Assembly: GCA_950295325.1 (NCBI GenBank)
Contig: OX485803.1
Location: forward strand, 20,152,001 to 20,216,000
Origin: Polytrichum commune
Taxonomy: Eukaryota; Streptophyta; Polytrichopsida; Polytrichales; Polytrichaceae
DNA length: 64,000 nt
Direction: 5' to 3'
Below the pieces are notes generated by a model, which saw only the letters and a list, made by a program, of their open reading frames with translations, ran no database searches and was not told where the DNA came from. Positions 1-64,000 of this stretch are shown here, piece by piece (position 1 is the stretch's first letter; each line of letters opens with the position of its first letter). A program made the position numbers and the translations under genes.

Positions 1-428
1 AGATTGGATGATGTGCTCAAAATATGCTAACCATTCTAGGCTCAACAGTCCACATGATTGGGGGGGGGGGGCCTACATGACCACTTAATGAGCAGGAGAA
101 CCTTTATTTTGTTAATGAATAAGATATTCGTATGAGCTCTGGAACCTTATGAGGCATATGGCTACATGAATGATTTGGATTTGCTAATCATCTGGCACTA
201 ATTACATTGTTTCATAACCTACGAGAAGTGGGTGCAGAGAGAACCACACGTCTACCTTGTGTGGGGCTAGCAAGATCTGAAACACATCTTGGCCTAACTG
301 TAGTATATACATACCTCACGTTCTTAGAGTTTGTGATCAAATTGGTCACGTTCTAGATATGCAGCTAATTATCTAAGAAAATTTGACTAAATAGTATAAT
401 CAGGATGTGCTGAGGTTGTTTTGCATAG
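1..428. other. Left edge, intron-like, shares a direct repeat with 3345-3560
   Basis: Blocks GTGCTCAAAAT, ATTCTAGG, AATGAATAAGAT, ATGAGG, TTTGGAT(TT/CT), TAATCATCT and GAGAAGTG.GTGCAGAG recur in order at 3345-3560. No exon was recognised here, and upstream ACX exons are not in the window. Confidence 0.5.
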
Positions 429-3400
429 GGTTTGTTCATACCTGCAATAAAGGGTCAAGCTACAGAAGAACAACAGCAGAAATGGTTTGCACTTGCCTAC
501 AAGATGGCTATCATTGGGTGCTGTGCCCAAACAGAACTTGGACATGGATCCAACGTAAAGGGCCTCGAAACCACGGTTACATTTGATCCTTCGACCGACA
601 AATTTACTCTGAACAGCCCCACTCTTACATCCACCAAGGTAAATCACAAACCCGCCATTTTAATTTATTTCAAACCTATGTCAAATGTTTGCCATCTCAT
701 GTTTTTGGTCATGGCAATTTCTCTCACAATAGTCCATCGTTTTTAGTACCTTTTTCCGCCATTGGAGGAGATAACCTTACGAAATTTGAATACTTCAACC
801 AGGAAATCATTTAATTGATACTTGGGTGTGGCTACAGGAATTGTTGAGCACAGTTTTGGACTGGTGGGCTTGGCAAAGCATCAACGCATGCCCTCGTACT
901 TGCTTGACTTCTCACGTGTAACCAAGACTTTGGCGTTCATGGTATATCTCCTACTTCTTGACCAATGTGTTCCTTTATTCCATTATCTGTGTTTTTCCCA
1001 GCTCTACACTTTTTAAATGCAATGGGCTATGGTGAGTCATGAGACTTCTCCTGCCTTGGAAAAGGTCGCGCTGAATTTTTGTGAATGCATTCTAATTTGT
1101 TATCCAAATTACACTAATCGAGGTAAATAGTGTGACCTACTATGGGCAAACTCTATGTTGCGGTCTATAATGTACACCACTATGCATGAAAATAGTGTGC
1201 AAGCCTAATTACACTTGTTGTACCCCGTGATACACTAACCAACTCCTCCACCCACCCCCCCCCCCAGGTGGGAAGTCTTTCAAATGCACACTATTTTCAA
1301 CCCAATAGAAATATCGTAACCTACGATGTGCACCTCTAATCTTAAATATGGTTGGTTGGTAGATAGTGTGCACCCAACGATATTCTTCATGTATGATCCC
1401 AATGTTTTTAATGTGGAAATAAGCTCAATAGTTGTGGCCCACAATATTTTTTATGAATAGTGTTGTGAATGTTTTCCTAACATTGGAATCTCAACACCAA
1501 TTTGCAGCATAATTGTCCAGGTTCGAAGTCTGCAGGATCATACACCGCGACCCCGAGTGACTGTGGGAGACATAGGTGTGAAGTTCAGTAATGGGGGTTC
1601 GAATGCCATGGACAATGGTCTCCTCCGCTTTGACCATGTCTGCATCCCATGAGAAAACATGCTCATAAAGCACCTCTTTTATTTCTCTCCACCACAGTGA
1701 AGATTGTAGCATGGACATGCATGTCTCCACGATGAGAATGTTGTCGACTACATTGGATATGTAATGGCTCTATCGCCACCTAGCACATTGCAGAGGGTAT
1801 TTCATTGCATTTGACCAATAAAAAGTTTGCGTAAAATGCAATAGAGTACACTTAGATCCAATAAAAGCTATAAGACTGTCCCTAATCTGGAAGCACTGAG
1901 CCTGCAAGCTCAGACTAATATCCTAGTTTGACATCGTCTGGTACGTTGATGTTGTCGTTAGCATTTCTGTGGCTAAACCGTTTGTCTCGATTTCACAGGT
2001 TGGCGAGTGTGTAAAGTGATGGGATGTATGTGCAGTCGAACAAACCGCCACAGCTAAGCTATGAGACCTTAACTCAAAGTTGTACATCTCTCTCACATGC
2101 TGTAACCATTGCTGTGCATTAAAGTGCTGTATGCCGCCAATTTGGCAGAAATAGCGGAAAGTCTGAGATCCAGGTACTTATTTTTGTTCACTTCCTCTGT
2201 CTAAGAGATAGCTGGAATTTAGAGTTACACCACTCCACCTACTACTGTGATTTCAAAGATAGAGCAGGTTGGTTGCATAAGATTGGTTGCTTGAGTGCTC
2301 GAGTACCACTCATGGATTGATTGGAGTTTTTTTTGGTTTTTGTTTTTTTTTACGGATCAAAATTATGGTAGACTCTAATATCTGATAATTAGTGCCTGGA
2401 TACCATTAAATAAACATGCCATTTTGTGCAGTTTACTTTGAATCGTGTTCCTTGATAGAATTGGAAAACTTCACAAATTTCACAGAACCATATGTTTTTG
2501 TCAAGTCTCCCACTCATTGTGTGCACAATCGCATCTAATATCTGTGATCGTACCCTACGTGTGGGTCACTTTAGGCGTAAATCAACATAGCTGTTTGCAA
2601 CCAAAAGTGCCACATGTCATTAGGTGGTTGGCTGGAACCTCTTGGATGGTGACATGGAAATTGAATTGTGGCAGAGACTTGCCCAATCACACCTGATATA
2701 GCTTCTGACCTTAAGGTGACATTAACTGCAGGTTATTGATTATAGTACACAGTAGTCTCGTCTCTTCCCACTCTTGGCTACGAGTTACACATATTGGATT
2801 GTCGGCTCCTGGTTGAATTCGCTTTACATGGATATACTGATCTTTTGGAGCACAATGACTTCTCCTTATTGCCAGAAGTTCATGCTTGCACCGCGGGGTT
2901 GAAATCCATAACGCTGTCTATTGCTGCTGTAAGTATATAAATTTCTGACCAAGCTTGCTTTATCTCTTCATTTTGAAGGAAGGGTCATAGAATTATGCAT
3001 GTTTAGGTCTGCTGTGGACTTACATTCCATGTTACCATGGAAGGCTCTCTAATCAAGCAGAAAATAAAATTTTCCTTTCAAATATTGCCACGTGTCATTC
3101 ATACATTACCTAAGTCCCATTTGAATCCTAAGTGGAAACTGCAATTCTGGCACCACTTAAGATATTGTAGAGCGTCCTCTGCGGTATAAGCTAGTGTCTC
3201 AAGACATGGGCATCACACATGACAGAAGGTAAGGAGGTCTAGTTCGGTTACTTATCCTAATCAGACACCCGCATTTGAGTGAGTGTGTGGTTTTGGTGTG
3301 GATCTAAGAATGGACACCAAAAAGACACGTGCCTAAAAGAGATTTGAGTACGTGCTCAAAATCTGTCAATTATTCTAGGTTCAGTTGTCAACATAATTGG

Positions 3401-4617
3401 GTTGGGGGGCTGCGCTTTTCAATTTGATAATGGATAAGATGTTTTTATGAGATCCAAAGACTATGAGGGAACTGGCAACGGCTTCGTTTTGGATCTGTTA
3501 ATCATCTCGTATTAGTTATGGTTTTAATATCCTAGGAGAAGTGAGTGCAGAGGTATAAGTGTTCATATTAGGCCCAGTTACCTTAAATTTGTGTCGATGT
3601 TGTAGGATGGAATAGAAGAGTGTCGCAAACTATGCTACCTATGTGCAAGTGGCGTACCTGAGTTTTATACTGACTTCGTGCTTGTTTGCACATATGAGGG
3701 TGACAACATGGTACTCCTCCTTCAGGTATATATGACACCTTTGTAGAGATTCTAGATGGCTATGAAATCAACTACTACATTGTCGATGGTACTTAGTGTC
3801 ACTTACAACCTATTTGAAATTTCCCAAACGCCATACTGAAGATTTTATTTTCTTACCAACAATTACAAATGAGTAATCTAGAATGCCAAGTGTCATGAGA
3901 TGACAATAATGAGGTGAAGTTGTTAGTCGTTAGTGTAACCTAACATACGCCTCAAAAATAGGGTCAGTGGCGCAATTGCGCGCGTGATACTAAATACCAT
4001 AAACAGTGTAGTTAAATCATGGTCCGATAATGCATTGAAATGGGAATAGTTTCCAGAAAGTTTAGTTCATGAAATGTAAAAGTTTGGAGAAGGGTGGAGT
4101 CTTAAAAGACTGTCAAAAGCCACAGCACCTACAGTTGTTGGACTTGAGTGTATTTCAAATGCTGTGGTAGATATTTTAAGTCTTTGTTTGGATTACTTAG
4201 GTTGCATGAGTTCTACTGAAGGCACTTTCCAGCAAGACACAACAAGGCACAGCCACATACTTGGCAAATGTTCAGCATCTGACCACTAAGTAATGAACTG
4301 TCTCACAAGGTACATAAATATTTACGAAATCGTTTTATGTACACTGATATGTGCAATTAGGTAGACGTCACGAATAGGTTGCCTCTTCACCCATGCAACC
4401 TACCTTGGTCAAAACCAGATCACTTAAAAAAAACTGTTTTTTCATCCATATAGCAGCCAGAGTAACAAGTATTACGCTATTGTGGTATTACACTAAGTAT
4501 TGTGTTTAGTGTCACCAATTCTATTTGTCTTTCTCAATACTAATTGTAAACCGCCCATGTAGTGTCACCAACACTGAATGTAAACCTAACATTATTTGTC
4601 ATTCCTTGTAGAAGCAT

Positions 4618-4862
4618 TTGGGCATTATAGATTTACAATGTTGCAATTATTGTCACTGACTAAGTGATTTTTCATCCAAATTTCAGTCATCCATGTCAAC
4701 ATTTCATGACAAGAATATTAGGATGCATAATATACCAAACTACGTTTCAATAAGTGGGGATGACAATATCTGTAACAAACTTATTTGTAGGAAGCGTCGT
4801 TAGAAAAGTTACCACAGCAACATAGAATACCATATGACACTAAATAAAATATTTAGTGTAGT
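4618..4862. repeat. Dispersed repeat family C, copy 1
   Basis: Blocks GGCATTATAGATTT, TTTCATCCAAATTTCA, TTAGGATGCA, AGAAAAGTTACCACAG and CACTAAATAAAATATTTAGTGT recur in the same order at 24068-24265 and 24318-24560, and partly at 25195-25300. Non-coding. The ATTTAGTGT end resembles family A ends, so it may be a related MITE. Confidence 0.55.
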
Positions 4863-5930
4863 AAGATTCAGCATGTAGCGTGGAATGTCGATAAATTAGC
4901 ATGGAGCAACCTGATTGCACATATCAGTGTAGACGATACAGAAGCACATTCTCACTCCAGGTGAGTCAGAAGACACTGTTTGAGATTCACATGTGAAGAA
5001 CGATGGTGGGTTGCCTTGAAACAACAGCCTCGGAGTGGCTCAATCCTTCAGTTTTGGTGGAGGCTTTCGAAGCGAGATCTGAAAGTCAAGCATCTGCTTG
5101 CATGTTGCAGGTGACAAACGCATCCAATCCTTTTAGCTGGTAAGCACATCTCTTCTCTTTTAAGAACTGCAGCCCTATTGTGGGCACTTCCAACTCCGCA
5201 GGTTAAAAAAACTTGCAGATTGTCATTTCCAGTTTCGGAATCAAAGTAGAGATGCAAAAGTAATAAGAGGAAATGAATCTCTCTCTCTCTCTCTCTCCGC
5301 CAATCCACTGAACCTAGAATGGTTGATAGATTTGGGCCACATAGTCTAATCTCACCATAACCCATGTCATTTTCCTTTCCACTCTTAACGAAATCCTTGC
5401 CAGAAGCACTCAAACATGGGCCATGGCTAGACTCCCACCTCTTTGAGTTGGGCCGCCACCACATTGAAAACGCAGTCAACTAGATTCAGCTTGTAGTTTC
5501 CTTCTCAAGGATATTTGACCTGGAGTCAACATCAGAAGCCCAGAATTAACTTAGAGGAACCCATTTGAGATGAATTAATCACAAGTTTATGGGGTCAAGG
5601 TTTCACAAGACCCCCTTTAATTACTTGCGATTCATGGTGGGGGCTCAGTTCAAACAGCCGAGTGTCTAGCCCCTGGCCCCTGTCAAGTATGGGTGTTTCA
5701 ATTACAAAAGGAACAACCACATAAGGCCCCATATAGATCATCAAAACCCACCTCCCTGAGGCTCAAATCTGACCGCACTATTAGCATTGAGGCTACCTCC
5801 AGGAATTTGCTATTGTCACAAGACATTTTCATCAGCTTCTTTGTGGTTTGAGGGTAAGATTCGCAGTCTGACAACCCTTTACAAAAGGGTTGGGAAGAGA
5901 GTGACTGGTCGCATCATCTATATTTGTATC

Positions 5931-6012
5931 CGTCGCCTAAGAGATTCGAACTCTTGCGGGGAAACCCCATGTACTTAGCAGGCACACGCCTTAACCACTC
6001 GGCCAAAGCGAC
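5931..6012 (-). tRNA. tRNA-Ser(GCU)
   Basis: The minus strand folds as an 82-nt class II tRNA. It has a 7-bp acceptor stem (GTCGCTT with AGGCGAC, one G-T pair), a D-arm GGCCGAGTGGTTAAGGC, an anticodon stem-loop TGTGC-CTGCTAA-GTACA with anticodon GCT, a long variable arm TGGGGTTTCCCC, and a T-arm AAGAG-TTCGAAT-CTCTT. The discriminator base is G, as is usual for tRNA-Ser. The long variable arm and GCU anticodon specify serine AGY codons. It lies antisense within an intron of the acyl-CoA oxidase pseudogene. No mismatches break the stems, so it looks functional. A TTTT tract sits about 50 nt downstream. Confidence 0.95.
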
Positions 6013-8034
6013 CACTTGGATGTGATTTCCTGGAAGTTTGATTGTTTTTATAGCTTGACATTCTTCCTAGCAACCAAAGTGCCCGTGATATTACGGAGCT
6101 ATGTAGTGTTAACATGCATGTGTGATGACAGAGAATTAGTGTAGTGTGTGACATTATGGAATAACACAAAGTGCAACATTGCATTGTTGAAATTGACGCT
6201 CACGATTGGCCAAGTTAGGTCCTTAAAGGTTTGAATCTCTTGAAAGAGTTCAAGGAACAAGATGCACATGCATCACTAATGAGAAGCAATCGACAACACT
6301 TTGATTACAATGAGCATGGATGAAATCAAGTATGTACAGAAGATTTTCCTTGTGTGCAGCAAATGATACTAATTGGTGTGGATTACCTAACGATGTACTA
6401 GTACTAATTCTCTCGGATGAAATAAGAATACAAGACGGAGAGAATTGTGGGGACGCAATCAAAACAACTTGCCCACACTCCCTATGGCAAGGAGTGTGGG
6501 AAATTTGAAGAAGCAAGTTTAGATCACTATGGATAACGACAATGATGAATATCTCTTCATGAAAACATGATAAACCTTACAACCTTGCCCAATACGATTG
6601 CCATCTCTAACTCTCGCCTCACGAATCCCATCATTGGAATATCACAAAAAATGTAAGTCATTTGCTATGATGGACGTTACACAATATGAGGATTTCAAGT
6701 TTCTTCCACAAGGACTCTACACCCAAGTAAACTATATTCGAGGAGTAACTGCATATCGTTGTTAACATTAGAATCTAGACTTGCCCAAATGCTAGAACCC
6801 TCGAAGTGGATAAATGGTGTGCAACTTTCCGAACATGTAGGAGGTTTGTGAGAAGCTTGAAATTCATTGTTTCGCAAATTGCCAAGTTCTCCCTCCCAAT
6901 ATCTCAAAGCTCCCTAACAAATTGATTAGTGATATTTTGAGGTTTTGCTTCCCACCTTGCCAACTTCGTACAACGGAGTCCCTGCCAATTGAGCATTTTG
7001 TGCACCAACTACCCAATAGAACACAAACTCTCTTTGCCGAACTCCCTTTGGTGTGTGTACTATATATGTGTAAATATGAACACAATTCTCTTTGCCGAAT
7101 TCTTCTTTGGTGGTTTGCATTAATGATAGAACTTATGATATAAGGGAGAGAAACATGACAATAAGGAGTGAGATTTGAACTAAGAACATCCATTCCCTAG
7201 GGTTTCAGGATGTTAGAGAGTAAGTGATATTACGGAGTTTAGGGTGTAGCTATAAACCTATTGGGTGTCAAGTTTTTAAATTGGATAAATGCGAGGTACA
7301 CTCATATGCCTCAATTTCCCCTCGGCCACAAGGTGGGTAATGGTAAACTATGCTAGATATCTACACTATGTCTCTCCAGATTTTCAAAAACAACCTTCCA
7401 CTTAAAACTTGTAGGTGTGTGTACTATATATGTAATCCATAATGGATATCTTATCATTAGCATACACTTGTTGAAGTTCTTGTTTCTTTTGAGATATAAG
7501 TGGGGGATTGTGAAATCAACCATGTAGTTTGTTAAAACGACCACAAAGATGAGTGGCGTGGTCACATGACCCATCAAAATTTGTATTGTTTTTCATCACA
7601 CACACATAAAGAGGAGCAAGGAATCAACTTTGCTTCCTCTTTCTTTACATTTCAGCTTACAACTAGAATTGTTCAAAGACGTGTACAGGAGCAGCTTGAA
7701 GTTCTATGCAGCACGTATGCCTCATCTTTACTGATTACAAATGCAGCGGATTTTTTATCAACGGGTTTCTTGACAAGAGAGCAACTTACATTCACCAAAT
7801 TACAATTTACATGATTGTTCGACCACTTCAGAAAGCATGAAATACTTAGTATTTGCTCTCGAGAAACCAAACCAGCCACACCAATTGCCCCAATTAGTGT
7901 GTGTTACTATTCGGAGTTACGCAGTGCGACAACAAAGTTTAATAAGTTGTTCGGACATTATAGACCATGAATGACTTTGCTTACATTCTCATTAAATAGT
8001 TATAGCACTACATAACTTGAAATAGGAGCAAGCA

Positions 8035-8364
8035 CTACACTAAATAGGATATGTAGTGTTTGATACACTAAATACAAACACATACACTAAATATAAATAA
8101 CCCTATGAAAGTAAGTAACATTAAATGTAAACTCAAACGCTAAATATCAACTATGGTAATATGTGGAAGTTACATGTTTGAATTTAGTGTTAGTAAGGAT
8201 ATGGGAAAGGAAATTAAATTAAATTAAAAAAAAGGAGAATTCCAACATATCTTCTAGCATATCTTCTAACACTAGTTGTCAAAAAATTTAAAATTAGTGT
8301 TGAGCAGGGTAGGTCGGTAAAAACATTAAATATAATCAAACACTAAATATCCTATTTGGTGTAG
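8035..8364. mobile_element. MITE family A, copy 1 (TIR CTACACTAAATAGGAT)
   Basis: About 330 bp bounded by inverted ends CTACACTAAATAGGATAT and ATCCTATTTGGTGTAG. The interior matches, in inverse orientation, the element at 20599-20917 and the interrupted element at 25377-26888. It has no coding capacity. It appears to sit inside a second repeat (family F, left end near 7885), since sequence on both sides resembles the element at 42315-42677. No clear target-site duplication was found, so the superfamily is unknown. It lies in an intron of the ACX pseudogene. Confidence 0.7.
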
Positions 8365-9852
8365 TTGGGATAATAAGTGTACTAATTTACTGAAACATTG
8401 AAGTTACACATGAAGTCTCAGGATTAAACTACCAGAGAGTTGGCTAAAACACGAGTTTCAGAGAATATTCATGAAGTTGCCTCAAAAATTGGCTTTTCTT
8501 CTTGTCATAGTAGGAATCTAGGATAGGTAGTTCAAGCCAGCCTTGCATAACTCAATCTGGGATTCAAGGTGGTCAATCCCATAGATCTAACATATTTTAG
8601 ATCTAAAAATTCTCTCAGATTTTGGAATGGCAAGTGGAGGTCCAAGGATTTTCACACAACTTTCAAAATCAGGTTCCAACACAAAGCAAGCAAATGAGCT
8701 CTTAATAGAAAAGTCTCAGAAAAAAGTTCAAACTACAGTTTCGTCCCTCTTAGAAGGACTTTATGCATAAAATCACCCAAGATTTCTGAAGGCTTAGTTT
8801 AACATGTTTAAAAAGTGGGGCCTTTAACATCACTTTCTAACTTGTTGTCCAAGGAATGGTACACTCTAAATGAGTCAGGAGTAGTTGACGGCTACCACGA
8901 GTATCTTAGGCCACTAATCCTCCAACAGAAGTCAGAACCTCAACCCAGATTGTAGGTTAGGTACCAGGTAACCTTACACCAATTTCACAATTACTAGGTG
9001 GAATTGCTCAGTACCAATTACATATGAATTGTAACTTGAGATGAGCCCATCTGAACAAATTGCTTCTAGAATGCAACTTCACTATATTTGAAAACTTGGT
9101 TTACAGCATGGCCATTGTTGATCTTGACTCACATCTTTGGTCATGTTCCATGTTCAAAGATGGAGACTCCTTCCCTTTTCAATTACAGCTATTATTCAAG
9201 TGGTTTGTGGCTAGTAGCCATATCTAGCCAACCCTAAAAGCAGCAACACCTGCTGGTTAATTGACACAATCTGACATCCATTTTCAACAGATTTTTGTAA
9301 CCACTATCGTTTGTGTTCAAAAACACAACAGCTGAATTATGAGGCATGAGACCTACATGATCAATACTGAATAGCTAGAGCCAGCTTGGCCATCTATAAC
9401 CAACTCCGCCATCGTGACAGAAGGATGTGAAGATAAAATCTATGAACCGAGCCAGAACTTGAGGACAAATGTTTAAATATATAATTCTGATGAGTAGCAG
9501 TACAAATAACTCTAGAGAAATGCATTGCTGACAGCAACAGCCAAATTGATTGACTTAGGGCTAGATCCCTAAATCTCTGAATCCAAGGATCCAAAAGGGA
9601 AGTTCTATAAGTGATCAGAACTCCAGATCAAGACGTATCTTGTACAAGACAGGTGCATCTCACCTGCACCTGCTAAATGAAAATCCAAAAATTGGAGACT
9701 CCGCTATCGGGTCTTTCCAACTCCGTGTCTCTGTTGAGGCACAGACAATTGGGGTGGCTAAATGATGCTGGTAATGGGCATATTGTTCGATGTAAAATGG
9801 AAAAAGGCCATAGGCAGATCCGCATCAACACCGATCGTTGCAGACCAACAGC

Positions 9853-12800
9853 TCAAATGTGGGCCTTACAAACCGGGCACACAGCTTGGCACTGCAACCA
9901 CTTGTCTATACACTGTAACCCATTCCCAGGTTATTATCAGACTCAACAATAATAATAAGGAAGCCAAATTGATCAAAGAATATCAGAAACATAAGGCATC
10001 CCAATCTGGAGGCAGCAATAGGAACGAGTGAAAAAATGGCATCATGAGAAAGAGTCACATACCTCCTGGTGAAAGACATGCATGCATGGGAGACGGCGCA
10101 CAACATCTCCTGACACGGGTACCTCCAAACAGATGGAACAATCTTCTTCGCATACATCTGTGGGCTGCATCCAATGAAGTTATGAAGTCAAGACAAAGAG
10201 AGAAGCACAAGTGGATTCCTAGAATGTAAAGCACCACAATTATACATCACATAATAGCATTGTACTCGATTAAAATATTCTTGATTAACAAGCAAGTGCA
10301 AAGCAAATCACAGTAGACAAAATGTTGCAAAGACCAACAACGCATATCACTAGACAAGCTTTGCCAAACCTTGTCTTCAGAGAGGTGTACTAACCGAAAT
10401 GGTCATGACTGGAAGCTGCCTGATGCTTTCCCTGGATGCTCCCCGGTGTCGATCATTATCTGTGTCCAAGGCCAGCAACATCTCATAGTCGTTCCTGTAC
10501 ATGAACAATATAACAAGACCTGTTATACAACAAGCCATTCTAAATCACTTCATTCTTCACATTTAAGTATACTAGAGAGATATTCGTAGAAATAACCATT
10601 CATGTCCTCAACAGTCTAGGTGGATAACATGCAATGAAATCTTGCAGCCTTACTTGTTGTAATCTGCCTCTCAAAACGTCTACATAAAACCCCAAGTGTG
10701 ATGATCAGGTCTTACACGGGCTGAAATTCCACTAGAACAGGACTAGGATCAAATCTGCTCATCTTTTGGTTCAGATAACAGGGGCATAGGACTATTATAG
10801 CACTTGCTCATAAGGAGTGAAATTGTCTACAGAGCAGTAACAGTCTTCGTCTGCTGTCAAAAGCTTGACGAAAATCTGCAGTTTTTGTTCCTATAATTGC
10901 ATGAATTTCTATAAACCTCTCTTCATCACCATCTTCTCTTAACCCGTCACTTTTGTTTTCTTTTTAACATCACTATTGAGAAATTCCTTGCACTTTTGTC
11001 AAGTCAAATCCTTGCAATTACTGTTGGCTTCTAGGTTATCTTCCGTTTTCATAAGAGAAAAGGTTGGATTATGATGTATACACAAGGAAAGCAGAAGCTT
11101 CATATATAAAAATGAAGTCAACATAAGTGTATCCCACCACTTGGACCGAGAGTTATACATCAGCCAGAAAAGGATAGAGTATTTTTAGAACTGGCACTAA
11201 GAAGTGGTCTCACTACCATTCAAAAGACAAAGAAAGCATGCAAAGAAGTTTTCAAACCAAACTTACTCATTAAAATCACGATCAACGTGCGCTAGCTGGA
11301 GGCCAATAGGTAGCTGCTCCTGAAAAGCCATCTCCAGTGCGGCCAAGAACTCCAGCCTCTGCACACAAACATAAGGTGTCTTTTGATAAACCAGAGTAGA
11401 AACTAATATGATAATAACCCCTTTAGTATCTAGGCTGTCAGCAGAAAAAAAAGACTAGGCATGCCTTTGAGGATGATATCCATAACAGTGAGGCTTCACC
11501 ACATGGATTGTGCAGCAAATGAGAGTTCCAGCCCTGATGTACTGGAAAACTAGGCTACTTCCTCCCCTGTTCCAAGGTCTTTACCTTTCAACCACTATAG
11601 CCAAGGCATCAGTCTTCTCCCCCTGGTCCTGCAGTTTCTAGATGATAATTAAGAAACCAATATTTACTCAAATACCATGGGCAATAGTTCACATCAGCAT
11701 ATTTGCTAAGATGATCACCAATCCAGACCATATCACAAGGTCTCCAAAAGCTCTAAAGAGATTCAGTTACCAAATTCCACTTGATGGTTCCACAGCCTGA
11801 CAGCAGTGATACACTCATACACTTACCGACTCTAGGCCCATGGTAGGTGGAAATCGGACCCTTCTCTCGTCCATATTGTTTGATGCTGCTTCATTTTGAG
11901 GATTCAGCATACGGGAGAAAGCAGAACTGCGACCTTGACCTGACCTGCGCACTCCTCCAGAACTCGACTCAGCTTGGCCCATACCATAACGTAACAGCCT
12001 CCGTGTTTCCCTCTGATCCTCTGCATCTGCTAAGAAAGCCTGACAAATCAAGCAGCCCTCTTCAGAATCAACTTGGTATCCCAACGTAGTAAGTATTGAT
12101 GGTACGAAGTGCAGCAAGCTGGTAGAATGTCCAGCAGAGAAACAGCAATTTGTAAAGACAAGAATAAAACCGATTAACTTCCGCCAATCATCTTAAGCTC
12201 ATAGATTGACACCAAAAACAACTAACCTGAAATGGTCCAGCAGGACCAAAGAACATTGATCGGCGTCCAGGCATCGTCGCTCGACTTTGAGAATTCTCTT
12301 CCTCTTGCAACATCCTTGCTAGCATTTCATCAGTCTGACCAACCACAACAGAGTCTACATTAGTTGATTAGATAAATTGTGAAAGAGCTGTATTTACTTC
12401 TTCATGAAGCAAATATGCTGGATGAAGAACATCCATAGGTTGCCTGATGTAGTTTAAACCAATAAAGCCTTCCATGTTGTTCAATAAGAGGACAAGATAA
12501 ATAATGAGGAGCACCACAAGTTTACCACTCCATGACATAAATTAATGCCAAGTGATATAGCCCTAATGCAACATATTCGAATTGTACCAAACCAATTCAA
12601 ATAAGGCAATCTTTGGAGGGAGCTCATGACAATACCGGTGGTTGGGAGCCTCCAAAACCCTCTGTTGTGAATGAATCCTGCAACTCCCTTGCTACTCTCT
12701 CATCTTCTGCCAATTGCCGTGCTCGTTCAGTGTCCGCATCATCATCCAAGACAATTGGGTTACCAGGCCTTACGCGGATCACTGTTGGAGACTCAGACTC

Positions 12801-14054
12801 ATCCAAGTCCACAGCCTGCCTCAACTCAACATCCCTGCTCGCATTACTTGTATCAGAAGGTACCATGGATGATGGGCTCTGCAAACTACTCAGCTCAGAT
12901 AACCTAGACCATGCACCAGGACCTGATCGATTTAATCTATGCCTACCATACCGATAACGTGATGAATTCTCCATACTGTTAAAAGAGCTATCCAGTCGAT
13001 TATTCAACGTGGAAGGCACAACATTTGCGCTGCGGCTTCTCCTCAAGTTATAGGGCTCTACTAAAAGGTTTTGCCTAGAATTTCTTTGTTCGCCTGATGT
13101 TGATGTGCCCTCTTCAGCATCATCTAAAACTAGAGAATCCCCACCTTGGTCAGTGGCTGCTTCTCGGTGTCCTCTTCCACCTCTGTGCAAGATGCGCCTT
13201 GCACGCTTTGAGGACCCTGGTGTTGGTCTCTGCATTAATCTTCTGAGTGGTGAATCACCAGAATTTCGTGAAGAACCAGCCTCTCCATAGATAATACCAT
13301 CATTATGTGCCATTGATAAGTCCTCGACACCAGCTCTATCATACTGTGGCAAATCACTGGCAAGATCTATAACCTCATGAATGGGGCCCTTTTCCAATTC
13401 CTCCCTGCTTTCCTCATCAGATGAAACCCCTACAACCACAGGAGTGTTCTCAGCCTCTCTAACTGTTGAACTGCTAGCCTCTGGTCCTTTGGATTGACGA
13501 TCAAATAACTCAGAAAAGCGACCGAGTGTGTTCCTCTCCCTAGGTTGAGTGATTGGCGATAATCCAGCTAGAGCCCGGTCATTCCGACTATCAAGCCTTG
13601 CTCTTGCATGTCTTCTCTCTCGATGAGCTCTAGGATTCCGCCATCCCGATGGGTCTGTCACCTCCACTTCATTTCCGATTCTAATACTACTTTGTTCTTG
13701 TCCCTCCTCTATAGCCTCATGCACTTGAGGAGGGAGCCTGTTGTCTCCTGAGATACTCTGTCCCGTTAAAACACCATCTCCAGCATTTGGAAATCTCCGC
13801 CATCTGGCACCAACCTCCTTGACCTCCATTCCATCACCAGTTTGTTCCAGTAGATTTCCTTGCGAATCTACACCACCTTCCATCCCATCTTCAAGGTTCA
13901 CAGCTAAAGAAATTTGCGGATCTGGAAACACCTGGACTGTGCTTGGCAATCTTCGGAAGTACTGACTATTTTTTAGTGATGCAGAGCGTACTCTTCCATT
14001 TCCTTGCAGGACGTCTTCTTTACTTCCATCTAGACCATCTCCACTGCCCTCCAT
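9853..14054 (-). CDS. RING-H2 finger E3 ubiquitin ligase, 697 aa, seven coding exons
   Basis: Coding exons in transcript order: 14054-12636, 12334-12227, 12039-11827, 11358-11267, 10494-10395, 10164-10063, 9912-9853. All junctions are GT-AG and the summed length is 698 codons including TGA. The first 473 residues are one low-complexity, Ser/Arg/Asp-rich exon, probably disordered, ending near an acidic AEDERVARELQ segment. The C-terminal RING-H2 finger (residues 653-693) has all eight zinc ligands: CSIC, PCMHVFH, CIDKW and CPVC. RING-H2 proteins recruit E2 enzymes and transfer ubiquitin to substrates; the substrate here is unknown. The ATG is preceded by a short spliced leader segment. The gene appears intact. 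I do not recognise a specific named orthologue. Confidence 0.9.
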
Positions 14055-15560
14055 TTCTCATACGAACCTGCATAATAAGTGTGCTTCTTATTAGTACCTA
14101 CACCTCTTGACATGGAATAATTCTGGGCATGGCAGCAGATGTTTCAAATAATAAATTGAAGTTTAAGAGACGATATTCCAGGACCATGAAAACCCTAGCC
14201 CGATTTTTAAATTCTCTATATGCATACTGGCAATAGCCCAGGTTGAAAGAGATGTATTTAAAACAAAATGTTACGAAGTGCTCGAGAAGTAGAAACACCA
14301 AAGTAGCCACGTCTCTGCATGCAGACATATCCAAACTGCATGCACCTCTGTCATGACTGAGTAGATACCGCACTGCGTAAGATGTCCAAAGCGATGTAGA
14401 ACCTAAACATTAACCCAATTTGAACACAATAGTGATGATGCCATGCATTCAGCATGCCCAAGGGAAACCCCAACAGTCCCACCACGAGCAGAATACATAG
14501 AAATATCTTCCTCATTTAGACGAGACACAATTTCATCAAAAGTGGAGAACAAATATAATAATATATAATGAAGCTCGTTGTCTTCGTTTAATCTGCTCTG
14601 CAAGAACTCCACAGTCTGGCATGTGCACCATACTCATACATATCGAAGGTTATAAATACCTAAGTACACCATGCAGAAGTAATGCCAAACCACAACCACA
14701 ATTTGCACCTCAGAATCTACTTCGAGATTGCAGTGTTGGACATACAAATCTACACTTCTACCATAGCTTCACCCTGCTAGCTTTACCCTGCTCCTGTATT
14801 AATCATTGAATTACAGAAGCTCGCAGCCCACAGGATTTCCTTTGTCTCACAAGTCGCGTTAGCATTGACCTACCTCTACAAACAACTTAGGTCGAGCCAT
14901 GAAAGAATTTAAGCTCATCACCGACCAACGCCTCTGAGGCGAAGCTACCCGATCGTAGCAATCAACTTGTACAAAATTCAAACAGATCCTTGGCGTTGAT
15001 AATGAACATGGATGTCTGCGAAGCCAGCCATTTTCATCCTGCTTCTACTTTAGCCCCCCCCACCCCCACACACACACACACACACACTCGGGAAGGATAA
15101 CAACGCCTCGCAAATCCCAATCTCCATGCCTAATTTGGATGCTCACCTCTTCCCTTCTCCAAAGTTACAGCAATTTACCAAATCGTTACAAAACGCACAT
15201 TACCAAAATGGCACCGGAAAAACAGGCAGCTCCCTAAATTAGCATTGAAACCCTCATCGCATTGAACTTGGCTTCAAACAGACAGACCAAAACCTAACAT
15301 CCATCCCCAATGCACTGAAAAATTTGGAGAAAGGAATGTACCAGAACAGAATGGAGAGTAGCCGGAGAATTCGAGTTAAAGAGTTCGAGGAATGGAGGAG
15401 AGATTGAAGCTCTAATGTGAGTCCCGCTGCGATTTGATGCGATGGGATGCGATGCCTGGGGCGTGCCACGGAGAGAGAGAGGAGAGAGAGAAGAGAGAGA
15501 GAGTAAACCCTAAAAGTGGAGCTCAGGGGAGACGGTGCCAAGGGAGCGTTTGAAACTGGG
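14055..15560 (-). promoter_or_regulatory. 5' UTR and leader intron of the RING-H2 gene
   Basis: The start codon lies 13 nt inside an exon whose acceptor is TATGCAG at 14068-14074 (minus strand). The upstream intron runs to a donor GTACAT just below 15342. The first exon, about 15342-15560, is CT-rich with TAGGGTTT, typical of plant 5' UTRs. The minus-strand open frame here (15254-15541) looks signal-peptide-like but reads through the donor and is not taken as coding. The transcription start is not fixed. Confidence 0.55.
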
Positions 15561-15680
15561 TGATCGAGGGAGGGAGACAGCCTAACGAAGGCTCGTGCCC
15601 TTCAGCGCTCCACGCTCCCATACCTCGTTCCCTGCGTTCCCCATCCCCTCTGGATTAGGTCGGTTCTTCGATAAAGTGTT

Positions 15681-15916
15681 GGGAATTGTTAAATCGACCA
15701 CGCAGTTTGTTAAAACGATCACAAAGAGCCGTCACGTGTGTCATATGACCTGCCAAATTTTGATTTTCGTTGCATATTTGAAGAGGAGCCGCAAAATATT
15801 AGTTATGTTTATGATTAATAAACTTGGCCACCTTGGTTGACAAGTCAAAGTCCAGTCGACACTTTACTTATTGACTGTGGTTGTCATCACCAATGTCTTG
15901 TTGATTTAACAATCCC
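15681..15916. mobile_element. MITE family D, copy (TIR GGGATTGTTAAATC)
   Basis: The left end GGGAATTGTTAAATCGAC is mirrored by the right end GTTGATTTAACAATCCC. The interior (TTTGTTAAAACGA, ACATGACC-type blocks, GAAGAGGAGC) is shared with 7503-7650 (left part only) and 16643-16853. No open frame. It could instead be a short solo-LTR family, but the inverted ends favour a MITE. Confidence 0.55.
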
Positions 15917-16642
15917 TTAAGCTTTAAGGTAGATAGGTCTTAAATATATTAAAAAATTCCAACTAGACCACTTCTTCTAGGATATGAAACACGTGATAAG
16001 TACATCATGGTCAACAAATCCAAATGGAGGCCGTAGCCACTTTCATCATAATTAATGGAGCTCATATGAATATCTTCTACATTATGAAAGTGAAGATTCT
16101 TGTGTTTGTTGAATTGTTATACACATCCCCTTCCCCCAAATATGTTGACTATTGAGCTTGGGATGGTTATCATTTTTCTTAGCATGCAATCCAATCTCTT
16201 TTAACTTGTGTCTCTATGGCATTCATTATTGGAGACATACCAAACCTCACGCCACTCAAATATAAGTGTCATGTTAAGAAAAATAATTGAACAAGGGATG
16301 TCTACCTTACATGCAAACGATGCATACATACTAGACTCTCGACTTCCTAAATTTATTGGACATAATTTAGGTATAGGAGAATGCTATGAGGGGTGTGCAT
16401 TGTGGAATATAGGGCATTGCCCAATGATGCCATGTGGCACGACTTTGATGGACATTCCCAAAGCGGAAACTTTTCCGAATATAATTCTTGATTGGATGGG
16501 ATAGGTGTCCATTAGTTATACACTTCCCATAATACGCACAATGCTATATGATAGGTTGTAATGCATTGTCCAGCCATGTCATTCTTTGCATGTAATATTA
16601 CGCTCTATATGAGCATAATTCAACAAAAATGATGTATCAACA

Positions 16643-16853
16643 GGGGATTATTAAATCGACAATGGACTTTGTTAGAACGTCCACATAGACATGTTGTGTA
16701 GTCACGTGACATGTCAAAATTTGGTTTTTTTTTCCTCACACTCGTGAAGAGGAGCAAGGTCTTAGCTATGTGTTGTAATTAATAACATTGGCCAACACTT
16801 TTATACGTTTCTTTGTGGTCATTCTAACCAGTGTGTGATGGATTGCACAATCC
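16643..16853. mobile_element. MITE family D, second full copy
   Basis: GGGGATTATTAAATCGAC at the left and GGATTGCACAATCC at the right flank the same interior blocks as at 15681-15916. The ends are more diverged. A TGGTATCA-like string just outside resembles part of a primer binding site, but nothing else supports an LTR element. Confidence 0.5.
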
Positions 16854-17511
16854 ATGGTATCAATAATTGTTTATGTTTGTTGCAACCTTGTTTGTGTGTT
16901 CCGACTATTTTCACCCGTTGGATCCTCGTAACTTAGATATTATCACTTTCCATGTGAAGAGATTCTTCAATCATGCCCCATGCATGCTTGCTTCCTCGTG
17001 ATGTCGGTGTTTCTTTTAATATTCCCACATTCTAATTTACGAGGGATTTTTCTTATTTATAAGATTCACATAGACACATAAATGCACATGTGTGTGTGCG
17101 CATGTGTGTCTCTTTGTCAATAGTAGTATTGTAGCATGAGATTAGATTTCTTTCATGGGAACTTTATTGCCACAATTAATTTTAGGGTGGGCATTTTTTA
17201 AAGGTCATAAACCTATGCAACTTGATAGTTACCCGCAAGGCAGATGGATATTTGTTTTGTTTTGTTTTTGTACTATCCCACTTACCTTGGGATAAGTACA
17301 TGATTAGCAAATCCAAGATCTTCATGCTTTTGGAGCTCATGCGAAATCCTCAAATTCATTGTCAATGTAAAGATCCTCGTCTTCTTCAATTATCATACTT
17401 ATAGGTCCCTTTGTTTATGTTGGCTATTGAAGCTAAAACAATTAAAACTTTTTGGAGTGCGTAATCCGATCTCTTTTAAACTTGTGTCTTTTAGTTTTTT
17501 TTTTTTCCTTA

Positions 17512-18009
17512 GGGTCACTTCACACTACGGCCGTCCAAGTCAAGAGGCCGTAGGATTGAATGGCCGAACTTTGTTGAGAGTCCAAAGAAATGAGTTGAAA
17601 ATAACCAATCAAATATAGGAATTGGAGCCTTTGGCCAGGCATAGTGTGAAGTCCCCAAAGGCCAAGCCCAAAGTCCAAAGGAAGAAGGAGCATCCCACTT
17701 TACTCTCTGCCCAAAACAACCCCTCCAATCTAACGGCCAAGATCTTGTCAGTTTTTTTTTTTTAATGAAAAAAAAATCAACAGCTTGTCGACCATAGTTT
17801 GGGTTTCCATTCCTGTCTGACCCAAACTTTCTTTGAGAGTCCATCGCCTTGGTAAAAAAATATTGCCATGTAGGCATTTTGGAGAACGACGGCCTTTGGA
17901 CTTTTGACCTCTAATGTGAAAGGTCGAGAGGCCAGATTCTTGGTTTTTTATAATCTAATTGCTGGAAATCGACGGCCTCTCGACCTTCGGCCATAGTGTG
18001 AAGTGGCCC
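17512..18009. mobile_element. PIF/Harbinger-like MITE (family B), copy 1
   Basis: Terminal inverted repeats GGGTCACTTCACACTA and TAGTGTGAAGTGGCCC bound 498 bp flanked by direct TTA on both sides (17509-17511 and 18010-18012). Three-base TWA target duplications and GGG/CCC ends are typical of Tourist/Harbinger elements. It carries no transposase. Members of the same family are at 25650-26831, 47736-48234 and 53679-54280. Confidence 0.82.
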
Positions 18010-19289
18010 TTAGATTTAGCCCTAACCACACACACAACTGAAAATGTAGGTGTCTCATTAACCCCTCATGAATTAGAGACCATATCCATTTTTTTGCATA
18101 CTTTTTAATGAGCTCCACAAAGTTTGTATTAGAACAAAAGAATGATATATGAATATGGCAAAGTCAGTCTTCAAGGTCTAAATCATAAGCATTTGATGGT
18201 GACTTGCTAGTTTAACCTAAAAAAGAACGATGATATTTGAATATGTTGGATATGGTTTTGGACATATTGGATGCATTTTGACATCAAGGAAAATAACTGT
18301 GAATATGTCTAATCATTAATGAACCCACAATATGACAAACTATATTACTTGGCTCTAAAATACATGCATCTTCTTCTTACCATTCGGATACAAGTACTTG
18401 AAAAATGTATCGTTCAAAATAACTCATGTTCAAAATGTGCCACTCCAACCAACTTGGGGAACCGCAAAAACAAAAGATTAAAAAAAAATCAAAAGTGATT
18501 TCTAGTCTAGGTACAGGGGCTAAATTGACAAAGGGAGGTATTGAAGGTGAGAAGTCACCTTGAAAAACGTAAAGTGACCATCCAGCCTGGAAACAAAACC
18601 CAAAAACTAGACTTGGGTACCTTATGGACCGGTCCATCACTTAGTTTTCTTGACCTAATTTGAACGATCAGAGTGCTTTTAAATGATGCATGGATACTAT
18701 ATCAATGCCTTCATACTACTCTTTTCAATATGTGAGGATGATATGAGAAGTCGTTCTAAACAAAACCCATTTTGGATGCATTTCGGACACAATCTTTCAA
18801 TATTTGTTGGTTGAGCACTTCTATGTGAGATATTTGGGAGAGGGAGGAGGAAGGGGGTCAACATGTAAGATAGCATATTTGGATTGTCGTCAAACATGCA
18901 AGTTGGAACATGCTCATCGTCATGTTATCAAGTAGATTCATTAACTTTTATAAATTGAATACTTTAAATGTAATAAAATGGTATTTTGGAGATTTCAGGG
19001 AAGGTTTCAATAATGAGATAACAAAACAAAACAAAACAAAAAACACAAGAAAACCAACAAATATTGCAATAAAATGTTGGTGTAAAATACAATAAATTTC
19101 GGTCTATGTGAACATGTTTATGCAAATCATTTTTTTATTTTTTTATTTTTGGCTCAAGACATCAATTAGGAACTCCAAAATATAGAGACAATCGAAGCTC
19201 CCTCCTCAAACATCTCCCTATCGTTTTGCCAACCAACGATTCTCAATCTCCAAGCAAAAACTAAGCACATTTTCAAGCAAGATGGGGGA

Positions 19290-19835
19290 TCAATCTAAGG
19301 TAGGTGGACCTTGAGAGAACACGGTGTTCCGTGATGCAATATAAGGTGTTTTGCCTCCACAGGAGGTGGGCTCTAATATTATATTAGTAGGTCCAACTTT
19401 ACTATGGTGGGGGGGGGGGACAGGGGTTTGTTTATTGTCTAGTTTTCTCTTATTTAGGACTAGGTATGTGAGGTTTTTGATGGCGTTTTGGTGTATATGT
19501 TTCACGAGGGATTTGTTGTTGGATTTAAGGATTTTTAGTTTGGTTAATTTATCGATGGAGTGTTCGTGTATGGCTCCTCTAACTCCAATTATGATGGTAA
19601 TGATGGGGTTAGTCTGCCATCCATTGTTTTGTAGGGTGTTGATTAATGGGTCATATTTCATGTGTTTTTGGGTGAGTGCTTGTTATGGGAATCTATCATG
19701 GCAGTATGTAAATTCAATAAATTGGATTGTGCGTGTGGACTCTGGAGGAGGGTGACATGGGTGTTTGTGTATGGTTGGGGGCACCGATTATGCATAAGAT
19801 GTCCGGTCTTAGTTTGCCCGGGGCGTCAACTTATT
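19290..19835 (-). pseudogene. Non-LTR retrotransposon (LINE-like) ORF2 C-terminal remnant
   Basis: The minus strand reads RPDILCIIGAP, then in another frame FIEFTYCHDRFP followed by a TAA stop, then KYDPLINTLQNNGW, IIGVRGAIHEHSI and IKYLTYLVLNKRKLDN. The order and style match the short tail found after the reverse transcriptase in many LINE-like ORF2 proteins (known from memory, not searched). The frame changes at least once and stops are present, so it is dead. No reverse transcriptase core was seen nearby. Confidence 0.5.
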
Positions 19836-20598
19836 AGGGGCACAATGATTCTAAATATGACACACAAGCATGCATAAATATGTCGCCACTTAACTCTAGG
19901 CAATCGGTAGCGTGTAGAGCACGGCACCTCGGGTATAAAGGTGGCCTCGTTTCCTATACGAGGGATTCTTGTCATGAAACATTGGAATACAACCCACCCC
20001 AAATAGGGCCTATAAGAGTTTGAATTTTGTGTGAAGGTACATGGGGCCTTTGTTTGGTTACATACTGTTTGTTATTTGCTACCTTACATTGTGACTCACT
20101 CACTCAAATTTCATAAGGGAGATACTTATGTGCCTCCGCACATGTATCTAAAGAAGCTACTTATGATCAATCCCATAAGTTTTGGAGTTGATCTAAAGTT
20201 GTTATGAATTATCAAAGTCCACTGACATTGAACCATAAGAACGTAATAGTCGTTGGTCCTTCCAATTATGATGACTATCGAACCAATTATAGTATTTACT
20301 TGTTATGATGTGTATATATATGTATTGTGTAGTCCTTAAGAGAAAGACGAACCTTGGACTTTGATCCATCTTCTAGGTTCAAATTTTTTATCAAGAGATT
20401 GTTAGTTCATTATGCATCGGAGTCAAATTTTAAGATTGGGTGGCAACCTTTGGATTTCCCTCTTGCAATCCCAAAAACATTGCAAGAATTTCATGGTCGA
20501 AAATAAGGTATGTACATGTGGACTTGCCTCCCTAGATTTCATATTGGCCAATGCAAAGCTAACTTGGCCCACCCATCCACAGTTGACAAACTAGAAAA

Positions 20599-20917
20599 CT
20601 ACACTACATAGGATATTTAGTGTTTGATTGTACTTAATGTTGTTACTACCCTGCCCTACTCACACACTAATTTCCAATTTTTTGACAATTAGTGTTAGAA
20701 GATATGCTAAAATATATGTTGGAATTCTCCTTTTATCATTGTTGATTTTTTTTCATATCCTTACTAACACTAGATTCAAACATGTAACTTCCACATATTA
20801 CCGTAGTTGATATTTATTGTTATACATTTAATGTTCCTTACTTTCATAGGGTTATTGATATTTGGTGTATGCACTCATATTATGTGTATCAAACACTAAA
20901 TATCCTATTTAGTGTAG
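20599..20917. mobile_element. MITE family A, copy 2
   Basis: The ends CTACACTACATAGGATAT and ATATCCTATTTAGTGTAG are inverted repeats. The interior (TGACAATTAGTGTTAGAAG, ATCCTTACTAACACTAGA, CATGTAACTTCCACATATTA) is the reverse complement of 8035-8364. Non-coding. Confidence 0.75.
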
Positions 20918-22384
20918 TTTTCCAATAGCCCGACACCACTCTCCAAGCATTGTATTTTCAACCTTAGAATAACTTGGATAACTTTATGCATATGCTTTCA
21001 TTCTCACCTTTCATCCCAATTACCCAAAGTTTGATCCCAATACTTTATGGATAACTCTAATCCACAAAAGGCTACCAAGTTTGAGTTTACTAAGTTGTTA
21101 CCAAAGCTCCATTATCATGTTCAATATAGGACATGGTTTGTATGAAATACAATATGCTTGCCGGAGTCTATTGGGAACCTTGAGTCCATGTCCACATCCA
21201 TGGCCACATTGGCCATGTCCTTGGGCACTCCTCTCACGGCTACAACTAAGGTAGCAATACCATAACATTGAAAATAAGGTGATTCGCATTGAAGACCTAG
21301 TCTAATAATCATGAGATAATTTTCCAAGATAGACGAGAAGGATTCATGAAGAATGCAAGTTGTTTCGTATTTTTTTGCCCTATACAAAAAATGCTACAAT
21401 TTTCCAAAGTGGAAAGTTGTCCAAACCCCTACTCGTTCACTGGATTCTCCCTACACCGGACACGGGAATCCGCATTTCCACACAAAACATCGCCTTAATC
21501 GGTTACCTCGTGAGTACATTAACACTTGACTCCCATTGGCTACACTAAGTGTGCACACATTGAAGTTGATGCCGAGCCATGATCGATTTTAGAAACGGCA
21601 CTTCACCGTTATGATGACGGTCCAGTGCATGGCTAGAGGGTGGTTAACGGGTTGTGGTGTTTATACCTTATACATGCCATCACTATGAGCAAATTGTCAA
21701 TTTGAAATAATATTCACAATGGGCCCCATTCCATGGCCGTGGACACCCATGCAACCTAGCATGCTTATAAATTTTGCACGATGGCGAGGTATGAGAGATG
21801 GTGAAGACTGAAGATGGATGGAATTTTAATTCAATTTTCGTACCTACATTGCATCCATTTCTAATGCATGCGGTTTGGCAAGGGTATGCAATCTTCCAAA
21901 AGAAGAAGAAGAAGAAGAACTCCGGTCTCCGGAGGAGGCCGGAGTGAATAAAGTGTCTGTTCGTAGAACACCCTAGGCCAAACCTTACGGCAGTGGTGTT
22001 AGACAGTGGCGTATGCAATCTTCCAAAATACACCATGGTTGTATTAAATGGTTCCTACAATACTTATTGACAAGTCTCTAAAACTATCTCTATTTCCTTG
22101 ACCACTAACATTAATGTCTAAAATGGCCATGTCGAAGGCCACAACCTCCATGGACATGGCCATCGTTGCCAAGTCCACCACCACGTAGTTGAGCCTAAAG
22201 AGATATTTCTATAAAATTTTGCTATTTCGGGAAGGTTAAATAGCTTGGAAAAAATCAATTTTTTTAATAAATCTACAAAACTTTAAAAGAGTCTACAAAA
22301 TCTATTTCAATGAATAATAAAATCACATGAAACCTATAGAAATCTGCAAATATGTATTGATAACGAACCTTTTACTATGCACTT

Positions 22385-22760
22385 AATGGGTCCATTGCAG
22401 AGCCCTACATCGGGCGCCCATACCCATTCCCATGCCCATACCCACCCATGCCCATGGGTTTTGGGTGGGCATGGGTGCAATATTATTGTTCATGGGCGGG
22501 CATGGGTGGGCATGGCTGCGCTATTATTGTTCATGGGCGGGCATGGGCGGGCATGGGTGGGGCATAATTACACAATACACATTACATAATTTTTGAATAC
22601 ATGGGCGCAATTTGAATAGCATGGGTGGGCATGGGTGGGCACATGTCATGCTATGTGTGGGCATGGGTGGGCATGGGTGCGCACATGTCATGCTATGGGT
22701 GGGCATGGGTGGGCATAGGTCGTTGCTAATGGGCATGGTCTGGGTATGGGTGCAATTAGA
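22385..22760. repeat. GGGCATGGGT-type minisatellite
   Basis: Irregular tandem repeats of GGGCATGGGTG and its complement CCCATACCCA/CCCATGCCCA fill most of this stretch. Part of the array is on each strand sense: C-rich first, G-rich after 22455. The open frames over it (HPCPPMPTHSMTCA style) are products of the repeat, not genes. Confidence 0.85.
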
Positions 22761-23117
22761 AAGGAAAATGTTGGGCTCTGGTCCATTGATGTTGGATTGC
22801 TAGGTGAAAATCACCAAAAAAAAGTAGTATTATTGTGGGTGAAAGTATTCTATAAAATGAAGGTGTAATTTTTTTTTTGTGGATCACATCTTACACTGCC
22901 TCATTGAGCAAAGATATTCTTGATTAGCCATAGTGATTGGCGAATATTGGTGTACTTCTTAAAGTGTTCTTGCATCATCCTTCTTATGAATGGCTAAAGT
23001 GGTGTTGTTTTGTACTTAAATTTGCATATGATTAATTGCTTTTAGCAATCACTTAGTCGATGGCATTGTTGACATTTACAAATGTAAAATGGGTGTTGCA
23101 TTCATCTATTATTCTAG

Positions 23118-23306
23118 TTGGAATTGTCTAATTCCAACTATATTTATTGATTGGGAGTTGTCTAACTCCAATTCATATCTTCTAGTTGGAGTTATGTAAC
23201 CCCAACAAAAAGATCTTCGATTGGGAGTTGTCTAACTCCCTTGCACAATTCCTTCATGGGTTGTTGAGCCCTTGTGCACCATTCTCTCTTGAGTTGTCTA
23301 ACCCAA
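23118..23306. repeat. Cluster of short GTCT-loop hairpins
   Basis: At least five small palindromes recur: TTGGAATTGTCTAATTCCAA (23118), TTGGGAGTTGTCTAACTCC (23151), GTTGGAGTTATGTAACCCC (23185), TTGGGAGTTGTCTAACTCCC (23221) and TTGAGTTGTCTAACCCAA (23289). Stem bases differ between copies, but pairing is largely kept. No gene overlaps that I can support. Confidence 0.6.
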
Positions 23307-24067
23307 CTTTTTTCTTTGCAGTTGTTTGTCTCCAATCACCATCTGCTCACATGCTAAGTACAACAAGATATGGTCAGTCTTTATTGCTTGCACAATCCAA
23401 CATTAAATCTTTTAATTCGGTCACATCACATTCCTTACTTTGTAAGTGGAAATGGACTTATATAATATATCGGATGTTGAGCATTCAAAGTGAGATGCAA
23501 TCAATATGGGTTTTGTTGGTAAGCGGCCCTTCGAGGAATGGGGTCGGGAACATTTTTGTTGGGTAGGAAATTTTTGGGTGCATCTGCTTGATAGTCACAA
23601 GTCACGGGCCCCAGTCTTGTTCCACCTAGCAACCCCCCCCCCCCTCACCCCGGCTTGAAATGGCTCGTACATGGGGGGCTAGCGTGTGCCATGTTGGACT
23701 GGTATATAAGTCAATGCATGGTATCAATAATCAATATCAATGAGAGCATCAAAGAACCTACTACCCGACTAATGTCAAAATTGAAAGACCAATCGAATAT
23801 TGGTATTTGGTGGGTATCCCAATGCGAGAGAACCTTTGTAGAGCCAAATTTGTGATTGCCTTAATCAGTCCCAACCTACACCACATTGAATTTAGGATGG
23901 TTTTTACCCCAAGGAGGAAGGTTCTTAGATGATGTACCTATACACCGAATGATATTGAAAACAAAACTATCCTCAACTATCCATACCCTACTAATATAAA
24001 AAATGTAAATTCTTCAAAGGTACCCGAAGAGTTCAACGAATAAAATAGTTTAAATCCAACACAATTA

Positions 24068-24560
24068 TATTTCATCCAAACTTCAATCATCCATGATAGT
24101 AATTTGTTACACAAATGTTAGGATGCAAAATATACCAAAAGTGGATGAACTAAACTCGATTTGGGTTGGCGGTACTTGTAGTCTTATTCATAAGGAGTGT
24201 CATTAGAAAAGTTACCACAATGACATAAAACACCGTATGACACTAGCTACAATATTTAGTGTATTGGGTAACTAGGTAGCAAGGTGACATGAACGTTACC
24301 TTTCCAGTATTCAATGGAAATTGGACATTATAGATTTCCAATGATGCAATTATAGACACTTACCACATGATATTTCATCCAAATCTCAATCATCCATAAT
24401 AGTAATTCATTGTATTACTGTTAGGATGCAAAATCTACCAGAAAGTGGATGAAACCAGACTCAATTGAAATGATGATATTGTAAACTTATGTTCATAAAA
24501 AGTATCATTAGAAAAAGTTACCACAGTGATATAAAATACCATATAACATTAACTACAATG
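24068..24560. repeat. Dispersed repeat family C, two adjacent copies
   Basis: Two head-to-tail diverged copies (about 24068-24265 and 24318-24560) share TTTCATCCAAA, CAATCATCCAT, TTAGGATGCAAAAT, AGTGGATGAA, ATTAGAAAA and GTTACCACA with 4618-4862. No coding potential was recognised. Confidence 0.55.
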
Positions 24561-25649
24561 TTTTCCTTTCTGTTTCCGGTATTCAGTGGAAACAAGCCAT
24601 GAAATATGGAGCATCGTTAGGAAGGATTGAGGAAGAAGAACACGTGACCAATATTGGTGCACAACATTATTGAGCTGCATGGTTGTATTCCATTCTATAT
24701 TTAGCATTTGACATGGGCCTTCACTATTTTACTTTCATGGAAAAAAACTTAAAAAATAAGAAGAAATTGACATCAATACAAGTAATGAATAATGTCAGTT
24801 TCATTGGTAAGCATATTGTGAATAGTGTCGGTATTTTCAACGATAGTGTTGCTATGAATAGTAATATCAGGGAATAATAATGGGATGAAACATTGTCTCT
24901 TACGAATGTTCCTGGGACAAACATTAATTCTTGCGCATAGTGCCAAGAGTATAATTCCACCCAATCATACATGATCAACTTGAATGTATGAATAATAAAT
25001 GGATATTCCTAATTCTTTCGAGGAGCCCATGAATTAGAATTGATATATTCCACAGTCATGAAATCGACCCACATGGTCGAATGATGTTATGTGTAACTGA
25101 GTCGTAAATATATATTTATATGTATATCCTAAATATATATTTATACTTAAAGTACAGGTAGCAAGAGAAGGTAGGGTTTTGGCGAACGGATGAACTCATC
25201 CATCATCCATGACAATCTTTGTAAACTTACTCACAAGAAGTGTCATCCAGAAAGTTAGCATAGTGACATTAAACGCCCCAACGTAGTTTTCTTTCACTAT
25301 AAAAAATTGCGACCTATTAAAATAGTGGACATCCATTTCATAATCATAGATTTCAAACCTACGTAGCGGAAGATAATTACACTAAATATGATGTTTAGTG
25401 TTTCATTATATTTAATGTTGTTACCACCCTACCATGTTCAACATTAACTTTCAGTTCCTTGACAATTACTGTTAGATATAAATGTGTTGGTATCTTCCCT
25501 ACTGTCATCTCCCTTCATGTGAAGCATGGATTTCATATCCTTACTAACACTAAATTCAAACATGTAAGTTCCACATATTAGCATAGTTGATATTCAGTGG
25601 TTGAGTTTACATGAACTGTTACATACTTTCAGAGGGTTACTGACATTTA

Positions 25650-26831
25650 GGGCCACTTCACACACGAGATTGAAGGCCCGTGACCATTGCAATCTAAGAG
25701 CTCTCATTGGTCGAAAGGGCGGAGACCATCCAAGTTCACTTCACAGACGAAGGTGAAGGCCTAAAGTATGGAATGCCAAAAGGGCCATACTTTATAAAAC
25801 AGGGTACCCCGGGGAAGATGCCCGGTGTCCCGGGAAAGATTCCATGTACCCCGAGGTATAATAAGAAAAAATATTAGTAATTAACAAAAATTTGAAATTA
25901 AATTATTCAATTAAAAAAGGCTTAATTTTTTTAATAAATTTACATTTAAGTTAGATATAGTTTATTTTAAATAAAAATAGTTTAAATATTCTTTTTAAGT
26001 GATACTATCACTTTTTAAAGAGACATTTTGAGTTATTAACTGCTTTAATTTATATTATATTATATTAAGAATAAATAAGGAATGGAGAATAATTTTTATT
26101 AACTTTTCTCAATTTTGGTTAGAGGATATTATAATGAACCCTTGAACTTAAACCATAAATTAAGCATAAATTAAGATATAAATTACATAGATTAAGGGGT
26201 TCATTATAATATCCTCTAACCAAAATTGAGAAAAGTTAATAAAACTTATTATCCATTGCTTATTTATTCTTAATATAAAATAAAATAAAATAAAGCAGTT
26301 AATAACTCAAATGTCTCTTTAAAAAGTGATAGTATCACTTAAAAAGAAAAAGAAAAAAAGAAAAAAAATCTAACATAAATGTAAAATTATTTAAAAATTT
26401 AAGCCTTTTTTAAATTGAATAATGTAATTTCAAATTTTTTTAATTACTAATATTTTTCTTATTATACCTCGGGGTACAGGGAATCTTTCCCGGGGTACCC
26501 TGTTTTACAAAGTATGGCCCTTTTGGCATTCTATACATATTTCATGATAGATTGCAAAACAAATTCCATGATAGACAAACACCACCAAGAATTTTTCTTG
26601 AATTGATAGAGTTTGAGACATACTATATTAAACCAAATCCTCCCCTCTTTTTTCCGCCAACAAACTGTACAATGGTCCCGCAACATGGTCCATTCTCACT
26701 TCACACAATGCTTGAGGGCCCGTGACTACATAAAACAACTTTCCCAACACCCATGGTGCGGCCTTTGGATGAGAGTCAAGGGTTCTCACCATTACAAGGC
26801 CACGGCCCTTGGCTCATATGCGAAGTGGCCC
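25650..26831. mobile_element. PIF/Harbinger-like MITE (family B), copy 2, itself hosting a foldback insertion
   Basis: The ends GGGCCACTTCACACACGAG and CATATGCGAAGTGGCCC are inverted repeats. The first 110 bp and last 240 bp match 53679-54280 closely. The middle is replaced by the palindrome at 25767-26535. The frame MRHTILNQ..., which resembles one in copy 4, is a by-product of shared DNA, not a gene. Confidence 0.8.
25767..26535. repeat. Long near-perfect palindrome (foldback element), 769 bp
   Basis: Two arms of about 350-370 bp are reverse complements, with a spacer of about 55 nt around 26142-26196. Outer ends are TATGGAATGCC and GGCATTCTATA. Both arms contain AACAGGGTACCCCGG, TACCCCGAGGTATAATAAG and AGTGATA(C)TATCACTT blocks. 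Flanking TA on each side is compatible with a TA-targeting DNA transposon. It would fold as one huge hairpin if transcribed. Confidence 0.85.
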
Positions 26832-26948
26832 TAAGTGTATGCGTTCGTATTTAGTGTAGCAAACACTGACTATCATTTTTTCGTGTAACGTAGCCGTAAG
26901 GAACCATGATTCCCGGAGTGAAACAAGAAAACGGTAGAACCGTGAGGC

Positions 26949-27148
26949 NNNNNNNNNNNNNNNNNNNNNNNNNNNNNNNNNNNNNNNNNNNNNNNNNNNN
27001 NNNNNNNNNNNNNNNNNNNNNNNNNNNNNNNNNNNNNNNNNNNNNNNNNNNNNNNNNNNNNNNNNNNNNNNNNNNNNNNNNNNNNNNNNNNNNNNNNNNN
27101 NNNNNNNNNNNNNNNNNNNNNNNNNNNNNNNNNNNNNNNNNNNNNNNN
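26949..27148. other. Assembly gap (200 N)
   Basis: Exactly 200 undetermined bases. The open frames running through it are meaningless. It lies just right of the nested MITE/palindrome cluster, where assembly is expected to fail. Confidence 1.
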
Positions 27149-30100
27149 CAAAGGGATTCTCAAGTAGAATAAAGGCCAATAGGCTCAAATTCACATCAAA
27201 TTGCCCAATGTTGGTTATTTATTTATTTGCGTTTTGCTACAAAAGCTGTACCATGTTCTTCAATATCTCCCTTTTCCCTCAAAAGTTTTTGGCATGGAAT
27301 TGTGCTTTGGAATAAAGAACTCTCGGGGCTCACCCTATCTGATGCATGTTGGTTTGGCAGATTTTTATCCCGAGGCATTCTAGGATCTTAAAAAAGTGAA
27401 GTATCCATCACAAAATTCACCCCCAACTTTTTCAAAAAGGGACAAAAGCACCAAAAATGCACAATTGGTAGTCAAGGTATAGATGAATGTTACATTCTAT
27501 CCAAGTGTTGTCGTAGAATAGGAATTCTTACTAAACCCACGAGTGCCACTTGGGACTAATAAGGTGTGTGGATGCTACTCGGTGCATGATTAAGGTTCTC
27601 CAACTTATGTGGATTAATTTTTTTACTTCAACATAGTGTGTGTTGCATTAGCAAATCCACAATGAAACATTGACAAAATTGGACCTCCTTTGACGTTGGT
27701 ATAGTTTTTGGAAGCGCATGTTTCCTAAAGGTTGGTGTTTGGTTCAACATTTTGAGTGTTAAAAGTCGATTTTCATCTTGGATTGAACATGGTCTTGGTC
27801 GATGTGGACACATCACGTGATGATTTTTCTTCTTCAATAAACTATTATTATGTGTCGAACCATACATCACCTTGCAATATCGACTCCTTAACCAAATACA
27901 CAAGTCATCATGATCATGTTTACTATTGCATTATGAAATTATTATTAAAAATGAGGACATGGTCCAATACTTTTTTCAACATGTTTGTCTTTACGTTTGT
28001 TCTTTGAATCTCATTAAACCACACATTGATCAAATACATGTGTTATGATTTAGATATACAATGACTCAAAATTAAAAAAACTTGCGTGTGGATCATATGG
28101 CCATATCATTCAATAGGATTGATTTGTTGGTCCCTTATATTTCTTCATAACAATATGACATTACCTTGATCAATTTCATCAATAAGAAAGTATGCCAATG
28201 AAATATGCATTGATACATCAAGTGTTTGCAATGTAGAACTAGCTCGTAGATGGCCATTAAACAAGTTTTGCTTGGAGGACCCCCCCCCCTCAAACATTGT
28301 CGTATTGGAAGGGATTACTATTGTAACACTCATCGCCAAAAGTTTGTGTAAGCTGCATGGCATGCTTTTCAGTATGATACTTGATGGTGCAGTATATGTG
28401 ATTGCTAAATGAAACAATAGTTATGGTGTGTAAACCTATTCAATGAAAGGCAAAGAATGTAAAAAATGAATTGAGTGACACCGGCATACATGAGGTGCAT
28501 GTTTAAGATCAAATGCCAATCTGGGCACATCTACCTTAGCATCACTTTCATATACTAAGTGGGTAACAACATATGAAAGAAAACTTGATACTCAATACTC
28601 AATGAATTATGACATCAAACAATTTCATAAAACAATCAAGAAAACATGGATGCGGAGAAAGAAAAAGACAAATCAATTTTGAAACACAAAACTTTTTTGA
28701 TTATATGTCCGGGATGTAAACCAATTTCAAAATTTAGATTTGTTTATTTGTTTAATATTTTGTTTAAATATTAATAAATATAAACACACAAAATAATTTT
28801 ATAATTATTTAACTACATTTCTTAGGTGGGTTTGTTTGTTTGTCAATTGTGAACGACTGGGATGTGCGACTCTCTCTCTCTCTATACATACATACACACA
28901 TAGTTGTATTTTGGTTGTTAAACGAACCATGTTATGAAGCGGGATTGGAATGGTACCAGTTGACTCAAAGGATTGGTGAAACAAAATAGATAGTGTAGCG
29001 AGGAAAACACAAAAGGCTGTTTGCACATCCACATCCAGCCCTTGATTCAGTCTCATCGGACGGCACATGTTTATTTTATGGAACTGGTGACATCACACCC
29101 CTAGTTTCCAGGCCCTTTCACACGCTCCTACCCCTATTCCCACGCGCCTGCTGACAGATAGGAAATTAGCACAGTCCCAATCCCCTCCCTGGCACGGACG
29201 GCTCGATGCTCACATGGTCTCGTATCCCACGGTGGAGATTTACCCCCCCCCCTCCTAAGTCGGTCCAGTTCGAATATACGGGTGTGTCCCTTCGATGTCC
29301 GCAATCTAGGGCGGACATAAAATGCGGACCTCATCGGACGGTTAAGATGCTCTCAATCTCCCGATCAAGCGGTTAGCCTAGTGTGCCTTGCAAATGGGAC
29401 GCTAATGTCCCCCAGCTCTTCGCAGGTTGAGGTCGGTATCGTGCGATTGAAGCCTCATCGACGGTGCAGGTCTTCCTGGTTATGTAATCGGACGCCTGTG
29501 GTGGTATGCGACGATCCGCTCTGCCATCGGACGGCGCTGAGGCCCATCTTTAGATTGGACGGCTGATATTCTCGACGGTAGGGATGAGGCGAAAGTGAGA
29601 TCGGACAGCTCCTAGTCGTCGTCATTCGGGGGCCGCGCCGTCCATTTGAGTTTTTGTATTCGGATTGTACGTGAGTTGTGACAGTTCTGAACAGGTGAGG
29701 TATCTGGGCTTAGCTAAAACTATAAAGGAGACCAAGCTCCCTTTGTCAGACGTTTTGATGATCGGAAGAAGAACTGCGGGAGGTCCTTTTCCATTCCTTT
29801 CATTTCGTAATCCCGAGATGCGCTGACTTGGTTCCTCTCGAGTGGCGCGTGCAAATGTCATTTCTTCTCTTCGTTTGCTAGGCGAAAACGTGTGAATTTC
29901 ATTGATACTAATTAAGTTGGTTCGTTAGGTGTTGTTGTTCTTGGTGTTGTTGTGTGGGTAGATAGCCGGATTTCAACGTGTCGAGTTTGTGGTATGTAAA
30001 GTGACAGGAAGGTCGAGGACGCGGTGTTCTAGTTCTTAGGGAGGTTCTTGTTGAAACTTTCTTGTTTGTTGAGTTAAACTAGACATTTAACTTAGTGGAA

Positions 30101-31836
30101 CTTGTAAAGTGGTGGGGATGAGGAGAAGAGTGCGGTTTCGGTGGCCGCAATCTTGGATCATCGACATGGAGGCTGTTTCGGGAGAGCAGCTTGTGGAGGG
30201 AAGCTCGTGAAGTTGAAGTTAGCCAATTCTAGTTAGAAATCGTTGCAAGAGCCTAACAAGGAAGGGGATTTTACGAGTGGTAACTCTATGCACATCGTGG
30301 TTATGGAAAAATTGTTAGAAGAGTCTGTGAAATGATATATTGGAGATCATTATGTCTGTAGGGTGAGCCATGTGGTGCCTATCTTGCTGGCGATCCCTCG
30401 TTTAAAGTTCAAACGTGGCCCTTCTACCAGATCACTTGCCTGGAGGAAAATGTAAGCTCACATGCCTTTCCAAGGAATTCTTAGTTGTTACTAACGAATG
30501 GGTGATGGTGGTTTCGGGCAGGCTCCCTCTTAGAGATTGCGTAGGGTTTGAGTTTTGCGTTCGCTTGATGGATGCCTTGTGGTTCTACAAATAAAAACTG
30601 AGTTGCGCAAGAACTCACTAAGGATTAATTTATATACTCACCCAGATTAGAATACAACTTTGATGTTGCCACCAGCGTGAATTATGACCTTTTTCATCTT
30701 GGAGCTTGGTCTAAATCTGTGTGTAATTCCGAAACGGTCATCACGAGAATTCGAAGGCCAAAGATTATGGCCTCCTCTTAAAGGTGAACATCTGGACGGT
30801 CGAGGACTAGCCGGCCTGCACTTATTCTCCCCCAAGGGCAAGCTCCTAGGTTCCTATGTGGTTCACACTTAGGATTAATAGATGACTTGGATGTTGCCAT
30901 CGGTGTAAATTATGGCGTTGCTTTATTGTGGAGTTAGTCTAAGTCTATATGTTATCCTGAACGAGGGGAAATACCGTCGCGAGAATTTGAAGGCCTGAAG
31001 ACTATAGCCTACTTCCGAAGACTATTGACTTTGATCGGGCGCCGGCCTGCACTTGTTCTCTTCCACACGGGCAAGCCCCCAGGTTTCCACGTGATTAGTT
31101 GAGGATATGCGGTTCACCTTGTACCCCACATTGATTGGGTGGACCATAGGTTGGAGGGTGCCCCGTAAATCAAGTGCGAGGAAGGTTGTACATCCGATCA
31201 CTATTCCGGCCTTAGGAGGAGTACCCTCGGAGATTCCATGGATGTCGGTGAAGCCCTTGGGTTTAGACCCACGCTGGAACTCCCTTAGATGTATATAGTG
31301 TTGAAGTCATCTATTTGTCCTCTGCCACATGTTGGTCATGTGTGCCTTCTCCAACCTTCTTAGTGGAACTCTTCAGCGGTGTTGCATTTGAGTAGTCTGG
31401 GAGATTGAGGGGCAGCTTCGGGAGTTTGATGTAAGATAAGGGTGTAAATTATAGGTTGCATTTTTGACCTTTGAGCTAAGTAGGGGAGATGCACTTTCTC
31501 TGTTTAGACTTTGCTTGCAACTTAACATTCTTAATGAGGGGTGACTATCAACCCGTTTCCTTTTTTAGTAAGACCCAACCCAACCATTTGTTTCTCCACA
31601 GTGCAAGGAGATGCATCGTTGCGACGAGAAGGCCTCAAGCTCATATATTCTATTAGATTCTCAGAGTCAAGATTGAATGATATCCAAGGATAACCAAAGG
31701 GATGCTTATAACTTTGTACCCTACGGAAGATTTTTACTTTATGACTCTGGATTTTGTTTCTGACAATGGGTGTTTTTATCTTGCAATTTTGAGCAGTTGA
31801 GGAGCTGCGGGGATTAACCTGCTAGAAGTAAAAACA
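27149..31836. other. Intergenic region before the receptor kinase
   Basis: 27149-29050 is AT-rich with no recognised coding. 29100-31800 is clearly GC-richer, with repeated CGGACGG strings (29200-29600) and the 230-bp tandem duplication. It may hold a promoter or 5' leader of the kinase gene, but no TATA box or splice leader could be assigned with confidence. Confidence 0.45.
30659..31105 (+). repeat. Tandem duplication, about 230-bp unit, two copies
   Basis: TGATGTTGCCACCAGCGTGAA at 30659 and TGGATGTTGCCATCGGTGTAA at about 30889 begin two diverged copies. They share GAATTCGAAGGCC/GAATTTGAAGGCC, GCCGGCCTGCACTT, GGGCAAGC and a closing TAGGTTCC/AGGTTTCC. No protein was recognised in either unit. 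Confidence 0.7.
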
Positions 31837-40496
<8,660 letters not shown>

Positions 40497-42314
40497 ACTC
40501 AAGGCATCACAAAAAAATTGTGTATTAGGTATTCAGTCTACATGATTCAAAGCTTCAATGCGGTTCCTGTTTCGTCTTAGAATATGAGAATGTTTGGTTA
40601 TTTTTGTAAAAAACATCACTGTACCCTCGGACACTTTCTGGAAGAATAGAGCTTGGTAGAGGTTTTCAGCCTGGAAAAGTAAAACACAATTTCGTTTTCC
40701 ACAATTTAATGTGCTCCCTGTAGGACTCGACGGGGCTGTTGTACACTAGTTGGCGCGGGTGAATGGTTTGAATGTTTGTGACCATAGCATCCAAAGAAGA
40801 CCCTGAGCTGAGTTGCTCAAAGGCTCCAAGATTGCATCATTGCAGGTTGTAGCTCAGCCACAAGTAAACAATTTTGATGATCAATAATGAATGTAGCACG
40901 AAGATTTGCAACACTCTGTATGAGCACCGTGATCTTGTTCTGTTGGATGTGTTTTAATTGCAAATGAGGTTTGTGGTAGCAAATATAATGACAGTCAGGT
41001 TTGCAATGTGCACTGATGGTACCTGTAGGATAGTTATCCTTGTATCTTATAGCTCCGAGTATAAAGAAGCTGTTTCCAGTATTGTTTCCGATCAGCTCAC
41101 TTCACCTAGGATATTAAATACTTGGTTAGTACAAGATGATTAGCAAATCCGAAATTTAGGCCGTAGTTATTTCCTCATAATATTAATATCTCACATGAGT
41201 AATTTGTTTATCATCAAAGTGAAGATTCTGTTTCTTAAGTGATCATATATGCCTGCCAAACTAGATTGAGTATTGAACCTTGAATCATTAAGAAATGTTG
41301 AGCACGTAATAAAATCTCTTTTAAACACATTTCTTCTTGGTGTTTATTCCTGGACGCACACCTAGCCACACATCACTCAAGTAACAATGGTGTTTGATTC
41401 AAATATGGAAGTAAACGAGACCCACTTACCTCAGAAGTCTCTCTACCAGCATTCACGTTTGAAGCGTGCACATACTTTTCAATGTGAAGGGCTTTAAAAT
41501 AATCACACTTCACTCAAACTTTCAAACTTTTTTGCTACACTTCAAAAAAAGAAACCCGATTTTGGCCATTTTGTATTGAAAATGATGTCTCACTATACTG
41601 AAGAAGTACCTGCCATAAAATGATGCACTAAAATTATTTAGATCCCCTACATAATGCACTTAATCATCATCTAACTCCAAAGGCAAAGCCCTCCGGTTTC
41701 GCACAAAATTATACAGGCAAAGCAATACCTGCAGTATGATTTGATGCATTTCTTTAACAATCAGTACCTCGAACTTGAAACTATTGGAAGTGGAAATCCA
41801 CCCTTTCACGAAAGAATCCACAGGTCGAAATTTGTTTGGAAATTTGAAGCTCCAACTCTTCCGAAGTTCGCAGACAGAAGCTCCTCCTCCCTTGCAAAGA
41901 CTAAAACTAAATGAGAGAACGTAACACACCAAGTGTCAAAGCTTGCTAGAAATGGAGGGGTTTGAGTTGAAGACGTACATACTCTCTGCAATAACTACTG
42001 CACAGATATTGCAGTTTCGAAGCCGAAGTTGTAGTCAGTGTCAAGTCGAAGTTGCAGAGTTCAAATTGCAGGAGTTATTGAAATTTGGAAGCGTATGCTA
42101 GAGTGACCAAGATTGGAGTCTAGTTGTGTTTTTGTTTGTAAATTGTAGACATTGTATTTTGTGACAGGCAATTTTTGGAGAGGCCTTCACTATGACTGGT
42201 GGAAACCTTTGCAGAGCACACTTTTGTGACGTGTCCCCCCAAAAAGGCCTTCTTTGACGGCCAAAATGGCATTGGACAGATGTTGAAGACTTCAATATTG
42301 AACACAACTCTCTA

Positions 42315-42677
42315 CTACATTGATTATCCCAATTAGTGCGTGGTACTATTTGGAGTTACGGAATGCAAGAACATCTTACTCAAGAGTTCAATTTTTAGTA
42401 AGAAAAGCTCAATAAGTTGTTTAGACATTATAAAACATGAATGACTTTGCTTGGTAAATTATTACATTGGTGTTAAATAGTTATAGCATTGCATAACTAC
42501 GAATAATATAACGTCTTACTCACGAGTTCAATTTTTAGTCAAGAAAGTTCAATAAGTTGTTCAGACATTGTAAAACATGTATGCCTTTGCTTGGTAAAAA
42601 TTTACATTCTCATTAAATAGTTATAGCACTGCGAAGCAACGAATAGTGAGACACACTAATTGGGATAATCAGTGTAG
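42315..42677. mobile_element. MITE family F with internal tandem duplication
   Basis: The inverted ends CTACATTGATTATCCCAATTAG and CTAATTGGGATAATCAGTGTAG enclose two direct copies (about 42370-42506 and 42507-42648) of a block. The block includes GAGTTCAATTTTTAGT, AATAAGTTGTT, ACATT(A/G)TAAAACATG, TTTGCTTGGTAAA and TAAATAGTTATAGCA. A single diverged block occurs at 7885-8034. Non-coding. Confidence 0.7.
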
Positions 42678-45600
42678 CTTCTTGAGTGTTGTGGCTGATT
42701 GAGTGAAAGAGAGGTCATAACACTCTTTATGGTCAAGTATTTGGCCAATTTAAAATCAAGAGAATAAATCAACACCTACTACAATTGTTTGGCCACACTA
42801 ATAAGTTAAGTTAGATGCCATACTGTGAAGGGTCTCACACCAATCGAGAATGACACATTAAACATTATCATTGCTAGCACCCATGCTATAATAATCAATA
42901 CAACATTCCTATCTACACACCGAGGGGTGAGGATAACATTTACTTAATTGGTCGTCTTTTGGACATATAAAGTATCATCTCATTTTGACCTAAAACTTAA
43001 GACTAAATACGAAGTGCTATTGATGACTTAGCCTTTAAGTCATATAGTACCACTTTGCTCACCACATCTCGTATGCCATATAAGATTTGATGGGAACGCC
43101 AACAATAGATGTGGGTTGCATTCTATGATTATAATTATCTACATCTATATACAAAAGAAGGCATGGTGGTGGTGGTGGTGGTAAGGATGTTGTCCCACTA
43201 TTTCCCAATGTTCTTGTTCAAAATATAATCAACTTCCTAAAGAAAGTGACCACATGCTGAACATTGTTTCCAAAAAACAAACACGTGACACAACACGAAA
43301 TAGTCCTTTGGTAAGATGAATTCACATAAATGATACTCAATTTCATGATTCTACAAACCAGTTTAGCAATAAGTTCTACCAATTTCATTGGAATCATGAA
43401 CCAAGTTGTTTATAGACTTAACCTTTTCAACTAGTTTCATTACATGTTGTGAACAATTTCATGAATCGTATAACTTGTTTCACAACGAACGGTGCACCAT
43501 GTATAAGATTTTCCTAATTGCTCCCACACTAAGGCTAGAGGCTTTCACGTAAACACAAAACAAAGAGGAACCAATGAACGACGAGAAGGCAAAGCATGCA
43601 AAATGAGGAGGCGAGAAGTTGAGAATACAAAAACCACGGATTGCAAAAAGATTTATGAAATTTGGAAGATTCATGAAGTTTCTAGAGGTGAAGGTCCACT
43701 ACCATGAAATTGAGGTGTGCCACATGTCAAGTCGATTTAGAAGAATCACGGAGTACTTTAGAAAGTTCATGAAATTGGTAGAACACTCTGGTAACATTGG
43801 TTGGAAGGTTCGTGAACTAGGTTGGAACATTCATGAAATTGACTTTGCACTTATGTGAACTCATCTTACCACAAGAGTAAATGTGAAAGATTGGGGGGTC
43901 TATACAATCTACCCTCTCCAAGTGTTACCTTTCAAGAGTGTAAATTTTGTATCACTTGTTGAATTATGACACAATACTACACCATGATGGATTTCTCTAA
44001 AGACAAAAGCCTTGTCCTACGTTCACTAACATTGCTATGTTATTGTTCTAGAAATGTAGATAGGGTTGCTATTTGCTTCATGTGCTTAAGAAAATGAAAT
44101 ATTAAGAAGTACCACATCATTAATTTATGAATCATTCTCAATGATTTCAAATGCCTCTGATGCACTAAGTATATTCAAGATATCTTCCTCGGTTGGAACA
44201 TAAGGATGATTATCATTAAACTCAACTTCAAAATGTGCATATTCTTGTACACTCATTGTCACTACGGACTCGCTATCCCTTGCTATAATTGATAATTAAG
44301 AGAATATATTGAGCAACATTGAGACATCTAAAAGCTCAACATTATGAGAAATAATCACTGGTAATATATATTAGTGATGCCTAATGTCAATGTACCATCA
44401 ATAATCATATCGACGTGCTTCCAACATTTATGAATGTTTATAGTAGTGACATTGGCACACCAACTTTCTCTAGCATCTTCATTGCTTGGTAGATGTCAAT
44501 CCTTAAGTCAACTATTTTTGCAAACATCAAGTAGTTGATCATGTGTCGGATGCATGACTTACGATACTAGGCCTTAAAAGAGTTAATGATACCAACATTT
44601 TCATCAACAAGGTCCACAACCTCTTGAGATGATGATCTACATTTACAAAAAGAAACATGGAGTTTTTTTTGTATCTACGCAAACATTGGCACTTATAATA
44701 ACCATTCTATGTCTCACAACAAATTTAGGGCCTATAGAAGATTCTAATGGTTACTTGCACTTGCAATACTTGATTGGATTATACAACAAACCAAGTGAAT
44801 AGCACTTGACACATGTGCAATCACAAGAATGAAAGCCATAAGAAGAGAAAATAAGAAATAGACATTGATAAACATACCAATGACTCAACAAACATGTTCT
44901 TAAGTATCAAAATTTTCTTGTGAGACTCAACAATGGAACTCCTCACCACCCTTATGAAAGGCTTGCATGTGACTCAATTTGAAGGATCAAATTGGTGGGG
45001 CTCACTTTCAGCCACTCTCCACATATACCCACTATCCAACACTATCTAGCATTGGCTCCACTTTGCACCCTCCAACATTGTCACTTAAGAGTAGGGATCA
45101 TAAATTCACATTATTACGTTTCGTGGATTTTGGTCCAAATAATAGTTATACATTGTAAATTAACAAAGAGGGGAGTAATTTTTTATTATAAAAAAGTAAC
45201 AATTTACCCTTATTAGTGTATTTTTCAAGGGAGTATTAAAATGGTAACACTTACATGCTAAATAATTGTAAGGGGTGCTAACTGATGAAGGGATAATAAC
45301 TCAATTATAGTTGCATGTAAAAGAACCAAGAATAAGTGTCAAAATGGGATCACTAATGAAATTAGATGCTACGCTAAATATACTAATCAATGAGTGTGGG
45401 AAATTAGTGAAGGTGATACTAAATTCCTTCATGCTACGAATTAGTGCCACCCAAAAAAAAATCTAGGAATCATTGTTCATCTTGGCACTTGGCACTATTC
45501 ACTGACAAGCATGTGACACACACACACTAATCACGAGCACTCACTAATTTTCTTGAAAACTACGGTGAATGAACATAAAACTTACCAAATTCGTGAGTTT

Positions 45601-45709
45601 AGTGTCACTCAGTAGCAACTTCAGTCCTCGGTAACTTTGAGATTTGACTAGATTGTGCGTGTGACTTGAATTCATACCACCCTCACTAATAGGTATATTT
45701 AGTGCACTA

Positions 45710-46156
45710 CAGTCTACCCTCTATAAATGTTAACCCTCGGGAGTGGATCAAAGTTAACATTTATAGAGGTGTTAACAATTAACAATTATAAAATTACTTT
45801 TTTGAGCAATATACAAATCTTAACATTTATAAATATAAGGAATTGTGAAGAGTCCTTGTGAGAGAATACCATTCATAAAATTGCAAACCCAATCAAAACT
45901 TTATTCAATATCAAGTTTACAAATCACTTGAGAGAGAGAGAGGAATGTAATTGGATGTGTAGTTTTTATCATCCATATTATGGTTGTATTTCATTCGTTA
46001 ACATTTATAGAGTCAAATTTACAAAGAAGGGAGTATCATTTTGTTAACAATTAACACGTTTAACATTTATAGTGTGCAATATGTGGGGAGTAGAAGAAAG
46101 TTAACATTTAGAGAGGGTTAACACTTATAGGTGTAACATTTATAGAGGGTGGATTG
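45710..46156. mobile_element. Emigrant/pogo-like MITE
   Basis: The left end CAGTCTACCCTCTATAAATG and right end CATTTATAGAGGGTGGATTG are inverted repeats, each flanked by TA (45708-45709 and 46157-46158). CAGT...CCTCTATAAAT ends with TA targets are the hallmark of Emigrant-type pogo MITEs. The interior has further GTTAACATTTATAGAG copies as subterminal repeats. Confidence 0.75.
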
Positions 46157-47735
46157 TATCTTACGTTATCAAACATACGTTTTAAGGACACCCGTGAAGA
46201 GTGTTGCCCATTGTTGACCCGAGTGTGAGGAAAGGCCCGACCTTCCTTGGAGTGGGAGTTGTAGTAACTGAGGCTTGCCCAATCTCTTAAAGCCTCCAAC
46301 AAATGTTGTTGTTGTGTAAAACAATAGGCGCCTTACACGTCAAAATTGCATGCGTTTACACTCGGAGGGATGTATTTTGTAATTGGCAATTGCCATTGGA
46401 ACTTTCAAGCCTGGTGAGCGGCGGGAAACTATAAGTTGGGGCATGGCATATTGTTAAAGGAAACAATTGGGGCCAACAAATGGATAACATTATTCCGATC
46501 CATAACAATGTTTTGCGGGACTGACATTATTCTAGGGAATATTCTTCACGTTCAAACTGAATGTGAAAAATACACGATATATAACTTGGAATACTATCAA
46601 TCAATGTTATGGATCTGAATAATGTTATATGGTTAGTTACCGTTCATAGTTGGCCTTGTAAGGCGTTATGGGCCCGGTCCCGGTCCTTTTGTTGTCGCAT
46701 TTGCAACGTTGTTAGGTTAGTGGAGCTGGGTTGTGGAGTGTAGGGCATTGCATAGTAGTGGTTGCATGCCGATTGTTCTTGCATCGTGATATTTGGAGTG
46801 ATTGGCAACAAATTGGGCATGTTAGTCACTTAAGTACTTCATTATGGTGATTCAATGTCAATTATAATGATCTTGTTGACACTTCAATGAGTGATTGCTA
46901 ATGGAGGTTTGTTGGCACAATGTATAGGACGACTACTAGAGGCTAATAGCAGGTTGGGCGGAAATTAATTCAGAATAACTAAGCCTAACTTTTTGGGAAA
47001 TTATTGGATTAGATGGCCTAAATGAACGAAAAAATCGATCATCAAAATGACTAGATTTTACGGAATTTTATGTGTTGGAACAACTCAATCCACAGTCAAC
47101 AATTGACAATTGACAACACGTTATGTCATGTGCATTCACACGGAGTTAATTCACATTCATGCATTAGGCACTGAATCTCTCAAATTCAAGTCAACAGAAA
47201 GCTCAAGAGCATGCAAATATGCTACAAAATATCTGAAAGCAAATCGAAAATGAAGTGTTGTAGTGTGAAGACCATAGGATATGCTATGTGCCTAAATGAA
47301 TAAATATAAATATAAATATACATGACTACTTTTTCATGTATGTTTTTGTGGATCTCTTAAGCCTGTTTTTTAATAATTTTATTCAATTATTGAACAAAAT
47401 CTGCCCAACGTGCTATCAACCTTTTGTACCCATGAGCATGGCATGTCTTGAAAATCTCAAATAAGGAAATCCATGGAGAATATTCTTACTTAGTATAGCG
47501 AGGTTTCTGGGATTGAGGCGAATTTATAATACTACCAAGTTTGCATGTGACAATAGCTCGTGGCAATCCCAACAAATCTTGGAGCAAGCGCTTCAAGTTC
47601 AACTTTTGTTCATGTTGCAAGTTGGCGGTTTATTTGGCCTGAGCAATGCTACTCAACCCACTCCCTTTGTCACTGTAGAAGATTTTGTAGTCTATGATGA
47701 GGAAAACAAGCTTGACGAGGAGCTCTTTGCTCTAA

Positions 47736-48234
47736 GGGCCACTTCACACACGAGCCAAGAGGTGTGACCATGAAATTGTGAGAGCCCAAAAGAAAGTGTC
47801 CAAAGGCCGTCCCAAGACGCCTCCAAAATCATGTAGTGTGGTCACGGGCCCTCAAGGGTAGTGTGAAGTCATATATGACCGGGCCCTCAACCAAATGATA
47901 TTTCAATGTATTTTTATTCATGTGGGTCCTCATGCATGATAAAATAGAATAAGTCAATGGTTGTGAGTGTTTGGAGTGCCATGGTCTCCTGGTTTTGTGT
48001 TAGGTCTACCTCCAAGAGGTGGTTTTTGAAAATAATCCAAGTGACCATGAAACATGATCCATTCGATGCCATGTAGGAATCCATGTAGACTTCACATCCA
48101 TCTTGCATTCACATACTCTGTTGGTCCCTCAAGCGTAGTGTGAAGCGAACTTGGACTGGCTTCGCCTTTTCCACCAATGAGAGTGCTTGAAGTATAATGG
48201 TAACGGGCTCTCAATCTCGTGTGTGAAGTGGCCC
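47736..48234. mobile_element. PIF/Harbinger-like MITE (family B), copy 3
   Basis: The ends GGGCCACTTCACACACGAG and CTCGTGTGTGAAGTGGCCC match in inverse over at least 19 bp and are flanked by TAA (left) and TTA (right). The interior holds extra TAGTGTGAAG strings, possible subterminal transposase-binding repeats or traces of nested ends. 499 bp, no transposase. Confidence 0.82.
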
Positions 48235-48686
48235 TTAGGGTGAGTTTCCATGTAGGCAACTCGCCCACCATATTCTAGTGTGAATAAGGACAAACCTGCC
48301 CAAATGTAGATGGAATCTGATGGGGTAGGATTCGTATGTGCCAACTAGCTACTCACATCTTCTCATATCTAGCTCCACTTACTAACCTCCTCCCTGGTTA
48401 CCAAGGATGGAGTTCTAGACTAAAATTGATTCTCTTGAGTCTTCAACATATCTTAATCCTTTGATGACCAACACTCGTAAGTCAAACACTCTTTAGTGGA
48501 CGCATGAAAATCTAGCGGCCCATGTCTAGAATCCTATTCTAGTACACTGCTAGAATGTGGTTGGATGGCGACTTGTGCCTAACTGCATGCAAACACCTCC
48601 GACCCACTATTGTCTAGAATCTAGTGGGCGAGCGGCCTACATGGAAACTCATCCTTAGTGACCTGGGGGTGGAGGTGGTAGTTGCA

Positions 48687-48712
48687 CCCTAAACCCTAAC
48701 CCTAACCCTAAC
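48687..48712. promoter_or_regulatory. Telo-box cluster upstream of the mTERF gene
   Basis: CCCTAAACCCTAACCCTAAC and further CCCTAAC units lie about 200 bp before the mTERF start codon. Telo-boxes (AAACCCTA) are known promoter elements of plant genes for translation and organelle biogenesis. A function here is inferred from position only. A similar TTTAGGGTTT string lies downstream near 50765-50790. Confidence 0.45.
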
Positions 48713-48911
48713 TGTAAATCTTTGGCATGGCAGAGCTTCAAGTAGTTTGCAGAGGAGCCACTAATGGCTCAAGAATGGCACCGAATTTTCCTCCACAGCA
48801 ATGTTTTGTTGATGTAGTTCTAGTTTCATCATTGCAGCAATTTGTAATGATGGTAGTTGTCATGTGCAAGCATCTGGTAGCACAAGTGGGCGTGTGAAGA
48901 AGGGGTTCAAC

Positions 48912-50411
48912 ATGTCCACGCCATGGAGGCAATGTTCTCTACTGGCACTGCGGATCTTGCACGCACGGCATGCACTCTCAGCATGCAATCCCTTGCATCA
49001 TGTGGAATTCCATCGAACAATATTCTCACCTCCTTCTCCGAGTAGGTTTGTGGTGTGGGAGCATCATTCGTTAATTAGGAGCGTTGGTTTAGGGTTAAGT
49101 GGAGATGGCAAATCACATGAGTTCTGTAGCTTCGCAGCTACAGAGATGGATATGGATTCGGATGTGGCAGATGTGACAGACATGCCAGATATTTTCAATC
49201 TGTCAAAGGCGGATTTGAATGCCAGTTACCAGTTTCTGAGAAGTTTGGGATTGAAGAAGGACAAGCTCTCGAAGTTGGTATCAAAGTGTCCTGCAGTTCT
49301 GTGCAGGACATTCGAAGATGGCATGGTGTCACTTACACAAAGTTTGACTGCCATAGGACTTCCGGATCATCTCGCATGTCGCATACTCGAGAAGAATCCA
49401 AACCTGGTTCGACGTATCTTAAAGAGAAATCTCTTTGTTGAGAATCTGACATACTTGACTGATTGTGGATTAAACGCGAAGCAGCTTGAGAGAGTTGTGA
49501 GAATTTACCCTCAGTGTCTCGGGGCCAGCAAAGAACTCCAGCTGAAGCCTACGGTAGAGTTTCTTATTAAACTTGGGGTAACTAAAGAGAAGCTTGGGAA
49601 GGTTATTTCATTGTCACCATATTATTTAGGATACCGTCATGCCATCTCGTTGATGCCTAAAGTGGTATATCTCATCAAGGTTGGAGTGAAGGAGGAGCAT
49701 CTGGGAAAATTGATCATGGAGCAGCCAAGCATTTTGTGTTTAAGTGTGAAGGAGAATATTATGCCTAAGCTGAGCTATTTGGAGTCTGTTGGTGTGGAGA
49801 GTGATCGTGTTGGAGAGATGATATCCAGGTGCCCTGCTATGTTAACCTCCAACATGAACACCTTGAAGACGAAGGTGGAATATCTGAGGAAAAGTGGTTT
49901 GACTGGTAAGAATCTTGTTAGCCTTCTCACATTGCACCCAGATCTTCTTGGAAGATCATTGAAGTCTCTGAGCTTGGGATTCTCGAACCTGCGAAGCATG
50001 GGATTCACTGAGGATGAGGTGTGTGAGATTTTGAAGCGGCATCCCACAGCACTTAGTAGTACTGTAATACATCTGCGTAACAAGTTTGATTTCCTCACCA
50101 AGGTCATGAATCGGTCGGAAAAGGAGGTGTTGAAGTTCACTGCATTTGTGACATATAGCTTAGAAAAGAGGATTAAACCTCGACATCGCGTGTTCACATG
50201 GCTTATGTCGGAGGGCTTGCTTCCACAAAAGAATTACTCTCTTCGAACCATTGTTGGTGGTTCTGAGGAGTACTTTAGGAACAGGTTTGTGGGTTTGCAC
50301 CCAGCTGCTGAAGCTATGTACAAGGAGCACTTACTGGCGGCAAATATGGCAGCTGAGACAAAATTGATTGAATTACACGAAAAAAATATGATTGATCTAC
50401 ATGGGACGTGA
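48912..50411 (+). CDS. mTERF-family organellar protein, 499 aa, intronless
   Basis: One uninterrupted frame from ATG (MSTPWRQCSLL) to TGA. The N-terminus is rich in Arg, Ser and hydrophobics with few acids, consistent with a plastid or mitochondrial presequence. From about residue 100 to 430 there are repeated units of about 35 residues of the form LxxLGLxxxxLxxLVxxxPxxL (for example FLRSLGLKKDKLSKLV, FLIKLGVTKEKLGKVI, YLESVGVESDRVGEMI). These are mTERF helical repeats, which bind organellar nucleic acids and affect transcription, splicing or ribosome assembly. Lack of introns is common in plant mTERFs. An in-frame GTG lies 48 nt upstream, but ATG is preferred. The particular mTERF subgroup cannot be told. 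Confidence 0.92.
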   Translation: MSTPWRQCSLLALRILHARHALSACNPLHHVEFHRTIFSPPSPSRFVVWEHHSLIRSVGLGLSGDGKSHEFCSFAATEMDMDSDVADVTDMPDIFNLSKADLNASYQFLRSLGLKKDKLSKLVSKCPAVLCRTFEDGMVSLTQSLTAIGLPDHLACRILEKNPNLVRRILKRNLFVENLTYLTDCGLNAKQLERVVRIYPQCLGASKELQLKPTVEFLIKLGVTKEKLGKVISLSPYYLGYRHAISLMPKVVYLIKVGVKEEHLGKLIMEQPSILCLSVKENIMPKLSYLESVGVESDRVGEMISRCPAMLTSNMNTLKTKVEYLRKSGLTGKNLVSLLTLHPDLLGRSLKSLSLGFSNLRSMGFTEDEVCEILKRHPTALSSTVIHLRNKFDFLTKVMNRSEKEVLKFTAFVTYSLEKRIKPRHRVFTWLMSEGLLPQKNYSLRTIVGGSEEYFRNRFVGLHPAAEAMYKEHLLAANMAAETKLIELHEKNMIDLHGT

Positions 50412-53400
50412 GGGACGAGCTGACTCAACTTTTGTTTATTAACACGTCCAAAAGTGAGAGTGTATCGTTTGTATCGTGCACTGGTTCAACATGTCCTCAA
50501 CCGGGGAACCACAAAATCTGGAATGCCAGGGGCATGGCCTGGTACGTTCAAACCTCAATATCTACTTGAATTTCTACGTAAATTTTACAATGTATGGAAC
50601 AAATGCTGCTGCTGTGAGTTTCTTTTCATTCCTTTTGTGTGTGTCTTGAAGTTATCTGCTTGATCAGTAGTAACACGTACTGAACCAATCTTATTTATGG
50701 GCAGATGCCACCAACCCATGAATTACCATCATTTTTCAAATTGGTTGTGAGATTGTGGTAAGATTTAGGGTTTGGGGTTTAGGGTTCAGTGTTCACGGTG
50801 CAGAATGTTGACATATTTTGTCAATGGGAGGACTTGGAAGGAAAATGTTGATTGGTTTATTTTTATGTCCAAAAGTAAGGGAGTCACTTTACTGCACTTC
50901 AGTGATTGGATGAGGTTAAGCTGTGTATGCACAGTGCTGGAGTGTACTGCTGACCGAGAGTGGTGTGGAGATATGAAGAATTTCAGAAGAGAAGGTGTGA
51001 CTGGATTTTCTCTTAGTGTGCTTAATTGATAGCCACTTGGTTAGGCAGCACAACATAAACATGAGCATTAACATCGATTACAGACTTTTGAATTAGGGAG
51101 CACAGAACTCCCGATTGACGTTACAGTTGTGATAACTGCCTGGTTGGGCTGCAGGGCTACATTCAGAGCCAGATGAAAGGCCAGAAGAAGAAACTAGCTG
51201 ATTGCTGAAGAAAGCTGGCTGCCTTTTAAATGAAGAACTTGCAAGGGCCCCATAGCTGGATGCAGTTTGCTGTTTTTGTTTTTCCTTCCCTATGGTATGT
51301 AATCACACCAAATTGTCATAGTAACTATGGGTTTCCAAATTGATGATGGAACTAATAGGAGTATTCAGTGACTTCAAACTGGTCAACATTGGCTACGAAA
51401 TTTGGAGAAAATATTGCCAAAGGGGCTTCTATAGCGTTGGATGGGTAGTTGCCAGACAGGGGTTGATGGCATGAGCTTTTGTGATAGATTGTGTTAGCCT
51501 GGGTGGATGTGATGAATGTTGTAGACAAAATTTTCTCAGCATGAAATTGAGTAAGGTATGTGGGTGTTATTTGGTTCGTTTTTCATGTTCTCCAGGTTCT
51601 ACTGATAAGATTTACACAACAAAACTTGTGTTGCATTAGCAAATCTATGATGGAACATCTGCAAAACTGGATTGAAAATAGGACCTTCCCTGATTTAGTT
51701 ATGGTTATGATTTGAAAATAGTGCATGTTTGTTGATTTCTAAACTGAATACATAGGTCCTCCCAATTGTGTCTACTATTGAATGTAGAGTAGTTATTAAT
51801 ATTTGGAGACATAGTCTAATCTCTTTTAAACATGTATTTTTATGAGGTTTTCTCTTTGATCTGTACCGAATCACACACCAATCAAATACAGGAGTCTGAC
51901 TAAGAATATGAGCCACTACCTTACCGTGGATGTGTGGGACTGCCAATCTTGGACAAGATAGAAGGATGGGGCTGATATCCCAAGTGTTTCTGGAGTTGTA
52001 TATTGAGCACTTGTAGCATTTGACTGCAGTGCTATTGAAGTCATCCTCTTTTGATTTGTCAATTGTAGTGGGGTGTTTAGAAGTGTTAAAATGAGCAATT
52101 TCGCAATATGGACATGTAGGTGTTTCTATGACAGTAAAACACTGAGAGTGGCCTCATGAATATGGTTGAATTACTTTTGTGTAAAACTGTGTCAGCTGTA
52201 CCTTAATTTAGTGGGGGCATAGCTTGTCAAATAATGGGAGGTTTGACCCAGGTATTAACCTCAACCCCGCAAACTATGACCTCTATTTACATGCTTCTAA
52301 TAGAGTTATGGACCACTAAATCGACCAAGACAAGCAAGATGCGAGCATTTTGAAACTTGGGGTGCCACCAATCGAACAGATTTTGGAAGTCCCATATGTT
52401 TGCTGATACACAAGTCTAGTGTTGTTCTTTTTGTCAAGGTTCAAACAAATCCTTTTCATCAATCATGAGATTCGATTTCCGGTTTTCACAAGATCCAATG
52501 GAGATGATATTGTGGAAAGGAGGTGAGGTATTAAATCATGATAACAAGGTGGAAAGTGGTTTGAACACGGAAGATCTTATGGTGACCATTCAATAAGTCA
52601 GAATGCTTGCAAGCTTACTGGCTTGGGATCCTTAAAATGAGCAGGAAGTCTTGGGCATCCTGGGCTGTTTTCTCCCAATGGTGATTGACATGGACATTGG
52701 TGACACTTAGGGTGTGGGTTTACACTAGGGTCCAAGACCAAAGAAACTCCAGAATTGAGTGATCCTATTGGTTGAGAGCCAAATTTTGGATCCAAGAAGT
52801 TCACACTAGGGTCTGGATCTGAGGTATGGAAAAGTGAAATGGTGGTAATGCGGCATCACTTTTCCGTCAACTTTTGGTAGTCTTTACTCAAGAAAATGCT
52901 CCCTAGTTTGAGAAAATCCGAAAGGAAGGTCCATTAATGGGTGTCTTGGACCCGGGACCCTATTGTCAACCCAAAGGTGGATTTTATGGAAGATACTGCC
53001 CTGGGTCCCAACTTATCATGGAGATTCTTGAAGTGTGGAATTTCCATTTTGTACAAAAGAAGTTAAATTTGTCCATGCAAGTCAATATGTGCTTCCATAT
53101 TACATTGAATATTGCCATCATTTGATAATTAATGTTACTTACCATGTTAAGTGAATATGATATTATGTTTTAGTGGTTGTTTTGCTGATTCGTGCGGCTC
53201 AATAATAAGATAGTATTATACCAATAAAATAATTCTATTCTACTGATACATTGCCTTGATTTGATGATAGATTCTTATCGTGTTATCAATATACTGTTAC
53301 AAAGTTCCACACTGATTTTCATTACTCACAAATAGTGTAGGCCGCATTAGTCAACACGCTCATAATTGGCATTTGTGTCAAGTGTTACCAGAAGTGCGTT

Positions 53401-53675
53401 AATTTGGAGGAGGTTGCATCTCCTTTTATGCACTGAGGCTGACTTGTTTTTGTAATGACGAAATTGCAGAGGGATTTCTACATCATCTTTTTCAACCCAC
53501 TTTTATATTTGTTAGTGTTGAATGCTTACAAAGCGATAAAGAAGAAAATATCTACTCTGGACCAGAGATGGATGGCATACATGACCAGAGGCAAATCAAA
53601 GGACTATCACAAGATTCAAGTTAAGGTTATTTTTACAACTCTCTAACTTGTAAGGAACTCAGCAAAATAGCCTCA
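50412..53675. other. Intergenic region downstream of the mTERF gene
   Basis: No gene recognised. It carries TTTAGGGTTTGGGGTTTAGG near 50765 and an old dispersed repeat near 51630-51850. A short frame at 53455-53646 (LDQRWMAYMTRGKSKDYHK) looks protein-like but is unassigned. Confidence 0.4.
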
Positions 53676-53678
53676 TAA

Positions 53679-54280
53679 GGGCCACTTCACACACAAGGCT
53701 GAAGGCCCTTGACCATGGCAATGTAAGAGCTCTCATTGGTCGAAAAGGCGGAGACCGTCCAAGTTCACTTCACACTAGGAGGTGAAGGCCTAAAGGCTCA
53801 AAGAAAAGTTCGTGGATGAAAAGTCTACATGGAGACCTACATGGCTAGTTGTGGATAAGGGTGCATGGTCTACCGGAATTTGCGTCAAACCCACCTCCAA
53901 GAGGTGGGCTTGACGCAAATTCCGGGAGACCATGATTTTTTTAATATTTTTTCCAGCAGGACAGATTTCAGGACAGACTACATGGCAGATTCTAAGACAG
54001 ATTCCAAGACAGATTCCAGGACAGACAAACACCACCAAGTAGTTATCTTAAATTGATAAACTTGGAGACATATTATATTAAACCAAATCCTCCCCTCTTT
54101 TTCTGCCAACAAAATATGCAATGGTCCCGCAACATGGTTCATTCTCACTTCACACTATGCTTGAGGGCCAAAGACTACATAAAATGGCTTTCCCAACACC
54201 CATGGTACGGCCTTTGGATGAGAGTCAAGGGTCCTCACCATTACAAGGTCACGGCTCTTGGCTCATGTGTGAAGTGGCCC
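53679..54280. mobile_element. PIF/Harbinger-like MITE (family B), copy 4, with internal hairpin
   Basis: 602 bp with ends GGGCCACTTCACACAC and GTGTGAAGTGGCCC and a perfect TAA duplication on both sides (53676-53678 and 54281-54283). The interior carries a 30-bp-arm hairpin (53865-53934) and a short AGACAGATTCC tandem array (about 53955-54028). Its flanks are near copies of those in 25650-26831. Confidence 0.88.
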
Positions 54281-55694
54281 TAACTTTGGGAGATCAGGCC
54301 CAAGTGATTGTTTACCAAAAACACAGGTCTCCGCAAAGTTGTGGACCATGTATTGGGGCTCATGCCTGCCCAGTCCCAGAAGGTTAAGGAAGTTGGTTAT
54401 CTAATGACAAGGCACCCGATTCTTCCAATTCCACCAAATATTTTCTTCGTGCCCTACTTGGTTGAATTTGTTTTATGGATCATTTTTATTGAATTATGTA
54501 GTTGCTCTAATTCCTTGGCACATGGAGGTCAAGAAACTTCCAGGTGAAGGATCCACGTGAAGGATGAATTGTTTTAAAATATCTTCATAATTGAAGATGT
54601 ATGACCTTGACTTCAGTTTTGTGACATATCCAGTGACACGTGAATTTGTTTGTAGTTGGGGCTTTTGCAATTCCATTGACAATATTGTGGTGAGGAAAAG
54701 CAAACACTGCAGGTGAGCTTTGATAATGTCCACTGGGCCATTTGATGTATCTAGAATGTTTTGGAACACAAAATCTTTATATCCGCTTATTTCTCTGCTC
54801 AAATTTCTCAAATTTTGAATTGATTTGTGTTGAATCTAGTTATCACCCTATGGTATTCATCATACGTGAGAATAACGTCCTTGAGTCAATAGTCACTTTA
54901 AACATCAAATTGAGCATCAAATTCTTAATCACGTGTCAGGGTGGGACCCAAATGTATCAAGAATATTTGGAGGTATATAACCATAATGGATACCCCATGT
55001 GGACTCTTTTGGCATTTCTAGGTTGAGTTCAACCTAAGGATGCAGCCCACAACACTTCCACCTTACATGTACATTTTGGGCCATTGGATCGGCTTGGGAA
55101 TCGGCTCATTTGGTTAGAGAAAATGTAAATAAAGGTTGTCCTTTCAGGTTCTAGTATTGAGTTGAGATGCAAAAATTTGAAGATGTAAAAGTGAAAATTT
55201 ACATTATTTTTTATTTTTATTTTTTTCAATATGAAGACATAGGTCCTCCTAGTTGTGTCAAGTCTTGTACCTAGAATGGTGTCTATATTTTGAACACACA
55301 TTCCAATCTCATCGTAATACATGTCTTTTTGGTGTCTGTTCTTTGCAAGTCTTGCCATTATATAAATCCAATATTTGGTGTTCGATTAAGGAAGTGATCA
55401 CTAAAGGCTCATATTTGAACAATACAACAATGATTGTCTACTATACACATTTTGAAATTTAAGGATACGGATTGAAAATCTTCTAAGGTAGATGAGGCTA
55501 ATTTGAATAACTTCCTTAATCAGACACCTATTCTTGGCTCCTTATTGGTGCTACAATCACTCTAATTTGGTGGGCGGGTAATACATGTTGATTTAGCCGT
55601 CACCTTGATAATATTTGGGTTAGTCACCTTTGCAAAAATCAGACTACATTCACATCCTCCATAATTAGGAGTGTTATACACTGAGCTATGACAT

Positions 55695-56243
55695 TGTCGT
55701 GTAAATACCGATCGTGTGTCACTGCAGCTCGAGTACCAACCACCACTAACAAACAACACTAAAACATAGCAAGGTCACACATGAACAACACATATCGACA
55801 GAGAAGGAAGAGAGTAGAACACTCATAATAGCTCTAAATCTCTTTTCAAATGCACACAATTAGTCAAATTATCTCTCACTCCACCAAGGGAGAATCCAAG
55901 AGTGTAAGTAAAGGGAGAAGAACTTAAAATTTATTGCAAAATCATGCAATCTACACCTCACACAAGCTCTCTCCATATACTAACTCACAAGACTTGACTT
56001 GGCAAGAATGCCAAGTCAAGGAGGAGGCTCCTCACTTAGGAACCTTACTTTCCAAAACTAAGGTTCATCCATCCAACTCTAAATGGATGAAGCCCAACAG
56101 ATAAGGTGCGGCCGCCGACGCCGCATACCGTGATAGCTGTCGTGTAAATACCGATCATGTGTCACTCCAGCTCGAGTACCAACTACCACTAACAAACAAC
56201 ACTAAAACATAGCAAGGTCACACATGAACAACACCTCTCGACA
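55695..56243 (-). mobile_element. Probable 3' LTR of the Ty3/gypsy element, with 106-bp terminal direct repeats
   Basis: On the minus strand, TGTCGAGAGG begins directly after a purine tract (AAGGGGGGCA, 56244-56253) that fits a polypurine tract. The proposed LTR closes with TTACACGACA at 55695, giving TG...CA ends with TGTCG/CGACA symmetry. Oddly, the same 106-bp unit occurs at both ends (56138-56243 and 55695-55800). The LTR could be 549 bp with an internal duplication, or one LTR of about 443 bp joined to a fragment of a second. The 5' LTR is outside the window. Confidence 0.55.
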
Positions 56244-56989
56244 TGCCCCCCTTAGCTGACTATGGAGTCCCGCTAAGCAGCTAGGACCAATGTCAATCCA
56301 AGGGTATGGATAATGACGGATTGCTCCGCAACCAACTAGCGTGGCGAACGTCATCCCAAGAAACTGTAGGCTAGGTGCAATGTGAGCCCCATCCTTAATC
56401 GCCTCTCATGGTTGGCCATCATATTCCACATAATTAATTTCACCGTGTGAGGCCAAACCCACCACCCTTAAGCGTCCTAGTCCGGGTGATGGCTTTGAGA
56501 ATCACATTCAATTCCTAATACCATAATGTGAATTGCTATATGGCTCTCATGTCCGAGGTACTAACTTCATCTCAACTCAACTTGCTTTGTTATTGTGAGC
56601 ATCGTTGCTCGTAGTGGAATTTGATTTCTCAAGGGTCCAACCCGCGGCCTTGGCCACACATGCCCTTAAAGAGATCCCTCTAGGCTTCTTGATTTTTACT
56701 TCCTTTATCTTGTCCTTGCTAGGATCCTCCACATTCTCCATTAATTGTGCACGTGATTTATTCCAACCAAAGAGTACGAGTGTTTAAAAACACTTACCTC
56801 AATGGGTAACCACCAACACATTCAAAAGTCACACACACTTCTACTTTCCTAATGAATCCAACTTTACCTAAAAACCAAGATGGCATGAAAAAATCTAGTA
56901 TGGTCTAGCAATCCCGCAAGGGATTAGCCTAACTACCAACCCCATAGTAGCCTAACTTATTAAGGCTAACGAACTAACTTAAGCCCAAC

Positions 56990-57360
56990 AGAAATACAGT
57001 CTAGTAGCTCAACTCCTTGGCCTTGGCCCAGCAGAAATACAGTCCAGCAGCTCAGCTCCTTGGCCTTAGCCTAGTAGAAATACAGTCCAGCAGCTCAGCT
57101 CCTTGGCCTTGGCCCAGCAGAAATACAGTCCAGCAGCTCAGCTCCTTGGCCTTGGCCCAGCAGAAATACAGTTCAGCAGCTCAGCTCCTTGGCCTTGGCC
57201 CAGCAGAAATACAGTCCAGCAGCCCAACTGCCTTGGCCTTGGCCCAGCAGAAATACAGTCCAGCAGCCCAGCTGCCGTGGCCTTGGCCCAACAGAAATAC
57301 AGTCCAGCAGCTCAGCTCCTTGGCCTTGGCCCAGCAGAAATACAGTCCAACAGCCTTGGC
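56990..57360. repeat. 43-bp minisatellite, about nine units, in the retroelement 3' region
   Basis: AGAAATACAGTCCAGCAGCT recurs at 56990, 57033, 57076, 57119, 57162, 57205, 57248, 57291 and 57334, a constant 43-bp period. The rest of each unit reads CAGCTCCTTGGCCTTGGCCC with minor variants. Forty-three is not a multiple of three, so the repetitive open frames on both strands are artefacts. Confidence 0.95.
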
Positions 57361-58154
57361 TGCCCTTAATACAACCCCTTTCATCCACTAATAAAAGGTT
57401 TTCTAAATTCTTCTTTTCTTTTCTTTCCTTTGCTTCTAAGTCATGAACTAATCTAACACACTACTTTCACTAACTACCACCTAATCACTACATGCAATCT
57501 TAAGCTCTAAGAGCTCACTCACTTGGGAGGCCTTGAGAGAGAGAGCTTAACTAATTAACTTCACTAAAACTAATAACCCACACACGTGGCTCAAGCTCTT
57601 AAGAGCTTGCTCCCTTGAGAGCGCTTGATGGAGAGAGAGGTAAATGAGAGAAAAAACACCTTAAGTAGCAAAGAGGGAGAGAGGGAGAGAGGGAGAGAGA
57701 GGTGAGGATAGGGTGAGAGGATTAACACCTCCAATCACAATCCCTTAACCTTCACCTCCAAAGTAGGGACTAATCCCCATCTACCAAGTTTCCTTCTTCC
57801 TAAACTAACAAGGTGGATCCAAAAGTAGGCATTTAACCCGCGGAGCTCACCTTGCTTCACCTTACCCCCTACTCACATTATCAAGGCATACTCTTATTGA
57901 AATCAAACCTTGAAATAATTACACAACACCACCTAATGCCTAAAGTTGAATCCACACCACTCTTCATTCTTTTTATGTTTTGTGAATAATCATAATACAT
58001 CAAAGTCAAACTAAAATTGGTTTCGAAGAGTTAATCACCACATGTGGGCATCATTTTGGGCTCACACACCGCCTCATGTCGATTGCGTCTCTAAGCCATA
58101 ACTCCTCATCTTCCATTTGGGCAGGCACAAGATGATGAAAAACACACATGATCA

Positions 58155-59333
58155 TTAAGTACGATTGGTGGGAGTACCAAGTACCGAAGATCCTCGACAG
58201 CGAGGACAACTCCACTATCCAGATGGTAGAGAAGTCAAGGGTGGCCTCAAGCATGCCATGTGCCAACCACGTTGACACTGATTACACAAGAGCATAGTAG
58301 CCGCTCATTTCTTCTCTTCACACACAAAACATGGAAGACCCTCTAGCACGACGGCCAGTTCAGGATGACCTGTACCTTCAATGGGTAAATGACATGGGAC
58401 ACAGTTTTTGGAATGCTCGCGACATTCCCTGCCATCCTTGCCTTCCAACAATAACAAACCACTCGGCAACACCTCCTTTACCCGAAGGATAGTGCGCCCC
58501 ACCCTGACATCCAATGTCGTAGGCGCCTCACGTTGAAGTTAAACATAATCCCCTTGTTGAAATCTCCGCAACTGAGGTCGGTAAGCACCACTGCGAATGC
58601 GTGCATAACGCAATTTGTCACGGTGCTGAGCAATGGACAAATTCTCCATGGCCATAGGCATGGCTCTCTGGAAGAATTGAGTCCGCTTCTGCAAACACTC
58701 TGTCCAAATGTTTGGGTCATCCAAGTCCACAACAAGAGCTAACTTTTCCCGAATAGAACTCGGGAGAATAGGCTCACATCCATACAATAACTGATACGGT
58801 CTGCAGGATGTCAAAGAGGCATGCTTACTAAATCGATAGCCCATAGCAATCCAATGCAACATAAGGTCCCAATCCCGGTGGCTTTCCCGAAGTAATCCAT
58901 ACTTCCTCAAGCCACGTTTGGTTGTCTGAACAACCCGTTCAGCCAAGCCATCTGCCTCCGGACGATCCACTTGCTAAAATGCTCCACCATCACCAACACG
59001 TACTTTGCGCCACGTGATGTAACAACCAACGGCCCTACAAAGTCCAGTGACCAACGGTAGCCCAATCCCATAATAGGTAAGGGTTGTAACTGAGGTGACA
59101 AGGTGTTAAAGCTAGACCTAACCCGGTCACAAACTTCACATCTCCCGACATAAGCAGCCACCTGCTGATACATGCCAATCCACCAATATTGGCCACGCAA
59201 CATCGAATGTGTCCTGCGTATGCCAAAATGGCCCAGTTCCTCGTGCACTTGTCGCACCAAGGAGGCCCTCTGATCCGGCCTAGGAACAATACGCCTTGTC
59301 CCATCCAGCCACAATCAAAATAACAAACCGTTC
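58155..59333 (-). pseudogene. Ty3/gypsy integrase with C-terminal PHD finger, decayed
   Basis: The N-terminal zinc motif (HEELGHFGIRRTHSML ... CEVCDRV) and the first core block (LDFVGPLVVTSRGAKYV) end near 58970, where about 50 or more codons, including the central catalytic Asp, are missing and the frame shifts. The core resumes at ADGLAERVVQT. A small beta domain (RVGRTILRVKEV) follows, then a PHD finger at about 58190-58345: CFVC, LCNQC, GWHMAC and CPRC, a full C4HC3 set. Stops: TGA 59315-59317, TAA 58539-58541, TGA 58305-58307, TAG 58215-58217. The frame ends at TAA 58155-58157. Integrase inserts the cDNA; PHD fingers commonly read histone H3 tails. Confidence 0.85.
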
Positions 59334-59581
59334 TCCCAACGGAACCTTGTTATTCGATGTCCAATCCTATCCCTTTCCATTGCTGAAATAAACAAAGGAA
59401 AGGTACAATATTGAAGATTATGCAATACGGGAAGATCCTCCCATATATCCGCAATAGCTTGAGGCCGATCAGTCTCATCATCTGAGCCCTGTATCGGAAT
59501 CTCAACAGATGTACCAGAAAATAAAGTGAGGTAAGCAGCCGCGTGCCAACCTGGAACCGCCTCTCGATCACAATCTCCATG

Positions 59582-60346
59582 TCACTTGGCCCCGGTCAAG
59601 TCCTCATCCAAAGGACTTGGATTGCGTGAGAGTCCATCTGCATCCAAGTTGGTAATCCTAGCACGGTGTACCACCTCAAAGTCATACTCCTGGAGCAACA
59701 AAGCCCACCTGGCAAGCTTGCCAGTAAGCTTATCCGACTCCATGAGCTACCGTAACGGCTGATGGTCAATCACTAAAGTAAAGTGCTTACCATAAAGATA
59801 CGGCCGAAAATGAGCAATAGCCCATACCGCCGCCAATGCTTCTTCCTCGTAGGATGAATAATTAGCCTCCGCCGTGTTATTGCTTTGCGAAGCGTAAGCA
59901 ACAACATACTCCCGGCCAAAATCATCCTTCTGAGTGAGAACTGCTCCCAAACCCAATGAACTCCAATCCGTATGCAACTGGAAGGATTTGGAAACATCCG
60001 GACGTCGAAGCACTGGAGCCGCACCCAATTTCTGCTTCAATGTCTCAAAGGCCTGTTGCTGCTCACGACCCCAAGTCCAAAGTTGGTCCTTGCTCGTGAG
60101 AATGGTAAGATACTTGGCGATCAAGCTAAAGTTCTTGACGAATCGACGATAGTAATTCGCCAAGCCCAAGAAAGCACGAAGTCTCAGTACATCGACCGGT
60201 GCCGGGATCTTCTGCAAGGCGTCTACCTTAGCTTGTTGCACCCCAAAACCTCCTGGAATAATCATATGACCTAGATATGCTAGTCGGTCATGAAAAAACT
60301 TGCACTTCCTATGGTGCAAGCGCAATCCCCACCGCCGTAATCGCTA
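59582..60346 (-). pseudogene. Ty3/gypsy RT thumb/connection and RNase H
   Basis: The frame contains HHRKCKFF, FLGLANYYRRFV (the classic gypsy connection motif), and RNase H signatures HTDWSSLGLGAVLTQ, YSSYEEEALAAVWAI and VIDHQPLR. These supply the acidic catalytic residues that degrade the RNA strand of the RNA-DNA hybrid. In-frame stops: TAG 60344-60346, TAG 59747-59749 where the family usually has Trp, and TGA 59582-59584. It is in the same ancestral frame as the integrase N-terminal part. Confidence 0.9.
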
Positions 60347-61102
60347 AAAAACGGCTTGAAGATGCTTTACATGCTCTTGTGGTGTTTTGCTGAAAATGAT
60401 TACGTCATCAATGTAACACCGAGCAAAAGGCAAGCCAAAGAGAACTTGGTCCATCATTCTCTGAAACTCAGCAAGCGCATTTTTAGGCCAAATGAAAGAA
60501 ACTTCCAATGGTATAGTTGATCCTTTCTATTATGATCAACTCCCCAAAATGCGGTCTTCACCCGATCTCCCGTAAGTAATGGAAGTTGGTAATATCCGGA
60601 TCTCAAGTCCAATGTGCTAAAGACCCGAGAGAATCCGATGGCATCGAACAACTCCTCCGGGATTGGCATGGAATACCGATCCGACTTGGTCTTCCGATTA
60701 ATTGGACGGTAATCCCCACACATCCGTTTCTCCGTCCAATTGCCAAAGATATCATTCTTTGATGGCATAACCGTAGCACAAGCATACTCCCCGTTGGAAA
60801 GTTCAATTAGCCATGTTGCCAAGAGCTCTCGGTAACGAGCCTGAACGCCAATCCGCTCGGAAACACTGAGCCTGTAAGGTCTTCGAAAAATGGGATGGTC
60901 GTCCTCCAACTGAATGTGGATGGGTTTTCCTTTATAACCTTTAAGATCTTGAAGGCTAAAAGCAAAACACCTACAGTACGAGTGAATAAATGCTCGTACC
61001 TTCCGTGCCTTAGCACCAGTGAGATGAGGGCCTAATTCCAATGGCCAATCATCAAACTCTGTAGTCTCCCTCTCTACCAAAGGAGAACCACTTGATGCTG
61101 GC
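60347..61102 (-). pseudogene. Ty3/gypsy reverse transcriptase core, frameshifted
   Basis: Motifs in order: PIFRRPYRLS, ATVMPSKND, CGDYRPINRKT, FSTLDLRSGYYQ (first catalytic Asp) and FLSFGLK. Then a one-base loss in an A-run near 60484 shifts the frame, after which [12 protein letters not shown] supplies the YxDD active site. The upstream end joins the methyltransferase region in the same frame once the 410-bp insert at 61103-61512 is discounted. The copy cannot make an intact enzyme. Confidence 0.9.
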
Positions 61103-61512
61103 CACGGGGAGGTCACTCCATTGTCAAGTTGAAAACCACGTGTGAACAAAGTTTGCTACCCCTATATTATATGCCATAGATAATTTTTAAAATTATGATG
61201 TTTTTTCTATATATACATATCCATTGATAATATGTTTTGTATATTTTTTGAAACTTTTAGTCATCCCCATTTTTTCCAGTAATTTTTTTAGTTCAATTCT
61301 GCGTCATTCTAGTTAGAAACGGTATGTTTTCTAGAAATTTTTTTTTATCAAATTTGGTTATCCATTTTTACTATGTAATAGATACCATGTATATGTACTC
61401 ATAATTTTTTTTTGATAAAAGTTTGACCCATTTTGTTGATGCAACTTAGAAAAAGTATATATTTTTTGTTTGCACGTGGTTTTCAACTTGACAATGGAGT
61501 GACCTCCCCGTG
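61103..61512. mobile_element. hAT-like MITE inserted in the gypsy polyprotein frame
   Basis: The left end CACGGGGAGGTCACTCCATT and right end AATGGAGTGACCTCCCCGTG are inverted repeats extending about 40 bp to CCACGTG/CACGTGG. A perfect 8-bp direct duplication ATGCTGGC flanks it (61095-61102 and 61513-61520). The interior is AT-rich and non-coding. Eight-base target duplication with CA..GGG ends suits hAT elements; P-type is an alternative. Confidence 0.85.
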
Positions 61513-61534
61513 ATGCTGGCACAGACTCTAATTG

Positions 61535-62860
61535 CTAATGAGAGGAGGGGACATTAACTATGCCCCCAATCTCGGTGCTAGTACTAGAGTCTGATATTTC
61601 TTCATCACCACCAATATGTGATGATGAAGCCACCACCGGAGGCGAAGAAACCAAAACACTGTAAAAATGTTGAGCTCGAAGCTCCTCCATCACATGCTGC
61701 TCGAATTGAGAAATTCGTTCGGCTTCTCCAATTATGGCGTGAATTCCCTCCTCCATGGGTGTGGACCGATGTGCCTCCTGACCAGAGTCCTCTGCCCCCA
61801 GAGACAAGCACTGGTCACCATGATGCCTTTGCAATGAAAGGCATAAAGCAACAGTCCACACCATGGTATGAAGATCCATAGCTTGGCCCAACACGAAGCG
61901 CCGTTGGCCCTCAGAAAGGCCGGGAGTTGCGGTGGTGCCAGTGCGGAATCCCATGGCACGCTCCCGTTCGTCAGCCAATGGTTTGGTGTGGGTTTTGGTG
62001 TGAACATCCCACACCATACCCGGCCCTCTATTGCGGAAAGCAAATGACTGTGGAAACGTCATAAATGTGGGAAATGCCCGCCGTGGTGCCCCCATTTTAT
62101 TGACCAATGCCAACGAGGGTAAATCATCTCGAACAACCGGCAAAGAAGTCCGGTTTGGATCCAAGATGTCATCCACCTTTTGATCAAAAGGTAGAGGCAC
62201 TGCAGAAAATGCTGCAGCTAAAGTAGATGACGGTGCGAGGTTGGTCCAAATCCACCGAGGCCGGTGGGCATAAGAACCAATGCTCGCGGCATCCACAAAA
62301 ATGGGATCGCCAAGGTGTTGACGAACATAATAATCGCCTTCCAACACCTTGTCCCGAGAGTCTCCCAACAAAGGTACATTCTCAAAAATATACCCTGGAG
62401 GGAAAGGTTGGTGGGAATACCACCACTGCATGAGGCGGATGAGGTCCCAAAATAGAGTAGACCTGGGATCCTCTAGTCCTCCGCCTGCTCCAGCACGTGA
62501 ATGGCCCTGGCATGGCCATCCCGCAATCATCATATCTACCGGACCTAAGTGTCGTAAGTCGGCCTCATTGATGAGTGTGACATCACGAGGGAGACGTGAA
62601 AAATACCCACGAATGGCAGTCGGGTGTAACTGCTATGGGTACAACACCATCAACCGGTGAAGATGATGACGAGCCGCACGGGTGGACACTGGAGAGTTGT
62701 CCACGTAGACATATCGGTTGACCGTAAGGCTAGCCTCCAATACGGCTGCCAAACTTGTGCCAATGCCCCCAAACAGCTCCACCAAAGTAATTCCATTGTC
62801 TGGAGGACGCCACAAAATGGGGCGTGCCAACGTGGATAGACTATCCGATATGACTGGTGT
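61535..62860 (-). pseudogene. Retrotransposon-encoded cytosine-5 DNA methyltransferase
   Basis: The conserved C5-methyltransferase motifs occur in order. Motif I is ITLVELFGGIGTSLAAVLEA (AdoMet site), then an acidic YVDNS. Motif IV is GWPCQGHSRAG with the catalytic Cys in a PCQ context. Motif VI is ENV, motif VIII is RPRWIWTN, a motif-IX-like block is ADERERAMGF, and motif X is GQAMDLHTMVW. The enzyme would transfer methyl from AdoMet to C5 of cytosine. It sits between protease and RT in the same frame as both. One in-frame TAG (62633-62635) lies between motifs I and IV, and a second TAG (61535-61537) ends the open frame. All motifs survive, so decay is recent. It is distinct from host MET1/CMT/DRM layouts, as no BAH, chromo or UBA domain is visible. 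Confidence 0.9.
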
Positions 62861-62896
62861 GGTAGAACTGAGAGAGAGGACAATGTCATCACACCT

Positions 62897-64000
62897 TTAG
62901 AACAAACCAACTGAATCACGCCACGGAGGTAGAGGGTCCTTGGGATGGCGTACTAAGGCCCTCCTAAGTGCCATATCCAGTGAGTCTTCAACATCCCCCA
63001 TGAATGCCAAAGACTCCTCCAATAATGCGGATCCATAAGGCAATGTATCCACAATAGCACTGCATCTGAAAACCATGGATAATGGTTCGATGGTGGCGGC
63101 CGCTGCGAAGGCCACATGAATAAGTTCCCTATGGCCGTCTCTAGCTAACCAACCTGGTCGGATCCAAGCTTCCTCAGTCCAGTTGTCCAAACCAAAACCG
63201 AGAGGGTAAAGTGTTTGCTGACCAACTAAAATGTCATAGTTGGTTGCATCCGTTACTGCACACCTAAGAAGAAGAGGTGCGGGTGGATCTCCAGGCTTCA
63301 CTCGGAAGCTTAGCTGTAAAGGCTCCCGAGTATAACTAGTGGCCCGCTCCACGTGGCCAATAGATGTGACGATGGTAAATGGGCAAGGAGCCAAGTCGTC
63401 GGCCGTCAACCGCAATTCCTGCGCAAGCTTCTTGCCGATCATAACAGGTTGTGCTCCTGAATCCATCATCACACACTGGGGAGCAACTCGAATAGGGTTG
63501 CCCCCAACCCGACTGACCATTAAAATGCCGGAATCATTCACCATCCGTACAACGCCACGTCGAATGCCTCGACGCGCGCGAGCAGGTCGAGCAGCTACAT
63601 CTGAAAGGTAAGTTGCGCCTGCGGAGGCTAGTGAATCATAAGATGAGGTTGGCTCTTGGCCATCCGAGGCGTGTGCGTCAAAAGACGCAATGGCCTCCGC
63701 CGCAAGCCTCGCCCGCCGTTTGGCGGCTTTCTCAGGATCCTCCGTGGTAGGAAGGTCAGTGGTTGCTTGAGCCACAGTCAGAGAAGATGGTGTTCCCTTC
63801 TCTTCCAAAATCCTACATGCTAGGTGAAAAACCTTAGCTGGTTGGATATTGGATGACGACCACTCCATTGCCGTGAACAAAGGGGTGTGCAACATTTTGG
63901 ATGCCAAAGTATGCACCACGTCGGTCGCCAGATTCGAAGACTCCAAATTCGAAGTACGATTACTGATAGATTGGGCAGCATCAGCCAATTCAAAAGACAA
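62897..64000 (-). CDS. Ty3/gypsy Gag-side/aspartic protease frame, partial at window edge
   Basis: 367 residues run in from beyond the window. The N-terminal part is Ala/Arg-rich (DPEKAAKRRARLAAEA, RPARARRGIRRGVV). The middle has a retropepsin-like site MMDSGAQPVMIG (DSGA) and a later hydrophobic NYDILVGQQTLY block, as in gypsy proteases that mature the polyprotein. It ends at TAA 62897-62899, after which the same frame continues into the methyltransferase, so the stop is probably a mutation or marks a domain boundary. No zinc knuckle was seen in the visible part. Confidence 0.8.
   Translation of the reverse strand: MSFELADAAQSISNRTSNLESSNLATDVVHTLASKMLHTPLFTAMEWSSSNIQPAKVFHLACRILEEKGTPSSLTVAQATTDLPTTEDPEKAAKRRARLAAEAIASFDAHASDGQEPTSSYDSLASAGATYLSDVAARPARARRGIRRGVVRMVNDSGILMVSRVGGNPIRVAPQCVMMDSGAQPVMIGKKLAQELRLTADDLAPCPFTIVTSIGHVERATSYTREPLQLSFRVKPGDPPAPLLLRCAVTDATNYDILVGQQTLYPLGFGLDNWTEEAWIRPGWLARDGHRELIHVAFAAAATIEPLSMVFRCSAIVDTLPYGSALLEESLAFMGDVEDSLDMALRRALVRHPKDPLPPWRDSVGLF

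Follow-up and report, generated by a model that had tools for sequence, protein, structure and literature searches.

Retrotransposons with their own DNA methyltransferases

Cytosine methylation is a main mark for transposon silencing in plants. Retrotransposons that encode a cytosine methyltransferase (MTase) have been described as KnitGypsy-Dnmt3 in Klebsormidium nitens and as the Dnmt elements of Symbiodinium (PMC5890265), so that a Gypsy element with a DNMT3 is already known from a charophyte, and the charophyte and dinoflagellate precedents named in an earlier note on the DNA studied here are real. According to the legend of Fig. 4 in that paper, KnitGypsy has DIRS-like repeats but Gypsy domains. 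Its MTase was placed in yeast, where no methylation was seen, a result called inconclusive by the authors; for SymbioLINE the same paper suggests methylation of RNA, and it discusses host-wide effects. In its passages on the subject, PMC12344493 repeats just the streptophyte and dinoflagellate cases. A literature search by titles and abstracts, with few subscription journals and preprints among its sources, found no land-plant retrotransposon with a DNA methyltransferase, and none is reported in the portions consulted of PMC12344493, PMC6338049, PMC6317226, PMC9033089 and PMC6453930; in the survey of plant LTR elements among these (PMC6317226), the words "methyltransferase" and "PHD" are absent from the main text.

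The element described below was found in a window (the whole stretch of 64,000 nucleotides that was analysed) from a 407.8-Mb assembly of 64 contigs, with ~406 Mb in C1-C7; eight of the smaller contigs measure 17.5 to 147 kb. The genome had been called land-plant-like; that it is a streptophyte is supported by a host DRM gene, since DRM is restricted to streptophytes in the account of PMC12344493, and a land plant is likely, short of proof. Seven large contigs and 408 Mb would suit a moss of the haircap type, and a flowering plant is possible. The window also holds an mTERF-family gene in a single ORF (48864-50411; PF02536, 1.3e-63) and pieces of receptor kinases.

The methyltransferase domain of the window copy

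A C5-cytosine MTase domain and the C-terminal tail of a Gag-protease-MTase ORF occupy 61535..62830 on the minus strand, the strand of all element parts given here, as placed by PF00145 and by motif reading. The window ORF matches PF00145 (DNA_methylase) at E 3.2e-9, with 37.1 bits against a cut-off of 22, and the NCBIfam dcm profile at 1.5e-9, yet with 37.9 bits this second match lies below its cut-off of 100.65. At 62815-61841 the domain is 88.9% identical over 325 aa to that of a family copy with both frames unbroken, L026. The motifs follow in order through 62902-61535: I (LVELFGGIGTS), IV (GWPCQGHS), VI (YIFENV), VIII (HRPRWIWTNL), a IX-like motif and an X-like RFVLGQAMD, in the usual C5-MTase numbering. 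The Pro-Cys-Gln codons of motif IV, with the catalytic Cys, lie at 62507..62515 and were located from a 332-aa ORF (MMIAGWPCQG). Chance is excluded as the source of the resemblance by the profile E-values together with the recurrence of the domain in 14 of 15 copies that were picked by their reverse transcriptase (RT), not by their MTase.

The earlier note had proposed a Ty3/gypsy element with its own C5-MTase, listed motifs I, IV, VI, VIII, IX-like and X, and named Pfam as the check. The profile match above its cut-off, inside a gypsy order of domains, bears out the enzyme and the element, and each listed motif can be read. Two particulars need amendment. The MTase was placed in frame between protease and RT: the frame is as stated, but the parts do not form a single ORF, as a shared TAG at 61535-61537 divides them into two consecutive ORFs. 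The domain itself is there, but it is not intact in the window: a single premature stop interrupts the stretch from motif I to motif IV, at 62633-62635.

A dead copy of a young family

The window element runs well beyond the span first noted, from ~55695 to ~C1:20217181, past the end of the window, and no 5' end was found in the 4.5 kb past it. Ahead of the MTase is an aspartic protease domain (DSGAQ; 63314..63481) that PF13975/PF13650 detect at E 0.005, under their curated cut-offs; the protease of another unbroken copy, L021, gives E 0.00016, just under the cut-off (22.8 vs 24.3 bits). The common in-frame stop, TAG followed by CAATTA, spans 61529..61537. Some 20 bp from it a MITE of 409 bp has inserted later (61102..61510, no strand assigned), with 48-nt inverted arms that are 96% complementary and 9-bp duplications, tgatgctgg, at 61093-61101 and 61511-61519; it interrupts the element homology and parts the MTase from the RT. 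The N-terminal part of ORF2 follows as a degraded RT (60454..61101; RVT_1 E 3.6e-5, 24 bits, below 29.6), and then the RT C-terminus with RNase H (59747..60325; RT_RNaseH_2 1.2e-35), an integrase with H2C2 zinc finger and DDE core (58539..59314; Integrase_H2C2 3.7e-18, rve 0.0014) that has lost ~177 bp internally by comparison with a family copy, and a degraded PHD finger at the integrase C-terminus (58198..58331) that is matched over its full length, has two stops and has ends judged by eye. A second insertion of ~1.6 kb (56446..58066, no strand assigned) again interrupts the homology and contains 8.6 copies of a 43-bp minisatellite (56983-57354). The terminal repeats B1 (56137..56243), A2 (55801..56133) and B2 (55695..55800), the last being the 3' end of the element, are 91.6%, 92.2% and 94.3% identical to the respective repeats of L026. 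Observed/expected CpG is 0.74 in the element (58067-64000) vs 0.48 in window positions 1-54000. The window copy is a dead fossil, while the family is young and large.

The size of the family was approached by genome searches with PF00145 (best 123 of 353 candidates scored) and with the L026 MTase (best 123 of 591). Joined, the two lists give at least 182 distinct MTase loci, one of them the host DRM gene; the remaining count of at least 181 is taken from lists in which fragments of one broken copy might count twice, and the true number of MTase loci is likely above 182. The 20 copies fetched are the top of the PF00145 list. With the window they fall into subfamily A (L026, L011, L013, L023 and the window copy) and subfamily B (L021, L020, L024 and others). 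Both frames are unbroken in L026 and L021, with an ORF1 of 1366 or 1386 aa and an ORF2 of 1048 or 1047 aa, and 14 of the 123 rows of the L026 MTase list lie in a frame that reaches 1360 aa or more, with no stop inside the match. Two degenerate MTase loci, C6:10279708-10280679 and C4:34125730-34126701, are 72% identical to L026 and possibly belong to an older third subfamily. L023 and L027 (C2:55.01-55.03 Mb), members of different subfamilies, lie ~10 kb apart in opposite orientation.

An RT search (best 150 of 2256 candidates scored) provides a view of the family that does not start from the MTase. Among these 150 best matches, an MTase lies at most 5 kb upstream of the RT in 75 by the first list and in 98 by both lists, and in 61 of the 75 first-list pairs the spacing rounds to 1380 or 1430 nt. 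Every fifth of the 75 RT places that lacked a first-list MTase was then read directly (n=15): 14 have the MTase, partial in two (L063, and L070 with the last quarter only), and L067 is the sole one without it. Nine of the 15 are absent from both MTase lists, and eight of those nine have the domain. By these counts the MTase is a standing part of the family and not an isolated acquisition; a one-off insertion, the outcome that the earlier note had named as refuting, is ruled out by the 14 read places and the 98 listed ones, as is an assembly chimera, and the collection of copies also brought to light some with unbroken frames.

Selection and age

Intactness was scored as coverage of a domain to 90% without a stop in 21 sequences (the 20 copies and the window); the MTase domain is intact in 10 of them, as is the RT domain in 10. 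Median NG86 dN/dS between subfamilies is 0.105 for the MTase and 0.036 for the RT (24 pairs each, with dS saturated), 0.031 for the integrase and 0.115 for the PHD finger (dS saturated or non-computable in some pairs); within subfamilies the MTase values are higher, at 0.22 and 0.34. Uncorrected pN/pS between L026 and L021 is 0.32 for the MTase (bootstrap 0.26-0.39) and 0.29 for the protease, and is 0.59 for the linker before the MTase and 0.68 for the tail after it. When the relative L059, described below, is included, the three cross pairs give 0.24-0.32 for the MTase, 0.25-0.29 for the protease and 0.44-0.59 for the linker, the tail being represented by its one pair at 0.68. Judged by these ratios, the MTase is under purifying selection, the answer to the dN/dS comparison proposed at the outset. 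Zero substitutions separate repeats A1 and A2 in 2 of 13 copies, L026 (334 bp) and L020 (437 bp, with one gap column), and the greatest divergence among the 13 is K 0.043, in L015; by this measure the family is young and was recently active.

The common stop codon

The order of parts across the family is Gag - protease - MTase - UAG - RT - RNase H - integrase - PHD. A single TAG divides ORF1 from ORF2, which are in the same frame, and because ORF1 ends at this TAG after the MTase, the MTase belongs to the Gag-protease side. The stop is followed by CARYYA in all 20 fetched copies, in the window and in L059, the hexamer taking three forms, CAATTA, CAGTTA and CAATCA; the residues around the stop vary between subfamilies, while the hexamer pattern is kept. 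UAG-CARYYA is given in PMC3542737 as the leaky-stop consensus of the tobamovirus type. On this motif we infer that the UAG is leaky, with readthrough into ORF2.

Terminal repeats and integration

Pfam finds in L026 and L021 the protease-RT-RNase H-integrase order of Ty3/gypsy, with the protease under its cut-off, and among solved structures L026 ORF2 matches Ty3-G Gag-Pol best (3.1e-101). The ends of the element are less conventional. Repeat anatomy was examined in 18 sequences, with L010, L012 and L019 outside this set; a simple identical LTR at both ends was found in none of the 18. In 13 of them the arrangement is A-internal-B-A-B and in three (L021, L018, L009) A-internal-B, where A measures 334 or 438 bp, B ~107 bp and the element ends are TGTC...GACA. 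In L026, and there only, a purine tract was seen ahead of B1. Of the 16 copies that allow the measurement, 14 have 4-bp target duplications flanking the outer ends; a script found 13 of these, and L028, where it had picked a chance GACA, was read by eye. In L015 and L025 the duplications agree at 3 of 4 bases, and the count leaves out L014, which is rearranged, and the window copy with its missing 5' end. L014 has inverted duplications of its A and B repeats and is perhaps a product of autointegration. At the joint between B and A, 12 of 13 copies read GACA-GC-TGTC, and L015 has TATC.

A classical DIRS element is ruled out by the rve DDE integrase and the 4-bp duplications, and no match to a tyrosine recombinase was found by Pfam in L026 or L021. 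As read from the sequence, the target duplications show that the DIRS-like repeats are here products of an integrase. Judging by the purine tract in L026, reverse transcription would yield a conventional LTR made up of B+A. The integrase presumably works on circular cDNA that has been opened where B meets A, so that circles with two LTRs would leave A-internal-B-A-B and those with one LTR A-internal-B. The shorter form could also come from recombination of B1 with B2.

The PHD finger of ORF2

The C-terminus of ORF2 is a PHD finger (PF00628, 1.4e-10 in L026 and 2.4e-10 in L021) that resembles those of CHD4, PHF12, Lid, ATXR5 and UHRF1. It is unbroken in 13 of the 21 sequences and missing in L010 and L012, in which homology ends earlier. 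The finger may read chromatin. The chromodomain that marks chromoviruses at the integrase C-terminus was not matched by Pfam in L026 or L021.

What kind of enzyme, and from where

A profile of ten element MTases finds DNMT3A as its best match among solved structures (E 7.7e-14), next DNMT3B/C, and further DRM (1.7e-7), HaeIII (8.9e-7) and HhaI (8.3e-6). No DNMT1 label occurs among the 49 chains matched at 0.001. Past motif VIII the DNMT3A match is non-significant, the second domain scoring below zero bits, though PHROG family 116, a family of MTases, extends to residue 1252 of L026 ORF1 (match over 948-1252, 5.5e-21). The ten aligned copies, picked out of 21 for an unbroken domain, all agree in PCQ, in ENV and in the motif VIII PRW, and the order of motifs I to X is non-rearranged. 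By profile similarity, then, the element enzyme is of the DNMT3 type, with PCQ in motif IV vs PCN in DNMT3A and in the host DRM. This PCQ, the loss of significance past motif VIII, the PHROG match, and the phage matches and tree given below speak against a plain DNMT3 label. An AlphaFold2 model from a three-row alignment reached a mean pLDDT of 36. The host DRM, L075 (C2:4699800-4706200), has its motifs rearranged over two open stretches, VI-IX in the first and X-I-IV in the second, and is 24-25% identical to the element MTase over ~130 residues of the motif I-IV part; both features rule out that the element took its MTase recently from this gene.

That the domain came from a DNMT3-like enzyme of a prokaryote or a virus, and not from a plant gene, is a possibility that we hold at somewhat under even chances and that is compatible with each reading of function given below. 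The distance from the host DRM would suit such a source. In BLASTP, phage enzymes do about as well as DNMT3A (best 77 vs 66 bits); and the motif IV PCQ of the element is also that of phage HTVC309P. Set against this, the solved-structure profile puts DNMT3A/B far above HaeIII and HhaI. The MTase tree, which had been suggested as a check and was built, joins the element, phage MTases and animal DNMT3 in a single polytomy; it includes no plant DNMT3, and the viral rows L052 and L053 were dropped beforehand. A scan of viral contigs yielded six distant MTases among 26 candidate stretches. L054-L058 are cytosine methylases of phages, and the enzyme of the Microcystis phage MaeS among these matches DNMT3C best (4.8e-26, solved structures).

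A relative in another assembly

One relative, L059, was found among 23 candidate stretches of the GTDB collection, on contig CADCWO010000201.1, filed under an uncultured Synechococcales cyanobacterium, isolate AVDCRST_MAG81. Its 3972 bases follow the family order, from the last part of Gag through protease, MTase and TAG-CAATCA into RT; it is 66% identical to L026 in the MTase and 85-86% in the first 400 aa of ORF2. From this content it is best explained as a mis-binned eukaryotic contig in a cyanobacterial bin. The AVDCRST isolates presumably come from soil crusts, and a crust moss or alga is a possible source. In the MTase tree L059 groups with subfamily B (93/93, not starred), and its place inside that subfamily implies that the split between A and B is old or that elements have crossed between species.

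A model for the methyltransferase and its alternatives

The reading that we regard as probable is that of an autonomous, recently active Ty3/gypsy family in which the replication proteins include a DNMT3-type MTase, supplied through a leaky stop to the particle. Most translation would stop at the UAG after Gag, protease and MTase, and a minority reading through would add Pol. The protease would release an MTase made in Gag quantities and packaged in every particle, where it may methylate the cDNA of the element itself, either ahead of integration or as it occurs. New copies would thus carry a "self" or quiet mark from the moment of their arrival, with less damage to the host and with cDNA shielded from responses to foreign DNA, and the PHD finger may tether the integrase to nucleosomes. 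More doubtful is a fuller combination, with a Gag-level MTase that pre-methylates cDNA, a PHD finger that steers the integrase to particular histone states, and circular cDNA opened at the B|A joint (GACA-GC-TGTC), the last of which would account for copies of both forms, A-internal-B-A-B and A-internal-B, with proper target duplications.

The Gag-side position of the MTase would also suit a domain that is kept but no longer methylates DNA and that instead, within the Gag protein, binds RNA or cDNA or methylates RNA. The fading of the solved-structure match past motif VIII agrees with this, as do the RNA methylation proposed for SymbioLINE and the absence of DNA activity for KnitGypsy in PMC5890265; binding alone, on the other hand, would need none of PCQ, ENV and PRW, all invariant in the ten unbroken domains, and we consider this reading rather unlikely. 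Less likely still is an enzyme acting in trans on the host genome, for example in restraint of the family or of rival elements: at least 181 listed loci with putative Gag-level expression would permit it and host-wide effects are among the matters discussed in PMC5890265, but the sequence gives it no support, and CpG observed/expected stands at 0.71-0.78 in five copies vs 0.48 in window positions 1-54000, a contrast of little weight between regions that differ in coding content. The heavily broken state of the window copy, and nothing more, could be cited for an MTase placed there by chance insertion or chimeric assembly, a notion of negligible probability when the domain recurs in RT-chosen copies and in L059, the element of another organism.

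If the probable reading holds, with the MTase in the particle, the element may write the very mark with which its host silences it, and here a young, abundant family has such an MTase as a standing part. Whether a parasite profits from writing the silencing mark itself becomes testable with this family and, if the host is a bryophyte, accessible in plants for which genetic tools are well developed. The Gag-side position predicts an enzyme in every particle, a prediction that is not met with in the sections of PMC5890265 on these elements.

Comparison with known systems

The stop codon resembles that of the tobamovirus replicase in its UAG-CARYYA motif, as defined in PMC3542737; it differs in standing between Gag-protease-MTase and the RT of a retrotransposon, where its leakiness is predicted from the motif. 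With chromoviruses, as characterized in PMC3605345, the family has in common a Ty3/gypsy body with a chromatin-reader type of module at the integrase C-terminus, but theirs is a chromodomain and here a PHD finger takes its place. SymbioDIRS-Dnmt3 and SymbioLINE-Dnmt are likewise retrotransposons with a captured C5-MTase; by the account in PMC5890265 they are a DIRS element with a tyrosine recombinase and a LINE, whereas the present element has a DDE integrase and target duplications.

The closest known system is KnitGypsy-Dnmt3 of Klebsormidium, set beside the family by its description in PMC5890265. On that description the two are alike in the Gypsy domain set, in an intronless, non-rearranged MTase of the DNMT3 type, in the DIRS-like arrangement of repeats, in purifying selection and in the presence of several copies. 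They seem to differ in that the KnitGypsy MTase is described as part of the Pol polyprotein ORF, whereas here it lies in ORF1 with Gag and protease and would be joined to Pol by readthrough alone; a PHD finger, unmentioned in the description of KnitGypsy, is encoded here. Within the literature searched, what is new is probably the presence of such a family, large and young, in what is likely a land plant and, as far as sequence can speak, an MTase placed with Gag ahead of a UAG of the leaky type, the PHD finger, and target duplications that tie DIRS-like repeats to an integrase.
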